A stretch of 64,000 bases of DNA from Geothrix sp. (GTDB taxonomy: Bacteria > Acidobacteriota > Holophagae > Holophagales > Holophagaceae), in assembly GCF_030219325.1 (NCBI RefSeq), contig NZ_CP126625.1, forward strand, positions 2,468,857 through 2,532,856. Direction: 5' to 3'. Below the pieces are notes generated by a model, which did no database searches, had not been told where the DNA came from, and was given only the letters and a program-made list of their open reading frames with translations. Made by a program: the position numbers and the translations under genes. Shown here piece by piece: positions 1 through 64,000 of this stretch (its first letter is position 1; every line of letters begins with the position of its first letter).

Positions 1-182
1 CGGATGGCGCCGTCCTGCGCTGTCCGGGGGAGGTCCTGCACCTCACCTACCTCCAGGGCCAGGACTACCCGACGCGCCTGGGCGTGGTGCTGCACCCGCG
101 CCCGGACACCGATCTCGAACCCATCCACCGGTTCATCCAGGCCCGGCGCACCGACCGCTCCCAGAGCTTCCGGCGCGGCTGA
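1..182 (+). CDS. C-terminal fragment of an unrecognised protein
   Basis: Only the last 59 residues are inside the window, read in the third frame (first full codon at base 3) and ending in TGA at 180-182. The tail is basic and Arg-rich (it closes with SQSFRRG). A segment reading RLGVVLHPRPDTDL faintly recalls the strand pattern of a PilZ domain, but this is too little for a family call. The downstream gene is convergent with only nine bases between them, so its terminator must lie inside one of the coding regions. Confidence 0.5.
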   Translation, partial: DGAVLRCPGEVLHLTYLQGQDYPTRLGVVLHPRPDTDLEPIHRFIQARRTDRSQSFRRG

Positions 183-191
183 GCTGGCGGT

Positions 192-1667
192 TCAGCGCCT
201 CCGCAGGCTCACCGCGGCGCCGCCGGCACCGAGGAGCAGCATGATCACGGCCTGGACCATGGTCTTGTAGGAGATCTCCGCCCCGCCGAAGAGTGCCGAC
301 CGGACGAAGAGCAGCCCCGCCACGAGCAGCAGTGCGTAGATGCCGAGCATGATCTTCCGGGCCTTCTCGTTGGTCGCTGGCGTGTCCTCCGCGAAGACCC
401 GGTCGTAGAAGATGAGGCCGATGGCGGCCACCACGTTCAGGGCCACGAAGAGCAGCCAGAAGGTGCGGGCCGCCGCCGCCGCGCCGGGCTGGCCCACCAG
501 GGGCTTCAGCATGGAGCCGTAGAGCATGCCACCCAGGCTCGAGCCGATGAGGCTGCCGATGACGCCGTAGAGGAAGGCGTAGCCCATGTAGACGGCCTTC
601 TTGTCGGCCGGGGCCACCAGGCCCACGTAGCTGTAGTACTTCGGATGGGCGGTCATCTCGCCGATGGAGAAGACCGAGATGCCGAGGATGAAGATCCACA
701 CGTTGGTGGAGGCGGCGAGGCAGAGGAAGCCGAGGGTGCCGATGACGATGCCCGAGACCATGGTGGGCAGGGGGCGGATGTTCCTGACGATGCGGCTGAC
801 CAGGACCTGCAGCAGGATGATCGTCCCGCCGTTGACCACCGTGACGTGCTCCGCGTCGAACTTCAGCGGGATGCCGATGGAGGCGAAGAGCCGGTTCACC
901 GGCGTGGCGTCCACGAAGTCCCGGAGGTACCAGAGCACGGAACCGAAGTTCTGGAAGTAGAGGATCCAGAAGCCGGAGTAGACCACGATCATCAGCATGA
1001 AGCGCGCATCGCCCAGCACCATGGCCGCGCCGTGGGCCACCTCGCGCAGGTTCTTGGTGTTCTCGGGCTTGGGCGGATCCTTGAACAGGAACACCGTCGG
1101 CACCAGCATGGCGGCGCAGTAGATGGCCGAGGCGATGAACACGTAGCGCCAGGAGAAGCCCTTCAGCACGCTCACCACGAGGGGCGCCAGGAAGGCCCCG
1201 ATGTTGATCATCCAGTAGTAGATGCCGAAGCCGAACCCCGAGTTCTCCTCGGTGGTGGTGCGGGCGAGGGTGCCCGAGATGATGGGCTTGAACAGGCCCG
1301 CGCCGGTCGCCATCAGCAGCAGCGCCGCGAACACCGCCCCGTACATCGTGACGTTGCCCGCGATGAAGTAGCCCGCCGACAGGATGGAGAAGGCGAACAG
1401 GAGCATGCGCCGGTAGCCGTAGCGGTCCGCCAGGGCGCCGCCCGCGATGGGGATGACGTAGGTGAAGGCGTAGATGAGGCTCTGCAGGAAGCCCACGGAC
1501 TGTTCCGTGAAACCCAGGCCCCCTTCGGAGATCTTGTTCGTGAGGTAGACCGCGAGCACCGAGTTGAGGCCGTAGTAGGCCGCCCGCTCGAAGAGCTCCA
1601 TGACGTTCGCCAGCCAGAAGACGGGCGGGAAGGAGCGAAGGATTCCGGCAGGGCGTGGCGTCGACAT
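192..1667 (-). CDS. POT/PTR-type proton-coupled transporter (major facilitator superfamily)
   Basis: Predicted inner-membrane symporter of about 491 residues with 12 or more hydrophobic segments. The first helix carries MELFERAAYYG, which matches the ExxER signature of proton-dependent oligopeptide transporters, and the loop after helix 2 has an MFS motif A (GGALADRYGYRR). POT proteins import di- or tripeptides or related solutes with protons; the substrate here is unknown. I start at the ATG at 1667 (MSTPRPAG) because the upstream in-frame ATG adds a poor, non-conserved leader. The gene reads in the same direction as, and just downstream of, the small protein that closes the aldehyde oxidoreductase cluster. 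Family is confident, substrate is not. Confidence 0.85.
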   Translation of the reverse strand: MSTPRPAGILRSFPPVFWLANVMELFERAAYYGLNSVLAVYLTNKISEGGLGFTEQSVGFLQSLIYAFTYVIPIAGGALADRYGYRRMLLFAFSILSAGYFIAGNVTMYGAVFAALLLMATGAGLFKPIISGTLARTTTEENSGFGFGIYYWMINIGAFLAPLVVSVLKGFSWRYVFIASAIYCAAMLVPTVFLFKDPPKPENTKNLREVAHGAAMVLGDARFMLMIVVYSGFWILYFQNFGSVLWYLRDFVDATPVNRLFASIGIPLKFDAEHVTVVNGGTIILLQVLVSRIVRNIRPLPTMVSGIVIGTLGFLCLAASTNVWIFILGISVFSIGEMTAHPKYYSYVGLVAPADKKAVYMGYAFLYGVIGSLIGSSLGGMLYGSMLKPLVGQPGAAAAARTFWLLFVALNVVAAIGLIFYDRVFAEDTPATNEKARKIMLGIYALLLVAGLLFVRSALFGGAEISYKTMVQAVIMLLLGAGGAAVSLRRR

Positions 1668-1715
1668 CCGGCGATTATACGGGACGACCGGGTCATCCAA
1701 GCAGGCGGGATGCGC

Positions 1716-1997
1716 CTAGCCGCCCCCCCGCTGGAAGCCCCGGTGGAACCGGGCCATGAACGCCTCGGCCTCGACCTCCGTATGGCCCTCCAGGCTGATC
1801 TCCACGGCCTGGCAGGGCAGCACCACGCTGCCCAGGCGGCGGTCCGGGAGCGGCCGCAGCCGGATCGTCCAGCGCAGGCCGCACTCGGCGCCCCTGAAGA
1901 CGCCATCCGCCTCGGCGACCTCGACCCCTCCCACGGCGCCGGGCAGAAGACGGAGGAAGTCCTCCCGGTTGAGGCTCATCTCCAGACTCACCTGCAC
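1716..1997 (-). CDS. Small unknown protein after the MoaD-like gene
   Basis: A 93-residue protein of mixed alpha/beta composition, ending in a HRGFQRGGG tail, without a family I recognise. The GTG at 1997 is chosen because GGAGG lies eight bases upstream, inside the last codons of the MoaD-like gene; an ATG at 1979 is an alternative. The start lies four bases after the preceding stop, so it is almost certainly translated from the same message. Its place at the end of an AOR/FeS/FAD/MoaD cluster suggests a role in maturing or stabilising the tungsten enzyme, but nothing in the sequence proves this. Confidence 0.6.
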   Translation of the reverse strand: MQVSLEMSLNREDFLRLLPGAVGGVEVAEADGVFRGAECGLRWTIRLRPLPDRRLGSVVLPCQAVEISLEGHTEVEAEAFMARFHRGFQRGGG

Positions 1998-2001
1998 GGA
2001 C

Positions 2002-2256
2002 TCACCCTCCGGCCACGGGGGGCCAGATGGCCAGGACCTCGCCCTCCGCGAGCTCGCGGGCGGCCCGGTCCGCCTGGGCCACCCACACGCCATCCACCAG
2101 CACGATGGCGCACTGGGCCGCCGGAATGCCCTGGTCCCGGATCACGTCCAGCACCGTGGCGCCCGGCGCCACCTCCAGCTCGAGGCGGTGACGGGATCGC
2201 ACCTCGGCCGGGAGGTGGACGGCGAGGGAGGCGAAGAGCTTGAGGGAGATCTTCAC
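2002..2256 (-). CDS. MoaD/ThiS-like ubiquitin-fold sulfur carrier
   Basis: 84 residues with the beta-grasp pattern of MoaD/ThiS proteins: an opening strand (KISLKLFASLA), a central 'LELEVAPGATVLDVIRDQGIP' style helix region and the essential C-terminal Gly-Gly (AIWPPVAGG). In MoaD the terminal glycine is thiocarboxylated and donates sulfur to molybdopterin. Dedicated MoaD-like genes accompany tungsten aldehyde oxidoreductases, whose pyranopterin needs the same dithiolene chemistry. The start is GTG at 2256 with AGGAGG six bases before it. That GTG overlaps the TGA of an upstream 25-codon mini-ORF (GTGA), implying translational coupling. Confidence 0.85.
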   Translation of the reverse strand: MKISLKLFASLAVHLPAEVRSRHRLELEVAPGATVLDVIRDQGIPAAQCAIVLVDGVWVAQADRAARELAEGEVLAIWPPVAGG

Positions 2257-2399
2257 GCGTCGCCTCCTGCGCCGCGCCCTGCGGGCTTCGGCTTCGCCAA
2301 TGTGGCCCTTCGCTCCTGCTGCGGGTTCACGCGTCGCCTCCTGCGCCGCGCCCTGCGGGCTTCGGCTTCGCCAAAGTGGCCCTTCGCTCCTGCTGCGTG
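2252..2399. repeat. Two-copy 74-bp direct tandem repeat
   Basis: Bases 2252-2325 and 2326-2399 are almost identical copies. Within the body they differ at one base (about position 48 of the unit), and they diverge at the last few bases. On the minus strand each copy carries AGGAGG followed by GCGACGCGTGA, i.e. a ribosome binding site and a GTG start overlapping a TGA stop. The repeat fills the whole gap between the FAD subunit gene and the MoaD-like gene. Confidence 0.9.
2253..2330 (-). CDS. 25-residue mini-ORF, second copy, coupled to the MoaD-like gene
   Basis: GTG start at 2330 preceded by AGGAGG at good spacing; it encodes a 25-residue basic peptide starting MNPQQERRATLAKPKP and ending GRGAGGDA. 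Its TGA overlaps the GTG start of the MoaD-like gene. It is nearly identical to the preceding mini-ORF (residues 2-3 NP instead of ST), and the only other base difference is silent (ACA/ACT, Thr). It may be a translated leader that tunes moaD expression, or a by-product of a duplicated ribosome binding site. Confidence 0.4.
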   Translation of the reverse strand: MNPQQERRATLAKPKPAGRGAGGDA

Positions 2400-2404
2400 C
2401 TCAT
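2327..2404 (-). CDS. 25-residue mini-ORF, first copy, after the FAD subunit gene
   Basis: ATG at 2404, four bases after the stop of the FAD subunit gene, encoding a 25-residue peptide that starts MSTQQERRATLAKPKP and ends GRGAGGDA. Its TGA overlaps the GTG start of the next mini-ORF by the four bases GTGA. Together the two make a chain FAD subunit - mini-ORF 1 - mini-ORF 2 - MoaD with each stop touching the next start. Translation is inferred from the coupling geometry and the silent difference only. Confidence 0.4.
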   Translation of the reverse strand: MSTQQERRATLAKPKPAGRGAGGDA

Positions 2405-2408
2405 GCCT

Positions 2409-3650
2409 TCAGACTACGCTGTGCGCCGCTGCCAGGTAGGCCTGCATGATCAGGGTGGGATCCGCCATCAGGCGCTGCTTCCAGGCGCCCAGGCGCACGC
2501 GGCCTTCGATGAGGCCTCGCAGGGCGCCCACGTGGTCGGTGAATCCGACCGTGTTCGCACCCACCAGACGGTCGCCCTCGAACTGCAGGTTGAGGTAGCG
2601 GTAGCGGGCCCCGTCCAGCACCTCGGCGGATTCGCCGCCGGGCACGCCCTGCCATTCCCCGAAGGACGAGGAGACCAGACCCAGGGTGGTGAGCACGTTG
2701 AACACGAAGCTGCCCTTGAAGCGGGCGGCCCGGCCGGCCATGTTCAGCGCCGCGATGCGTCCCTGTTCCACCGCGTTGGGCTGGATGGCATTGAGCTGAC
2801 GCTTCCCCGTGAGGCAGTCCGTGGCTTCCGCCACATCCCCGGCCGCATAGACGCCGGGCACGCTGCTCTGCAGGTTGTCGTCGACGACGATGCCCTGAGC
2901 CACCTCGATGCTGCTGCCTGCCAGGAAGTCCAGGTTCGGATCCACCCCCACGGCGCTCAGGTAGATGTCCGCGGGGAGGACGCGCCCATCCGCCAGGGCG
3001 ACCCGGAGGACGCCGCCCTCCGAGGTGAGTCCCGTGGGCTGCGTGTGGGTGAGGATCTTCACGCCCTTGGCCTCGCACCAGCGGCGAAGCATATCGCTGG
3101 CCGTGGCGTTCATCATGCGGCGCACCATGTAGCCGCTGCGGACGAGGATCGTGAGATCCACCCCCCGCGACAGCAGGCCCTCCATGATGATGCAGCCCAC
3201 GAAGCCCGCGCCCATCTGCACGATGCGGGCGCCGGGCCGGGCCTGGGCGAGGATGGCCCTGGCATCATCCAGGGTCCAGCAGGCCTGGACGCCCGGCAGG
3301 TCGATGCCGGGAATCCGCTCCCGGCTGGGCCTTGAGCCGGTGGCAATGAGCAGCCGGTCATAGGACAGGCCCCGGCCACCGACATCCACTGTGCGGGCCG
3401 CCGTATCCACCGCCTTCGCGCTGGCCTGCACCAGCTGGATGCGCAGGCGCGCGTAGTGGTCCGCATCCTTGCGGAGGTGGGTGCCCGCCTCCGGGATGTC
3501 CCCCCGCAACAGGTAGGGGATGGCCATGCGGGAATAGGGCGGGCCCGCCTCGCCGCAGAGCATCGTGATCTCCGCGGCGGGGTCGGCCTTGCGCAGGGTC
3601 TCCGCCGCGACCACCCCGGCGGGCCCGCTTCCGATGATGAGGTGTCGCAT
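2409..3650 (-). CDS. FAD-dependent NAD(P)H oxidoreductase subunit of an aldehyde oxidoreductase (AorC-like)
   Basis: 413 residues of the pyridine nucleotide-disulfide oxidoreductase fold. The N-terminus has the FAD Rossmann motif IIGSGPAGVVAAE; the middle has a degenerate NAD motif (QMGAGFVGCIIMEGL) and the second FAD motif (VYAAGDVAEATD). There is no CxxxxC redox pair at the usual place. In the heterotrimeric tungsten AOR of Aromatoleum (AorABC) such a subunit passes electrons between the iron-sulfur subunit and NAD(H). The ATG at 3650 starts exactly at the Rossmann strand; an upstream in-frame start would add a charged non-homologous leader. The gene follows the large subunit by 16 bases. 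Confidence 0.85.
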   Translation of the reverse strand: MRHLIIGSGPAGVVAAETLRKADPAAEITMLCGEAGPPYSRMAIPYLLRGDIPEAGTHLRKDADHYARLRIQLVQASAKAVDTAARTVDVGGRGLSYDRLLIATGSRPSRERIPGIDLPGVQACWTLDDARAILAQARPGARIVQMGAGFVGCIIMEGLLSRGVDLTILVRSGYMVRRMMNATASDMLRRWCEAKGVKILTHTQPTGLTSEGGVLRVALADGRVLPADIYLSAVGVDPNLDFLAGSSIEVAQGIVVDDNLQSSVPGVYAAGDVAEATDCLTGKRQLNAIQPNAVEQGRIAALNMAGRAARFKGSFVFNVLTTLGLVSSSFGEWQGVPGGESAEVLDGARYRYLNLQFEGDRLVGANTVGFTDHVGALRGLIEGRVRLGAWKQRLMADPTLIMQAYLAAAHSVV

Positions 3651-3666
3651 AAAGGCCTGCGTCCGT

Positions 3667-5517
<1,851 letters not shown>

Positions 5518-5529
5518 GGCAGTCTCTCC

Positions 5530-6006
5530 TCACGCCGTCGCTTGGTTGGTGTCGGTCTTGCCGGCCCACTGGCGCATCTTGTCGAGGCCGGTCCAGTCCG
5601 AGTCCACATAGGTGATGGCCGCCGTCGGGCAGGCCTTGGCGCAGGCCGGCGCGCCGTCGCAGAGGTCGCACTTCTGCACCTTGCCGGTCTGCGCCACGTA
5701 GTTGATGGTGCCGAAGGGGCAGGCAATCGTGCAGACCTTGCAGCCGACGCAGGTGGGCTCCAGCACGATCTTCGCGCCGGTGTCGGGATCCAGCCTGATG
5801 GCATCCACCGGGCAGGCGATCATGCACCAGGCTTCGTCGCACTGGGTGCAGGTGTAGGGCACGAAGCGGCCCGCCTCGTGGAAACTGAACACCTTGATCC
5901 GCGACTTCGCGGTGGTGAAGCTCCGGTAGTTCTCCCAGGAGCAGGCCATCTCGCACTGCAGACAGCCCGTGCACTTGTTGGGATCGATGTGGAGGGACTT
6001 CTGCAT
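5530..6006 (-). CDS. Four-cluster ferredoxin subunit of the aldehyde oxidoreductase (AorA-like)
   Basis: 158 residues with sixteen cysteines arranged for four [4Fe-4S] clusters: CTGCLQCEMAC at residues 12-22, CTQCDEAWCMIACP, CVGCKVCTIACP and CDLCDGAPACAKACP. This is the polyferredoxin (HycB/DmsB-like) fold that relays electrons between the tungsten subunit and the FAD subunit; in the Aromatoleum enzyme it also oligomerises into filaments. An AAGGAGG box fits the second ATG (6006, spacing eight) rather than the first (6012, spacing two), so I start at 6006. It is the promoter-proximal gene of the operon and ends 12 bases before the large subunit. Confidence 0.88.
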   Translation of the reverse strand: MQKSLHIDPNKCTGCLQCEMACSWENYRSFTTAKSRIKVFSFHEAGRFVPYTCTQCDEAWCMIACPVDAIRLDPDTGAKIVLEPTCVGCKVCTIACPFGTINYVAQTGKVQKCDLCDGAPACAKACPTAAITYVDSDWTGLDKMRQWAGKTDTNQATA

Positions 6007-6263
6007 GGCCATGCCTCCTTATGGATGTGCTGTCGGGGGTGCGGCGATGATCATAAATCGGATAACGGCCGCGGCTCCGACTTTTTCACTGGCCTTCGAC
6101 GGAAAGACGGAGTGCCTTGGCTGGCATGGCTTCCCGGGGATGGAATGGAGGAGTCTCTGTCTCAATTTCCCTCCGCCCGGGCCGCCGGGATGGGTGGCCG
6201 TCCCCACCCCCGCCCTTGTGGCCGGTTCCGTTCGCGGGTGGAATGGAGCTTGCAAGGAGCCCC
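6007..6263. promoter_or_regulatory. Divergent intergenic region between the AOR operon and the ArnD-like gene
   Basis: This gap must contain the start signals for both directions. An AT-richer stretch near 6045-6075 is the best place for a promoter. I could not identify convincing -35/-10 pairs or an operator, and no small coding region with a good ribosome binding site is evident. Confidence 0.3.
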
Positions 6264-7157
6264 ATGAAGGCCATTTCCCTCCGCGTGGACGTCGACACCC
6301 TGGAAGGCTCGCTCACGGGCATTCCGACCCTGCTGCGCCTGCTGGACAAGCACCGCATGCGGGCCAGCTTCTACTTCTGCTTCGGCCCCGACAACAGCGG
6401 CAAGGCCATCCGCCGCATCTTCCGCAAGGGCTTCCTGGCCAAAATGCGGCGGACCTCGGGACCGGGCAAGCTGTACAGCCTGAAGACCATGATGTACGGC
6501 ACCCTGCTGCCCGCGCCCATCATCTGGAAGCGCGCAGCCACCCAGATGCAGGCCGCCAGGGCCGCAGGCCACGAGGTGGGCATCCATGGCTGGGACCACG
6601 TGCAGTACCACGACCTGCTGGACCGGAAATCCCGGAAGTGGCTGGCTGACTGGTACGCCAACGCCCACGAGGCCTTCGGCACCATCTTCGGGGAGAAGCC
6701 CCTGGGCGCCGTTAGCCCCGCCTGGCGCTGCAACGACACCACCCTGGAGCTGCAGGAGGCCTACGGGCTGGCCTACGCGGGCGACTGCCGGGGCTTCGCG
6801 CCCTTCTACCCCATCGTGAAAGGGCAGCCCCAGAAGACCCTGCAGATCCCCACCACCCTGCCCACCCTGGACGAACTGCTGGGTCTCGATGGCCGCACGC
6901 CGGACCAGGTGAATCGCGAGGTCTGGGACCTGGTGCGCGAGGACGCGCTCAACGTCTACGCTCTGCACACCGAGGTCGAGGGCGGGGCGCTGTTCGAGAC
7001 CTTCGATACCTTCCTGGGCGGACTCAACGAGCGTGGCATCGTCGCCCGCACCCACGCCGACTGGCTGCCCGAACTGCTAGCCGCCAATCCGCCCGCCAAG
7101 ATGATCACCCGGCGAGAGATCCCCGGGCGAGCGGGTTGGGTGAGCTGGGAAGGTTGA
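6264..7157 (+). CDS. ArnD-like polysaccharide deacetylase (formamidoarabinose-phosphoundecaprenol deformylase type)
   Basis: 297 residues resembling ArnD across the whole length: the N-terminal metal/catalytic motif LRVDVDTLEGSLTGIPTLL, ASFYFCFGPDN, the zinc histidines in EVGIHGWDHVQYHD, a DCRG segment, an IPTTLPTLDE stretch and HTEVEGG. ArnD removes the formyl group from undecaprenyl-phosphate-bound 4-formamido-4-deoxy-L-arabinose in lipid A modification. No other arn gene is nearby, so the lipid substrate may differ. AAGGAGC lies just before the ATG at 6264; upstream in-frame starts are ignored. The 257-base gap to the divergent AOR operon must hold both promoters. Confidence 0.8.
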   Translation: MKAISLRVDVDTLEGSLTGIPTLLRLLDKHRMRASFYFCFGPDNSGKAIRRIFRKGFLAKMRRTSGPGKLYSLKTMMYGTLLPAPIIWKRAATQMQAARAAGHEVGIHGWDHVQYHDLLDRKSRKWLADWYANAHEAFGTIFGEKPLGAVSPAWRCNDTTLELQEAYGLAYAGDCRGFAPFYPIVKGQPQKTLQIPTTLPTLDELLGLDGRTPDQVNREVWDLVREDALNVYALHTEVEGGALFETFDTFLGGLNERGIVARTHADWLPELLAANPPAKMITRREIPGRAGWVSWEG

Positions 7158-7184
7158 TCCGTTCTCCTTCGCGCGTAGCGCCAA

Positions 7185-7218
7185 CGAAAAACGCGGCCCA
7201 TTCGGGCCGCGTTTTTCG
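7185..7218. terminator. Bidirectional rho-independent terminator
   Basis: A perfect hairpin with arms CGAAAAACGCGGCCC and its complement around a short ATT-containing loop. The AAAAA/TTTTT ends of the stem give a U-tract in either direction. It separates the convergent ArnD-like gene and secDF. Confidence 0.85.
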
Positions 7219-7233
7219 CAAGGCTGAAAAGCC

Positions 7234-10080
7234 TTACGCGTGCTGCTTCAGCTTGTCCTTGCCGCCGAACCACTGGTCCCAGTACACCACCACCGGGGCG
7301 GCGATGTAGATGGAGGAGTAGGTGCCGGTGATGACGCCGATGACCAGCGGGAAGGCCAGGTCCTTGAGGGCCGGGCCGCCGAACTGCCAGAGGCAGACGG
7401 ACACGAAGAGCACGGACAGCGAGGTGAGGATCGTCCGGCCCAGGGTCTGGTTGATGGAGTCGTTCACCAGCTTGGTGATCGTCATCCGCCGGTACTCCGG
7501 CCGGTGGCTGTTCTCGCGGATCCGGTCGAAGACCACGATGGTGTCGGCCATGGAGTAGCCCATGAGGGTGAGGAAGCTCGCCACCACGGGCACGTTGAAC
7601 TCGTAGCCGAAGGCCGCGAAGAGTCCCAGGGCCATGAGCATGTCGTGGATCAGGGCCACGATGCCGCCCACGGCGAAGCTCGCGGTGAACCGGAAGATCA
7701 CGTAGACCAGGATGGCCAGCATGGCCAAGCCGACCGCCGTGAGGGTCTTGCTGGTCCACTCCCCGGAGATGCTCGGGGAGAAGCTCTCGTTCTTGCGGAT
7801 GCCCACGGCGCCCAGCCGGTACGTGGTCTGCACCGTATCCTTCACCGCCTGCGGAAGGTCCTGCGGCAGCTCACTGAAGGCGTGGTACAGGCCAGAGGTC
7901 AGCCGGTCGCGGCCGGCGATGACCTTCTCGGCCAGGGGCAGGTAGGTGGCGGTGAGGATCGTCTCGTCGTTGGCCACGTGCAGCGGGTTGGCCCTGGCCA
8001 GGGAATCCGCCAGGGTCTTCGAGCCTTCCAGATTGAGGGCGGGCAGCGGACTGCCGGCGGCCTCGGGATCCAGCTGCTTGAAGATGCCACGCAGGGCATT
8101 GGCCTGGATGGTGCTGTCCTTCTGATCCCCGTCCTTCTTGGCCTTGACCTTGACGGCGAAGTCGCGGACGGACGCGTCCGAGTTCTCGTAGGGCACCACC
8201 GTGGCCTCGATGAAACCATTCTTGGCCAGGGCGGCCCGGATGGTTTCGGGTTCCATGGCGCCGCGGAAGCGGACGGTCATGTCATTGCCGCCCACGAACT
8301 GCATGCCGAGGTGGATGCGGTTGTTGTGGGTGAGGTTCCAGGGCCGCACGAACAGGAAACAGAGCACGATGATGCCCCAGCTGATGGCCAGGGCCGTGCC
8401 CTTGTACTTCATGAAGTCGTAGGAGGCCCCCTTGAAGAAGGTGTGCTTGCCCACGGACAGGGTCTTGGTACCGGGGTGCCGCTCCAGGATCCAGTCATAG
8501 ATGAAGCGGCTGATGTAGATGCTGGTGAACAGCGAGGCCACGACGCCCACGGTGAGGGTCACGGCGAAGCCCTTCACGGGGCCCGTGCCGAAGATGAAGA
8601 GCAGCAGCGCCGCGAAGAGCTGGGTCACGTGGCTGTCCACGATGGTCCAGAACACGCGGTCGAAGCCCGCGTCGATGGCGCCAGGCACGCTCTTGCCAAG
8701 CCCCAGTTCCTCCTTGATGCGCTCGAAGATGAGGATGTTGGCGTCCACGGCCATGCCGAGGGTCAGCACGAAGCCGGCGATGCCCGGCAGGGTCAGCGTG
8801 GCGCGGAAGGAGCCCAGCAGGCCCATCATCACCACCACGTTCACCGTGAGGGCGATGATCGCGTTCATGCCGGACCAGCGGTAGAAATACACCATGAAGG
8901 CGATGATGGTGATGAAGCCCACCAGGGCTGAGGTCACACCCGCCCGGATGGAGTCCTTGCCGAGACCAGGTCCCACCACGCCTTCTTCCAGGAACTTCAT
9001 GGGCGCGCGCAGGGCGCCGCTGCGGAGCTGGCTGGCGAGGTCGTCGGCCTCCTGGGCGGAGAAGCTGCCGCTGATGCGGACGGCGCCGCCGATGATCTTC
9101 TCCTTGGCGCTCAGCTCGGTGACGATCTTGCGGTCCAGCACGATGGCGATGAGGCGGTTCTCCTCGGAGGCCGTGCCCGTCAGGCGGGCGAAGTCGTCAT
9201 CCCCCTTCCTGTTGAGGGTGAAGTTGACCTCGTTGGCTTCGGTCTGGGAGTTGGAGGCGCGGTGGGAATCGATGATGTCGGCGCCGTCCACGGCCACGCG
9301 GCTTTCCAGCAGGACCCAGCGGCTGATCTTCTCCTCGCCGGGCTTGGCCTTGACCACGGGCTGGCCGGCGCGGCGGGCCTGGCGCTCGCTCTCGATCTCG
9401 GGCAGCAGCTCGAATTCCTGGGGGATGGCCCCCTTGAAGAAGGCCAGGGCCTCGTCCTTGCTGTTGAAGTAGATCTGCGGAGCCTTCGCCAGCAGGCGCT
9501 GTTCCAGGCGGCCCGGGGTGGACAGCAGGGACTTGATGCGCTCACGATCGCCCTCCTCGATGCCGGGGATCTCGACCACGATGCGGTTGCCTTCGGCGCC
9601 GCTGGCGGTGATCTCGGGCTCGAGCACGTTGGCGGGGTCGATGTCGCGGATGCGCTTCTCGATGACCTCCAGGGCCCGCTTGTTGGCGTCGTCCTTCAGC
9701 TGCTTCTGGTAGGTGTCCTTCTGCGTGAGGCGGAAGACATCCCCTTCGGCGGCCACGGTGTAGCCGGAGAAGTAGTCCTTGGCGACCTTCTCCACGGTGG
9801 CCTTCTGGTCGGCCCCCACGCCCTCCACCCGCAGGGCCGGGCCGTCCACACGCACCATGGCGCCGGGCAGGCCCTTCTCCCGCAGACGGGAGACCATGCG
9901 GTCCTTGCTGTCGCGGAGATCGGCGGTCAGGGCCTCCTGGCCCTGGACCTCCAGCTCGAAGTGCACGCCGCCGCGAAGATCGAGACCGAGCTTCACCTTG
10001 GAGAGGGGCGTGAAGAAGTATCCGCAACCGAACAGCACGGCGAGGACGATGGTGAGGCGCCAGAGGCTCCGTTTGGTCAC
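7234..10080 (-). CDS. secDF: SecD-SecF fusion protein of the Sec translocon
   Basis: 948 residues with both halves in one chain. The SecD half begins with one membrane helix, then LGLDLRGGVHFELEV (the SecD D1 signature), a periplasmic P1 region and a six-helix RND-like membrane block containing GMAVDANILIFERIKEE. The SecF half follows from about residue 570, with GMQFVGGNDM, a small periplasmic domain and a second membrane block containing GYSMADTIVVFDRIREN. The complex uses the proton gradient to pull exported proteins through SecYEG. Start is GTG at 10080 with AAGGAGCG ten bases upstream. Fused SecDF is normal in several phyla and is not a sequencing artefact here because the frame is uninterrupted. 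yajC is the next gene upstream. Confidence 0.95.
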   Translation of the reverse strand: MTKRSLWRLTIVLAVLFGCGYFFTPLSKVKLGLDLRGGVHFELEVQGQEALTADLRDSKDRMVSRLREKGLPGAMVRVDGPALRVEGVGADQKATVEKVAKDYFSGYTVAAEGDVFRLTQKDTYQKQLKDDANKRALEVIEKRIRDIDPANVLEPEITASGAEGNRIVVEIPGIEEGDRERIKSLLSTPGRLEQRLLAKAPQIYFNSKDEALAFFKGAIPQEFELLPEIESERQARRAGQPVVKAKPGEEKISRWVLLESRVAVDGADIIDSHRASNSQTEANEVNFTLNRKGDDDFARLTGTASEENRLIAIVLDRKIVTELSAKEKIIGGAVRISGSFSAQEADDLASQLRSGALRAPMKFLEEGVVGPGLGKDSIRAGVTSALVGFITIIAFMVYFYRWSGMNAIIALTVNVVVMMGLLGSFRATLTLPGIAGFVLTLGMAVDANILIFERIKEELGLGKSVPGAIDAGFDRVFWTIVDSHVTQLFAALLLFIFGTGPVKGFAVTLTVGVVASLFTSIYISRFIYDWILERHPGTKTLSVGKHTFFKGASYDFMKYKGTALAISWGIIVLCFLFVRPWNLTHNNRIHLGMQFVGGNDMTVRFRGAMEPETIRAALAKNGFIEATVVPYENSDASVRDFAVKVKAKKDGDQKDSTIQANALRGIFKQLDPEAAGSPLPALNLEGSKTLADSLARANPLHVANDETILTATYLPLAEKVIAGRDRLTSGLYHAFSELPQDLPQAVKDTVQTTYRLGAVGIRKNESFSPSISGEWTSKTLTAVGLAMLAILVYVIFRFTASFAVGGIVALIHDMLMALGLFAAFGYEFNVPVVASFLTLMGYSMADTIVVFDRIRENSHRPEYRRMTITKLVNDSINQTLGRTILTSLSVLFVSVCLWQFGGPALKDLAFPLVIGVITGTYSSIYIAAPVVVYWDQWFGGKDKLKQHA

Positions 10081-10100
10081 GGGGCGCTCCTTACAGGAAG

Positions 10101-10138
10101 CGGGTCGGCCCAATCGATCGAGCATTGGCACCGACCCG
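10101..10138 (-). other. Hairpin between yajC and secDF
   Basis: CGGGTCGG (10101-10108) pairs with CCGACCCG (10131-10138), and inside it CCAAT pairs with ATTGG. There is no U-tract, so this looks like an RNA-processing or stability element in the yajC-secDF message rather than a terminator. The secDF ribosome binding site lies just downstream of it. Confidence 0.5.
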
Positions 10139-10153
10139 GAAGGTCAGGGGAGA

Positions 10154-10477
10154 TCAGTTCTGCTTGGGTTCCGTTTCGGAGGCCAGGGTGGCGACGGCCG
10201 AGCGGCGCGCCTTCACCACGGTGTTGCCGAGCTTGACGTACAGGTCCTTGTCCTCGACGCGGTCGATGGTGGCGTAGAGGCCGGAGCTGAGCACCACCTC
10301 GTCGCCAGCCTTCAGCTTGGCCAGGCGGGCCTCCATCTCCTTGCGGGCCTTGCTCTGGGGCCGGAGGATGAAGAAATAGAACAGCAGGCCCATGCCCAGC
10401 ATCATGGGAAAAGGCCCCTTGAGCAGCGCTTCGAGCCCTTGCGGGCCTGGGGGAGTATCAAGCAGGGCGAAAGTCAT
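10154..10477 (-). CDS. yajC: Preprotein translocase accessory subunit YajC
   Basis: 107 residues with one N-terminal membrane helix (MMLGMGLLFYFFIL) followed by the family signature RPQSKARKEMEARLAKLKAGDEVV and a small cytoplasmic beta domain. YajC associates with SecDF. The ATG at 10477 directly follows the TGA of tgt (TGAATG), so the genes are co-translated. The order tgt-yajC-secDF is the classical one across many bacteria. Confidence 0.95.
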   Translation of the reverse strand: MTFALLDTPPGPQGLEALLKGPFPMMLGMGLLFYFFILRPQSKARKEMEARLAKLKAGDEVVLSSGLYATIDRVEDKDLYVKLGNTVVKARRSAVATLASETEPKQN

Positions 10478-11626
10478 TCAGGGCTCCTCGGTCAACCATC
10501 CGGCGCGTGTGGACTGGGCGAAGGCCGGAAACCGGTTCTCCAGCAGGGCCTGCCGCGCGGCGCGGGTGAGTCCCACAGTGTAGCTCAGGTTGTGGATCGT
10601 GTTCAGCGTGAAGCCCAGCAGCTCCCCACAGCGGAGGAGATGATGCAGGTAGGCCCGGGAAAAGGTCCGGCAGGTGTAGCAGGGGCAATCGGGGTCCAGG
10701 GGCAGGTCCGCCTCCCGGTGGCGGGCGTTCTTGAGGTTGAGCCGGCCCCGGCTGGTGAGGATGCGGCCGTGGCGGGCCTCCCGGCTGGGGAGGACGCAGT
10801 CGAAGAGGTCCACCCCGTGCTCGATGCCGAAGAGCAGATCCTCCGGGGTGCCCACGCCCATGAGGTAGCGGGGCCGGTCCCCCGGCAGCTCCTTCACGAA
10901 CTCAGCCAGCACGGCGTTCATCTCCGGCTTGGGCTCGCCGACGCTGAGCCCGCCCACGGCGAAGCCCTGGAAGGGCGTCTTCGCATCCAGCTCCAGCGCC
11001 TCCTCCAGGTGCCGGCGCCGCAGGTCCAGGTGCGTGCCGCCCTGGTTGATGGCGAAGAGCCCCTGGTGCGGCTGCAGCGGCACGGCCCGGCTGCGGGCCA
11101 GCCAGCGGGTGGTGCGGGCCATGCTGACCTCGAGCTTCGACCGCTCCAGGCGCCCAGGCGGGCACTCGTCGAGGGCCATGCAGATGTCTGAGCCCAGGTT
11201 CCGCTGGATCTCCAGGCTGCGCTCCGGGGACAGGAACTGCGGGCTGCCGTCCACGTGGCTCTGGAAGGTGACGCCGTCCTCGGTCATCTTGCGGAGGGAA
11301 GCCAGGGAGAACACCTGGAATCCCCCGGAATCCGTCAGGATGGGGCCCTCCCAGCCCATGAGGCGGTGCAGCCCACCCAGCCGGGCGACGAGCTCGTCCC
11401 CAGGTCTCAGCCCCAGGTGGTAGGTGTTGCCGAGGATGACCTGGGGCCCGATCTCCCGCAGCTGGACCGGCGTGATGCCCTTCACCGTGCCCTGCGTGCC
11501 CACGGGCATGAAGGCGGGGGTCAGGACCTCGCCATGGCCGGTCCTGAAGTGGCCCGCCCGCGCAGCTGCGGCGTGGTTTGCGGTTTCGTTCCTGAATGTG
11601 AACTCAGGACTTGTGATTTCAGACAT
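10478..11626 (-). CDS. tgt: Queuine/preQ1 tRNA-guanine transglycosylase
   Basis: 382 residues, normal for bacterial Tgt, which swaps G34 of Asp, Asn, His and Tyr tRNAs for preQ1. It shows the catalytic aspartate in TDSGGFQVFS, the substrate loop GFAVGGLSVGE, the nucleophile region FDCVLPSREARHGRIL and the zinc site CPCYTC with a later His. ATG at 11626 is preceded by AGG seven to ten bases upstream. The stretch before it (11640-11700) is unusually AT-rich for this window and probably holds the promoter for the tgt-yajC-secDF operon. Confidence 0.96.
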   Translation of the reverse strand: MSEITSPEFTFRNETANHAAAARAGHFRTGHGEVLTPAFMPVGTQGTVKGITPVQLREIGPQVILGNTYHLGLRPGDELVARLGGLHRLMGWEGPILTDSGGFQVFSLASLRKMTEDGVTFQSHVDGSPQFLSPERSLEIQRNLGSDICMALDECPPGRLERSKLEVSMARTTRWLARSRAVPLQPHQGLFAINQGGTHLDLRRRHLEEALELDAKTPFQGFAVGGLSVGEPKPEMNAVLAEFVKELPGDRPRYLMGVGTPEDLLFGIEHGVDLFDCVLPSREARHGRILTSRGRLNLKNARHREADLPLDPDCPCYTCRTFSRAYLHHLLRCGELLGFTLNTIHNLSYTVGLTRAARQALLENRFPAFAQSTRAGWLTEEP

Positions 11627-11754
11627 GACGGCTACCTGACTTTCTTAACAAAAATTAACAATTCCACCCTTTTCCCGACTCAAAAGATGTTGCGGTATCC
11701 ATGAAAAAACAGTGGAATGCCGTATCCATGAGGGATTGCGTTCAGTTTCAAGGC

Positions 11755-11783
11755 TTGACCAACCGCCGACCCTTTGCCATCTT
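11755..11783 (+). promoter_or_regulatory. Possible promoter for the tonB-exbB-exbD operon
   Basis: TTGACC at 11755-11760 and CATCTT at 11778-11783, separated by 17 bases. The -35 hexamer is good and the -10 is weak. It lies about 110 bases upstream of the first gene. The rest of the 11627-11891 gap shows no other feature that I can support. Confidence 0.3.
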
Positions 11784-11891
11784 AGCCGCTGGGCTTGCCC
11801 CAGTTCTTTACCCTCGTCGTTGTGGCCGATTCGGTGTTCCCGCCGTTTCGGCTAGCTGTTTTTTCCCCCCTGGATCTTTCAAGGGAGCCGC

Positions 11892-12692
11892 ATGAGCAAA
11901 GATCCCCAGAAACCCATTCCCGCCAAGTCGGCCGCTCCCGTGGAGACGCTGGAGGATGCCGTTTATCGGTCCTCCCTGTCCGCCGGGAACGACGCCATCA
12001 AGCGGGGCAACCCCAAGGTGACGATCCCCGCCACCGTACTCATGTACGGGCTCTTCGCTTTCGTAGGCTTCCAGCTGGCCAAGCAGTCGTCAGTGGTCAA
12101 GGAAAAGCTGAAGACCGTGGGCATCGACCTCAACGAGAAGGCTGACGACGCGCCGCCGCCGCCGCCTCCTCCTCCTCCGCCGCCGCCGCCGCCGCCGCCG
12201 CCGCCGATGGCCGCGGTTTCGTCGAAGGCGGATCAGACGCCCATCGATCCCCGACAGGAGATCGTGCCTGAGCAGGCCCCCAAGGAGCTGCCCAAGCAGG
12301 ATCACTCGCTGGGTGGCGTTCCCGGTGGCGTCCCCGGTGGCGTTCCCGGTGGCGTGATCGGCGGCGTGGTCGGTGGCGTGGTCGGTGGCGTGGTCGGTGG
12401 TCAGGGCAGGGTCGTCGACTTCGACTTCAGCCAGATCAAGATCAAGTACCAGCCTCCGGCGCCCCCCTACCCCCCCCTCGCCAAGATCGCGAAGATCCAG
12501 GGCACGGTGGTCGTGGAAATCGTCGTCGGTCCCGATGGCATCCCCACCTCGGCTTCGGCCAAGGAGGGACCTCCCCAGCTCCGTCCTTCCGCCGAGGCCT
12601 ACGCCATGATGTGGAAGTTCGAGCCCGCCATGCTGAACGGGCAGGCCCAGTACGCCCGCTTCAAGCTGACGATGCCCTATCGCCTCCGGTAG
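11892..12692 (+). CDS. TonB-like energy transducer with an 18-residue polyproline tract
   Basis: 266 residues: a cytoplasmic N-terminus, one membrane helix (TIPATVLMYGLFAFVGFQL, near residues 46-64), a run of 18 prolines at 12153-12206, a Gly-Gly-Val-rich spacer (seven near-identical 12-bp units around 12315-12405) and a C-terminal TonB domain with YPPLAKIAKIQGTVVVEIVV and a KFEPAMLNGQ segment. TonB links the ExbBD proton channel to outer-membrane receptors; the Pro-rich part spans the periplasm. ExbB and two ExbD genes follow directly. The repetitive tracts are prone to slippage, so length may vary between strains. Start at 11892 has AAGGGAGCC upstream. Confidence 0.88.
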   Translation: MSKDPQKPIPAKSAAPVETLEDAVYRSSLSAGNDAIKRGNPKVTIPATVLMYGLFAFVGFQLAKQSSVVKEKLKTVGIDLNEKADDAPPPPPPPPPPPPPPPPPPMAAVSSKADQTPIDPRQEIVPEQAPKELPKQDHSLGGVPGGVPGGVPGGVIGGVVGGVVGGVVGGQGRVVDFDFSQIKIKYQPPAPPYPPLAKIAKIQGTVVVEIVVGPDGIPTSASAKEGPPQLRPSAEAYAMMWKFEPAMLNGQAQYARFKLTMPYRLR

Positions 12693-12741
12693 CCACCACC
12701 CCTTTCCCTGTCATCCACCTTTTCTCCCATAAGGAAACCTC

Positions 12742-13470
12742 ATGAACCTGCTTTCCTCCCCCCTCCTGCTCGCCCTCGCCGAAGGCGGCCACGACAGCTT
12801 CTCCCCCCTGGAGCTCTTCAAGGCGGCCTCCCCCGCGAACAAGGGGATCATCATCATCCTCTTCATCCTCCTCGGGTACCAGATCTACGTGACCGTCGAG
12901 CGCTTCGTCACCTACGCCCAGAGCAACCAGGCCTCCGACAAGTTCCTCAAGCTGTTCATGGACACCCTGCGCCGCGGTGACTTCGAGGCCGCCAAGCGCG
13001 CCGCCACCACCCACAACAAGAGCCACGTCGCCCTCGTGCTGAAGCACGGCCTCGACATCTTCCAGTACGAGAAGCAGCTCAAGACCATGAACCCCAACCA
13101 CGACGCCATCCAGCCCGTGGAACGCGCCATCGCCCGTGGCACCGCCGAGGTCGTCGAGCTCCTCAAGAAGGGCATGAGCGGCCTGGCCACCATCGGCGCG
13201 CTGGCCCCCTTCATCGGCCTGCTCGGCACCGTCATCGGCATCATCAAGGTCTTCTCCGACCTGAAGACCAAGGGCGCCGGCGACATCAACGCCCTGGCCG
13301 GCTCCATCGGTGAGGCCCTGGCCACCACCGCGCTCGGCCTGATCGTCGCCATCCCCGCCGTGTGGATCTACAACCTGCTGACCAACAAGCAGGACGTGGT
13401 CGTCACCAACATCAACAATGCCGCTTCCCAGATGATCGACGAGTTCATCCGTCGCGAGAGCCAGGGCTAA
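12742..13470 (+). CDS. exbB: ExbB/TolQ/MotA-family proton channel subunit
   Basis: 242 residues with three hydrophobic segments (GIIIILFILLGYQIYV near 38-54, and two C-terminal helices, GLATIGALAPFIGLLGTVIG and ALGLIVAIPAVWIYNLL) and the large cytoplasmic loop typical of ExbB. The conserved stretch APFIGLLGTVIGI identifies the family. It assembles around ExbD and energises TonB by proton flow. ATG has AAGGAAACCTC upstream and sits 49 bases after the TonB-like gene. Confidence 0.93.
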   Translation: MNLLSSPLLLALAEGGHDSFSPLELFKAASPANKGIIIILFILLGYQIYVTVERFVTYAQSNQASDKFLKLFMDTLRRGDFEAAKRAATTHNKSHVALVLKHGLDIFQYEKQLKTMNPNHDAIQPVERAIARGTAEVVELLKKGMSGLATIGALAPFIGLLGTVIGIIKVFSDLKTKGAGDINALAGSIGEALATTALGLIVAIPAVWIYNLLTNKQDVVVTNINNAASQMIDEFIRRESQG

Positions 13471-13489
13471 TCTGACCATCCATCCCCGT

Positions 13490-13509
13490 CCGGGGGCGCA
13501 AGCCCCCGG
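13490..13509 (+). other. Intercistronic hairpin between exbB and exbD
   Basis: An eight-base-pair GC stem (CCGGGGGC pairing with GCCCCCGG) around a GCAA tetraloop. No U-tract follows. GNRA-type loop and position suggest RNA stabilisation of the exbB end or a control of the exbB:exbD protein ratio rather than termination. Confidence 0.55.
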
Positions 13510-13530
13510 GCCGTTCAAGGAGAACACACC

Positions 13531-14031
13531 ATGGATGCAGGTGGTGGTAAGGCGGGTGGCGTCAAGTCCGACATCAACGTCACCCCGCTCGTGGACATCG
13601 TGCTGGTGCTGCTGATCATCTTTATCGTGATCACGCCCGCGGTGAACAGCAGCGTCAAGCTGCCGACTGCCAAGCACAGTCCGAAGGCAGAAAAGAACAA
13701 GGACGAGAAGTACCTCACGCTGATGCTCACGTCCAAGCGCAACGACAAGTGGGAAGTCATCGGCCCCGGCGCCATCCTCATCGACGACAAGGATGCGAAG
13801 GATCTGACGTTCTTCATCAACAATGAGGGCCAGCGTCAGCAGCTCGAGGATTTCATCAACCGCAATGTCTCCCAGCTGAGCCAGAAGGTCGTCTTCGTGA
13901 AGGCTGACGCGGACCTGCCTTTCAAGTACGTCAATGAGCTGTTCCAGGTCTGCCGGAAGGGTGGCGCCGATGAGGCGTCCATCGTGACCAGCGAAGACAA
14001 GACCGAAGAAAAGCCCGCAGGAGGCAAATAA
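13531..14031 (+). CDS. exbD: ExbD/TolR-family protein, first copy
   Basis: 166 residues: short cytoplasmic start, DINVTPLVDIVLVLLIIFIV with the catalytic membrane aspartate (family signature), and a periplasmic domain that is larger and more charged than in classic ExbD. It pairs with ExbB. ATG follows AAGGAG. Its stop overlaps the start of the second copy (TAATG). Confidence 0.93.
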   Translation: MDAGGGKAGGVKSDINVTPLVDIVLVLLIIFIVITPAVNSSVKLPTAKHSPKAEKNKDEKYLTLMLTSKRNDKWEVIGPGAILIDDKDAKDLTFFINNEGQRQQLEDFINRNVSQLSQKVVFVKADADLPFKYVNELFQVCRKGGADEASIVTSEDKTEEKPAGGK

Positions 14032-14531
14032 TGGATGCCGGTGGCGCTAAAGGAAAACAGAAGTCGGATATCAACGTCACTCCGTTGATCGACATCGTGC
14101 TGGTGCTCCTCATCGTCTTCATCGTGATGGTGCCCGGCCTCGACAAGGCCACCAAGGTGGTGGTCCCTCAGGTGGTCGTCCAGACCAAGGTGACTCCTCC
14201 CGATCCCAACAACATCCTGATCCAGATTGATCAGGATGGGACCATGACCCTCCAGCAGGACAAGATCGACATACAGGGTCTGAAGGATCGGCTCCCCGAG
14301 GCGGTGATGCTCCAGCCCCTCAACTACCGGAAGGTCTTCCTGAAGGTGGACGAGGATGTGAAGTTCCAGGCCATGGTGGACGTGCTCGACACGATCCGCG
14401 TCGCCTCCAACACCGCCAAGCAGAAGTCCCTGGAAAACGGGGACAAGTTCCTGGGCCAGGACGGCGGCGACGTGAAAGTGGCCGTCTCCTTGAAGAAGCG
14501 TCCCGCGAGTGCCACGGCTCCCGTGAGCTAG
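14031..14531 (+). CDS. exbD: ExbD/TolR-family protein, second copy
   Basis: 166 residues, the same length as the first copy, with DINVTPLIDIVLVLLIVFIVMVPG at the membrane helix and a divergent periplasmic domain. The one-base overlap with the upstream stop implies coupled translation. Two different ExbD proteins beside one ExbB are common in myxobacteria and acidobacteria and suggest a heteromeric ExbD dimer, which is inference. A terminator follows 18 bases later. Confidence 0.93.
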   Translation: MDAGGAKGKQKSDINVTPLIDIVLVLLIVFIVMVPGLDKATKVVVPQVVVQTKVTPPDPNNILIQIDQDGTMTLQQDKIDIQGLKDRLPEAVMLQPLNYRKVFLKVDEDVKFQAMVDVLDTIRVASNTAKQKSLENGDKFLGQDGGDVKVAVSLKKRPASATAPVS

Positions 14532-14548
14532 GCCCTCCCGCCATACCT

Positions 14549-14575
14549 GAAAGGGCCCCGCTCGGGGCCCTTTTT
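14549..14575 (+). terminator. Rho-independent terminator of the tonB-exbBD operon
   Basis: AAAGGGCCCCG, a short loop, CGGGGCCC and TTTTT. The U-tract serves the plus strand; on the other strand only three Ts follow, so it may partly serve the convergent EamA gene. Confidence 0.9.
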
Positions 14576-15462
14576 CATGCCCGCTGCCGGTGCCCGAGCA
14601 CCGTGCCGTAGGCCACGCCGGCCACGGTGATGAGCACCCCCGCCAGCCCCGGAAGCGTGCTGCGCTCGCCCAGCAGGGGCACGGCGAGGAGGTACTGGAC
14701 GATGGGCAGCAGCTGGAGCCAGATGGCCGCCTCCGGCACGGACAGGGTGCCGTAGGCTTCCGACATCAGCAGCTGGCCGGCATAGGCCAGCAGGCTCATG
14801 AGGACGGCCAGGGCCCAGGGGCCGACGCCACCTGGCCAGGGCGTGAGGGCGAAAGGCAGCACCACGGGCAGCCCCGCGATGCAGAAGAAGAAGAAGATCG
14901 TGGCGGCGTTGTCCGTGTGGCGCACGGCCCGGATGGCGTTGGCACTGGTGGCCGCGAAGACCGCCGCCGCCAGGGCGGCCAACTGCCCCCGCCCGAAGCC
15001 GAAGCCGAGGTGGCCCTGGCTCAGCACCATGGCCACGCCCAGGGAAGCGGCCAGGATGGCCAGCCACAAGTGGATGGTGGGCCGCTCCTTGAAGATCACC
15101 AGGGACAGGGTCACGGCGATCACGGGGAACACGTTGTAGAGGATTCCCGCCTCGCCGGCCGGAATGTGGGCCAGGGCGTAGAAGTAGAGCACCACCACCG
15201 CGCCGCCCGAGAGCCCCCGCATCACCAGCAGGCGGTGGTTGCTGGGGCGGTACAGACCGGGTATCAGGCCGAAGGTCAGCAGGCTGAACAGCGCCCCCAC
15301 CACGAAGCGGAGCACGGCCAGGTGCCCCGCCGTGAAGCCCATGTCCGGCATGGTCAGCTTCCGGGCCAGGATGGCCATGAGCCCGAAGCACAGGGCCGAG
15401 CCCGCCAGCTGCCCCCGGGCCGCCATGCGGCGACGGGACTGGGCGGGGGTGAAGGTGGTCAT
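14575..15462 (-). CDS. EamA/DMT-superfamily permease
   Basis: 295 residues with ten predicted helices in two EamA repeats; the first repeat includes LAVLRFVVGALFSLL and the second starts near LAALAAAVFAATSANAIRAVRH. Members export metabolites or amino acids; no substrate can be assigned. I use the ATG at 15462, although its ribosome binding site is weak; a longer start would read into an inverted-repeat element immediately upstream. The stop codon abuts the terminator of the exb operon. Confidence 0.85.
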   Translation of the reverse strand: MTTFTPAQSRRRMAARGQLAGSALCFGLMAILARKLTMPDMGFTAGHLAVLRFVVGALFSLLTFGLIPGLYRPSNHRLLVMRGLSGGAVVVLYFYALAHIPAGEAGILYNVFPVIAVTLSLVIFKERPTIHLWLAILAASLGVAMVLSQGHLGFGFGRGQLAALAAAVFAATSANAIRAVRHTDNAATIFFFFCIAGLPVVLPFALTPWPGGVGPWALAVLMSLLAYAGQLLMSEAYGTLSVPEAAIWLQLLPIVQYLLAVPLLGERSTLPGLAGVLITVAGVAYGTVLGHRQRA

Positions 15463-15495
15463 GCTCGAATCATCCGATGGGGAAACCAAAAGAGA

Positions 15496-15570
15496 AACCG
15501 CAGATGTCGCAGATTCACGCAGATGAAAAGCCGAGGCCACTCATCTGCGCCATCTGCGTCATCTGCGGTT
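15496..15570. repeat. Inverted-repeat element, CGCAGATG type
   Basis: Arm 15496-15526 (AACCGCAGATGTCGCAGA, then a second CGCAGATGA) is the near-perfect reverse complement of arm 15541-15570, separated by about 14 bases. Each arm is itself built from three spaced copies of CGCAGAT. It lies between two minus-strand genes. A sister element built from CGAAT units is at 22614-22701. Confidence 0.8.
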
Positions 15571-15606
15571 AGATGTCTTACCTTTTCGCACTGGAATTCA
15601 CCGGCT

Positions 15607-17085
15607 TCAGGGGTTGTAGGCGCCCTGGGGCTGGTTCAGGCCCGCGGCGTGGAAGGCGGACTGGAGGGCCCCGCCCCGGAAGGCGCCACGGTCGGCCGCT
15701 TCCAGGTGATCCAACAGGTGGGACAGGTTGGCGCCACTGGGCACCGTGGGCACGCCCAGGTCCGCCGCCAGCTGGGGCAGGGTCAAGTCGTCGAGGAAGG
15801 TACCTTCCTCCCTCACCACGGAGCCCCGCAGGGTGTACTGGTCCGTGGGCCCCGTCACGGTTCGCAGGCTGGAAGAGGGCACCACCACCGCATCCACCCA
15901 GCCGGCCCTGCCGCCCTTGGCCTCCCGGTCCGCATGGGCGGCATATTTCAGGTCCTCGCCACAGAGCAGGCCCGCCACCGTGACGGTCTCGCCGAAGCTG
16001 AAGTTCTTCGCCGCGGCCACCCGCAAATGGCTTCCCACTTGGCGGTTGAGCTCAGCCGCTACGCGGCTGAGTACCGGCGCGAAACTCGCGCCGGTCAAGA
16101 GGAGGACTCTACGCCCCATGAATCCCTTGGCCCGTGGAGATTTGATGAAGCGGCGGCTGTGCTCCAGGAAGCGGCGCACCAGTCCCACGCCGTTCTCCAG
16201 CTGGGCCCAGGACCGGGAGTAGAAGGCGCGCCCCGGCACCTCGAGACCCGCCCGGGTGAACCACTCATCCGCCAGCAGCAGCCAGGGTTCGCCATCGTTG
16301 GCCCTGGCGTACTTCCGCACTTCCGGTGTCCAGCTCGCAACCCAGTCCCGGGCGAAAGCGGAGTCCACATCCTGCACGCTCGGCAGGTTCTCGCGGTGCG
16401 CCGTGAGGCCCACGGGCACGCAGGAGAGGCTCAGCACGCTGCCCCGCCCTTCCTTGCGGCGGGCCCAGAGATCGGCCAGGGTCTGCTGCCAGATCTCGCC
16501 ATCGTTGAGGCCCGGCGCCACCACCGCCTGGGTGTGCACGTCGATGCCACCGGCCAGCAGGCGATCGATCTTGCGAAGGATGTGGCCTTCCCGGGGATTG
16601 CCCACCACCTTCACCCGGGCCACCGGATCCGTGGCATGGACCGACACATGGATGGGGCTTAGCCGCTCGCGCACGATGCGGTCCAGCTCCGCGTCATCGC
16701 TGCTCGACAATGTCGTGAAGTGCCCGTAGAGGAAGGAGAGCCGCACATCTTCGTCCTTCAGGTAGAGCGACTTGCGGAAGCCCTTGGGCATCTGGTGGAC
16801 GAAGCAGAACACGCAGTTCTGCTTGCAGACCTTCACCTCGTCCTGGGCCAGGTCCACGCCGATGCCCTCGCCGCCGTTCTCCACAAAAGCCTTGAACGTG
16901 CTGCCGTCCGGGCGCTGCAGCACGAGCTCCGCCTCGTCCTCCCGGGTGATGAGGTACTGGTAGCTCAGCTGGTCCAGCACCGCCTCGCCGTGGATCTTCA
17001 GCAGCGTGTCGCCGGGACGGATCCCCGCCTCCTCGGCCAGACTGCCGGGTTCCACGGTGATGATCTGGACGCCTTTCTGGGCCAA
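15607..17085 (-). CDS. DUF512 radical SAM protein with N-terminal PDZ domain
   Basis: 492 residues: an N-terminal PDZ-like domain (GVQIITVEPGSLAEEAGIRPGDTLL), a radical SAM cluster motif CKQNCVFCFVHQMPKG at about residue 87, then the DUF512 C-terminal domain. This architecture is a widely conserved but uncharacterised family (sometimes found beside Der/EngA). The chain length is normal for the family. Start is TTG at 17085, chosen because AGGAG lies seven bases upstream. A 12-bp hairpin stands immediately 5' of that ribosome binding site. Confidence 0.88.
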   Translation of the reverse strand: MAQKGVQIITVEPGSLAEEAGIRPGDTLLKIHGEAVLDQLSYQYLITREDEAELVLQRPDGSTFKAFVENGGEGIGVDLAQDEVKVCKQNCVFCFVHQMPKGFRKSLYLKDEDVRLSFLYGHFTTLSSSDDAELDRIVRERLSPIHVSVHATDPVARVKVVGNPREGHILRKIDRLLAGGIDVHTQAVVAPGLNDGEIWQQTLADLWARRKEGRGSVLSLSCVPVGLTAHRENLPSVQDVDSAFARDWVASWTPEVRKYARANDGEPWLLLADEWFTRAGLEVPGRAFYSRSWAQLENGVGLVRRFLEHSRRFIKSPRAKGFMGRRVLLLTGASFAPVLSRVAAELNRQVGSHLRVAAAKNFSFGETVTVAGLLCGEDLKYAAHADREAKGGRAGWVDAVVVPSSSLRTVTGPTDQYTLRGSVVREEGTFLDDLTLPQLAADLGVPTVPSGANLSHLLDHLEAADRGAFRGGALQSAFHAAGLNQPQGAYNP

Positions 17086-17097
17086 GGGACGCTCCTG

Positions 17098-17124
17098 CTC
17101 CGGATTCCCTTCGGGAATCCGGAG
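17098..17124 (-). other. 12-bp hairpin between the EF-G-like gene and the DUF512 gene
   Basis: CTCCGGATTCCC (17098-17109) pairs perfectly with GGGAATCCGGAG (17113-17124) over a three-base loop. There is no U-tract on the minus strand. It may end or stabilise the EF-G-like message and sits next to the ribosome binding site of the DUF512 gene. Confidence 0.55.
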
Positions 17125-17199
17125 GTAGATTGTCTCATTGGGGGGGAAGAATGGCCTTTCCTATCTCCGGCCCGCCAGGGCCAGAGCCTCGTATGGATC

Positions 17200-19239
17200 T
17201 CAAGCAGGAGCCTTTGTAGCCTTCCTTGCCTCGACCACCTTGTCAGCGTCGCGGCCCACCAGTTCCTGCAGGTGGTGGAAGGCCCAGGTGAAGGAGCCGA
17301 CGCCCATGGTGAGGCTGCGGAGTTCCACCACCACATCGCTCATCTCGGCCTGGGGGATGTAGGCCGACACGATGTCCCAGCCCTTCCAGCCGGGCTTGGC
17401 ATCGAAGCCGAGCACCTGGCCGCCTCGGCGCCCGGTGACGAGACGCTGGGCCTTGGGCGTGAACTCGCTGGGCACGCTGATGTGCACTTCGCTGATGGGC
17501 TCCAGCAGCACGGGGTTGCAGACCGGCGCGGCCTCGTTCATGCCGATGCGGGCGGCGGTCTTGAAGGCCATGTCGGAGCTGTCCACCGTGTGGTAGCTGC
17601 CATCCACCAGGGCCACGTAGATGTCCACGACGGGGAAGCCCAGGGGGCCGCGCTTCATCCAGTCCACGACCCCGTGTTCCACGGCGCCGAAGAAGTTCTT
17701 GGGCACCACGCCACCCACGATCTTCTCCTCGAACTCGAAGCCTTCCCCGCGCTGTCTCGGCTTGATCTCCAGCCAGACATCGCCGAACTGGCCGTGGCCA
17801 CCGGTCTGGTGCTTGTGGCGTCCGTGGACCTTGGCGGCCTTGGTGAAGGTCTCCCGGTAGGGAACCATGGGCGGGTGGTGCAGCACGTCCAGGCCGAAGC
17901 GGCTCTTGAGGCGGTCCAGGGCGCACTTGAGGTGCACCTCGCCCTGGCCCCAGAGGATGCGCTCCTGGGTTTCGGCGTTCTGCTCCACCTTCAGGGAGGC
18001 GTCCTCTTCGCAGAGCCGCTGCAGCGCGAGGGACAGCTTCACGTCGTCGCCACTCTTGGTGGTGTGCAGGCTCAACGCCAGCATGGGCTGAAGAGGCTCG
18101 GGCCAGGCGAGCTCCACCTTGGCATTGGGGGTCAGGCCTTCGCTGGTGTGCACCTCGTCCATGCGGCCCAGGGCCACGACCTCGCCCACCGTGGCCTTCT
18201 GCTGCTTGATCTGCTGGGCGCCGAAGAGCTTGTTGATGCCGCTGACACGGTTGCCCGCCAGGGAGCTGCCATCGGCCACCTCGCCGCGCCACACGCGGGA
18301 GATGCTCAGCTTGCCCACGTGCTGGGCATGCACGGTCTTGAAGACCTGCACCAGCGTGTCCTTGCCCTCGGGAATGCCCAGGCGGGCGGCCGTGGCCTCC
18401 ACCCGGGGAGCCTCGTCGCAAAGGGCCTGAAGCAGGCGGCGCACGCCCGTGTCCTTGTCCGCGGAGCCAAAGTAGACCGGCACCAGCAGGTCCTCGCGGA
18501 CATCCTTGGCCAGGTCCTCGGAGACCTCCTCCTCGGGCGGAACCAGGTCGCTGAGCAGCTCTTCCATCAAGTGATCGTCAAAGTCCGCAAGCTTCTCCAG
18601 CAGGGCCTGGCGGGCTTCCTGCTCCTCGGGCACGACGGAGTCCGGCAGCTGCACCAGGTCCGCATCCTTGCCGGCCTCGTACTTGTAGGCGTGCTCGCTG
18701 ATGAGGTCCACGTAGCCGGTGATCTGATCGCCTTCGCGGATGGGGATCTCCACCAGCACCAGGGGCCGCTCGGACACCACCTGCAGGGCGTTGAGCACGT
18801 CCTTGAGCTTTCCGGCACTGCCGGGGGCCTCCATCTTGTTGATGAACAGGACGTGGGGAATCCTGTGGTCATCAAGGAACTTGAGGGCGGGGGCGGCCAT
18901 CAGGGCGCGGGCCGGATCGGGGTCGCAGACCACCACGGCGATGTCCGCGGCCATGAGGGCATGGACGGCCTCCTGGCGGAACTCCACGGACCCCGGACAA
19001 TCGATGAGGGTCCAGGCCTCACCCTGGTACTCGCAGGTGGCCAAGCTGGCCTCCACGCTCATCTGGCGGGCCTTGGCTTCCATGGAGGCATCGCCGACGG
19101 TGTTCCCCTCCTTGACGGAGCCCTTGCGCGGCAGGGCGCCTGCCACGAAGAGAAGACTCTCCATCAAGGAGGTCTTTCCGGAGAGGTAGGGACCCACGAT
19201 GGCCGCTACGCGTGGAGTTGACTGGGAATTCCCGCTCAC
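17200..19239 (-). CDS. Elongation factor G-like translational GTPase
   Basis: 679 residues, close to EF-G length. G1 reads GPYLSGKTS, G3 reads DCPG and G4 reads NKME, then EF-G domains II-V (for instance HKHQTGGHGQFGDVWLEI and VVELRSLTMGVGSF at the C-terminus). The motifs diverge from canonical EF-G (G4 NKxD is NKME, and the switch I region is short), placing it with the EF-G-like paralogues (FusA2/Tet(M)-like relatives) whose ribosomal role is unclear. Start is GTG at 19239 with AGGAGG six bases upstream. It stands alone, 115 bases from the next gene, and is unlikely to be the main EF-G. Confidence 0.88.
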   Translation of the reverse strand: MSGNSQSTPRVAAIVGPYLSGKTSLMESLLFVAGALPRKGSVKEGNTVGDASMEAKARQMSVEASLATCEYQGEAWTLIDCPGSVEFRQEAVHALMAADIAVVVCDPDPARALMAAPALKFLDDHRIPHVLFINKMEAPGSAGKLKDVLNALQVVSERPLVLVEIPIREGDQITGYVDLISEHAYKYEAGKDADLVQLPDSVVPEEQEARQALLEKLADFDDHLMEELLSDLVPPEEEVSEDLAKDVREDLLVPVYFGSADKDTGVRRLLQALCDEAPRVEATAARLGIPEGKDTLVQVFKTVHAQHVGKLSISRVWRGEVADGSSLAGNRVSGINKLFGAQQIKQQKATVGEVVALGRMDEVHTSEGLTPNAKVELAWPEPLQPMLALSLHTTKSGDDVKLSLALQRLCEEDASLKVEQNAETQERILWGQGEVHLKCALDRLKSRFGLDVLHHPPMVPYRETFTKAAKVHGRHKHQTGGHGQFGDVWLEIKPRQRGEGFEFEEKIVGGVVPKNFFGAVEHGVVDWMKRGPLGFPVVDIYVALVDGSYHTVDSSDMAFKTAARIGMNEAAPVCNPVLLEPISEVHISVPSEFTPKAQRLVTGRRGGQVLGFDAKPGWKGWDIVSAYIPQAEMSDVVVELRSLTMGVGSFTWAFHHLQELVGRDADKVVEARKATKAPA

Positions 19240-19388
19240 AGTGCCTCCTGATTGTCTGGTTCCGATGTGGACCGCCCCAAGTGTTCCGAGCTTGTCACAG
19301 GCTGGCAACACCGAAAAAAAGTCGCCCGGGAAAAGGCGGCTTAAGTCACAAATCCTCAGAGGGATGGCATCCGCCGAGCCGGGCTGGC

Positions 19389-20222
19389 TCAAAGAGCCGG
19401 GCGCGCCCTGAACCGCTCCTTCAGGTGCTTGAGATCCGCCACGCAGACGAAGCTCAGGATCACCAGCAGGCTCCAGCTGTGGACCTTCCCCAGGCCCACG
19501 GGGCGCCAGCCCAGGCGCTGGTCCGGGTAGGCCCAGGCGCCGCCCCAGGTGGCCGCGTTCTCGGCCACCCAGATGAAGAACCCGATCAGCAGGAAGGAGA
19601 GCGCCAGGGGCATGCGGCGGCGGGGCCCTCCCGGGAGCACAGTGAATCCGACCCAGGTGTGCCTGAAAACCCAGAGCACGGCGAGGCTGAGCGGCCAACG
19701 CAGGTCAGGACCGAAGTGGTGGGTGAAGAAGTTGAGATAGATCGCGGCGGCGAGCAGCGCGCTGAGCCGGTGATCCGGGTAGCGGAGGATGCGGAGGTCG
19801 AAGAGGCGCCAGGCCTGCGTCATGTAGCTGGCCACGGCCGCGTACATGAACCCCGAGTACAGCGGCACGCCCTGCACCATGAAGAACCCCGGCTCGGGAT
19901 AGCTCCAGGAATGGATCGACGGGTGGGTCTTGAAGACTTCCAGCAGGAGGCCAAAGCCATGGAACAAGCACAGTGTCTTGACCTCGTCCAAGGTCTCCAC
20001 GCGGGTGGCCACCAGGACCCCCTGGAGGCCGAGGCTCAGAAACAGGATGAGGTCATACCTGGCCAGCCCCGGCAGGTGGAGGTGGCGGCTGGCGAGAAGA
20101 AGGAGAAAGAAGCCCCCTGCGAAGAGGCAGGCCCTGGCCTCCTTAAGCCCGAAGGCCAGGAACTCATGCAGTGGACCCCCCTCGGAAAGGAACCTGGAGG
20201 GTGGCCGAAAACATCGAGGCAT
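19389..20222 (-). CDS. DUF817 integral membrane protein
   Basis: 277 residues with seven or eight hydrophobic segments. The signature SYPEPGFFMVQGVPLYSGFMYAAVASY matches the DUF817 family in several pieces (WSYPEPG, VPLYSGFMYA). Function is unknown. It follows fadN by nine bases on the same strand, so it is probably co-transcribed with the beta-oxidation genes; the link may be only positional. Its last codons are basic (KERFRARPAL). Confidence 0.75.
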   Translation of the reverse strand: MPRCFRPPSRFLSEGGPLHEFLAFGLKEARACLFAGGFFLLLLASRHLHLPGLARYDLILFLSLGLQGVLVATRVETLDEVKTLCLFHGFGLLLEVFKTHPSIHSWSYPEPGFFMVQGVPLYSGFMYAAVASYMTQAWRLFDLRILRYPDHRLSALLAAAIYLNFFTHHFGPDLRWPLSLAVLWVFRHTWVGFTVLPGGPRRRMPLALSFLLIGFFIWVAENAATWGGAWAYPDQRLGWRPVGLGKVHSWSLLVILSFVCVADLKHLKERFRARPAL

Positions 20223-20231
20223 GCAGCGCGC

Positions 20232-22595
20232 CTAGTTCCGCAGCGGCCTTCCCGTTTTCAGGATGGCGTCCATGCGGGCCTGCGTCTTCTCGAAGCTGCA
20301 GAGCCGGGCGAAGGCCTGGCGCTCCAGCTCGAGGATCCGTTCCTCGGTGACCTCCTGCACCAGGCTCACGTCGCCGCCGCAGAGGATGTTGGCCAGCTCG
20401 CCCATGATGATGGCGTCGTGCTCGCTGGCCAGGCCCTGCAGCTGGAAGTCGCGCACGGCCATCTTGAGGGCCTCGCTGCCGCCCCGGCCGGGCAGGCGCA
20501 GGGTGCGCTCCTTCACGGGCTGGAAGTCCGCGGCCATCTTGAGCACTTCCTGCTTGGCCTCGTGGAGCAGGAAGGCCTTGTTCATGACGCGGCGGTCCGT
20601 GCGGCGCAGGTAGCCGTTGCGCTGGGCCTCGTCGAAGCTGGTGTGCACGGTGGCCGTGCCGATGCCCTGGAAGCTGGCCTTCACCTTGGGCATGGGGCCC
20701 AGCTCGCCCTTGGCGGCCATGGCGTCTTCCATGCGGAGCAGCATCTGGAGGCAGCCGCCGCCCGCGGGGATGACGCCCACGCCCACTTCCACCAGACCGA
20801 TGTAGAGTTCGGCGTGGCCCACCACCCGCTGGCAGGCCATGGTGATCTCGCAGCCGCCGCCCAGGGCCAGGTTGAAGGGGGCGCCCACGGTGGGGAACGG
20901 CGCGTAGGTGAGCATGCGGGCCGCGTACTGCAGGCGGCGGGCCACTTCCTCGATGAGGTCGAACTGCTTGTCCTTGGCGGCGTTCAGCACCATCACCAGG
21001 TTGGCCCCGGCGCTGAAGTGCTGGCCCTGGTTGCCCACCACCAGGCCCTTGAAGCGACCGGGCACGTGCTTCTGGACCGTGTCCTCCATGAGGCCGATGA
21101 TGCCGTCGTCCAGGGCGTTCATCTTGCTGCGGAAGCTGAGGCAGGCCACGTCATCGCCAATGTCCAGCAGCTGGCAGCTGCCGTTCTCGGCCACCACCTT
21201 GCCCTTGCCTTCCTCGCGCTTGAGGATGATCACGCGCCGGTCTTCGAGGATGGGATCGAAGGCCAGGGTCTTGGGATTCAGCTGGGAGACGGGAACGCCA
21301 TGCTCCCAGCGGTAGAAGCTGGTGATGCCCTTGGCGAGCATCTGCTCCACCAGCGGCGCGATGGGCTGCTCCTCGAACGTCATGCGCGCCACGACCCGCT
21401 CCACGCCGAGGATGTCCCACAGCTCGAAGGGACCCACCTCGAAGGCGAAGCCGTTCTTGATGGCGCGATCCACGTTCAGGGGACCATCGGTGACTTCGCC
21501 CAGCCGGTTCACGGCGTAGGTGAGGTTGGGCGAGATGCAGCGCCAGGCCAGACGGCCCGCCTCGGTATCGCTGGTGAGCAGGGTCTTCACCTTTTCCGCG
21601 GGGTCATCGATGCCCTTCAGCTCCTTCAGGATGGGCCAGTCCTTCTTCACCTGCGGGATGTACTCGCGGGTGGCGGGATCGATGGCCAGGAAGGTCTTCT
21701 TGCCCTTGGCGTCCTTGGGTCCCTTCTTGAAGAAGCCCTGCTTCACCTTGTTGCCGAAGAGCTTGTTGTCCAGCATCCACTGCAGGAACTCGGGGAACTT
21801 GAAGGTGTCGCGCACTTCATCATTCGGGCAGAGGTCGTAGACGTTCTTCGCCGTGGCGGCGAGGATGTCCACGCCCGCCAGGTCCGCCGTGCGGAAGGCG
21901 GCGCTCTTGGCGCGGGCCGCGGCGTCGCCCAGCACCGTGTCCACCACCTCGAAGGGGATCTTCTCGGCCAGCACCAGATGCAGGGTGGCCATGATGCCGT
22001 GGATGCCGATGCGGTTGCCGATGAAGGTGGGGCTGTCGTAGGCGGGCACCACCTCTTTGCCGAGGCTCTCCTCCAGCCAAGTGCGGAAGGTCTGGGCCTT
22101 GGCCTCGTCGACCTCGGGCCCCTTCACGAACTCCAGCAGGCGCAGGTAGCGCACCGGATTGAAGAAGTGGGTGATGACGAAGTGCTGGCGGAAGGCGTCC
22201 GTGCGCCCTTCGACCAGCAGCTTGAGGGGGATGCCCGAGGTGTTCGAGCTGATCCAGGCGCCGGCCTTGAGCTTGGGTTCGAGGCGGCCGTACAGCTCGC
22301 GCTTGATGGCCAGGTCCTCCTTGACCACCTCCACCACCCAGTCGCAGTCCGACAGGCGGTCCAGGTGATCCCGCAGGTTCCCGGGCCGGATCTTCTTCAG
22401 GAAGGAGCCGTGCATGGCCAGGGCCGGCTTGGACTTCGCCAGGGCCGCCAGGGCGCCTTCGGCCAGTTTGTCCGGCGCCGCCTCGTCGATGACGATGTCC
22501 AGCAGCTCCACCGAACAGCCCGCCGACGCCACATGCGCCGCGATCCCCGAGCCCATCACACCCGAACCAAGTACACCAATTTTTTTGATGCTCAT
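20232..22595 (-). CDS. fadN: 3-hydroxyacyl-CoA dehydrogenase / enoyl-CoA hydratase fusion (FadN-like)
   Basis: 787 residues. The N-terminus is the NAD-binding domain of 3-hydroxyacyl-CoA dehydrogenase (IGVLGSGVMGSGIAAHVASAG), followed by the C-terminal dehydrogenase domain and then an enoyl-CoA hydratase/isomerase domain (FSAGANL, ALGGGCEI). This order, dehydrogenase first, is that of Bacillus FadN, not of E. coli FadB. It catalyses hydration and oxidation steps of fatty acid beta-oxidation and supplies 3-ketoacyl-CoA to the thiolase encoded upstream. ATG at 22595 is preceded by GAGG; the four extra codons upstream are not needed. Confidence 0.93.
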   Translation of the reverse strand: MSIKKIGVLGSGVMGSGIAAHVASAGCSVELLDIVIDEAAPDKLAEGALAALAKSKPALAMHGSFLKKIRPGNLRDHLDRLSDCDWVVEVVKEDLAIKRELYGRLEPKLKAGAWISSNTSGIPLKLLVEGRTDAFRQHFVITHFFNPVRYLRLLEFVKGPEVDEAKAQTFRTWLEESLGKEVVPAYDSPTFIGNRIGIHGIMATLHLVLAEKIPFEVVDTVLGDAAARAKSAAFRTADLAGVDILAATAKNVYDLCPNDEVRDTFKFPEFLQWMLDNKLFGNKVKQGFFKKGPKDAKGKKTFLAIDPATREYIPQVKKDWPILKELKGIDDPAEKVKTLLTSDTEAGRLAWRCISPNLTYAVNRLGEVTDGPLNVDRAIKNGFAFEVGPFELWDILGVERVVARMTFEEQPIAPLVEQMLAKGITSFYRWEHGVPVSQLNPKTLAFDPILEDRRVIILKREEGKGKVVAENGSCQLLDIGDDVACLSFRSKMNALDDGIIGLMEDTVQKHVPGRFKGLVVGNQGQHFSAGANLVMVLNAAKDKQFDLIEEVARRLQYAARMLTYAPFPTVGAPFNLALGGGCEITMACQRVVGHAELYIGLVEVGVGVIPAGGGCLQMLLRMEDAMAAKGELGPMPKVKASFQGIGTATVHTSFDEAQRNGYLRRTDRRVMNKAFLLHEAKQEVLKMAADFQPVKERTLRLPGRGGSEALKMAVRDFQLQGLASEHDAIIMGELANILCGGDVSLVQEVTEERILELERQAFARLCSFEKTQARMDAILKTGRPLRN

Positions 22596-22613
22596 TGGAA
22601 ACCTCAAAAATGA

Positions 22614-22701
22614 AACCGCGAATTTCGCGAATGAACGCGAATGAAGCAGACACAGGCCCTTACCGGAATTTCATTGGCGCCCATTCGCGTCATTCGCGGT
22701 T
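22614..22701. repeat. Inverted-repeat element, CGCGAATG type
   Basis: Arm 22614-22644 (AACCGCGAATTTCGCGAA and a further CGCGAATGA) is complementary to arm 22671-22701, with a 26-base spacer. The layout copies the element at 15496-15570 with CGAAT in place of CAGAT. It lies in the fadA-fadN intergenic gap, so it is transcribed as a long hairpin in that operon. Confidence 0.8.
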
Positions 22702-22703
22702 CT

Positions 22704-23852
22704 TCAGATTTTTTCAATGATGGACGCGATGCCCTGGCCGCCGCCGATGCACATGGTGGCGATGCCGTACTTGCCGCCATCGGCCTCGAGGCGGCTCAGC
22801 AGGGTGGTGAGGATGCGCGCGCCGCTGGCGCCGAGGGGATGGCCCACGGCGATGGCGCCGCCCCAGGCGTTCACCTTGGCCGGGTCGTAGCCGCCTTCGC
22901 GGATGACGGCCAGGCTCTGGGCGGCGAAGGCTTCATTCAGCTCCATGGCGTCGATCTGGTCGAGCTTGAGGCCGAAGCGGTCCAGCACCTTCTTCACGGC
23001 GGGCACGGGGCCGATGCCCATGCGGTCCGGCTCCACGCCGGCCACGGCGCCGCCGATGATGCGGGCCCGGGCCTTCAGGCCCAGGGACTTGGCCAGGCCC
23101 TCATCCATCACCAGCAGGAAGGCGGCGCCATCGGTGATGGGGGAGCTGTTGCCGGCAGTGGTCAGGCCGTCCACCAGGAAGGCGGGCTTCAGCTCCGCCA
23201 GCTTCTCCAGGCTGGTCTCGGCGCGGACGCACTCGTCCTGCTGTAGCGTGACGGGCTTGCCATCCAGTCCCTTCGTTTCGAAGCGCACGACCTCCTTCTC
23301 GAACTTGCCGGCCTTCCAGGCGGCGGCGGCCTTCTGGTGGCTGTGGAAGGCGAACTCGTCGCACTCGCGGCGGGTGAGCTTGTATTCCCTGGCCAGGTTC
23401 TCCGCCGTGATGCCCATGGAGCAGTAGGCCGCGGGGTAGGTCTCGGCGATGAAGGGATCCACGCTGGGATTGAAGCCCATCATGGGTACCTTGGACATGC
23501 TCTCCACGCCACCCGCGAGGAACAGATCCCCCTGGTTGGCCATGATGGCCCGGGCCGCCATGAGCATGGTCTCCTGGCTGCTGCCGCAGAAGCGGTTGAT
23601 GGTGGCCGCGCCGGCCGTGATGGGCAGGCCGGCCCGGAAGCTGATGAGGCGCGCCATGTTCATGCCCTGCTCGCCCTCGGGCATGGCACAGCCCACCAGG
23701 ACATCTTCGAGGCCCGACCAGTCCTTCAGCAGCGGCTTGATGGCCTCGATCACCACGGCACCCAGGTGCTCCGGGCGGGTGGCGGCGTAGCTGCCCTTGA
23801 TGCCCCGGCCGATGGGCGTGCGCTTGGCTTCGACGATGACTGCGGATCGCAT
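22704..23852 (-). CDS. fadA: Acetyl-CoA acyltransferase (3-ketoacyl-CoA thiolase)
   Basis: 382 residues, typical thiolase. The acyl-binding cysteine is in NRFCGSS (near residue 89), the catalytic His in GGAIAVGHPLGASGAR and the second Cys in CIGGGQG. It cleaves 3-ketoacyl-CoA to acetyl-CoA and a shortened acyl-CoA. ATG at 23852 is preceded by TTGGAGGA. It is the first gene of a fadA-fadN-DUF817 operon. No acyl-CoA dehydrogenase gene is in the window. Confidence 0.95.
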   Translation of the reverse strand: MRSAVIVEAKRTPIGRGIKGSYAATRPEHLGAVVIEAIKPLLKDWSGLEDVLVGCAMPEGEQGMNMARLISFRAGLPITAGAATINRFCGSSQETMLMAARAIMANQGDLFLAGGVESMSKVPMMGFNPSVDPFIAETYPAAYCSMGITAENLAREYKLTRRECDEFAFHSHQKAAAAWKAGKFEKEVVRFETKGLDGKPVTLQQDECVRAETSLEKLAELKPAFLVDGLTTAGNSSPITDGAAFLLVMDEGLAKSLGLKARARIIGGAVAGVEPDRMGIGPVPAVKKVLDRFGLKLDQIDAMELNEAFAAQSLAVIREGGYDPAKVNAWGGAIAVGHPLGASGARILTTLLSRLEADGGKYGIATMCIGGGQGIASIIEKI

Positions 23853-24017
23853 GGGTCCTCCAAGGGGAAGCAGCTGTCTGGGTTTCCGAGGAGCCTAGCA
23901 TCCGCTGAGTTGGGCGTAAGCCCCTACCGTGGGTCATGAGCGCGTTTACCGCAGGTCAACCTGGCGTTTCGACCGCGCCGCTTTCCAGTCAAGATGGGAG
24001 CATTCCCCGGACCCCCC

Positions 24018-24971
24018 ATGGCCACCCCCTTCGTCCACACCCTGGAACCCCTGCTCGCCGAGTGCCGCAAGGTGATCGTGGGCCAGCCCCAGCTGCTGAA
24101 CCGCCTGCTGGTGGCCCTGCTCTGCCGGGGCCACGTGCTGCTGGAGGGCCTGCCGGGCCTGGCGAAGACCCGCACCATCAAGACGCTGGCATCCGCCAGC
24201 CACACCACCTTCCACCGCATCCAGTTCACGCCCGACCTGCTGCCCAGCGACGTGGTGGGCACGCTCATCTTCGATCCCAAGCAGCTCACCTTCACGCCCA
24301 AGCGCGGCCCCATCTTCGCGAACCTGGTGCTGGCGGACGAGATCAACCGCGCCCCCTCCAAGGTGCAGGCCGCCCTGCTGGAGGCCATGGAGGAGCGGCA
24401 GGTCACGCTGGGCGAGGAGAGCTTCGCCCTGCCCGATCCCTTCCTGGTGCTGGCCACGCAGAACCCGCTGGAGCAGGAGGGCACCTTCCCCCTGCCCGAG
24501 GCCCAGATGGACCGGTTCCTCTTCAAGCTCCGGGTGGACTATCCGCGGCAGGACGATGAGGTCGAGGTACTGCGCCGTGCCCACCTGAACGGTGACGAAG
24601 TGAACCCCGTGGTGGACGGCCCCAGCCTGCTGAAGGCGGGGCGCGAGGCCCAGCAGGTGCGCCTCGACGATGCCATCCGCACCTACATCGTGCGGCTCGT
24701 GCAGGCCACGCGGCCCGGCCACGGCAAGCCCTGGAAGGGCAAGGAGCAGCTCCGCTGCGGGGCCAGCCCCCGGGCCTCCCTGGCGCTCCAGTCCTCCTCG
24801 CGGGCATTGGCCTACCTGCAGGGCCGGGACCACGTGCTGCCCCAGGACGTGGTGGATCTCGCCCCCGACGTGCTGCGCCACCGGCTTCTGCTCACCTTCG
24901 AGAGCGAGGCCGACGGGGCCACCACGGACCAGGCCATCACCCAGCTGCTGCAGGCCGTGCCCAGGCCCTGA
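24018..24971 (+). CDS. MoxR-family AAA ATPase
   Basis: 317 residues. Walker A is GLPGLAKTRT, Walker B LADEINRAPSKVQ, followed by sensor 1 (LATQNPLEQEGTFPLPEAQMDRF), the hallmark of MoxR proteins. These ATPases act as chaperones for metalloenzymes or surface complexes, usually with a VWA-domain partner. No VWA gene is adjacent here, which is unusual. The start is between ATG 23994 and 24018; I prefer 24018 because family similarity begins soon after, although the ribosome binding site is unclear. Confidence 0.88.
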   Translation: MATPFVHTLEPLLAECRKVIVGQPQLLNRLLVALLCRGHVLLEGLPGLAKTRTIKTLASASHTTFHRIQFTPDLLPSDVVGTLIFDPKQLTFTPKRGPIFANLVLADEINRAPSKVQAALLEAMEERQVTLGEESFALPDPFLVLATQNPLEQEGTFPLPEAQMDRFLFKLRVDYPRQDDEVEVLRRAHLNGDEVNPVVDGPSLLKAGREAQQVRLDDAIRTYIVRLVQATRPGHGKPWKGKEQLRCGASPRASLALQSSSRALAYLQGRDHVLPQDVVDLAPDVLRHRLLLTFESEADGATTDQAITQLLQAVPRP

Positions 24972-25030
24972 CGCCATCTGGGCGACGCACCACCTCCCCA
25001 ACCACCCTCTCTCCCCTTCGGAGGCACCTC

Positions 25031-25426
25031 ATGCCACGCCCCAAGCTGCTGAAGATCCGCCTGATCTACAGCGTGGAAGGAAGCCAGATCCCCCTGGAAA
25101 TCGACGTCGATCCCTGCCGGACGACCTCGCTCTTCTTCGACGAGCATGCCGCCGTGGAGATCCTCGGCGCCTTCTACGACGACAAGGGCAAGACCATCAC
25201 CCGGGACCAGGCCATCGCCCGCTTCGGCACCCGCGCCGAAGCCTGGTTCCCCAAGGGCAAGGACGAGCTGCCCCTGGACAAGAAGTTCCTGAAGCTGGCC
25301 TGGGGCAGCGAGACCCAGAAGCCCCGCCGCGGCGGCAGCGTCCGGGTGGACCCCCGGGCCGATGCGAACGGCCTGCCTGTGATGATCTGCAAGGACCCCA
25401 ACTGCATGCCGAGCGGCTATCCCTGA
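25031..25426 (+). CDS. Unknown 131-residue protein
   Basis: A small soluble protein with a clear GGAGG six bases before the ATG. I recognise no family. It opens with a beta-rich segment (KLLKIRLIYSVEGSQIPLEIDV), has a charged middle and ends with two cysteines in CKDPNC. It follows the MoxR ATPase by 59 bases and could be its partner or client, which is only positional inference. Its 3' end overlaps the 3' end of the convergent kinase gene by ten bases. Confidence 0.7.
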   Translation: MPRPKLLKIRLIYSVEGSQIPLEIDVDPCRTTSLFFDEHAAVEILGAFYDDKGKTITRDQAIARFGTRAEAWFPKGKDELPLDKKFLKLAWGSETQKPRRGGSVRVDPRADANGLPVMICKDPNCMPSGYP

Positions 25427-28400
25427 GGTTGATCCCCCGCCTGAACTGCCTGGAGCAGACGACGAATTTCCGGATTATGAGGGTCCAGAGCGAAGGCCCG
25501 CTGAATGCGGGCCTTCGCATCCTTGGCCTGGCCGCGGGCCTTCGCCAACTGTGCCCCCCGCAGCCACAAGGTGGGTATTTGGGCGAAGCGTTTCACGTCT
25601 TCTTGGAATTGGGCCTCGCCCTCTCTCATGGCCCGTTCCCCGTCGACTGTCCCGAACCCAGCGGCCATCCCCCTCCAAAGCGCGACCTCGACCAGATTGG
25701 CCCCGAGAACTGAATGGAATGGCGCCAACAGCCTCGCCTGGCGGTAAGCCTGATCGGCTCGCTCCAAAGATGCCTCCGCGCCTGCCTGACGATGAACCGT
25801 TTCCCACTGCCCGCGCATCAGGGCGGCGTTGGCCATGCCGTAGTGGGAACGGAAGCTCGGCCCCTGCCTGAGAACCATCTCGAAGCTCTGCATGGATTGT
25901 TCCAACGATGGCCGCGGATCCATGCCATGGGTGCGCTCGTACTCCGCTCGTTCGCCCCAGAGGTAGCCCAGAGCCTCTCGCAGCGACTTCGCATCAGGCT
26001 CGCGCTCTAACCCCCTCAGGATGACTTGCAGGGCGGACTCGAAGACTTCCCAGGGAGGCTCCCCACGGAGGGTGCCTTCGGAGAGGCGCCATACTGATAC
26101 TCGCGCTAGTTCATTGGCCAACGACGAATGGCCCGGTCTCCGATCGAGAGCCTCCCTGCCATGGGCCAAGGCCCGGTCCAACCATGGGATCGGATCTCCC
26201 ATTTCTGGGAATTTGATGGCATAGCATTCTGCCTGCATGGCGCCTTCGAGCGCATCGAAGGGCGGATCAGGGGCCTCCAGGAGGGGAGCCAGCAGGGCCA
26301 GGGCCCGCCTCAGGGGCGCTGCACCGGGGCGTCCGGCCACCTGCGCATTGACGGCCTCAGCCGTGAGCAGGGACGCCTCCAGGATCGCCGCCCGCGATCC
26401 CCCGGGTTCCAGGATCCGGAGGGCCGCCACCACGCCTTCCACGCCTGCATGGATGGCCCGGCCCTGCACGGGGTCCGATACGAACAGGCCGTAGCGCATC
26501 ACGCCGATCCGGCCCGCCAGGCCCAGAGCCTGGACGTCACAGGGCGCGGCCATCAGCGCGGCCTGGGCGCTGCGGTGAGCTTCCGCCAGGATCCCATCCC
26601 GCTCAGGGCCGCTCTTCGGCAGGCCCCAGGACAGCAGGGCCTGGGCCTCCAGCAGGCGGGCCTCGTAGAACCAGGGCGCCTGGCCCTGGGCCGCTCGGGC
26701 CTTGGCGATGGCCTCCTCCCAGCGCCCGGCCACCCAGGCCGCCTGCCCTTCCAGGTAGGCCAGCGGGATGAGGGAAGCGGTGGCCCCGGATCTCAGCAGC
26801 GGCTCGATGCGCGCGACGGCAACCGCTTGCAGCCGGCCCAGCGCCTCCTTCCGTGCATCTTCCGGCCCGATGCGCCAGGCCTCGTCCAGGGCCTTCTGGT
26901 GCAGTTCGAGCAGGGCCCGGCCGAGGGCGGAACGCAGCTCTGGTGTATCGAAGCCCAGGGCCCGGGCCCGCTCCAGGTGTGTCCGGGCGGACTCCGGCTG
27001 GCCCAGGGCCAGCCGCGCCCGCCCCAGGGCGTACTGCCCGGGCGCCTCCGCACTGGCCCCCTCCACGTGCGCTTCCGCTTCCAGGCGGGCCACCCGGCCT
27101 TCGAGATCCCGCAGCTCGGGCCCCAGATCATGGGGGGGGGACAGCTTCAGATATCGGGCCAGGGCCTCGATGCGCTCCGCCGCCTGGGCGAAGCGCTGGG
27201 CATGGGCGGCCTGGGCCCGGGCCCGCAGGCGCTCCCGCACCGCGAACCCGCCGAAGACGGCCGTGGACAGGAGCACGGCGGCCGTGGCCGCCACCAGCAC
27301 GGTGTGCTTCCGGGCCCAGTGGACCCCCTTCTCCAGCCGGGTGGCCGCCCGGGCCTCGATGGACTCGCCATCCAGGATGCGCTGCAGATCCTCCCCCAGG
27401 GCGCGGGCCGTGGCGTACCGGCGGCGGGGATCCTTCTGGAGGCAGGTGAGCACCACGGTCTCCAGGTCGGCCGAGAGCATGGGCAGCCGGCGCCGGAGCG
27501 GAACCGGGTCGTCCTTCACGATGTGGGACATGCACTCGAGTCCCTCCCCCGGAAAGGGTGGGGAACCCGTCAGCAGGGCCTGGAGCGTGGCGCCCAGCGA
27601 GTACACGTCCGAGCGGCGGTCCAGCCGTGCCGCATCGCCGCGGGCCTGCTCCGGGGACATGAAGGCCACCGTGCCGATGATGCGGCCCGTTTCGGTGAGG
27701 CCCTGGCTCTCGGTGCCGCGGGCCAATCCGAAGTCGAGCACGCAGGCCCGGGTGGAGCCATCCTCCAGGCGGTCGATCATCAGGTTGGCGGGCTTCAGGT
27801 CGCGATGGACGAGCCCCACCCGATGAGCCGCATGGACCCCTTCGCAGACATCCACCATGTAGCGGAGCAGGGCTTCCACGGACAGGGCGGGCGCGGCCCT
27901 CTGGAGGGTCGCGCCGCTGAGGAACTGCATGGCGATGTAAGGCTGGCCGCGCCACTCGCCCACCTCGTACACCCGGCACACGTTGGGGTGGTCGACCCGG
28001 GCCTGGAGCTGGGCCTCCTGGATGAACCGCTGGAGCAGGTCGGGATCCTCCCGGCGCAGCAGCTTCAGGGCCACCAGGCGATGCAGCGAAGGGTCCGTGG
28101 CCTTGAAGATGCGCCCCATGCCCCCTTCGCCGAGCAGCTCGAGGTTCTCAAAGCGGGCCCAGCGCGCCAGGGTCCGGGCCTGGAAGACATCGCCTTTGCG
28201 GAATCGCCTCCCCGGGTCGGACGGTCCGGCCGAGGGGCCCGACGGATCTGTCTCCGCGGGGTCCCCGTGCGTTGGCAGGGGCGTCTGGGCCGTGACATCC
28301 AGGGACCAGTGGCTGGCTTCGACCTCCTCCAGGTCGGCCAGGTCCTGGAGCAGCCCCTGGCAGTCCTCCCGGGTCAGGCGGCCGGCGGCCACCAGGGTTT

Positions 28401-28485
28401 CCAGGTCGGTATCCCGGGCCTCCCCGGGCTCCAGCAGCCCGCAGGCCACCGCCAGGGCCAGCGCCCGCTCACCAGCCGTCGACAT
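25417..28485 (-). CDS. Pkn/PknB-type serine/threonine protein kinase with membrane helix and helical-repeat tail
   Basis: 1022 residues. A disordered N-terminal region of about 110 residues is followed by the kinase domain: glycine loop GEGGMGRIFKA (near 119-129), ATP lysine K141 in VALK, catalytic HRDLKPAN at 227-234, DFGLA at 251-255 and activation segment GTVAFMSPEQARG. One membrane helix (near 395-416) precedes about 600 residues rich in Ala, Leu, Arg and Glu with TPR-like periodicity, probably periplasmic. Eukaryote-like kinases of this kind are abundant in Acidobacteriota and Myxococcota. ATG at 28485 has GGAG upstream. Targets are unknown. Confidence 0.88.
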   Translation of the reverse strand: MSTAGERALALAVACGLLEPGEARDTDLETLVAAGRLTREDCQGLLQDLADLEEVEASHWSLDVTAQTPLPTHGDPAETDPSGPSAGPSDPGRRFRKGDVFQARTLARWARFENLELLGEGGMGRIFKATDPSLHRLVALKLLRREDPDLLQRFIQEAQLQARVDHPNVCRVYEVGEWRGQPYIAMQFLSGATLQRAAPALSVEALLRYMVDVCEGVHAAHRVGLVHRDLKPANLMIDRLEDGSTRACVLDFGLARGTESQGLTETGRIIGTVAFMSPEQARGDAARLDRRSDVYSLGATLQALLTGSPPFPGEGLECMSHIVKDDPVPLRRRLPMLSADLETVVLTCLQKDPRRRYATARALGEDLQRILDGESIEARAATRLEKGVHWARKHTVLVAATAAVLLSTAVFGGFAVRERLRARAQAAHAQRFAQAAERIEALARYLKLSPPHDLGPELRDLEGRVARLEAEAHVEGASAEAPGQYALGRARLALGQPESARTHLERARALGFDTPELRSALGRALLELHQKALDEAWRIGPEDARKEALGRLQAVAVARIEPLLRSGATASLIPLAYLEGQAAWVAGRWEEAIAKARAAQGQAPWFYEARLLEAQALLSWGLPKSGPERDGILAEAHRSAQAALMAAPCDVQALGLAGRIGVMRYGLFVSDPVQGRAIHAGVEGVVAALRILEPGGSRAAILEASLLTAEAVNAQVAGRPGAAPLRRALALLAPLLEAPDPPFDALEGAMQAECYAIKFPEMGDPIPWLDRALAHGREALDRRPGHSSLANELARVSVWRLSEGTLRGEPPWEVFESALQVILRGLEREPDAKSLREALGYLWGERAEYERTHGMDPRPSLEQSMQSFEMVLRQGPSFRSHYGMANAALMRGQWETVHRQAGAEASLERADQAYRQARLLAPFHSVLGANLVEVALWRGMAAGFGTVDGERAMREGEAQFQEDVKRFAQIPTLWLRGAQLAKARGQAKDAKARIQRAFALDPHNPEIRRLLQAVQAGDQPQG

Positions 28486-28772
28486 GCCAGCCGATCTCCA
28501 CGGGTGTGACTCCTGTGTGACTTGTCCATGGTGACGGCTTTGGGACGATACGAGAAGGTACGCTTGGGTTGACCGAGGCGGAGCCGGGAGGCATTCTGGC
28601 TCTGGCCCTGGCGCCGGAAAGGAGGTTTGATGGGACGACACGCCGACCTCACCGAACCTCCGTCGAGTCGCGCCGCCCGCTGAGGCGGCCCCTTCCCGGC
28701 TCTCCTGAATCCGCCCCCTGAACGGGATCGCAGACCGCCTGCCGGCGCTGCATCCGCTCCTCCGGACCGGCC
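28486..28772. promoter_or_regulatory. Divergent intergenic region, kinase gene and ABC importer
   Basis: 287 bases between divergent starts; both promoters should lie here. A duplicated TGTGAC motif (TGTGACTCCTGTGTGAC near 28505-28521) is close to the kinase start and could be a regulator site. I could not assign promoter hexamers with confidence. Confidence 0.3.
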
Positions 28773-30524
28773 ATGATGCACCGATTCCTAGACACCATGT
28801 GGGGCCAGGCCAACGCCCTGTTCTCCCCCCTGCGGAGGCGGCGCTGGGTCGACCTCCTGCTGGTCGCGGCGGCCTTCGGCATGCTGTACGGGCTGATCCT
28901 CGTCGGGCGCGAGTGGACCGCCATCCAGCGTCCCCAGCTCGAGATCGACCTGTCCCTGCTGGCGCTGCCGAAATACACCTTCTTCTCCATGATGCGGGGC
29001 GTCGCGGCCTACGTCCTTTCCATCGCCTTCACCCTGGTGTACGCCTTCTGGGCCGCCAAGGACGAACGGGCCGAGAAGCTGCTGATCCCCCTGCTGGACA
29101 TCCTCCAGAGCATCCCGGTCCTGACCTTCCTCATGCCCCTGCTGCTCGTCATGGTGGCCCTGTTCCCCCGCAGCAACATGGGCCTGGAGATCACGGCGAT
29201 CCTGACCATCTTCACCGGCCAGGTCTGGAACATGACCTTCAGCCTCTACCACAGCCTGAAGAGCGTTCCCGCCGAACTCCAGGAGGCGGGCACCGTGTAC
29301 CGGTTCACCTGGTGGCAGCGCTTCAAGTGGGTGGAACTGCCCTTCGCCACCACGGGCCTGGCCTGGAACAGCATGATGAGCATGGCCGGCGGCTGGTTCT
29401 TCCTGATGATCAACGAGTCCCTGAAGGTGGGCGACAAGGACTTCCGCCTGCCTGGGCTCGGCTCGTACATGCGCGTCGCCGCGGAGCAGGGCAACGTCAA
29501 GGCCGAGGTGCTGGCCGTACTGGCCATGATCCTGATGATCGTCTTCCTGGACCAGGTGCTGTGGCGCCCGGTCGTGGTGTGGGCCCAGCGCTTCCGCATC
29601 GAGGACACCGTCCAGAACGTCGACTCCCAGAGCTGGTTCCTCAACCTCATCCGGGGTTCCCGCCTCATCCGCCGCTGGGACCGCTGGCGCACCAAGCAGC
29701 GCCGGAACCGCCAGCACCGCCACCCCGCTCCGAAGGTGCCCCTGGCGGAGGGCGGCAGCGAGCGTGCAGCCCATGCCGCCCCCTGGCTGTCCATGGGTGC
29801 CCTCATCGTCCTGTCCGGGTTCCTGCTTCTGGGTGGCTACGGCGTCTTCCGCCTCCTGCAGCAGCTCCCTTCGGGCGCCTGGTGGACCTTGCTCAAGGCC
29901 GCGGGCCTGACCCTCTCCCGGGTGATGGCGTCCATCCTCATCGGCCTCTGCTGGACCCTGCCGGCGGGCCTTGCCATCGGGCTCTCCCAGCGGCTGTCGC
30001 GCATCTTCCAGCCCATCGTCCAGGTGGCGGCCTCCTTCCCGGCGCCCATGCTCTTCCCGGCCGTCATCGCCATCCTCGCCTCCTTCAGGATCGGCCTGGG
30101 CTGGGGCAGCATCGCCCTCATGCTGCTGGGCACCCAGTGGTACATCCTGTTCAACGTCATCGCCGGTGCCAGCGCCATCCCCAGCGACCTCCGGGAGGTG
30201 GGCACCGCCTTCGGGTTCAGCCGCTGGCAGCGGTTCCGCAACCTCTACATGCCTGCCGTCTTCCCCTACCTGGTGACGGGGTGCCTGACCGCGGCCGGGG
30301 GCGCCTGGAATGCCAGCATCGTTTCCGAGTACTACAACCTGAGCGGGCCCACCTTGAAGACCTTCGGCCTCGGCGCCATCGTGAGCCAGGCCACGGACGA
30401 GAAGGACTTCGTGCTTCTGGCGGCCGCCACCCTCGTGCTCGCCGGTACGGTGGTGCTCTTCAACCGCCTGGTCTGGAAGCCCCTCTACAAGATCGCCGAG
30501 ACCCACTATTCCCTGTCGAAGTGA
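28773..30524 (+). CDS. ABC importer permease, two fused permease domains (NitT/TauT type)
   Basis: 583 residues holding two binding-protein-dependent permease domains in one chain. Each has an EAA loop: EAGTVYRFTWWQRFKWVELP in the first half and EVGTAFGFSRWQRFRNLYMP in the second. The halves are linked by a basic cytoplasmic segment (about residues 295-335). In the nitrate/taurine/sulfonate importer group two such domains form the translocation pore, so this single protein should form the complete pore. The ATPase gene follows seven bases after the stop. No gene for a substrate-binding protein is adjacent, which leaves the substrate open. Confidence 0.88.
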   Translation: MMHRFLDTMWGQANALFSPLRRRRWVDLLLVAAAFGMLYGLILVGREWTAIQRPQLEIDLSLLALPKYTFFSMMRGVAAYVLSIAFTLVYAFWAAKDERAEKLLIPLLDILQSIPVLTFLMPLLLVMVALFPRSNMGLEITAILTIFTGQVWNMTFSLYHSLKSVPAELQEAGTVYRFTWWQRFKWVELPFATTGLAWNSMMSMAGGWFFLMINESLKVGDKDFRLPGLGSYMRVAAEQGNVKAEVLAVLAMILMIVFLDQVLWRPVVVWAQRFRIEDTVQNVDSQSWFLNLIRGSRLIRRWDRWRTKQRRNRQHRHPAPKVPLAEGGSERAAHAAPWLSMGALIVLSGFLLLGGYGVFRLLQQLPSGAWWTLLKAAGLTLSRVMASILIGLCWTLPAGLAIGLSQRLSRIFQPIVQVAASFPAPMLFPAVIAILASFRIGLGWGSIALMLLGTQWYILFNVIAGASAIPSDLREVGTAFGFSRWQRFRNLYMPAVFPYLVTGCLTAAGGAWNASIVSEYYNLSGPTLKTFGLGAIVSQATDEKDFVLLAAATLVLAGTVVLFNRLVWKPLYKIAETHYSLSK

Positions 30525-30531
30525 GGCAGCC

Positions 30532-31833
30532 ATGAAGCACGCCATCAACGCCACCCACGAAGTCATCTGCGAGCTGAAGGGCATCCAGAAGTCCTTTGAG
30601 CGGGAGACCGGCCATGCCCTGCGCGTGCTGGAGGACATCAACCTGGACATCCGGGCCAACGAAGTGGTCTGCCTCATCGGACCTTCGGGCTGCGGCAAAT
30701 CCACCATCCTCCGGATCTTCGCCGGCCTGATCCACCCCACCAAGGGCAAGACCTTCTACCACGGCAAGAAGATGGAGGGCCTCAACCCGGGCGTGGCCAT
30801 CGTCTTTCAGAACTTCGCCCTCTACCCCTGGATGACGGTGGAGGCCAACGTGAAGACGGTGCTCCAGGCCCAGGGCCTGGATGACGAGACCATCAAGGCC
30901 AAGGCCCACCGCGCCATCAGCCTCGTCGGCCTCGAAGGCTTCGAGGAGGCCTACCCGCGCGAGCTCTCCGGCGGCATGAAACAGCGGGTGGGCATGGCCC
31001 GGGCGCTGAGCGTCGACCCCGAGATCCTCTTCATGGACGAACCCTTCAGCCACGTGGACGCCCTCACGGCTGAGGGCCTCCGGGCGGAGATCCTGGACAT
31101 CTGGGACGACGCCGAGCGCAACCCCTCCTCCATCCTCATGGTGAGCCACGACATCAAGGAGGTGGTCTACATGGCGGACCGCGTCGTGGTGCTGTCGGCC
31201 AATCCGGGCCGCGTGCGCACCATCGTCGAGAATCCCCTGCCCCGTCCCCGCGACATGCGCAGCCCCGAATTCCTGCGCCTGGTGGACCAGCTCCACGACA
31301 TCATCACCAGCACCGAACTGCCGGACATCGAAGTGAGCGCTCCAGAGCCCAGCCTCCTGCCCGACCTCATCGAGCCGCTGCCGCCCGCCCCCTCCTCCGA
31401 CATCCTGGGCCTGCTGGAATACCTGGAGACTCAGGGCGGCACCGCAGACCTCTTCCAGGTGGCCGCGGCCACCCACGTGACCTTCGAAAAGATCCTCTCT
31501 TCCGTGAAGGGTGCGGAGATGCTCGACTTCGTCGACACGCCCAAGCGCCAGGTCGTCCTCACGGCGCTGGGGCAGCGGTTCATCCGCGCCAACATGGACG
31601 ACCGCAAGGAGATCTGGAAGGCCCAGCTCCTCGAACTGCGCCTCTTCCGACTGGTCCAGGAACTCCTCGAACTCCACCACGGAGAGCTCAAGGAGAGCGA
31701 GCTCCTGGCCGAGTTGCAGCAGCGCCTGCCCATGGAGAACTCCGAGCAGACCTTCGAGACGCTGGTCACGTGGGGCCGCTTCGGCGAACTCTTTGCCTAC
31801 CGCGAGGAACGCGGCGTCCTCACCCCGGAATAA
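30532..31833 (+). CDS. ABC importer ATPase with C-terminal AAA-associated domain
   Basis: 433 residues. The first 260 are a standard ATPase: Walker A GPSGCGKST, Q-loop VFQNFALYPW, signature LSGGMKQRVGMARALS, Walker B EILFMDEPFSHVDAL and H-loop VSHD. The last 150 form the AAA-associated C-terminal domain found in a subset of nitrate/sulfonate/bicarbonate-type ATPases, probably a regulatory module. The final 20 codons are duplicated 160 bases downstream in an otherwise missing paralogue (see 31930-31993). It completes an operon with the double permease. Confidence 0.9.
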   Translation: MKHAINATHEVICELKGIQKSFERETGHALRVLEDINLDIRANEVVCLIGPSGCGKSTILRIFAGLIHPTKGKTFYHGKKMEGLNPGVAIVFQNFALYPWMTVEANVKTVLQAQGLDDETIKAKAHRAISLVGLEGFEEAYPRELSGGMKQRVGMARALSVDPEILFMDEPFSHVDALTAEGLRAEILDIWDDAERNPSSILMVSHDIKEVVYMADRVVVLSANPGRVRTIVENPLPRPRDMRSPEFLRLVDQLHDIITSTELPDIEVSAPEPSLLPDLIEPLPPAPSSDILGLLEYLETQGGTADLFQVAAATHVTFEKILSSVKGAEMLDFVDTPKRQVVLTALGQRFIRANMDDRKEIWKAQLLELRLFRLVQELLELHHGELKESELLAELQQRLPMENSEQTFETLVTWGRFGELFAYREERGVLTPE

Positions 31834-31870
31834 CGGCTCACTCTGCCCCACCTGGACTACCCCCCGATCG

Positions 31871-31890
31871 CAGGCGACGCCTGTCGCCTG
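31871..31890 (+). other. Hairpin downstream of the ABC ATPase gene
   Basis: CAGGCGAC and GTCGCCTG pair over a GCCT loop. There is no U-tract, so at best this is a weak or rho-assisted terminator or a repeat remnant. It lies between the ATPase stop and the duplicated ATPase tail. Confidence 0.4.
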
Positions 31891-31929
31891 CTTCCGCTCC
31901 TCGCTGCGCTCGGTCGCGGAGGGGGCCCC

Positions 31930-31993
31930 GTGGGGCCGCTTCGGCGAACTCTTCGCCTACCGCGAGGAACGCGGCGTCCTCACGCCCGAGTAG
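31930..31993 (+). pseudogene. Remnant of a paralogous ABC ATPase gene (last 20 codons and stop)
   Basis: These 64 bases repeat 31770-31833, the end of the ABC ATPase gene, at a distance of 160 bases. Five bases differ and all are at third codon positions: TTT/TTC, ACC/ACG, CCG/CCC, GAA/GAG, and the stop TAA/TAG. The encoded tail (WGRFGELFAYREERGVLTPE) is therefore identical. The bases before it do not match the ATPase gene. Silent-only divergence points to a full-length paralogue that was under selection before most of it was deleted, not to a fresh duplication. Confidence 0.7.
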
Positions 31994-32004
31994 TCCGGGG
32001 CGGC

Positions 32005-33315
32005 TCAGAACTGGGCGTGGAGCCTGAAGGCATACAGGGTCACGGGCCCCCGGTCGCCGTTGTAGCCTGGGTTCCAGATGCGTTCGGCATCGAGGGTGGC
32101 CGTGAGATGCCGGCCCAGGGCGAGGGCATAGTACGCCTCGAGGATGCGCTCGGGAACGTAGCTCAGGCGGCCGTCTCCCAGGAGGAACCCCAGTCCGCCC
32201 GCGGCGAGGTAGTCCCGGTGGTCCGGGCTCAATCCGTTCTGGACGAAGGCTGCGCCAACACAATCCTGCGGACGGCCCCAGTCGCTGCCCTTCAGGGCAA
32301 GTCCGGCCGACGCAGAGCGGTCGACCTCGGTGAAGGCCCAGGATTCCGTGCGACCGTCACTCCAGCTCCACCGGGCGAAGGCGCCGAGGTCCCCGGTCAG
32401 GCTCTGCTCCAGGTTGAGACCCCACCCCTGCTTGACGCGGCCGTAGGCGCGAGTGGCGGTGATGTCCGGCGCCGTGGGTGATTCCGCGAGGCTCTGCCGG
32501 TAGTCGCCCATGCGAGTGGTGTTGCGGAAGGCCATGAGGCGCACGACCCCGGCCAGTCCGCCGATGGTGTGGCCATGCTCCACCTCGACCACGTCGCCGT
32601 GGGCGCGGGCGATGCCGCGATCCATCTCCAGCTGGTTGGCTTCCAGCGGCTCTGCGAAGCGGCCGAAACGGAGGGCCCAGGCATCCCAGTAGATCTCAGC
32701 TGCGCAGCCCCAGGTATAGCCGCGGGTGTCAGCCGGGTAGTCCCAGGCGCCATGGCCCATCAGGGTCCAGTTGAGGAACTGGCTGCGGGGATCGTGGGCG
32801 TAGGCGTTGGCATCGAAGACGTCCATGACGCTGAACTTGCCGAGGTGGATGACAAGCCGGCGGGATGCGCGGGTGCCGCCCAGCTGGTGGGCATCAGCCT
32901 CGACCGTTTGCGCTTCACCGCCCAGATCGAAGGTCTGCCGGACCATGAACCGTGCGACCGCCGCGCGGAAGTCCGGGCTGCCCACGCGGTAGGTCTCGCC
33001 ATTGGGGGCCCCCGCCAGGCCCAGCACGCCGCTGACGCCCTTCCCCGCGGCCCCTTCCAGGTCCAGGTAGACCTCGGTGCCCTGCCAGGGTCGCAGCCCG
33101 GCCATGAGCGTGGTCGTGAAGGAGGTGGCCCACTCCTTACCTGGACGCAGCGAGTTGGGGCCCTGGTAGGGCGAGGAGAATTCCCCGTGGGTCTGGCTGA
33201 CCGTGGTGGCCTGGCCATGGAGGCTCCAGAGCTCGCCGACGGGATCGGGGGTCTGGCCCCCGAGGGGAACCCGGAGGACGGCCAGTGCGAGGACGAGCAC
33301 CCATTGATTTCGCAT
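32005..33315 (-). CDS. Outer-membrane porin, OprB/carbohydrate-porin type
   Basis: 436 residues with a Sec signal peptide (about 20 residues, ending near LGGQT) and an alternating, aromatic-rich beta-strand pattern throughout, closing in a terminal strand that ends with Phe (LYAFRLHAQF), as outer-membrane barrels do. Stretches such as LHGQATTVSQTHGEFSSPYQG and VIHLGKFSVMDVFDANAYAHD match the OprB-type carbohydrate porin group. It may let solutes through for the neighbouring ABC importer, with which it is convergent; this is inference. Its ribosome binding site at 33315 is weak. Confidence 0.8.
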   Translation of the reverse strand: MRNQWVLVLALAVLRVPLGGQTPDPVGELWSLHGQATTVSQTHGEFSSPYQGPNSLRPGKEWATSFTTTLMAGLRPWQGTEVYLDLEGAAGKGVSGVLGLAGAPNGETYRVGSPDFRAAVARFMVRQTFDLGGEAQTVEADAHQLGGTRASRRLVIHLGKFSVMDVFDANAYAHDPRSQFLNWTLMGHGAWDYPADTRGYTWGCAAEIYWDAWALRFGRFAEPLEANQLEMDRGIARAHGDVVEVEHGHTIGGLAGVVRLMAFRNTTRMGDYRQSLAESPTAPDITATRAYGRVKQGWGLNLEQSLTGDLGAFARWSWSDGRTESWAFTEVDRSASAGLALKGSDWGRPQDCVGAAFVQNGLSPDHRDYLAAGGLGFLLGDGRLSYVPERILEAYYALALGRHLTATLDAERIWNPGYNGDRGPVTLYAFRLHAQF

Positions 33316-33387
33316 GGAAACACCGTGGCAGGCGGGGGCGACGAAGGCGTGACGGAGCCGTCACGGACCTGGGCGGCTTCCGGGATC

Positions 33388-34284
33388 TCAGCCCGATGGG
33401 GGGCCGGGCGGTTCCAGAACCGGGGGCGCGAAGGCGCACAAGGCGATCCCCGCCAGCACCAGCATGGCGCCGAGACCTTGCAGGGGCCGCACGGATTCCG
33501 CCAGCAGCACCCAGCCCAGGATGATGGTGGCCACGGGCTGGGTCATCAGGCCCATGGCACCCAGGTTGGTGGGGACGTGGCCCAGGCCCCAGGTGATGAA
33601 CCACCAGGCCACCACCTGCACCAGCGTGCCCAGGCCGATCAGCGCCCACCAGGACCGCACGGGGTAGCCGGTGAAGGCCTCGCCCTGCGCCCAGCCCAGG
33701 GCGCCGAAGAGGATGGTGCAGCAGAGGACCACCCAGAACAGGGCCTCGGGGGCGCTGAGCTCGCGCCGGGCGCGGCCCAGGGCCAGGGTGAAGGCGCCGT
33801 AGGCCAGGGAGGCCAGGGCCCCCAGCAGCTCGCCCAGCCCGGTGCCCCAGCGGGCCCCCTTGGCCAGGCCCAGGACCATGGCCCCCGCCAAGGCCAGCAG
33901 CACCCCCAGCCAGAAGCGCTTGCGCAGCCGGGCGCCCATCCACAGCACGGATACCACCGCCACCCAGATGGGGGCCAGGGTCACCAGCAGGGTGGCGTTG
34001 GCGGCGCTGGTGAGGTGGAGGGCCGAGTGCCACATCCAGAGATCCAGCACGAAGCACACACCCGCGATCACTGCCCAGAGCCGCGCCCGCCCCGTGACCG
34101 GCCGGCCCGTGCCCCGGGCCAGCCAGGCCACGAACGGCAGTGCGATGGCCATGCGGTAGAAGCCCACGGCCAGGGGTCCCGCCGGTGCGGCCCAGCGCAC
34201 CAGCATGGCGGCGAAGCCGAGCAGGGAGGCCCCGAAGATCAGGGCGGCGAGTCCCCGCGGATCTTGCGTCTGTCTCCTGTGCAT
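33388..34284 (-). CDS. EamA/DMT-superfamily permease
   Basis: 298 residues with ten predicted helices in two EamA halves, including ANATLLVTLAPIWVAVVSVL in the first half and GAMGLMTQPVATIILGWVLLAE in the second, both typical of the family. Unrelated in detail to the EamA gene at 14575. Substrate unknown. ATG at 34284 has AGGAAGG upstream. It precedes the porin gene in the same direction (72 bases), but shared transcription is uncertain. Confidence 0.88.
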   Translation of the reverse strand: MHRRQTQDPRGLAALIFGASLLGFAAMLVRWAAPAGPLAVGFYRMAIALPFVAWLARGTGRPVTGRARLWAVIAGVCFVLDLWMWHSALHLTSAANATLLVTLAPIWVAVVSVLWMGARLRKRFWLGVLLALAGAMVLGLAKGARWGTGLGELLGALASLAYGAFTLALGRARRELSAPEALFWVVLCCTILFGALGWAQGEAFTGYPVRSWWALIGLGTLVQVVAWWFITWGLGHVPTNLGAMGLMTQPVATIILGWVLLAESVRPLQGLGAMLVLAGIALCAFAPPVLEPPGPPSG

Positions 34285-34307
34285 GAAACCAGCCTTCCTG
34301 AGTGCGC

Positions 34308-34679
34308 TCAGTCCTCGAGCGCCTCGGCCACCTTGGCCACCAGGGTCGGGGCGTCCACGGGCTTCAGCAGGAACCCGGAGATGCCCATCTGCTGCATGCG
34401 CTGCAGGCTGATGTCATCGCGATGGGCGGACACGACCAGGATCGGCAGCTCCCGCAGGGCCGCGTCCTCCCGGCAGGCCCGGACCAGGCTCTCGCCGGAG
34501 CACTCGGGCATGAGGAAGTCCGCCAGGAGCAGGTCCACCGGGGTCTCCCGGAGCACCTTCAGAACCTCGAAGAGGGAGGTGGGCTCCACCTCCACCGTCT
34601 CGTGGCCACCGGCCCTCAGGGCCCCGGCCGCGAAGGCCCGGACCAGCCGGCTGTCATCCACGATGGCGATGCGGGGCAT
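34308..34679 (-). CDS. Stand-alone response regulator receiver (CheY-like)
   Basis: 123 residues, a single receiver domain. The acidic pair is in IAIVDDSR, the phosphorylated Asp in LLLADFLMPECSG (near residue 50), the switch Ser in VVSAHRD and the conserved Lys in FLLKPVD. No output domain. ATG at 34679 is chosen because GAGGAG lies seven bases upstream; an earlier in-frame ATG adds a non-homologous leader. No histidine kinase is adjacent. It may act in motility or in trans with one of the orphan kinases in the window. Confidence 0.92.
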   Translation of the reverse strand: MPRIAIVDDSRLVRAFAAGALRAGGHETVEVEPTSLFEVLKVLRETPVDLLLADFLMPECSGESLVRACREDAALRELPILVVSAHRDDISLQRMQQMGISGFLLKPVDAPTLVAKVAEALED

Positions 34680-34737
34680 GGCGACTCCTCGCCTCCATGG
34701 TCCCGCACAACCCACCTATCAACAATGGGCACGAAAT

Positions 34738-35880
34738 TCAGTTCGCCCATCGGGAGACCTGGTCCCACACGTCGTCGTCACCGCAGGGACCGTTGAGCAC
34801 GATGGCGAAGACGCGGGCCTGGCCGTCCAGGGTCTGGAGATAACCGGCCAGGCTGATGACGCGGTCCAGGTGGCCCGTCTTCACCCGCACCCGCCGCGTG
34901 AGGTTCGCATCCTTCTTCTTCAGCTTCCAGGGCTCGCCCCCGATGACCTTCAGCGAGGAGACGAACTCGGGCCCCACTTCGAAGTCGTGGTAGGCGCCCC
35001 GCAGGATGATGGCCAGGGTGCGGGCGGACAGCCGGTTCTCCTTGCTCAGGCCCGAGCCGTCCGTGATCTGGATGACCTCCGGCCCCAGGTTGAAGGCGGT
35101 ACGGTAGAACTCCTGGATGCGCTTCACGCCCCGCGGCCAGGATCCCGCGCCGTATTTGCGCACCAGCATCTCGATCATGAAGTTGTTCGACCACTTGTTG
35201 ATGTCCAGCACCATGGCCCGCAGCGGCGGGGAGGCCCAGCCCAGCAGCTTGCGCGGGGGCTCGGAGGCCGCGCCGCGGCCCTCCACGGCGATGCCGGCCT
35301 CCTGGAGGAGCCGCTGGATGACCTCCCGGGACTGGCGCTCGGGATCCGGCACCAGCTTGCCGGCCTCGTCCCGGTTGAAGTTCACGGACAGCGCCAGCAC
35401 GGTCGGCAGGGTATCCGCCGTGGTGTTCTCCCAGCCCTGGGGTTCCTTCTGGGCATCGAAGGCACTCTGATCCAGGCGGATGCCGCCGGTGATCCGCTGG
35501 ACGCCCAGCTTCCGGAGGGACTGGACCAGCAGCCAGACGCGCTCGCTGGTGAGCAGGGGATCGCCGTCGCCCTTGAAGGTGAGGTCCCCCCGTACCACGC
35601 CGTCCTGCAGGTCCCCCCAGACTTCGGTCTCGAGGGTGAAGTCCGGTTTCAGGGTCTTGAGCAGCGCGTAGGTCGAGACCACCTTGGTGGTGCTGGCCGG
35701 CACCAAGGCCAGGTCATCCTGGTGCCGCTCAAGGACCTTGCCCGTGCCGGCGTCCCAGATCCCGGCGGAGACCCGCACCCCGCGGGCCTCCAGCTGCCTG
35801 GCCCAGCTCCGGAAATCCTGGGCGGCCAGAGCCAGGGCCGAGGCCAGGAAGACCGCCACGGACCTCCAGCCCACCTTCAT
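34738..35880 (-). CDS. dacB: D-alanyl-D-alanine carboxypeptidase/endopeptidase, PBP4 type
   Basis: 380 residues, with a signal peptide (SVAVFLASALALAAQ) and the three active-site motifs of class C low-molecular-weight penicillin-binding proteins: SxxK in PASTTKVVS, SxN in KWSNNFMIEML and KTG in RVKTGHLDRVIS. It trims peptidoglycan peptides in the periplasm. It is somewhat shorter than E. coli DacB (about 480), mainly in the inserted domain. The ATG at 35880 overlaps the TGA of the upstream pseudopilin-like gene (ATGA), so the two are coupled. Confidence 0.9.
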   Translation of the reverse strand: MKVGWRSVAVFLASALALAAQDFRSWARQLEARGVRVSAGIWDAGTGKVLERHQDDLALVPASTTKVVSTYALLKTLKPDFTLETEVWGDLQDGVVRGDLTFKGDGDPLLTSERVWLLVQSLRKLGVQRITGGIRLDQSAFDAQKEPQGWENTTADTLPTVLALSVNFNRDEAGKLVPDPERQSREVIQRLLQEAGIAVEGRGAASEPPRKLLGWASPPLRAMVLDINKWSNNFMIEMLVRKYGAGSWPRGVKRIQEFYRTAFNLGPEVIQITDGSGLSKENRLSARTLAIILRGAYHDFEVGPEFVSSLKVIGGEPWKLKKKDANLTRRVRVKTGHLDRVISLAGYLQTLDGQARVFAIVLNGPCGDDDVWDQVSRWAN

Positions 35881-36401
35881 TCCTTCGGCGCCACGGGCTT
35901 TTCGGCAGCATTGCCGGCCTTGGGGAGGCCGCGGGACTTGCTGATCTCGTCGGTGATCCCCAGCAGGTTCTGCTCCGCCGTGAACTGCCATTCCCGCACC
36001 AGGGTCTTGTTCTGGTAGATGCGGATGCTGTTCAAGGTGCTCTTGCTGCGGACGCCCACGATGGGCAGCCCGTCGGTGCTGCCCGAGGCCCCTGGCCGCA
36101 CCTGGGTGATGTATTCCCACTCGCCACCCGGCGTCATCGGATCCTTGTATTTCTGGCGGAGGATGCGGGGGCGGACCTTCATCACCTCATCGAGATCCAT
36201 GGGGTAGCGGCCGGCCTTGCTCGCGTACAGCTTGAAGGCGGCGGCGATGGCCTCGCCCCGGAAGATGAGCTCCGCCTCGTTCTCGCGCTGGACCTCGGCA
36301 CTGACCAGGGGACCCGCCTTCATCAGCATGATCCCCATCACCACGGCCACCGCCAGGGCGAGCGCCATGGTGAAGCCGCGCTGGGATCGGGAAGGGGTCA
36401 T
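35877..36401 (-). CDS. Type II secretion/type IV pilus pseudopilin-like protein
   Basis: 174 residues. The N-terminus has a prepilin-like signal: basic residues, then RGFTMALALAVAVVMGIMLM, with cleavage expected between Gly and Phe. Unusually there is no Glu at position +5 (Met-Ala-Leu instead), which recalls minor pseudopilins. The rest is a soluble domain with YPMDLDEV and PMTPGGEWEYI, similar to prepilin-like proteins annotated as GspG relatives. ATG at 36401 is preceded by GGAG. It is translationally coupled to the PBP4 gene and 23 bases from the HD-GYP gene, suggesting an envelope-related operon. Confidence 0.78.
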   Translation of the reverse strand: MTPSRSQRGFTMALALAVAVVMGIMLMKAGPLVSAEVQRENEAELIFRGEAIAAAFKLYASKAGRYPMDLDEVMKVRPRILRQKYKDPMTPGGEWEYITQVRPGASGSTDGLPIVGVRSKSTLNSIRIYQNKTLVREWQFTAEQNLLGITDEISKSRGLPKAGNAAEKPVAPKE

Positions 36402-36424
36402 GGACGCTCCGGAGCACAAGGGTA

Positions 36425-38239
36425 CTACCCCCGGTCGCCTTTCCGGGTCAGAAGCTCGCGAAAGGCTGCCACCACCTTGGGATCGAACTGGGCCCCGGCC
36501 TCGTTGTCGAGTTCCTCCAGCACCTGCCGGTAGCCCTTGGGGCGCCGGTAGCCCTTGCCGCTGGTCATCACCTCGTAGGCTTCGATCAGGCCGATGATGC
36601 GGCTGCCGATGGGGATGCTGGTCTCGCGCAGTCCCTCGGGATAGCCGAGGCCGTCCCAGCGCTCGTGGTGGTGGCGGATCATCTTCACCACGTCGAAGGG
36701 GAACCTCAGGTCCTTCAGGAAGACCGCGGCCAACTCCGGATGGCTCCGGATCTTCTTCAGCTCCTCGCCATTCAGCTCAGGCTTGGCGAGCATCTGCGGA
36801 TCCAGCATCAGCAGGCCCACGTCGTGGAGGATCGCGCCGATGCTGACCGCCTCCACCTCCTCGGTGGTGAGTTCGAGCTTCAGGGCCAGGTCCCGGGCCA
36901 GGCGCGCCGTGGCGAGGCTGTGGGGCCGCAAGGTCGGCATCCGGCTTTCGCTGGACTGCAGGATCCGGTGGCTCACCGAGAGGAAGGCGTGGTGGTAGCG
37001 TTCGTGGAGGCGCGCCTCCTGCATGTGGAGGCCCAGGATGCGGCCCAGCTTCTGGATGGCCTCGATCTCGGCGATGGAGAAGGAGTGGTCCTCCTGGCGG
37101 AAGACCAGCATCAGGTCGTGGCCCTGCAGCGTCTCGTTCAGCAGCAGGGGCATGTAGGTGGCGAAGGCCCCATCGATCTGGGGCGATTCGGCCATGTCCA
37201 CGCGGGTGATGAGCCGGAGGTCCTGCTCCTGCACGGCTGGGAGATGGAAGGTGGCGTGGGCGAGGATCTGCTGCTGCAGGTCCGGCGACAGGGGCAGCGT
37301 GCTGTACGCGAGGATCGGGCGGATCTCCTCGGGGTCCTCGATCCAGAGCGCCACCGCCGAAGCCGAGAGGATCTGGCTGAGCAGGCCGGCGATCTCCCAG
37401 AAGAAGGCCCGCTGTTCGGGCGGCACCATGCCGCGCTTGCGTTCGGGATTGGGCGGCGGCGGCGCCACCCAGCCGCTGAGCGTGCGATCCGCCTCCCAGG
37501 GCAGCGCCGCATAGCCGTCCTGCCCGCCGGCGAAGCCGTACATGCGCTCCTGGGCCGGGGGGCCGGTGGATGTCACGAAGACGCCGGGCGCGCGCAGGGG
37601 CGGCGCCGGGGCACCCACGGACGGAAGCAGCCGCTCTGCCACGGGAGCGACCTCGTCGATGATGGCGGCAGCCGTGGGCAGGCCTTGCGGCACGGGCGCC
37701 GGGCCAGCGGCCGGCGGCGCCGGCGGATCGGGCACGTGCACCGAGAGCGGCACCTGATCCGGCCGCGGCATGGTGCCGTACAGGCGGAATTCCCGCAGGG
37801 CCTGCACCAGGTCTCCGCAGATGCCCAGGGTCGGCGGCTCGTCCCGCTCCACGTCGAAGGTGCCGCCCTTGATGCGGTCGCGCTGGATCAGCAGGCCCAC
37901 CCAGTCACCCGCCAGGTAGACGGGCGTGATGAGGTACCGGGGCCACTCGCCGCCCTGGCCGAAGGCCGCCAGCTCCGGGGATTCGGAGGCGTCGTTCACC
38001 ACGAAGGCCCGGCGCATGCGCTGCGTGTGCACCAGCAGCGGGTGCCCCTCCGGGATGGAGACGGGCGGGCGCGTCCCCCGGGGCCAGCCGTAGAAACTCA
38101 CCACCTCGAAGGAGCCCAGCTCGGGGGTCCGGAGGTAGAGCGCCCCCTTGGTGCTGCCCACTTCCTCCAGGCACCGGTAGAGGACCTGGGAACACCGGTT
38201 GGCGAGGGCCTCGCCGAGTATCAAGGTGGGCATGGCCAT
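36425..38239 (-). CDS. GAF-containing HD-GYP domain protein (probable cyclic-di-GMP phosphodiesterase)
   Basis: About 604 residues. An N-terminal GAF-like domain (residues 1-160), a Pro/Ala-rich linker (about 165-235), a second GAF-like domain, then a C-terminal HD-GYP domain with HSLATARLARDLAL, the metal-binding HD in GAILHDVGLL, IRSHPELA and HHERWDGLGYPEGL, so the GYP motif is intact. HD-GYP proteins hydrolyse c-di-GMP or 3',3'-cGAMP. It is probably cytoplasmic because I see no membrane helix. Start is uncertain among nearby ATGs (38233, 38239, 38278). Confidence 0.88.
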   Translation of the reverse strand: MAMPTLILGEALANRCSQVLYRCLEEVGSTKGALYLRTPELGSFEVVSFYGWPRGTRPPVSIPEGHPLLVHTQRMRRAFVVNDASESPELAAFGQGGEWPRYLITPVYLAGDWVGLLIQRDRIKGGTFDVERDEPPTLGICGDLVQALREFRLYGTMPRPDQVPLSVHVPDPPAPPAAGPAPVPQGLPTAAAIIDEVAPVAERLLPSVGAPAPPLRAPGVFVTSTGPPAQERMYGFAGGQDGYAALPWEADRTLSGWVAPPPPNPERKRGMVPPEQRAFFWEIAGLLSQILSASAVALWIEDPEEIRPILAYSTLPLSPDLQQQILAHATFHLPAVQEQDLRLITRVDMAESPQIDGAFATYMPLLLNETLQGHDLMLVFRQEDHSFSIAEIEAIQKLGRILGLHMQEARLHERYHHAFLSVSHRILQSSESRMPTLRPHSLATARLARDLALKLELTTEEVEAVSIGAILHDVGLLMLDPQMLAKPELNGEELKKIRSHPELAAVFLKDLRFPFDVVKMIRHHHERWDGLGYPEGLRETSIPIGSRIIGLIEAYEVMTSGKGYRRPKGYRQVLEELDNEAGAQFDPKVVAAFRELLTRKGDRG

Positions 38240-38358
38240 GGGATGGGGGGTCCTGGTCAGGGTGGGCGGGAACCCCAATCATGGCAGAGCCGCAGGGGGA
38301 CGATCCAGCGAATCGGCCGTTCCGTTCCGCGACTTTTACCGACAGGTCCTCAAAGGGG

Positions 38359-39264
38359 TCAGGCCCCTTGGGGCAGGCGCTGGAGGCTCTCCACCTGGAG
38401 GCTGCGGTTGGCCCAGCGGGTGAGCCCGGACAGCTGGCTCCCATGCCCGCATTCCGCAAGGGGCGCGGCCAGAGTCTCCAGGCGCGCCACCACGGCCAGC
38501 CAGTCCACGGGCAGGGCCACCGAGGCCAGCCCGTCATCCCAGGCCTCCCCGCCCGTCGTGAGCAGCCGCCCGTCGAAGTGGGAGATGAGCGGAAAGGCCG
38601 GTGCCGAGGGGGCCACGACGGCCATGCGCCGGGCGAGGGCGGGCAGCAGGGCGGCCATGTGGGGGCCATGCAGCGGGTGCCGGATGGGCAGCAGGCCCAC
38701 CTTGAAGGCCGAAGGCCGGAGGGCCGCCACCAGGGGCTCCAGGGCATCCACCGGTCCCGACACCGTGAACTGGGCCTGGCCGTTGCGGTTCGACAGGGCC
38801 AAGGCGGGATGGGCCAGGAGGGCCTGCCGCACGTCCAACTCCGGGACTCCGATGATGAAGGCCATGCCCATGGCGCGCCCGGCGAAGGCGGCCTCGCTCA
38901 GCCCCTCCACGGTGTCCAGCAGGTCCAGGGCGGCTTCGAGTGGAACGACGCCCGCCGCCACCAGCGCCGAGTAGAAGCCCATGCTGTGGCCCGTCGCCGC
39001 CCTGGGAAGGGGCATGCCCGCCTGACGCCAGGCTCGGAACAGCCCCACGGAATGCGCCAGCACCGCGCAGGGGGCGTGGCGCTGGAAGCGCAGGGCCTCC
39101 AGGGGACCTTCCGCCATCAGGCGCCGCAACGGATAGCCCGTGTGGGTTTCGGCGGTGACGAGGGTCTCCACCCAGGCGGGCTGGCTTTCCCAGCCGGCGG
39201 ACATGCCCACGGCTTCGGTGCCCTGGCCGGGGAAGAGGAGGACGGAGGGGCTCGATGGCGTCAT
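38359..39264 (-). CDS. Malonyl-CoA:ACP transacylase-like protein (FabD family)
   Basis: 301 residues with the acyltransferase fold of FabD. The oxyanion motif is LLFPGQGTEAVGM, the nucleophile is in GHSMGFYSA (GxSxG) and the catalytic His in RHPLHGPHM. FabD moves malonyl groups from CoA to acyl carrier protein. It stands alone, away from fab genes, and the Arg typical of malonyl selectivity is not obvious (AFAGRAMGMAF may hold the QxxGRxMG equivalent), so it may be a secondary acyltransferase. Start 39264 or 39276; neither has a strong ribosome binding site. Confidence 0.78.
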   Translation of the reverse strand: MTPSSPSVLLFPGQGTEAVGMSAGWESQPAWVETLVTAETHTGYPLRRLMAEGPLEALRFQRHAPCAVLAHSVGLFRAWRQAGMPLPRAATGHSMGFYSALVAAGVVPLEAALDLLDTVEGLSEAAFAGRAMGMAFIIGVPELDVRQALLAHPALALSNRNGQAQFTVSGPVDALEPLVAALRPSAFKVGLLPIRHPLHGPHMAALLPALARRMAVVAPSAPAFPLISHFDGRLLTTGGEAWDDGLASVALPVDWLAVVARLETLAAPLAECGHGSQLSGLTRWANRSLQVESLQRLPQGA

Positions 39265-39296
39265 GCCTGCAAGCATAAATCGGCTACTGTGTGACG

Positions 39297-40268
39297 ATGA
39301 CCCCCGAAACGCCCTGGCAGCAAGTGGCCTGGCACGAGCGGCGCTCCTACTGGGAGCTGGCCGAGGCCGAGCGCGCCGGTCTGCGTGAGGCCCTGGAGCG
39401 CGAAGCCGCCGACCTGGCGCGCCACGCGGACCGGGCCCTGGACGACTACGCCGCCTTCCCGGGCACCCTGGAGGGCCAGCTCGTGAACGGCGACGTGCTG
39501 GCGACCCTGCTCCCCAGCCTGCGGCGCAACCCCACCCAGGGCTACGAGGCCCTGGAGGATCCGGCCGGCCGGGCCTCGGTGCACCTCAACGCCCTGGGCA
39601 AGCGGCTTCGAGATAGGGCCCTGGCCATCGCCCGTCGGGAGCCGGTGATCATCTTCATGGGCGGCCAGGCCACGGGCAAGACCACGGGTGCGCTGGCGTT
39701 GGGGCCGGCGTTCGGGGCGGTCTTCGACGCGCCCCACACCGAGCCCGAGGGCGTGGCCTTCCTGCTGGGCCGCATCCGGCGCGCCGGCTGCAGCGAGGTC
39801 CACCTGGCCTACACCGACCGGGAGCCCGAAGGCTCGCTCAGGGCCATGCTGGCCCGCTCCGAACGCGAGGGCCGCTACGTGCCCCTGGACCGCATGGCGC
39901 GGGCCCACGCCTGGGCCCCCTTCACCTTCCTGGGCCTGGCCCCGCGGGTGGGCCGCAGCCTGCAGCTCTACCACGTGCGGGTGGACGAAGAGGGGCCGGG
40001 CCGCATGACCGAGGGCCAGGATGCCCTCGCCAGCGTCCGGATACGGCCAAAACCAGCCGATTCCGTGGTTGCCTACCAGCTGCAAACCGCTTACCTTTCT
40101 CTTCTGAGGAATCCCAACCATGACCGCCAAGCCTACTTCCCGCGAGATGTGCTCGCAGGACTCAACCGAACGCTCGACCCCTGGCGAAGAAGCGAAGCCG
40201 ATCATCTCCTTCGCCGATTTTTCGAAGCTGTGGCGGAGCGAGGTCCCGAAGGTGGTGCAGGCGCATGA
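39297..40268 (+). CDS. P-loop kinase-like protein, zeta-toxin related (tentative)
   Basis: Up to 323 residues with a Walker A motif GGQATGKTTG near residue 122 and, before it, an Arg/Ala/Glu-rich helical region. The P-loop followed by FDAPHTEPEGVAFLLGRIRRAG resembles zeta-toxin/UDP-GlcNAc kinase-like ATPases, but I cannot show the catalytic residues and no antitoxin gene is adjacent upstream. GC at third codon positions falls sharply after about 40040, and a small ORF in another frame overlaps the end, so the real C-terminus may be earlier (frameshift or lost stop). Start ATG 39297 or GTG 39291, both without a clear ribosome binding site. Confidence 0.55.
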   Translation: MTPETPWQQVAWHERRSYWELAEAERAGLREALEREAADLARHADRALDDYAAFPGTLEGQLVNGDVLATLLPSLRRNPTQGYEALEDPAGRASVHLNALGKRLRDRALAIARREPVIIFMGGQATGKTTGALALGPAFGAVFDAPHTEPEGVAFLLGRIRRAGCSEVHLAYTDREPEGSLRAMLARSEREGRYVPLDRMARAHAWAPFTFLGLAPRVGRSLQLYHVRVDEEGPGRMTEGQDALASVRIRPKPADSVVAYQLQTAYLSLLRNPNHDRQAYFPRDVLAGLNRTLDPWRRSEADHLLRRFFEAVAERGPEGGAGA

Positions 40269-40311
40269 GGAGCACCGGCTGGAAGTGCGGCGCAGCCTGG
40301 GCTTGGCGTAG
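40120..40311 (+). CDS. Small 63-residue ORF overlapping the preceding gene in another frame
   Basis: ATG at 40120 with GAGGAA ten bases upstream; 63 residues with an acidic/polar N-terminus and a helical basic tail (SKLWRSEVPKVVQAHEEHR). By hand count 52 of 63 codons end in G or C, against 25 of 49 for the competing frame over the shared bases, so this frame has the codon usage of the genome here. I recognise no family. If real it overlaps the previous gene by 149 bases, or that gene actually ends earlier. Confidence 0.5.
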   Translation: MTAKPTSREMCSQDSTERSTPGEEAKPIISFADFSKLWRSEVPKVVQAHEEHRLEVRRSLGLA

Positions 40312-40315
40312 GCGG

Positions 40316-40403
40316 CTGAATTCGCCGTGCGAATTCAGTAAGGAAGGGATGTCTCTAGAATTCGCGCAGCGAATTCCCTACTGAATCTGCGCAGCAGATT
40401 CAG
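40316..40403. repeat. Cluster of three perfect palindromic hairpins
   Basis: Hairpin 1, 40316-40338: CTGAATTCG/CGAATTCAG with a five-base loop. Hairpin 2, 40358-40376: GAATTCGC/GCGAATTC. Hairpin 3, 40381-40403: CTGAATCTGC/GCAGATTCAG with a three-base loop. In addition ATTCAGTA (near 40333) is complementary to TACTGAAT (near 40378), enclosing hairpin 2. The cluster lies between convergent genes and includes the stop codon of the CoA-binding protein gene. It may be a compound terminator or a REP/BIME-like element. Confidence 0.75.
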
Positions 40404-40810
40404 CCCTCGTGGTACCCCAGCACCACCAGCAGACAGGGCCCGCCCGCGATCACGGCCATGCCCGAGGCCTCCGCCTCACGGATGGCTTGGTCACTCTCGG
40501 CGCCGGGCTGCATCCAGATGTGCGTCACGCCGGCCGCGGCAGCGTCGCGAACCACCTGCTCGGTGATCGCGGGCGGCGTGATGACGGAGATCGCCTTCAC
40601 CGGCACGGGCAGGGCCGCCAGCGAGGGGTGGGCCTTCAGGCCCTCGACCTCGTCGGCGCGCGCGTTGATGGGGTAGACCTCCCGCCCATGCTGCTGGTAG
40701 CAGCGCAGCACCTTGTTGCCGTACTTCGAGCGGTCGACGCTGGCGCCCACCACCGCGAAGGGACCGGCCTCAAGGAAGGCGGTGATCGTCTGCTGGACCG
40801 TGTGTGCCAT
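40400..40810 (-). CDS. CoA-binding domain protein (YccU-like)
   Basis: 136 residues forming one CoA-binding Rossmann domain. It shows FAVVGASVDRSKYGNKVLRCY at the nucleotide site, VYPINARADEVEGLKAHPSL, and the terminal IAGGPCLLVVLGYH with an exposed Cys. Small stand-alone proteins of this family bind CoA and their role is unknown. ATG at 40810 has CGGAGC seven bases upstream; an in-frame longer version is not supported. Confidence 0.88.
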   Translation of the reverse strand: MAHTVQQTITAFLEAGPFAVVGASVDRSKYGNKVLRCYQQHGREVYPINARADEVEGLKAHPSLAALPVPVKAISVITPPAITEQVVRDAAAAGVTHIWMQPGAESDQAIREAEASGMAVIAGGPCLLVVLGYHEG

Positions 40811-40859
40811 GGCTGCTCCGCCCATGGGATGTCCAGTGTGGAGCCATCGTGACAGTGGC

Positions 40860-43800
40860 TCAGGCACCGCCCGGCGGAAAGTGCATGCGGACGACCAGGC
40901 CCCCGCCCTCGCCATTGAAGATGTGCAGGCCGGCGCGATGCGCCTGGAGGATGCCCGTCACCGACGCCAGGCCCAGCCCCCGGCCCAGTTCGCGGGTGGT
41001 GAAGAAGGGGTCGCAGATCCGCTCCAGGTTCATGGCGGGAACCCCAGGTCCCTCATCCGAGACCTCCAGACATACGGTGGCGGGAAGCCTTGGCCGGGCC
41101 AGTGGCCAGATGCCCGGCGAGGCGGGACCGGGCCGGCCTTCCCCGAAGTCCGTGTAGAGCCGCAGCCGTACCCGGCCGGCCAGGGGTTCGGCCGCCTCCA
41201 GGGCGTTGGCCACCAGGGCCTGCAGGACCTCTTTGAGGCGGGCCCGGTCGCCCCTGATGAGCGGCATCGGCTCGCAGGAGACATCCAGGAGGAAGGTGGT
41301 GGGAAGCTCCAGCTGCAGGGTGGCCGCGTAGGCGGGTAGCCAGGCTTCCAGGTCGAGCAGTTCCTGCTTCACCAGGGCCCGGCCGGAGAAGTCCAGCATC
41401 TTCCAGGACAGCCCGATGGCCTTGCGCAGCGACGCCTCCGCCTTGCCGAGCACGAGGCCGAGGTCGGCGTTCCCGCCCGCCTTGATGGCGGCGACCTCCA
41501 GGAAGCCCAGGACCCCCTGGAAAATGTTGTTGAAGTCATGGGCGATGCTGCCGGCCATCAGGACCAGGCCCTCGGCCTTCCGGGCACGGGCATCGGCCTC
41601 GATGATCCGCTCCCGCTCTGTGAGGTCCCTCACCACCGTCAGGAACAGTCGCGGCTCCTGCTGGAGAAGCCCGAACCGGACCTCCACCGGGAAGGTGGAC
41701 CCGTCCCTCCTGCGGATCCGGGTGTGGGCTGTCCCTTTCTGGCCCGGCACCATGGTTTTCCAGGACTGCATGCGGAGGTCCTTGTCGGTCTCCTGATCCA
41801 GGTCCCAGACATGCATGTCCAGAAGGTCGGCGAGGGAATGTCCCGTGGTCCGTGCGGCCTCGGGATTGGCGAAGACAATCCGCTCGTGCTCATCGTGGAT
41901 GTAGATGGCATCCGCGGCGTGCTCCACCACGCCACGGAACCGTGCCTCGCCCTCCTCCAGGAGGAGACGGGCTTCCTGCGCTTCCGTGATGTCCGTGGAG
42001 ATCCCCTCCCAGAGCACCGAGCCGTCCGGCTGGGGCCGGGGTTTCGAGCGCACCCGGAACCAGCGCCATCGGCCATCCGCATGCCGCTGGCGCAGGTCCA
42101 TGGCAAAGGGGCAGTGTTCCCGCCCGCTGGCCGTCTCGGCTTCAAGGTAGGCCGGCAGCATGTCCGGGTCCAGTTGGCTGAACAGCAGCTTCGGGTCCCG
42201 CACCACCTCCTCGGCCCTGAGCCCGCAGAGGCGCTCCACACCGGCGCTGAGATAGAGGAAGCGGGGGGTTTCTCCCGACCTCGACAGGAACTGGTAGAGG
42301 AAGCTGTCCGGCAGCTGGTCGCCGAGGATGCGCAACCGCGATTCGCTGAGCCGAAGCGAGTCCTCCGTGGACTTGCGCTCGCTGATGTCGGCGTGCGTAC
42401 CGATCATCCGGGTCGGACGCCCATCGCCATCCCATTCCACTGCCATGCCCCTGGCCAGAATCCAGATGTAGCTGCCGTCCCTGCGCCGGATCCGGTACTC
42501 GGTCTGGTACATCGGCATGTGGCCATCGAGGTAACCGTCGGCCGCGGCCATGACCTGGTCGCGGTCGTCGGGATGGATCCGTTCGATCCAATCGGCGTAG
42601 GAAAGGCGCAGGTCCTCGTCGGCCCCGTAGCCGAGCATGGCCTTGTAGCCGCGGCTCACGAACATGCTGTCGGAGGCGGCACTCCAATCCCACACCCCGT
42701 CCCCCGCTCCATCCAGGGCGAATTGCCAGCGGGCCTCGCTCTCACGCAGGGCAGACTCAATCCGGTCGTGCTCGGTCACGTCCTTTCCCAGGCTGAGGAA
42801 ACAGGATTCACCAGCCACTTCGAGGACCTTGACCGTCACCAGGAGCCGGTGCTCCCGGCCATCCCTGCTCATGAGCGTGATCTCTGCCGGCCCGAATGCA
42901 CCTGATTGCCTGAGTCCGGCGATGAAGGCATCTCGTTCTTCAGGCCGGGTCCACAGGCCTAGATCGACGGTGGAGCGCCCCAGGTTTTCCTGTCGGGGGA
43001 TCCCAGTCAGGTCGCACCAGGCCTGGTTCACCTCCACCAGGAGCCCATCGGACAGTCGGGTGAGGGTCATCGGGTCCGGCGAGAGCTCGAAGATGCTGTG
43101 GAATCGCGCTTCACTGTCCAGGAGTTGGCGGTCCCGGCGCCGCGTCTCACTGATGTCCTCCACCACGGACAGGTGCCTGGCGGGCGCGTCCGCGGCCACC
43201 GGGAGCTTGACCATGCTCAGGCGGGCCCAGACTGCATGGCCATCCCGGTGCAGGTACCGCTTCTCCTTGTGGACGACCGGCACCGCGCCCGAGGCCAGGT
43301 CCCGTACCGCGGCCAGGTCCTGGGCCAAGTGCTCCGGATGGGTGAAACTTTGGAAATCCCGCGCCAGCAGTGCCTCGGTGGGATAGCCGAGGATGTCACC
43401 CATCTTCGGATTCACCGAGAGGAAGCGGCCCGAGCCCGAATCCACGATGGCCATGCCGTAGGGCGCCCGCTCGAACAAGGCCCGGAACTGGGCTTCCGTG
43501 GCCAGCAGTTCCTCGCCCCGCGCCTCTGCCAGGCTGCGGGCCCGCTGGGTCGTGCGTGCGAGCGCGGCCAGGATGAGAAAGACCAGCAGGCTGACGGCCC
43601 CGCCCACCAGCGGGGCCAGCCAGTGACGGGGTCGGCCGATCTGCTGATAGAAAGCCGGGCTGGGCTCGACCGACGTGGTCCAGACGCGCCCGGCCACGGT
43701 CAGGACCTGGTGCTTGCCGGGCTCAGAGCCTGGGCTGGCGGGGTTCGAGTCGAAGAGGAGGTGCTCGGGGCTGACCCGCAGACCGTCGTAGATCTCGATG

Positions 43801-44588
43801 TCGGCCAGCCTCCGCTCCAGAGGCAGGGTGGCCCGCATGAAGTCCGTCAGGCGCAGGGGAATGGTGGTCCAGCCCCGCAGGGCCCGGCGCCGGCCCGCCA
43901 CAGTCTCCAGCGGTGGGCCCTGGCGGTAGACCGGCGCGAACAGCACCATGCCGGGCTGGGCATCCGCTTCGGTTTCCTGGTACAGGGTGAGGCGATCGCT
44001 GGCGATGACCTGGCCGGTGTCCCGCGCCCGCAGCATGGCCTCGCGCCGGTTGGCCTCGGCCAGCATGTCCCTGCCGAAGGCGCGCTGGTTGCGGGCGTCG
44101 AGGGGCTCCAGGTAGAGGATGACCCCGGCCCCCTCCGCCATGGGATCGCCGGGTCCGCCAGGCGTCACGGCATAGTCAGGAAAACCCTCTCGACGCACAC
44201 GCCGGACGTGGGCGGGCAGCTCTTCCCGGGGGATCCACTCCACGAAGCTGAGACCCTGAAGGCCCGGGTAGTTGATTGGAAGGTCGAGGCTGGCCACATA
44301 GTCATGCCACTCGGCCCGGGTGGGCAAGTCACCGCGACCCAGGTACCCGGCGGCGCCGCGCAGCACGGTGGCGAGGTTGGTCATCTGCCGCTCCACCCTC
44401 AGGACCACGCCATTGGCATACTCCGTCTTCAGCGCGTCCAGGCGGGCCTCCTCCACCCTGTAGATGAGCGCCCACGAAATCAGGGTGACGAGCAGGCCCA
44501 GGCACAGCCCCGCCCAGGGCCACGGAGAACGGAGGGGCCGCACGGGGACCGCTGCGGAGGAAGTTCCGGAAGAAGTCACAAAGCACAC
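40860..44588 (-). CDS. CHASE-domain multi-PAS sensor histidine kinase
   Basis: 1242 residues. A membrane helix (PWAGLCLGLLVTLISWALIY), a periplasmic CHASE domain (about 50-310, with LQGLSFVEWIPREELPAHV pieces), a second helix (HWLAPLVGGAVSLLVFLILAAL), about five PAS domains (370-980, for example FERAPYGMAIVD, FELSPDPMTLTR, HAADAIYIHDEHE), then the kinase core: phospho-His in SIAHDFNNIFQGVLG, N box VANALEAAE, DEGPGV and GRGLGLASV. No receiver domain, unlike the two hybrid kinases further on. The start is GTG at 44588 or 44579; neither has a strong ribosome binding site. Upstream lies a 14-bp palindrome. Confidence 0.9.
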   Translation of the reverse strand: MCFVTSSGTSSAAVPVRPLRSPWPWAGLCLGLLVTLISWALIYRVEEARLDALKTEYANGVVLRVERQMTNLATVLRGAAGYLGRGDLPTRAEWHDYVASLDLPINYPGLQGLSFVEWIPREELPAHVRRVRREGFPDYAVTPGGPGDPMAEGAGVILYLEPLDARNQRAFGRDMLAEANRREAMLRARDTGQVIASDRLTLYQETEADAQPGMVLFAPVYRQGPPLETVAGRRRALRGWTTIPLRLTDFMRATLPLERRLADIEIYDGLRVSPEHLLFDSNPASPGSEPGKHQVLTVAGRVWTTSVEPSPAFYQQIGRPRHWLAPLVGGAVSLLVFLILAALARTTQRARSLAEARGEELLATEAQFRALFERAPYGMAIVDSGSGRFLSVNPKMGDILGYPTEALLARDFQSFTHPEHLAQDLAAVRDLASGAVPVVHKEKRYLHRDGHAVWARLSMVKLPVAADAPARHLSVVEDISETRRRDRQLLDSEARFHSIFELSPDPMTLTRLSDGLLVEVNQAWCDLTGIPRQENLGRSTVDLGLWTRPEERDAFIAGLRQSGAFGPAEITLMSRDGREHRLLVTVKVLEVAGESCFLSLGKDVTEHDRIESALRESEARWQFALDGAGDGVWDWSAASDSMFVSRGYKAMLGYGADEDLRLSYADWIERIHPDDRDQVMAAADGYLDGHMPMYQTEYRIRRRDGSYIWILARGMAVEWDGDGRPTRMIGTHADISERKSTEDSLRLSESRLRILGDQLPDSFLYQFLSRSGETPRFLYLSAGVERLCGLRAEEVVRDPKLLFSQLDPDMLPAYLEAETASGREHCPFAMDLRQRHADGRWRWFRVRSKPRPQPDGSVLWEGISTDITEAQEARLLLEEGEARFRGVVEHAADAIYIHDEHERIVFANPEAARTTGHSLADLLDMHVWDLDQETDKDLRMQSWKTMVPGQKGTAHTRIRRRDGSTFPVEVRFGLLQQEPRLFLTVVRDLTERERIIEADARARKAEGLVLMAGSIAHDFNNIFQGVLGFLEVAAIKAGGNADLGLVLGKAEASLRKAIGLSWKMLDFSGRALVKQELLDLEAWLPAYAATLQLELPTTFLLDVSCEPMPLIRGDRARLKEVLQALVANALEAAEPLAGRVRLRLYTDFGEGRPGPASPGIWPLARPRLPATVCLEVSDEGPGVPAMNLERICDPFFTTRELGRGLGLASVTGILQAHRAGLHIFNGEGGGLVVRMHFPPGGA

Positions 44589-44624
44589 ACAGGGGGCCAG
44601 GAAGGCCCCGCGAACGATACTTTA

Positions 44625-44638
44625 CGACCAATTGGTCG
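44625..44638. promoter_or_regulatory. Operator-like palindrome CGACCAATTGGTCG
   Basis: A perfect 14-bp palindrome, with partly symmetrical flanks, about 37 bases upstream of the histidine kinase start and 15 bases after carB. GACCAATTGGTC-like sites are typical of TetR-family repressors. A second, 17-base hairpin (GGGGCC/GGCCCC, 44593-44609) stands between it and the kinase start. Confidence 0.45.
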
Positions 44639-44652
44639 AAACTAGTTGATGT

Positions 44653-47600
44653 CTATTTTTCACCAAGTGGCTGGCTTCGCAGCGACTGCAGGGCCCGCAC
44701 CTTCATGTCGCCGCGCAGGGTCTCCACGGCTTCGCAGGCGGCCAAGGCGGCACTGAGGTTGGTGAGGCAGGGGATCTTCAGGCGCAGGGCCTCCTTGCGG
44801 ATGGAGCCCTCGTCGAAGAAGGCGTCGCGGCCCAGCGGCGTGTTGATCACCCACTGCACCTCGCCGTTCTTCAGCAGATCCACGGCGTTGGGGCGGCCCT
44901 CGTTCACCTTGAAGATGCGGCGCACCTTGAGGCCCACGGACTCCAGGGTGCGGGCCGTGCCTTCCGTCGCGCAGAGGCCGAAGCCCAGGGCCACCAGCTT
45001 CTGGGCCAGCTCCGGCAGGCGGGCCTTGTCCTTGTCGTTCACGGTGAGGAAGACCGTCCCGGAGAGCGGCAGCGGGATGCCCGCGGCCAGCAGGGACTTG
45101 GCGTAGGCCTCGCCGAAGGTGGCGCCGATGCCCATGACCTCGCCCGTGCTCTTCATCTCGGGGCCCAGCACCGGATCCACGCCCGGGAACTTGGCGAAGG
45201 GGAAGACCACCCCCTTCACCGACACCGCCCTCGGCACGCCATCGGTGATGCCCTGCTGCTTCAGGCTCTGGCCCAGACCGATGCGGGCGGCGACGCCGGC
45301 CCAGTCCACCCCCGTGGCCTTGCTCACGAAGGGCACCGTGCGGCTGGCCCGGGGGTTGGCCTCCAGGCAGTAGGCGATGCCATCCTTCACGGCGAACTGC
45401 AGGTTCATGAGGCCGCGCACGCCGAGATCCAGAGCCAGCTTCCGGGCATAGCCGGCCACCGTTTCCAGGATCTCTTCGGGCACGCCCAGGGCCGGGATCA
45501 CGGCGTAGCTGTCGCCGCTGTGGATGCCGGCCTCCTCGATGTGGGCCAGCAGGCCCGCGATGGCCACGTCCTCGCCGTCGCACACCACGTCGATGTCCAG
45601 CTCCTGCGCGCCGTCCAGGAAGCGGTCCAGCAGCACGGGCTGGTCGTTGCTCACGGCCACGGCCTCCCGCATGTACTTCTCCAGCCCCGCGTCATCGAAG
45701 ACCACGGCCATGGCCCGGCCACCCAGCACGAAGCTGGGCCGCACCATCACGGGGTAGTCCAGGCGGTGGGCCACCTCCTTGGCCTGCTCGAAGCTCGTGG
45801 CCATGCCCCACTGCGGGGCGGGGATGTCCAGGCGCTTGAGGGCCTGGCCGAAGCGCTCGCGATCCTCGGCATCCATGATGGTGTTCAGTGGCGTGCCCAG
45901 CAGCTTCACGCCGGCCTTGTGGAGCGGCTCCGCCAGCTTCAGCGGCGTCTGGCCGCCGAACTGGGCGAAGACACCCAGCAGGTGACCGCCCTGCCCTTCC
46001 CGGTCCACCACGGCCTTCACGTGCTCGTAGGTCAACGGCTCGAAGTAGAGGCGGTCGCTGGTGTCGAAGTCCGTGCTGACCGTCTCGGGGTTGCAGTTGA
46101 TGAGGATGGCCTCCACGCCGCTGGCGCGGATGGCCTCCACGGCCTGCACGCAGCAGCAGTCGAACTCCACGCCCTGCCCGATGCGGTTGGGGCCGCTGCC
46201 CAGCACGATGGCCTTGGGCCGGTCCGTGGGCTGAGCTTCGCTGCGTTCCTCCCAGGTGCCGTAGAGGTAGGGCGTCTCGGCCCTGAACTCGCCCGCGCAG
46301 GTGTCCACCCGCTTGTAGGCGGGCCGCAGGCCCAGCGACTCGCGGCGGGCGGCCACTTCAGCCTCGGTGCCCGAGCAGAACACGGCGATCTGGTTGTCGG
46401 CGAAACCGGCGCGCTTGGCCTTCTCCAGCAGCTCCTCGGGGAGGCGGTCCACGGGGAAGCTGCGCAGCCGGCCCTCCAGCACGACGATCTCCTCGATCTC
46501 GCGCAGGAACCAGGGGGTGATCTTGGTGAGGCGGTGGATCTCCTCCACGCTGTGCCCGGCCTTGAGCGCGTGGTAGATCCAGAAGATGCGCTGGGCGCCG
46601 GGGATGATGAGGTGCTCCTTGAGGCGGCCCAGGTCGAGCTTGCCCTCCAGGGCGCCGGAGATGCCCTTGTGGCCCTCCTCCAGGGAGCGCACCGCCTTCT
46701 GCAGGGCCTCCTGGAAGCTGCGGCCGATGCTCATGACCTCGCCCACGCTCTTCATCTGCGTGCCCAACACCTTGTCGGCCTGGGGGAACTTCTCGAAGGT
46801 GAAGCGGGGCATCTTCACCACGATGTAGTCCAGCACGGGTTCGAAGGCCGCCTTGGTCATGCGGGTGATGGCGTTGGGCAGCTCCCAGAGCCGGTAGCCC
46901 AGGGCCAGCTTGGTGGCCACCCAGGCGATGGGGAAGCCCGTGGCCTTGGAGGCCAGCGCGGAGCTGCGGCTCACGCGGGGGTTCATCTCGATGACGATGA
47001 TGCGGCTGGTCTCGGGCTCCAGGGCGAACTGGATGTTGGAACCACCCGTCTCGACGCCCACCGCACGAATGACGGCCAGCGCCGCGTCACGCATCTTCTG
47101 GTACTCGGGATCCGTCAGCGTGAGCGCAGGCGCCACGGTGATGCTGTCGCCGGTGTGGACGCCCATGGGGTCGAAGTTCTCGATGGAGCAGATCACCTCG
47201 ACGTTGTCGTCGAGGTCGCGCACCACCTCGAGCTCGAACTCCTTCCAGCCCAGGATGCTCTCCTCGATGAGCACCTGCTTGGTGGGGCTCAGGTCCAGGC
47301 CCCGGGTCACGATGGTCTCGAACTCGTCCACGTTGTAGGCGATGCCGCCGCCGCTGCCGCCCAGGGTGAAGCTGGGGCGGATGATGGAGGGGAAGCCGGT
47401 GAGCTTGAGCAGGTCCCGGGCCTCGCCCATGTTGTGGGCGAAGCCGCCGCGGCAGGTCTCCAGGCCCAGGTCGTCCATGAGCGCCTTGAAGAGCTGGCGA
47501 TCCTCGCCGCGCTTGATGGCCTCGGGCTGGGCGCCGATGAGCAGCACGCCCGTGCGCTCCAGCAGGCCGCTCTCGTGAGCCTCCATGGCGAGGTTCAGGG

Positions 47601-47883
47601 CCGTCTGGCCGCCCACGGTGGGCAGGATGGCGTCAGGCTTCTCGGCCTCGATCACCTTCTCCAGCACGCCCAGCGTCAGGGGCTCGATGTAGGTGGCGTC
47701 GGCGCGGCTGGCGTCCGTCATGATCGAGGCCGGATTCGAGTTCAGCAGGATGGTGCGGATGCCCTCCTCCCGCAGCGCCTTCAGCGCCTGGGTGCCGGAG
47801 TAGTCGAACTCGCAGGCCTGGCCGATCTGGATGGGGCCCGAACCCAGCACCAGCACACTCTTCAGGTCGGTCCGCTTAGGCAT
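44653..47883 (-). CDS. carB: Carbamoyl-phosphate synthase, large subunit
   Basis: 1076 residues, the standard length. Two homologous ATP-grasp halves each open with [16 protein letters not shown] or [16 protein letters not shown]; the first half phosphorylates bicarbonate, the second carbamate. The C-terminal MGS-like allosteric domain (about 935-1076) contains [16 protein letters not shown]. It supplies carbamoyl phosphate for pyrimidines and arginine. The start at 47883 ([14 protein letters not shown]) has AGGAG inside the end of carA and overlaps that gene by eight bases, so the subunits are co-translated. Confidence 0.97.
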
Positions 47884-48958
47884 GGTGGAACTCCTGGAGC
47901 ATGGCGACGAACCGGTTGAAGGCGGGGTGGGCGTCGTGGGGTCCGGGGCTGGCTTCGGGATGGTGTTGCAGCGAGAAGATGGGCAGCCGCAGGTGCCGCA
48001 GGCCCTCGACCGTGCCGTCGCTGAGGTGGCGGTGGGTGACTTCCACGTCCTTGGGCAGGCTGGCCTCGTCCACGGCGAAGCCATGGTTCTGCGCGGTGAT
48101 CTCGATGCGGCCGGTCATGAGGTCATGCACAGGCTGGTTGGCGCCGCGGTGACCGAACTTCAGCTTGAAGGTCTGCCCCCCGAAGGCCTGGCCCAGCAGC
48201 TGGTGGCCCAGGCAGATGCCGAAGATGGGCAGCTGGCCGATGCAGGCCTCCACCTCCTTCTGCATGCCCGGCAGCGCGGCGGGGTCACCGGGGCCGTTGC
48301 TGAGGAAGAGGCCGTGGAAGCGTTTGTCGGTGAGCTCCGTGGCGGGCGCGTCCCAGGGGAAGACTTCGAGGTGCAGGCCAGCACCCACCAGCTGGTCCAG
48401 GATGCTGAGCTTGATGCCGCCGTCCAGCACTGCCACGCGGAAGGTACCGCCTGGGTTCAGCTCGTAGCGGTCCTTGCAGCTCACGGCGCCGCAGAGGGCC
48501 TGGCCCGTCATGTCCGGCAGGGCCTTGGCCCTGGCCACGCCCGCGTCGAGGCTGCCGTCCACTTCGGTCCAGATGAGCGAGGGCTGGGAGCCCTGGTCGC
48601 GCAGGTGCTGGGTCAGGGCCCGGGTATCCAGGTCGCTCATCACGGGGATGTGGTGGCGCTTGAGCCAGGCCGGCAGGTCGCCCTCGCAGCGGTGGTGATC
48701 CGGCGCGAAGCTGAGGCGACGGCAGAGCAGGCCCGTGGCCCAGGGCCGCGTGCCCTCGTTGAGGTCGGCGTGGATGCCGTAGATGCCCTGCTCGGGGAAG
48801 GTCATGCAGACCATCTGCCCGGCGAAGCTGGGATCCGTGAGGATCTCCTGGTAGCCCGCCATGGCGGTGGTGAAGACCGCCTCGCCCCCGCCCCCGAAGC
48901 CCAACGGCGCCCGCCCCCGGAAGATGGTGCCGTCCTTCAGGATCAGGTGCGCGCGCAT
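47876..48958 (-). CDS. carA: Carbamoyl-phosphate synthase, small (glutaminase) subunit
   Basis: 360 residues. The N-terminal domain begins [19 protein letters not shown], and the C-terminal class I glutamine amidotransferase has the nucleophile in [16 protein letters not shown] and the His/Glu pair in [12 protein letters not shown]. It releases ammonia from glutamine for CarB. ATG at 48958 with GGAGG six bases upstream; the eight-codon longer version is unnecessary. The message leader contains a terminator with a competing antiterminator, so expression is probably controlled by attenuation. Confidence 0.96.
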
Positions 48959-48980
48959 GTAGCCTCCGCCCGTGCTTGGC

Positions 48981-49063
48981 AAAAACCCCGCGGAGGCCGG
49001 GCCGCCGCGGGGTCGTGAGAATGACTCGGTCCATGCAGGACCAAGGTGAGTGTAGCGACCCCG
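48981..49063 (-). promoter_or_regulatory. Probable transcription attenuator in the carA leader
   Basis: On the minus strand, CGGGGTCG (49056-49063) can pair with CGACCCCG (49008-49015) as an antiterminator. The second element overlaps the 5' arm of an intrinsic terminator: ACCCCGCGG (49005-49013) pairing with CCGCGGGGT (48985-48993) followed by TTTTT at about 48981-48985. The two structures exclude each other. The terminator ends about 23 bases before the carA ATG. A small GGTCC/GGACC hairpin stands between the antiterminator arms. The ligand or regulator is unknown; pyrimidine or arginine status is the natural guess. Confidence 0.65.
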
Positions 49064-49252
49064 AATTGCGAGGATCAGCCTTTTTCTTCAAGGGAAATTC
49101 GGCCATACTGCTCCTTTGTTTCCGACATAGCGGATGGACTTTGGCCCTTGCAGGGTGGCGAGACGGAAACAGAGCGGCGACCTGGGTGAGTTCCCGTCGA
49201 ATACAGGGTTTGCCCTATCAGCAGCCGCGCCGGTTTGCGACACACTGAATGG

Positions 49253-49705
49253 ATGTGGTCCGGTGACGACATCTACTTCATGAAGCTCGCCCTCGAGGAG
49301 GCCGAGAAGGCGGACAGCCTGGACGAGGTCCCGGTCGGAGCCGTCATCGTGTCCGAAGGCTGCCTGCTGGGCCGGGGCCACAACCACCCGGTGAAGCTGA
49401 ACGACCCCACCGCCCACGCCGAGGTGCTGGCCCTGCGCAGCGCCGGGACCTGGACCAAGAACTACCGCATGACCGGCGCCACGCTCTACGTGACGCTGGA
49501 GCCCTGCCTCATGTGCTTCGGCGCGCTCATCCACGCCCGGGTGGGGCGCGTGGTGTTCGGCGCCTCCGACCCCAAAGTGGGCGTCAGCCGCTGGCTGGAG
49601 ACGCTGGACCAGGCCGCCCTGAACCACCGCTTCAGCCTGGAGGGGGGACTCCTCGAACCGGAGTGCCGCGCCCAGATCCAAGCATTCTTCAAACGGCGCC
49701 GATGA
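49253..49705 (+). CDS. tadA: tRNA-specific adenosine deaminase
   Basis: 150 residues of the cytidine/deoxycytidylate deaminase fold. Zinc ligands and catalytic Glu are in PTAHAEVLAL (HAE) and EPCLMCFGAL (PCxxC). The N-terminal helix FMKLALEEAEKADSLDEVPVGAVIV and the later VGRVVFGASDPK match TadA, which makes inosine at position 34 of tRNA-Arg(ACG). I start at the ATG 49253; a TTG 18 bases earlier is possible. Neither has a clear ribosome binding site. The next gene follows ten bases later. Confidence 0.93.
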   Translation: MWSGDDIYFMKLALEEAEKADSLDEVPVGAVIVSEGCLLGRGHNHPVKLNDPTAHAEVLALRSAGTWTKNYRMTGATLYVTLEPCLMCFGALIHARVGRVVFGASDPKVGVSRWLETLDQAALNHRFSLEGGLLEPECRAQIQAFFKRRR

Positions 49706-49715
49706 GAGAGTCGCC

Positions 49716-51539
49716 ATGCTGACCCTCCCATCCGCAAGCACCCCGGCGCTGCCTTCCCCGCTGCCCCTCGCCCTCCAGGCCTTCCTGGCGGGCATCCTGG
49801 TGGCCCTGGCGCTGCTGTCGATCCTGGCCTACCGCCCCCTGCGCGACCGCGTGCTCAGCCAGGCGGGGATGTTCGGCCTGGTGGCTGCCGCCGCCTGGAT
49901 CGCCTACAGCGGCCTCCTGGCCTCCATGCTCCCCCCGGCCCTGATGCCCTGGATCCATCCTGCCTCCCTGATTCTCGGTGGCCTCTGCCTCGCCATCTGG
50001 GAACGGGTGACGGCCGCGCTCCTGGCGGCTTCGCCCGGGGCCCGCCGCCTGGCCCACATCCGGCGCCTCACCGCCCTCACCACCCTGGTCATCGCCCTGG
50101 CGGCCCTCCTGCCCTCGACCCGATTCCACCGCCTGGCCGAGATCATCCTCGGCCTGCTGGCGCCCCTGCTGGCCCTCCTGACCCTCACCGCGGGGCTGCG
50201 CGCGCGGCGGGAAGGGCTGCGGATCGCGGGGGCCCTCGTGGCGGCCACCATGGCCCTGCTGGTCTGCTGCGCCACCCTGTGGGCCCTGTCGGCCCGATGG
50301 ATGGGCAGCTCTCTGAGCCTGACGATCCTCCAGCTCGCGCTGGTCGTCCTCGCCATGTCCCTGGGCTGGGCCATGCTCAGCCGCATGATGGAGCTCCGCA
50401 AGGACACCGAGGCGGCCCAGAGGGCCCAGCTCGCGGTGGTCGCAAGCCAGGCCTCGACCCTGGAGGCCCTGGTGACCCAGCGGAATGCCGAGCTGTCGGC
50501 GCGGCTGCGGGAGCTGAGCGAGGCGCGGCAGTCCTCTGAGCTGGCCAACCGGAGCCTCCAGCGGGCCCTGGACCAGCTGGAGCAGGCCGCCGCCACGGAC
50601 CGCCTCACCGGCGCCTGGAACCGACGCCGCTTCGAGGAGGCAGTGATGCCCGAGATCGCCCTGGCCCACCGTCGGCGCGACCCCCTCTCCCTGCTGATGT
50701 TCGACCTGGACCACTTCAAGCGCGTCAACGACACCCATGGACATGGCGCCGGCGACGCGGTGCTGGCCGGCACGGCCCAGACCGTCCGCATGCACCTCCG
50801 GGCCTCGGACTCGCTGGTGCGCTGGGGGGGCGAGGAATTCCTCGTGATGACCCCGGCCACCCGCCTCGAGGGGGCCCTGGGCCTGGCGGAGAAACTCCGC
50901 GCGGCCATCGAGGCCATCGATTTCCCGGACGTGGGCCACGTGACCATGAGCCTGGGCGTGTCGGAGTATGCCATCGGGGAAGGGCTCGAGGAATGGATCG
51001 AGCGCACCGACCAGGCGCTCTACCGGGCGAAGGCCGAGGGCCGGAACCGCGTCATCGCCGCCCCGGCGCCCGAGGGTCCCGAAGGAGAGCCCTCTTCGGA
51101 GCGCTCCCTGCTCGAGGTGATCTGGGAGGACACCTATTCGAGCGGCCATGCCCTGGTCGATGCCCAACACCAGCGGCTGTTCCGCCTGGCCAGCACCCTG
51201 ATGTCCACTCTGACCGAGAACCGCCCCCTGACCGAGGTGTCGCTCCGGCTGGAGACCCTGCTCGCCCACACGGCCCAGCACTTCCACGATGAGGAGGCCC
51301 TGCTGCGGCAGGCCCGGTACCCCGATCTGGCCGAACATGCCATCGTCCACGCGGCCCTCCTCTCCAAGGCCTGGAAGCTGCAGGCGGAGGTCAAGGCCGG
51401 CCAGCTGGACTTCGGCCGGCTGATCACCTTCCTCGCGCTGGACCTGGTGAAGGGCCACATCCTGACCGAGGACCGGGCCTACTTCGCCCACCTGGTCAGC
51501 GCCACGGGACCCGACAGCATGCCTCCCGCGGGGGCATAG
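49716..51539 (+). CDS. Membrane diguanylate cyclase with C-terminal hemerythrin domain
   Basis: 607 residues. Six or seven membrane helices (residues 15-220), a coiled coil (about 225-290), a GGDEF domain with active site RWGGEEFLV and an intact inhibitory site RASD five residues before it, then a bacteriohemerythrin domain with GHALVDAQHQRLF, HTAQHFHDEEALL, HAIVHAAL and KGHILTEDRAYF supplying the iron ligands. It probably makes c-di-GMP under control of oxygen or redox bound at the di-iron site. Co-transcribed with tadA by position only. Confidence 0.92.
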   Translation: MLTLPSASTPALPSPLPLALQAFLAGILVALALLSILAYRPLRDRVLSQAGMFGLVAAAAWIAYSGLLASMLPPALMPWIHPASLILGGLCLAIWERVTAALLAASPGARRLAHIRRLTALTTLVIALAALLPSTRFHRLAEIILGLLAPLLALLTLTAGLRARREGLRIAGALVAATMALLVCCATLWALSARWMGSSLSLTILQLALVVLAMSLGWAMLSRMMELRKDTEAAQRAQLAVVASQASTLEALVTQRNAELSARLRELSEARQSSELANRSLQRALDQLEQAAATDRLTGAWNRRRFEEAVMPEIALAHRRRDPLSLLMFDLDHFKRVNDTHGHGAGDAVLAGTAQTVRMHLRASDSLVRWGGEEFLVMTPATRLEGALGLAEKLRAAIEAIDFPDVGHVTMSLGVSEYAIGEGLEEWIERTDQALYRAKAEGRNRVIAAPAPEGPEGEPSSERSLLEVIWEDTYSSGHALVDAQHQRLFRLASTLMSTLTENRPLTEVSLRLETLLAHTAQHFHDEEALLRQARYPDLAEHAIVHAALLSKAWKLQAEVKAGQLDFGRLITFLALDLVKGHILTEDRAYFAHLVSATGPDSMPPAGA

Positions 51540-51544
51540 AGCCG

Positions 51545-52612
51545 TCAGCGCTCCGCCAGCATCCGCACGGCGAAGGTGGCCAGCCAGTGCTCTCCCTCAT
51601 AGTTTCCGGAGGCGAGGTGGGGCAGCGAGGCCCGGGCGTGGCGATCCGCGAGCCGGAGCAGTCCAGCGGACCGCGCATCCGCCGCCCCCAGCGCCGCCGC
51701 AATCCGCCGGAGGGCCCGCGCCCGGCTGAGGTTCAGCCCATCCAGGTGGACGATCTTGGGATCCGTGCGGTCCGAGACCACCGCCGGGACGAGGCCGCCC
51801 GACAGGCCGGGCAGGAAGCCATCCAGCCAGCGGCGGAAGGAGGGTGCGGGCAGCAGCCTCGACATCAGGGCCGCCTCCTCCAGGCAGGGCGAGAGGAAGT
51901 CCTCCCCGCCCGGCTCCCAGGCCAGGGGCCCACGCCGGTCCAGGCCGAACCAGTCCCGGGCGCGCTCGCGGATCAGGGCCTCGAAGCGGGCATCGCGGGT
52001 GGCCCGGGCGTAGTCCAGCGCCAGATCCAGACTGAAGGCCGTGTTGGGATGGACGCCCGTGCGGATGGGGTAGGTCTGCTTCGGAAGGAAGGTCATGAAC
52101 CGCCCCGTCAGCTCGTCGGCCAGGGGCTGCAGCGCCTCGGCCCAGCGCCGGGCCGAGGAATCGTCCCAGGTCCGCAACTCGGCCGAGAGCTTCAGCAGCC
52201 AGGCCCAGCCGTAGGTGCGCTCGAAGCTGCGCCGGTTGTCCTCGCCCAGGTAGGCCACCTCCAGGGCGATGCGCTCGGGGCTCAGGTTCTCGTCGAGCAC
52301 GGCGCGGATCTCGGTGGCGCGGGCCATTCCCGGGTGCTCGCGCAGCAGCTTCACGAGCATCCAGTGCCCATGCACCGACGAGTGCCAGTCGAAGCAGCCG
52401 TAGAACGCCGGATGCAGGGCCTTCGGGGACTTCACCTCGCCGGCCCCGTTCATCACGTGGTCCAGCTTGTTGGGGTATTCCTGTCGCACGCAGCGAAGCG
52501 CCAGGGCCGCGAAGCGATCGGCCGCGGCATCGGTCAGGGCCAGTTCAACCTCTTGGGCCTGGGTCGCCGCCACAACCGTCAATCCGAGGAATGCACGCCC
52601 CATCCAGCCCAT
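51545..52612 (-). CDS. DUF2891 exported protein
   Basis: 355 residues with a signal peptide (MGWMGRAFLGLTVVAATQAQ) and an alpha-rich body. Recognisable DUF2891 pieces are HPAFYGCFDWHSSVHGHWMLV, FERTYGWAWLLKL and SGGLVPAVVSDRTDPKIVHLDGLNLSRA. Histidines and tryptophans along a helical barrel suggest an enzyme, possibly acting on glycans, but the function is unknown. ATG at 52612 with GGAGG six bases upstream; the reading frame that continues further upstream crosses tRNA and repeat sequence and is not coding. Confidence 0.82.
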   Translation of the reverse strand: MGWMGRAFLGLTVVAATQAQEVELALTDAAADRFAALALRCVRQEYPNKLDHVMNGAGEVKSPKALHPAFYGCFDWHSSVHGHWMLVKLLREHPGMARATEIRAVLDENLSPERIALEVAYLGEDNRRSFERTYGWAWLLKLSAELRTWDDSSARRWAEALQPLADELTGRFMTFLPKQTYPIRTGVHPNTAFSLDLALDYARATRDARFEALIRERARDWFGLDRRGPLAWEPGGEDFLSPCLEEAALMSRLLPAPSFRRWLDGFLPGLSGGLVPAVVSDRTDPKIVHLDGLNLSRARALRRIAAALGAADARSAGLLRLADRHARASLPHLASGNYEGEHWLATFAVRMLAER

Positions 52613-52650
52613 CGAAGCCTCCGAAGGCTGGATTCTACCGGGCGGTTTGC

Positions 52651-52656
52651 TAGAAT
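52651..52656 (+). promoter_or_regulatory. Candidate -10 box of the tRNA-Ser(CGA) gene
   Basis: TAGAAT ten bases before the tRNA 5' end, preceded by TTTGC. The -35 region (about 52628-52633) is poor. Weak but well placed. Confidence 0.3.
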
Positions 52657-52665
52657 GGTCGTTCC

Positions 52666-52755
52666 GGAGAGATGGCCGAGTGGTTGATGGCACCGCACTC
52701 GAAATGCGGAGACGGGGAAACCTGTTCGGGGGTTCGAATCCCTCTCTCTCCGCCA
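52666..52755 (+). tRNA. tRNA-Ser, anticodon CGA
   Basis: Acceptor arms GGAGAGA and TCTCTCC with encoded G73 and CCA. The anticodon stem CCGCA/TGCGG encloses CTCGAAA, giving anticodon CGA (reads UCG). A long variable arm and T loop GGGGGTTCGAATCCC mark a class II serine tRNA. A terminator follows at once. Confidence 0.95.
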
Positions 52756-52786
52756 GATAAGCCGCCGCCAGGCGGCTTATCTTTTT
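52756..52786 (+). terminator. Rho-independent terminator of tRNA-Ser(CGA)
   Basis: An 11-bp perfect stem, GATAAGCCGCC/GGCGGCTTATC, over a GCCA loop, followed by TTTTT. The U-tract runs directly into an inverted copy of the tRNA 3' end. Confidence 0.93.
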
Positions 52787-52822
52787 GGCGGAGAGAGAGG
52801 CATTCGAAGTCACTGAAATGCT
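52786..52822 (+). repeat. Inverted partial copy of the tRNA-Ser 3' end
   Basis: TGGCGGAGAGAGAGG followed by ATTCGAA is the reverse complement of the acceptor and T arm of the tRNA-Ser gene just upstream. It continues with GTCACTGAA, which is not tRNA-derived but recurs at 59843 and (one change) 60044. It ends near the stop of the convergent kinase gene at 52833. Confidence 0.8.
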
Positions 52823-52832
52823 GGCCTCCGCC

Positions 52833-54938
<2,106 letters not shown>

Positions 54939-54939
54939 C

Positions 54940-57960
<3,021 letters not shown>

Positions 57961-58171
57961 GGGAACCCTGGGGTGGGACGGCGATTTCGGGGAACATCAC
58001 GCTGCCTGGACGGCATCGGCTCGCTGGGACCGTCGGCTGAGATCCATGAAGGTTAATCCACACCGCCAGGTCTTCCATCGTGATGCGCGTCACGCCTGCA
58101 TCCAGGCCCCCCCGGTACCCTGGATCCCTGGCCCCGGTCGACCCGTGGGCCGGTGACCCCTGGGAGGCTCC

Positions 58172-59620
58172 GTGAACGCCCTGCTCGAATCCCTCGAACC
58201 GCAGACCATCTGGTCCTACTTCCTCGCGCTGTCGAAGATCCCCCGCGGTTCCAAGAACGAGGCCGAGGCAGCCGCGTGGGTGGCTGATCAGGCGAAGGCC
58301 CTGGGCTGCGACGTGGAGCGCGACGAGGTCGGCAACGTGATCATCCGCAAGCGGGCCACCGCTGGGAAGGAGGGCCACCCGACCATCTGTCTGCAGGCCC
58401 ACGTGGACATGGTCTGCGAGAAGAACGAGGGCACGGACCACGACTTCACCAAGGATCCCATCCAGGTGTGGAAGGACGGCGACCTGCTCCGCGCCAAGGG
58501 CACGACCCTGGGCGCCGACAACGGCATCGGCGTGGCCGCCGCCCTGGCGGTGCTGGCCAGCCGGGACATCGCCCATGGCCCCATCGAGGCGCTGATCACC
58601 ATCGACGAGGAGACCGGCCTCACCGGCGCCAACGGCCTGCAGCCCGCCCGCCTGAAGGCCAAGTTCCTCCTCAACCTCGACAGCGAGGAAGAGGGGTTCC
58701 TGACCATCGGCTGCGCCGGCGGCGTCGACACCATCGCGTCGCGGAAGCTGGCCCGCACGGCCCCCCCCGCGGGCAGCCGCCCCTACCGCCTGAAGGTGTT
58801 CGGCCTCAAGGGCGGGCACTCCGGCATCGACATCAACAGTGGCCGCGGCAACGCCATCCGCCTGCTGGCGCAGGTCCTCGGCTTCCTGAAGCCCGAGTTC
58901 GGGCTCGCCCTCGCCTCCATCAAGGGCGGCAACAAGCGCAACGCCATCCCCCGGGAAGCCTCGGCCATGATCTTCCTGGATCCCGCCAGGGAACAGGCCT
59001 TCCGCGAGGCCCTCGCCCACCACGAGGCCCACTGGCGCGCCGCCCTCGGCGCCTTCGACCCGGGTCTGCACCTGGCCCTCGAAGCCGGCGACCCCGCGCA
59101 CCCCATGTCCGGCACCGATGCCGACGCCCTCATCCATCTGCTGCTGGCCCTGCCCCACGGCGTCGAGGCCATGAGCCCCGACATCAAGGGACTGGTCCAG
59201 ACGTCCACCAACCTCGGCGTCATCGAGACCCGCGAGGATGCGGTGGAGGTGAACCTGCTCACCCGCAGCTCCATCGACGCCTCCAAGGTGGCCCTGTCCG
59301 ATCGGATCGCCGCCACCTGCGCCCTGGCCGGGTTCGACTCCCACACCTCCGGCGGCTACCCCGGCTGGAAGCCCGAGCCCGAAGCCTCCCTGGTCCGCAT
59401 CGTCAACGACGCCAACCAGGCCGTCTTCGGCAAGCCCCTGGAGATCATGGCCATCCACGCCGGCCTGGAGTGCGGCCTCATCGGCGAGAAATACGCCGGC
59501 ATGGAGATGGTCTCCTTCGGCCCCAGCATGTGGGACGTCCACACCCCCGACGAGCACGTGAGCGTGCCCTCCGTGGGCAACTTCTGGAAGCTGCTGGTGG
59601 CCGTCCTGGAGGCCGTGTAG
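58172..59620 (+). CDS. pepD: Aminoacyl-histidine dipeptidase (Xaa-His dipeptidase, M20C)
   Basis: 482 residues, family-typical. Zinc ligands appear in LQAHVDMVCEKN (His-x-Asp), GADNGIGVAAALAVL (bridging Asp), IDEETGLTGANGL (catalytic Glu and ligand) and HAGLECGLIG. The inserted dimerisation domain contains GLKGGHSGIDINSGRGNAI. The enzyme hydrolyses dipeptides such as carnosine-type substrates in the cytoplasm. GTG start at 58172 with GGGAGG six bases upstream. A single-gene unit between the kinase operon and a tRNA gene. The 211-base gap before it shows no distinct feature. Confidence 0.95.
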   Translation: MNALLESLEPQTIWSYFLALSKIPRGSKNEAEAAAWVADQAKALGCDVERDEVGNVIIRKRATAGKEGHPTICLQAHVDMVCEKNEGTDHDFTKDPIQVWKDGDLLRAKGTTLGADNGIGVAAALAVLASRDIAHGPIEALITIDEETGLTGANGLQPARLKAKFLLNLDSEEEGFLTIGCAGGVDTIASRKLARTAPPAGSRPYRLKVFGLKGGHSGIDINSGRGNAIRLLAQVLGFLKPEFGLALASIKGGNKRNAIPREASAMIFLDPAREQAFREALAHHEAHWRAALGAFDPGLHLALEAGDPAHPMSGTDADALIHLLLALPHGVEAMSPDIKGLVQTSTNLGVIETREDAVEVNLLTRSSIDASKVALSDRIAATCALAGFDSHTSGGYPGWKPEPEASLVRIVNDANQAVFGKPLEIMAIHAGLECGLIGEKYAGMEMVSFGPSMWDVHTPDEHVSVPSVGNFWKLLVAVLEAV

Positions 59621-59638
59621 CCCTTCCGATCACGGCCC

Positions 59639-59667
59639 TTGGCCGAAGCCAGGGGCCGTGATAGCCT
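59639..59667 (+). promoter_or_regulatory. Candidate promoter of tRNA-Ser(GGA)
   Basis: TTGGCC (59639-59644) and TAGCCT (59662-59667) with exactly 17 bases between them, about 30 bases before the tRNA 5' end. Confidence 0.4.
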
Positions 59668-59696
59668 TGTTGCTTCCGCCTTTTCGTGGAAGCCAT

Positions 59697-59787
59697 GGAG
59701 AGTTGTCCGAGTGGTTTAAGGAGCACGCCTGGAAAGTGTGTGTAGGTCAAAAGCTTACCGAGGGTTCGAATCCCTCACTCTCCGCCA
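59697..59787 (+). tRNA. tRNA-Ser, anticodon GGA
   Basis: Acceptor arms GGAGAGT and ACTCTCC with G73 and CCA encoded. Anticodon stem CACGC/GTGTG (one G-T pair) encloses CTGGAAA, giving GGA (reads UCC and UCU). A long variable arm (AGGTC...GCTTACC) and T loop GGTTCGAATCC identify a class II serine tRNA. Confidence 0.95.
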
Positions 59788-59788
59788 G

Positions 59789-59816
59789 AAAAGCGCCCCC
59801 GTTCGGGGGCGTTTTT
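59789..59816 (+). terminator. Rho-independent terminator of tRNA-Ser(GGA)
   Basis: CGCCCCC/GGGGGCG stem over GTTC, followed by TTTTT. As after the first tRNA-Ser gene, the terminator is nested between the tRNA 3' end and an inverted copy of it. Confidence 0.92.
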
Positions 59817-59821
59817 CTGTT

Positions 59822-60153
59822 TGGCGGAGAGTGGGGGATTCGAAGTCACTGAATCACCGGCTTTCGTTCTGGCTCGGGGAGACAGCCCAGTGGGCTGTCG
59901 GACCCGAGACAGAAAGCCGAGTGATTCGTGCGGCCGGAAGGGACGCCGCGCAGCGGTGGCCCTGGAGGGAATCCCCCTGATGGATCATCCTTCAGCTCTC
60001 CGGGGAGTCCTTCATATGGCGGCGGTGAGAGGGGATTCGAATTCACTGAATCACCGGCTTTCTGGCTCGGGGAGACAGAAAGCCGAGTGATTCGTGCGGT
60101 CGGAAGGGACGCCGCGCAGCGGTGGCCCTGGAGGGAATCCCCACTCTCCGCCA
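59822..60153 (+). repeat. 332-bp tRNA-Ser-derived element with terminal inverted repeats and two internal copies
   Basis: The left end TGGCGGAGAGTGGGGGATTC is an inverted copy of the tRNA-Ser 3' end; the right end GGAATCCCCACTCTCCGCCA is the same sequence in direct orientation, so the element has 20-base inverted ends. Inside are two copies of one unit (about 59838-59985 and 60036-60140). Each has AATTCACTGAATCACC-like left sequence, a long hairpin (GAATCACCGGCTTTC pairing with GAAAGCCGAGTGATTC) and an identical 60-base GC-rich tail with one change. The first copy has an extra inner hairpin GACAGCCC/GGGCTGTC. No credible coding region. This fills most of the 59788-60198 gap. Confidence 0.75.
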
Positions 60154-60155
60154 GA

Positions 60156-60183
60156 TCGAAGCTGCCGCAAGGCGGCTTCTTTC
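60156..60183 (+). terminator. Terminator-like hairpin at the right end of the tRNA-derived element
   Basis: GAAGC and GCCGC pair with GCGGC and TTC around AAG, followed by TTT. Its place directly after ACTCTCCGCCAGA copies the layout tRNA 3' end plus terminator seen at both tRNA-Ser genes, so it could be the remains of a third serine tRNA locus. Confidence 0.5.
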
Positions 60184-60198
60184 AGGTGGCGCCGGGGC

Positions 60199-60315
60199 TT
60201 ACTTGACCCCGTCCATCCACATGATCACCTTCAGCAGAAGGTAGGAAACCACGACCACCCCACCGAGGTAGGCCCAGATCAAATACCTGCTCTTGTCGGA
60301 TTCCTGCGTAGCCAT
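60199..60315 (-). CDS. 38-residue single-helix membrane protein
   Basis: ATG at 60315 with a full GGAGG six bases upstream. The protein starts MATQESDKSRYLIW and has one hydrophobic helix (AYLGGVVVVSYLLLKVIMW), ending MDGVK, so a polar N-terminus, a helix of about 20 residues and a short charged tail. Small proteins of this form often tune larger membrane complexes such as oxidases. I recognise no family. No partner gene is adjacent. Confidence 0.65.
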   Translation of the reverse strand: MATQESDKSRYLIWAYLGGVVVVSYLLLKVIMWMDGVK

Positions 60316-60494
60316 GCGGCCTCCGGACGATATGTGGCTGTTTGCAATTGTTGATCACCACAATACGTCACCCGATGCCCGAATGGGCATTAATTTTATC
60401 CGGACCAGAAAAGGCTCACTGCCAGCCTGGAAGACGCTCCAGGAGTCGACTTCCGGGTGCCGGAACCGACGGGAGGCCGCCCGGCCACGGTCCC

Positions 60495-60680
60495 TCACCC
60501 GACCCGGAGCACTTCCTCCGCGATGACCCGGGCCACCTGGCGGGCGGCCTCGGATCCGGCCTCATCCCCGGCCAGTTCCCGGGCGTGCTGGACCTTCTGG
60601 GCGATGGCGAGACACGCCTCGGCCGTGGCCCTCTCGATGACCTTCACAGGCAGCTTGGTACGCGCGTTTCCGGGCGGCAT
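60495..60680 (-). CDS. Unknown 61-residue helical protein
   Basis: ATG at 60680 with GGAGG five bases upstream. The sequence is Ala/Glu/Arg-rich and probably all helical (KVIERATAEACLAIAQKVQ, GSEAARQVARVIAEEVL). No family recognised. It lies in a short tract of small orphan genes between the tRNA-derived element and the cytochrome gene. The 179-base gap to its left contains an AT-rich stretch with the palindrome ATGCCCGAATGGGCAT, perhaps part of the promoter of the 38-residue gene. Confidence 0.6.
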   Translation of the reverse strand: MPPGNARTKLPVKVIERATAEACLAIAQKVQHARELAGDEAGSEAARQVARVIAEEVLRVG

Positions 60681-60809
60681 GGTTCCTCCGGATTTGGATG
60701 GATTTGTGAGGGGAAGGTTAACAGCAGGTATCTGCCCTCACCAATCGGCATCTCGCATCCAGAAGGTAAAAACCAGCATAATTCGTTTTCAGCCAACGGA
60801 ATGAAATGC

Positions 60810-61172
60810 CTAGGTGCCCTGGGTGGTTGGATCCCCGATCACGCCCACACCGCAGGTCTCTTCGACCCGCGCTGAAGCCAACCCGCACCCATTCTCCACG
60901 AGCAGCGTCGCACCCCGCTTCCGGTTGCACTCGCTGCAGAGGGGCACGATGTACCACGAGGCGTCACCCACCATGCCCAGGGCCCTCATGCCCTCCAGGA
61001 CCTCCTTCTGGACCCGTCCGCCCTCCTCGATGGGGTTGCTGCACGTCACGACGGAACAGGATTGCCGGCGGGAGAAATCCTCGCTGGGCTTTCCATAGCT
61101 TCGCCAGTGGCTCAGCCAGCTGCCGCAGCCGCAGGAGGCAATTGAATGGCCATTCAGATTCTTGACCACCAT
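60810..61172 (-). CDS. Small Cys-rich protein, HNH-like zinc-site family
   Basis: 120 residues with two Cys clusters, CGCG near residue 15 and CSVVTC near 38, then GRVQKE and WYIVPLCSECNRKRG. The pattern with W-Y-I-V-P-L-C-x-x-C-N belongs to a scattered family of small bacterial proteins resembling the metal-binding half of HNH endonucleases, of unknown role and often horizontally spread. ATG at 61172 with GGAG about nine bases upstream. The gene is visibly less GC-rich than its neighbours. Confidence 0.65.
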   Translation of the reverse strand: MVVKNLNGHSIASCGCGSWLSHWRSYGKPSEDFSRRQSCSVVTCSNPIEEGGRVQKEVLEGMRALGMVGDASWYIVPLCSECNRKRGATLLVENGCGLASARVEETCGVGVIGDPTTQGT

Positions 61173-61291
61173 GAAATTCTCCACAGTATCCACTGCATCT
61201 TGCCGCTATTTTACGAATAGCATCCAAGAAAACAACCCCTTCTTGATCGGGCATTCCAGACCGATCGATCAGGTGGACCTGGGGTTCGACC

Positions 61292-61765
61292 TTATTTGCC
61301 GGGCATCTTCTTGAGGTCCATCCGCGAGGCCCGGTGGGGCAGCCGGGTGGACAGCTTCTTCAGGTGTTCCTGGTCGTGGCACTTCCCGCAGGTGGCGTCC
61401 ATGTTCTTCCAGGCCACCCTGGAGGCCGGGTTGCTCCGGGGCACGATGTCATGGGCGTGGCCGTGGCAGGTCATGCAGGAGGGGGCGTGGTCCTTCCCCT
61501 GCTTGCGCGCGACGCCATGGACGCTGTTGGCGTAGTCCTGCCCCTCGTGATCGTGGCAGCGCACGCACAGGGGCGGCGGCAGCTTCTCGGGGTGGGGAAG
61601 GGTCGTGATGGCCGTGTGGCAGGTCACGCAGCCCAGCTTCCCGTGGGTCCGCGTCCTGAACTTGGCGAGATCGATGGTGTCGTGGCAGGCCACGCATTCC
61701 GTGGGATCGGGAGGGGGCGCGGCAGCGAGGCCCAGGGCGAAACATCCTGCAAGCAGCAGTCGCAT
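61292..61765 (-). CDS. Exported five-haem c-type cytochrome
   Basis: 157 residues with a signal peptide (MRLLLAGCFALGLAAA) and five CxxCH haem sites: CVACH, CVTCH, CVRCH, CMTCH and CGKCH, with several extra His that can serve as distal ligands. Size and spacing resemble small periplasmic cytochromes of the cytochrome c3/c7-like group that carry electrons between inner membrane and reductases or outer-membrane conduits. The Cys in the signal region (AGCFALG) does not make a strong lipobox. ATG has GGAG upstream. It is a single gene. Confidence 0.9.
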   Translation of the reverse strand: MRLLLAGCFALGLAAAPPPDPTECVACHDTIDLAKFRTRTHGKLGCVTCHTAITTLPHPEKLPPPLCVRCHDHEGQDYANSVHGVARKQGKDHAPSCMTCHGHAHDIVPRSNPASRVAWKNMDATCGKCHDQEHLKKLSTRLPHRASRMDLKKMPGK

Positions 61766-61863
61766 GGTGTCTCCAGGGATGGGGGTCGACCCCCAGGGTA
61801 GGCCTTCGTCCGGGATCCGAACAGATCCGAAAGATCTAGACGAGCCACGGCACCGGGGCGCCG

Positions 61864-62877
61864 TCAGCCCAGGGTCTTATGCGGCAGGCTCTCGACCCGC
61901 CCCGCGGGGGAGACCATCACGTAGTTCAGCTTGCGCTGGAGTTCCCGGATGGTGTTCGCACCGGCATAGGTGAGCCCCGACCGCAGCCCGCCGACGATGT
62001 CGGCGAGGATCTCGTCCTCGTCCTCCCGGTAGGGGACCTTGGTGGCCACGCCCTCGGCGGTCTTCCAGCCCGTGAGGCCGCCCAGGTGGTCGTCGGCCAC
62101 CTCCTTGCTGGCCATGCCCCGGTAGACCTTGTGGGAGGGGTTGCCCTTCGCGTCCAGGATGGGCTCACCGGGCGTGGGTCGGGTGCCGGCGAGCATGCCG
62201 CCGATCATCACGAAGTCCGCGCCGAAGGCCAGGGCCTTCACGATGTCCCCGGGCGTGCGGATGCCGCCATCGGCCACGATGGACCGGTCGGCCCGGGCGC
62301 ATTCCTGAATGGCGCTGAGCTGGGGCACGCCGAAGCCGGTCTTGATGCGCGTGGTGCAGACGCTGCCCGGACCGATGCCCACCTTGATGATGTCGGCGTG
62401 CACCGAGGCCAGGTAGTCGGCGCCAGCGTAGGTGGCCACGTTGCCCGCCATGATGCAGGCGTTGGGCGCCATCTGGCGGATGCGCTTCACCATCTTGCCC
62501 ACGTACTTCGCGTGGCCGTGGGCCACGTCCACGCAGAGGTAGTCGGCGCCCGCGTCCCGCAGAGCCTCGATGCGCTCCAGCTCGGCCTCGGCCGTGCCCA
62601 CCGACACGAAGGCCGGGTAGCGGCAGCGCTTGAACATCGCCACGTTCTCCTCGACGGATACGAAGCGGTGCAGCACGCCGATGCCGCCCCGCTCGCCCAC
62701 GAAGTTGGCCATGGCGTCCTCGGTCACCGTGTCCATGTTGGCGGTCAGGATCGGGAGGCCCAGCTTGAGCTTGCCGGACTTGTCGGTCATGCCGATGTCC
62801 ACGACCCGGCGGGACTCATGGTGGTTGTAGGCCGGGATCAGGAGGACGTCGTCGAAGGTGATGGCGGTCTCGGACAT
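61864..62877 (-). CDS. guaC: GMP reductase-like enzyme of the IMPDH/GMPR family
   Basis: 337 residues, without the CBS pair found in IMP dehydrogenase. Shared motifs are [16 protein letters not shown], the catalytic Cys loop [33 protein letters not shown] and IGGMLAG. The C-terminus ([33 protein letters not shown]) is closer to GMP reductase, which turns GMP into IMP with NADPH. A catabolic or IMPDH-like activity cannot be excluded. ATG at 62877 has AGGAGG five bases upstream. Confidence 0.8.
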
Positions 62878-62907
62878 GGACCCTCCTGATGCTTGGGATC
62901 GAACGCT

Positions 62908-63696
62908 TCAGGCGGCGTAGGTCTTGTAGAAGTACCAGGCCGACAGGATGAACCCGATGACGACCACCCCGCCCCGCACGGTGGTGCGGCCCACGCGGTG
63001 GGCCATGTGGGAACCGAAGAGCCCGCCCAGGCCCGCCGCGACGGCCATGGGCAGCACCAGCATCCACTTCGCGTTGCCGGGATGCCGCAGGAATTCCATG
63101 GCCATGAAGGCGAAGATGGCGATGCCGTTGATGCAGAGAGCCAGCAGGTTCTTCAGGCCGTTCATCTGGTGGATGTCGGTCAGCCCCAGCAGGCTCAGGG
63201 CCGCCAGCATGAGGATGCCGATGCCCGCGCCGAAATAGCCGCCATAGATCCCGACGATGAACTGGAAGCAGATGGCGGCGATCCACCAGCCCGGCGTCCG
63301 CTCGTGACCGTGGATCCGCTTCAGCAGCTTGCTGACGGGATCGTTGGCCGCCAGGAGCACCGTGGCGGCCAGGATCAGCCAGGGCACCAGCTGGTCGAAG
63401 ACCTTCTGCGGCGTGACCAGCATGAGCCAGGCGCCCAGCGCCCCGCCGATGAGCGAGGGCGGCATCAGGCGCATGGCGAAGGCCCGGATGCCGGCGAGGT
63501 CCTCCCGGTGGCCCCAGAAGCCGCCGATGGAGCCGGGCCATAGCGCGAGGGTGCTGGTGACGTTGGCCTGCTGGCCCGTGAGGCCGATGCCCAGCAGCGC
63601 GGGGAATGACACCAGCGTGCCGCCCCCCGCGATGGAGTTGATCGCCCCGGCGGTGAAGGCCGCGGCCATGACGGTGATGATCGGCAGGATGCTCAT
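62908..63696 (-). CDS. TauE/SafE-family membrane permease
   Basis: 262 residues with eight predicted helices. Family features are AGAINSIAGGGTLVSFPALLG near the N-terminus and GIYGGYFGAGIGILMLAAL in the middle, the two related half motifs of TauE/SafE proteins, which export sulfonates, sulfite or other small anions. ATG at 63696 is preferred over a GTG eight codons earlier, although its ribosome binding site is modest. It lies 30 bases upstream of the guaC-like gene and 41 bases after the binding-protein gene on the same strand. Confidence 0.88.
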   Translation of the reverse strand: MSILPIITVMAAAFTAGAINSIAGGGTLVSFPALLGIGLTGQQANVTSTLALWPGSIGGFWGHREDLAGIRAFAMRLMPPSLIGGALGAWLMLVTPQKVFDQLVPWLILAATVLLAANDPVSKLLKRIHGHERTPGWWIAAICFQFIVGIYGGYFGAGIGILMLAALSLLGLTDIHQMNGLKNLLALCINGIAIFAFMAMEFLRHPGNAKWMLVLPMAVAAGLGGLFGSHMAHRVGRTTVRGGVVVIGFILSAWYFYKTYAA

Positions 63697-63737
63697 GCCA
63701 TCCACGATGACAGGAGGCACCGCACCTCAGAAGTGCG

Positions 63738-64000
63738 TTACTTCCACTTGAAGGGGAAGACCGGCTTTTTCGAAGCGTACTCCGGTGGCCACACGGTTTC
63801 GTGCTTGCCGTTCTGGATCTGCTCCACCAGCATCTGGTGCTTGTTCTGGTTCGTGTAGCCGTTGTAGTCCACAAACTGGACCGCACCCATGATGCCGTTC
63901 CACTTGCCGTCGTTCAGGATGGCCCGCAACTTCTCGCGGTCCCCGCCCGCCTTCGCGGCGCTCTCGGCCATCACCATCATGGACGCGTAGGCGTTGGCGG
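63738..64000 (-). CDS. Periplasmic substrate-binding protein of a branched-chain amino acid-type ABC importer (C-terminal part)
   Basis: Only the last 87 residues are present; the gene continues beyond the right edge. ANAYASMMVMAESAAKAGGD followed by LRAILNDGKWNGIMGAVQF and QNKHQMLVEQIQNGKHETVWP is the usual C-terminal lobe of Leu/Ile/Val-type (or urea/amide) binding proteins, where a helix pairs with a strand and a final charged tail. Ligand unknown. Confidence 0.8.
   Translation of the reverse strand, partial: ANAYASMMVMAESAAKAGGDREKLRAILNDGKWNGIMGAVQFVDYNGYTNQNKHQMLVEQIQNGKHETVWPPEYASKKPVFPFKWK

Follow-up and report, generated by a model that had tools for sequence, protein, structure and literature searches.

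RtT is regarded mainly as a small RNA of Escherichia coli and its relatives. At E. coli tyrT (RtT/rttR), the tRNA-Tyr end is repeated directly as 19-nt copies every 178 bp, and an inverted T-stem (GGGGAAGGAT) lies at the opposite side of each unit; the Rfam RtT model (RF00391) pairs the direct tRNA end with the inverted T-stem. At E. coli proK the arms of the RtT unit are those of tRNA-Pro, the terminator is duplicated and a second unit is truncated. In K-12 MG1655 (NC_000913.3), a full RtT unit and a truncated one are found downstream of proK (3708616-3708692, minus strand); the NC_000913.3 record lists no RtT at proK, and other strains annotate RtT there. When the proK unit was used as a query, at least 80% of it was covered in 2650 of 5426 complete E. 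coli genomes, about half, and a partial match was found in 1438 others, counts that may include tyrT matches. Two E. coli strains differ at proK by exactly 168 bp, which is one unit. RtT has been reported as an RNA that is released from tyrT and other tRNA transcripts, and its homologues gave Northern signals in Actinobacillus (PMC4986893).

The window analysed here is a stretch of 64,000 nucleotides from Geothrix sp. (assembly GCF_030219325.1, contig NZ_CP126625.1, positions 2,468,857 to 2,532,856). On balance, we believe that the feature following its tRNA-Ser(GGA) gene is an array of RtT-like tRNA-tail repeats, whose recombining bodies are closed by copies of the tRNA end and whose working form would be a sense-strand RNA. 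The parts of this locus, and of a smaller one in the same window, are as follows.

59697-59787, plus strand: tRNA-Ser(GGA) gene (ARAGORN; Rfam tRNA).
59788-59819, plus strand: terminator-like hairpin 1 with a T run, in the spacer between the tRNA and unit 1 (read from the sequence).
59822-59844, plus strand: left arm, an inverted copy of the T-arm/acceptor/CCA end of the tRNA (23 nt, 96%; own-tRNA test).
59835-59975, plus strand: class I unit 1, a three-way-junction body with a type B apical hairpin (covariance model R1, 153.9 bits, unit 1 having belonged to the R1 training set; folding z -5.3).
59969-59977, plus strand: right arm of unit 1, truncated to GAATCCCCC, with neither acceptor nor CCA (sequence).
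60018-60041, plus strand: inverted arm of unit 2, degenerate, pairing with the right arm in the fold (sequence).
60032-60141, plus strand: class I unit 2, with a shortened apical hairpin (R1, 100 bits; folding z -5.7).
60135-60153, plus strand: right arm, a direct copy of the tRNA 3' end through CCA, GAATCCCCACTCTCCGCCA (sequence comparison).
60156-60183, plus strand: terminator 2, like the single terminator at the orthologous site of genome G013 and that of genome G020.
52666-52755: tRNA-Ser(CGA) gene (tRNA gene call).
52784-52829, plus strand: partial unit after tRNA-Ser(CGA), consisting of the left arm and the start of the body (L010; 2-mismatch motif match).

A sequence-only reading of this DNA had described the same layout, from the tRNA and its terminator through the inverted end, two structured units and the direct end to a second terminator, and its coordinates are correct. 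The 332 bp it gave for the element is the span from the inverted end to the direct end. It had also seen a 60-base internal block with one change; the single difference holds, and the repeat is slightly longer, at 71 nt (59906-59976 versus 60072-60142). The inverted end does not arise by chance, as none of 41 other-isotype tRNA ends of the genome scores as well. Both units fold far better than their shuffles (z -5.3 and -5.7), none of 200 shuffles being as good. We accept that the unit is probably non-coding, though open frames of 80-92 aa extend over the region in several overlapping GC-rich reading frames.

The Ser(GGA)-type arrangement recurs in the window's genome after tRNA-Ser(GCT) and tRNA-Ser(TGA); Ser(CGA), within the window, and Gln(TTG) are followed by partial units. 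A motif search found the arrangement in 27 of 60 genomes, nearly all of them from one genus, Geothrix. Using R1, a covariance model of the class I body built from 23 sequences, we found class I units in 40 of 47 Geothrix genomes (29 of the 30 good-quality ones). Among 199 sampled genomes of the phylum, R1 had matches only in Geothrix and in two further genera of its family. We could match 84 of the 96 class I units to a tRNA or tmRNA. These were four Ser tRNAs, Gln, Gly, two Glu, Phe and tmRNA; visual inspection of the 3' ends identified the tmRNA loci, and Rfam confirmed two of them. Every assigned first unit starts 38-56 nt past the tRNA 3' end, with later units spaced about 200 nt apart. 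Weaker model matches with the same layout were found after Val, Met, His and Leu tRNAs. Pro, Met, Arg, His, Asp and Thr tRNAs carry a different body, class II, which came to light in the census of tRNA genes described below. R2, a model built from 9 of its sequences, had matches in 39 of 41 Geothrix genomes, with part of the matches mapped to tRNAs.

The search of the genome and its relatives that the sequence-only reading had recommended yielded many copies at tRNA genes, with clear size variation, rather than one copy of constant size. Contrary to the earlier supposition, the use of these ends is not specific to serine, since Gln, Glu, Gly, Phe, Pro, Met, Arg, His, Asp, Thr, Val and Leu tRNAs and tmRNA also bear units. 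The same spread bears on the suggestion that a third tRNA-Ser gene was lost and that the element is its scar. A terminator and a direct copy of the tRNA's 3' end do remain at the locus, as such a scar would leave them, but the same arrangement stands after many tRNAs with a conserved body that is not tRNA, and inspection of the sequences of the loci revealed no remnant of a D-arm or anticodon-arm in the unit. These results contradict the scar, to which we now give virtually no credence.

The arms of the units vary with the tRNA that they follow. The left and right arms are GGGATTCGAA and GAATCCC at Ser loci, GGGGATTGAA and GAATCCCC at Gly, GACGGAATCGAA and GATTCCGTC at Phe, GGGGAATCGAA and GATTCCCC at Glu, and GGGAGTCGAA and GACTCCC at tmRNA; locus-specific arms are also present at Val, His and Leu tRNAs. 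In a census of the 45 tRNA genes of the window's genome, 17 have their own inverted 3' end within 160 nt downstream. The census is two-peaked, with these 17 scoring 13-23 and the rest 5-10.5, and for each of the 17 only 0-2 of about 42 other-isotype ends score as well. A simple pattern test found the full right arm through CCA in 40 of the 96 class I units and its absence in 56. The arms copy the local tRNA and are not the fixed ends of a transposon, and nearly all units lie at tRNA or tmRNA 3' ends in one orientation. An ordinary MITE does not behave in this way: fixed, site-independent inverted repeats were not found, the arms vary with the tRNA and 84 of 96 class I units are at tRNA/tmRNA ends. 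On the tRNA side, tRNA-Gln(TTG) itself seems to lack an encoded CCA (it ends CCCCAAC-G) in the window's genome and some relatives, and CCA is encoded in others (loci L011 [G000:C1:1924341], L223, L238 and L245).

In class I and class II alike, the tRNA-derived helix closes a three-way junction, and covariation is strong. In the class I alignment 97.7% of cells pair and 10 pairs change on both sides; in class II these values are 94.0% and 17. Because the sequences were picked by similarity and the structures come from the same alignments, these percentages are biased towards the structure, a bias that the controls address in part. Covariation was 0.190 for class I versus 0.081 in shuffles (none of 500 reached it; slid controls at most 0.059) and 0.426 for class II versus 0.188 (none of 500; slid controls at most 0.124). 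One P2 pair of class I varies between G-U and G-C, with G-U on the tRNA-sense strand in 13 of 23 sequences, and this pair together with a U-G pair of class II favours the tRNA-sense strand. DNA-level correction of palindromes could also maintain the covariation. We noticed a second repeat, CTGACTCGG..CCTCCGG..CGGTCGGATGGT, in or next to the apical hairpin of several units and often right after GGCAGG; it looks like another palindromic repeat family (L029, L039, L048, L061, L070, L183, L213, L220, L234, L240 and L279).

The resemblance to RtT is one of anatomy. The Rfam RtT model matched none of seven Geothrix loci with E up to 0.05, and R1 scored the E. coli tyrT locus no higher than expected by chance. 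As neither model finds the other's sequences, the link between Geothrix and RtT is architectural and not a proven homology. Rfam as a whole produced no credible match over the units, only low scores under the gathering thresholds, and literature searches found no description of such units in Geothrix or Acidobacteria. Phage and plasmid sequence collections held no match to the Geothrix units; IMG/VR gave three motif matches. Our best reading is that the Geothrix units are new families with an RtT-like architecture, and that classical transposition is not supported.

The number of units at orthologous sites ranges from 0 to 3. Orthologous Ser(GGA) sites may be empty, hold a partial unit or hold one to three units; in genome G013 the window's downstream gene is present, but a terminator and a decayed remnant are all that the site holds. 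The comparison of empty with filled sites was a rough one. Tandem copies within one array have a mean identity of 93% and a median of 98%. Such near-identical copies in varying number agree with the earlier view of a recombining unit on tRNA ends that has undergone recent tandem duplication. Between genomes, in identities taken from one alignment, non-Ser units resemble their orthologues (0.766), and these sites look vertically inherited. Ser units are as similar between different Ser genes as at the same Ser gene (0.633 versus 0.629). Thus, bodies seem to move between Ser genes.

Based on these data, we propose a model for how tRNA-tail repeats are built, how they change and what they do. A unit consists of a structured body and the helix that closes it, in which the right strand copies the T-stem and acceptor of the tRNA, sometimes through CCA, and the left strand is the inverted complement. 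Units may be gained and lost through homologous recombination between the direct copies of the tRNA end and the terminator, and bodies may be exchanged among tRNA genes with similar ends. Template switching or gene conversion would copy the sequence of the local tRNA into the arms. A retro-mechanism that uses a present-day reverse transcriptase was rejected, as the enzyme is absent from the window's genome and from 32 of 47 genomes.

The second part of our model concerns the product. We propose that the Geothrix units probably act as sense-strand RNA, made by read-through from the tRNA. The conservation of the sense-strand fold, together with the RtT precedent, suggests an RNA with a borrowed tRNA-like 3' end. 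This end may let tRNA-maturation enzymes trim the RNA, much as in the reported release of E. coli RtT. Because a terminator lies between the tRNA and unit 1, read-through must occur or the unit needs a promoter of its own. The idea of 3' processing is weakened by the 56 of 96 class I units that have no full CCA right arm.

The main rival to an RNA, which we consider rather unlikely, is a selfish DNA hairpin. It would be a non-autonomous mobile element that an enzyme supplied in trans, a tyrosine recombinase or another, inserts at T-loops, so that the conserved fold would be a DNA substrate. The left junction falls precisely after the inverted T-loop (TTCGAA/TTGAA) at unrelated tRNAs, and the direct copies of the tRNA end resemble attL and attR. 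The terminators of the window fit this scheme as well, the inner one being like that of genome G029 and the outer one like those of G013 and G020, as if new material had entered at the tRNA end. Tyrosine recombinases, including an integron integrase, occur in 46 of 47 genomes, with no link to the units shown. However, among the loci viewed no unit has a gene of its own and no candidate enzyme lies beside the units. Y1 transposase is found in 4 of 41 genomes and reverse transcriptase in 15 of 47, neither of them in the window's genome, and the integron owns canonical repeats of a different type. Moreover, the arms match the local tRNA and not a donor, and the E. coli element of like anatomy, RtT, has been reported to be an RNA (PMC4986893).

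Since tRNA ends are classic integration sites, the units could instead be worn attachment-site remains of integrated islands, in which a fragment of the tRNA end was left behind. Of the 12 class I units that were not assigned, several lie behind displaced tRNA 3' fragments (L056, L187 and L188) or at contig edges, and such fragments would suit this explanation. Its difficulty is that the structure of the body is conserved across tRNAs and genomes and duplicates as a unit, and the covariation in both classes also speaks against it. Furthermore, in the displaced loci the unit lies beyond the tRNA fragment, on its downstream side, and hence probably predates the insert. We regard attachment-site remains as quite improbable and retain the RtT-like array.

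At L056, L187, L188, L042, L047 and L050, tRNA 3' fragments with a tail unit seem to be displaced by inserted DNA, and their break points are in the anticodon loop, the T-arm or the acceptor. Their arrangement suggests islands that integrate into those tRNA genes. At the right end of L040, a tail array adjoins what appears, from sequence, to be the start of an IS30-type transposase.

We also offer a broader proposal, a tentative one with a real prospect of being right: tRNA-tail repeats may be a general bacterial class in which T-arm-specific copying brings hairpin bodies of unrelated origin into a common architecture, with an inverted tRNA end, the body and a direct tRNA end in that order. 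RtT and the two Geothrix families would then be independent cases, and a large share of a genome's tRNA genes, together with tmRNA, could be decorated. The presence of the RtT architecture with unrelated sequences on many acidobacterial tRNAs and tmRNA makes this a general and testable phenomenon. It raises the questions of how a structured tail bearing a copy of the gene's own end comes to be added to a tRNA gene and of whether such a tail affects tRNA supply, 3' processing or integration at tRNA genes. The E. coli proK locus, with natural partial-unit and one-unit strains, is suited to a laboratory test.

Several known systems share features with the Geothrix units. REP/BIME sequences with RAYT are likewise short palindromic intergenic repeats in arrays, but the Geothrix units are restricted to tRNA/tmRNA ends and to one orientation. 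A REP/RAYT origin was rejected, as Y1 transposase is absent from the window's genome and present in only 4 of 41 of the genus. Phages, ICEs and genomic islands that integrate at tRNAs also have a direct repeat of the tRNA 3' end at their distal boundary, whereas the Geothrix units are about 140 nt long and non-coding, have an inverted copy and grow in tandem, and no integrase was seen in a unit.

Integron attC sites are imperfect palindromes of similar length with structure conserved above sequence; the CCTAAC...GTTAGGC-type ends of Geothrix integron repeats are absent from the tRNA-tail units. Geothrix does possess a true integron, but as the repeats of this integron are of another type, attC identity was rejected. 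This chromosomal integron lies outside the window at G000:C1:704000-715300 (L299), where at least 16 attC-like 130-nt repeats (CCTAAC...GGTTAGGC) adjoin an integron integrase (TIGR02249, 463 bits); genome G033 has a similar array (L303).

The closest likeness is to RtT (RF00391; tyrT and proK). In both, a structured unit follows a tRNA, with an inverted T-stem on the left and a direct 3' end with CCA on the right. Both occur in tandem and in variable number with arms that follow the local tRNA, which is Tyr or Pro in E. coli, and both have a duplicated terminator, the last unit at E. coli proK being truncated. The Geothrix bodies differ in that they are well-supported three-way junctions of at least two classes, carried on many tRNAs and on tmRNA.
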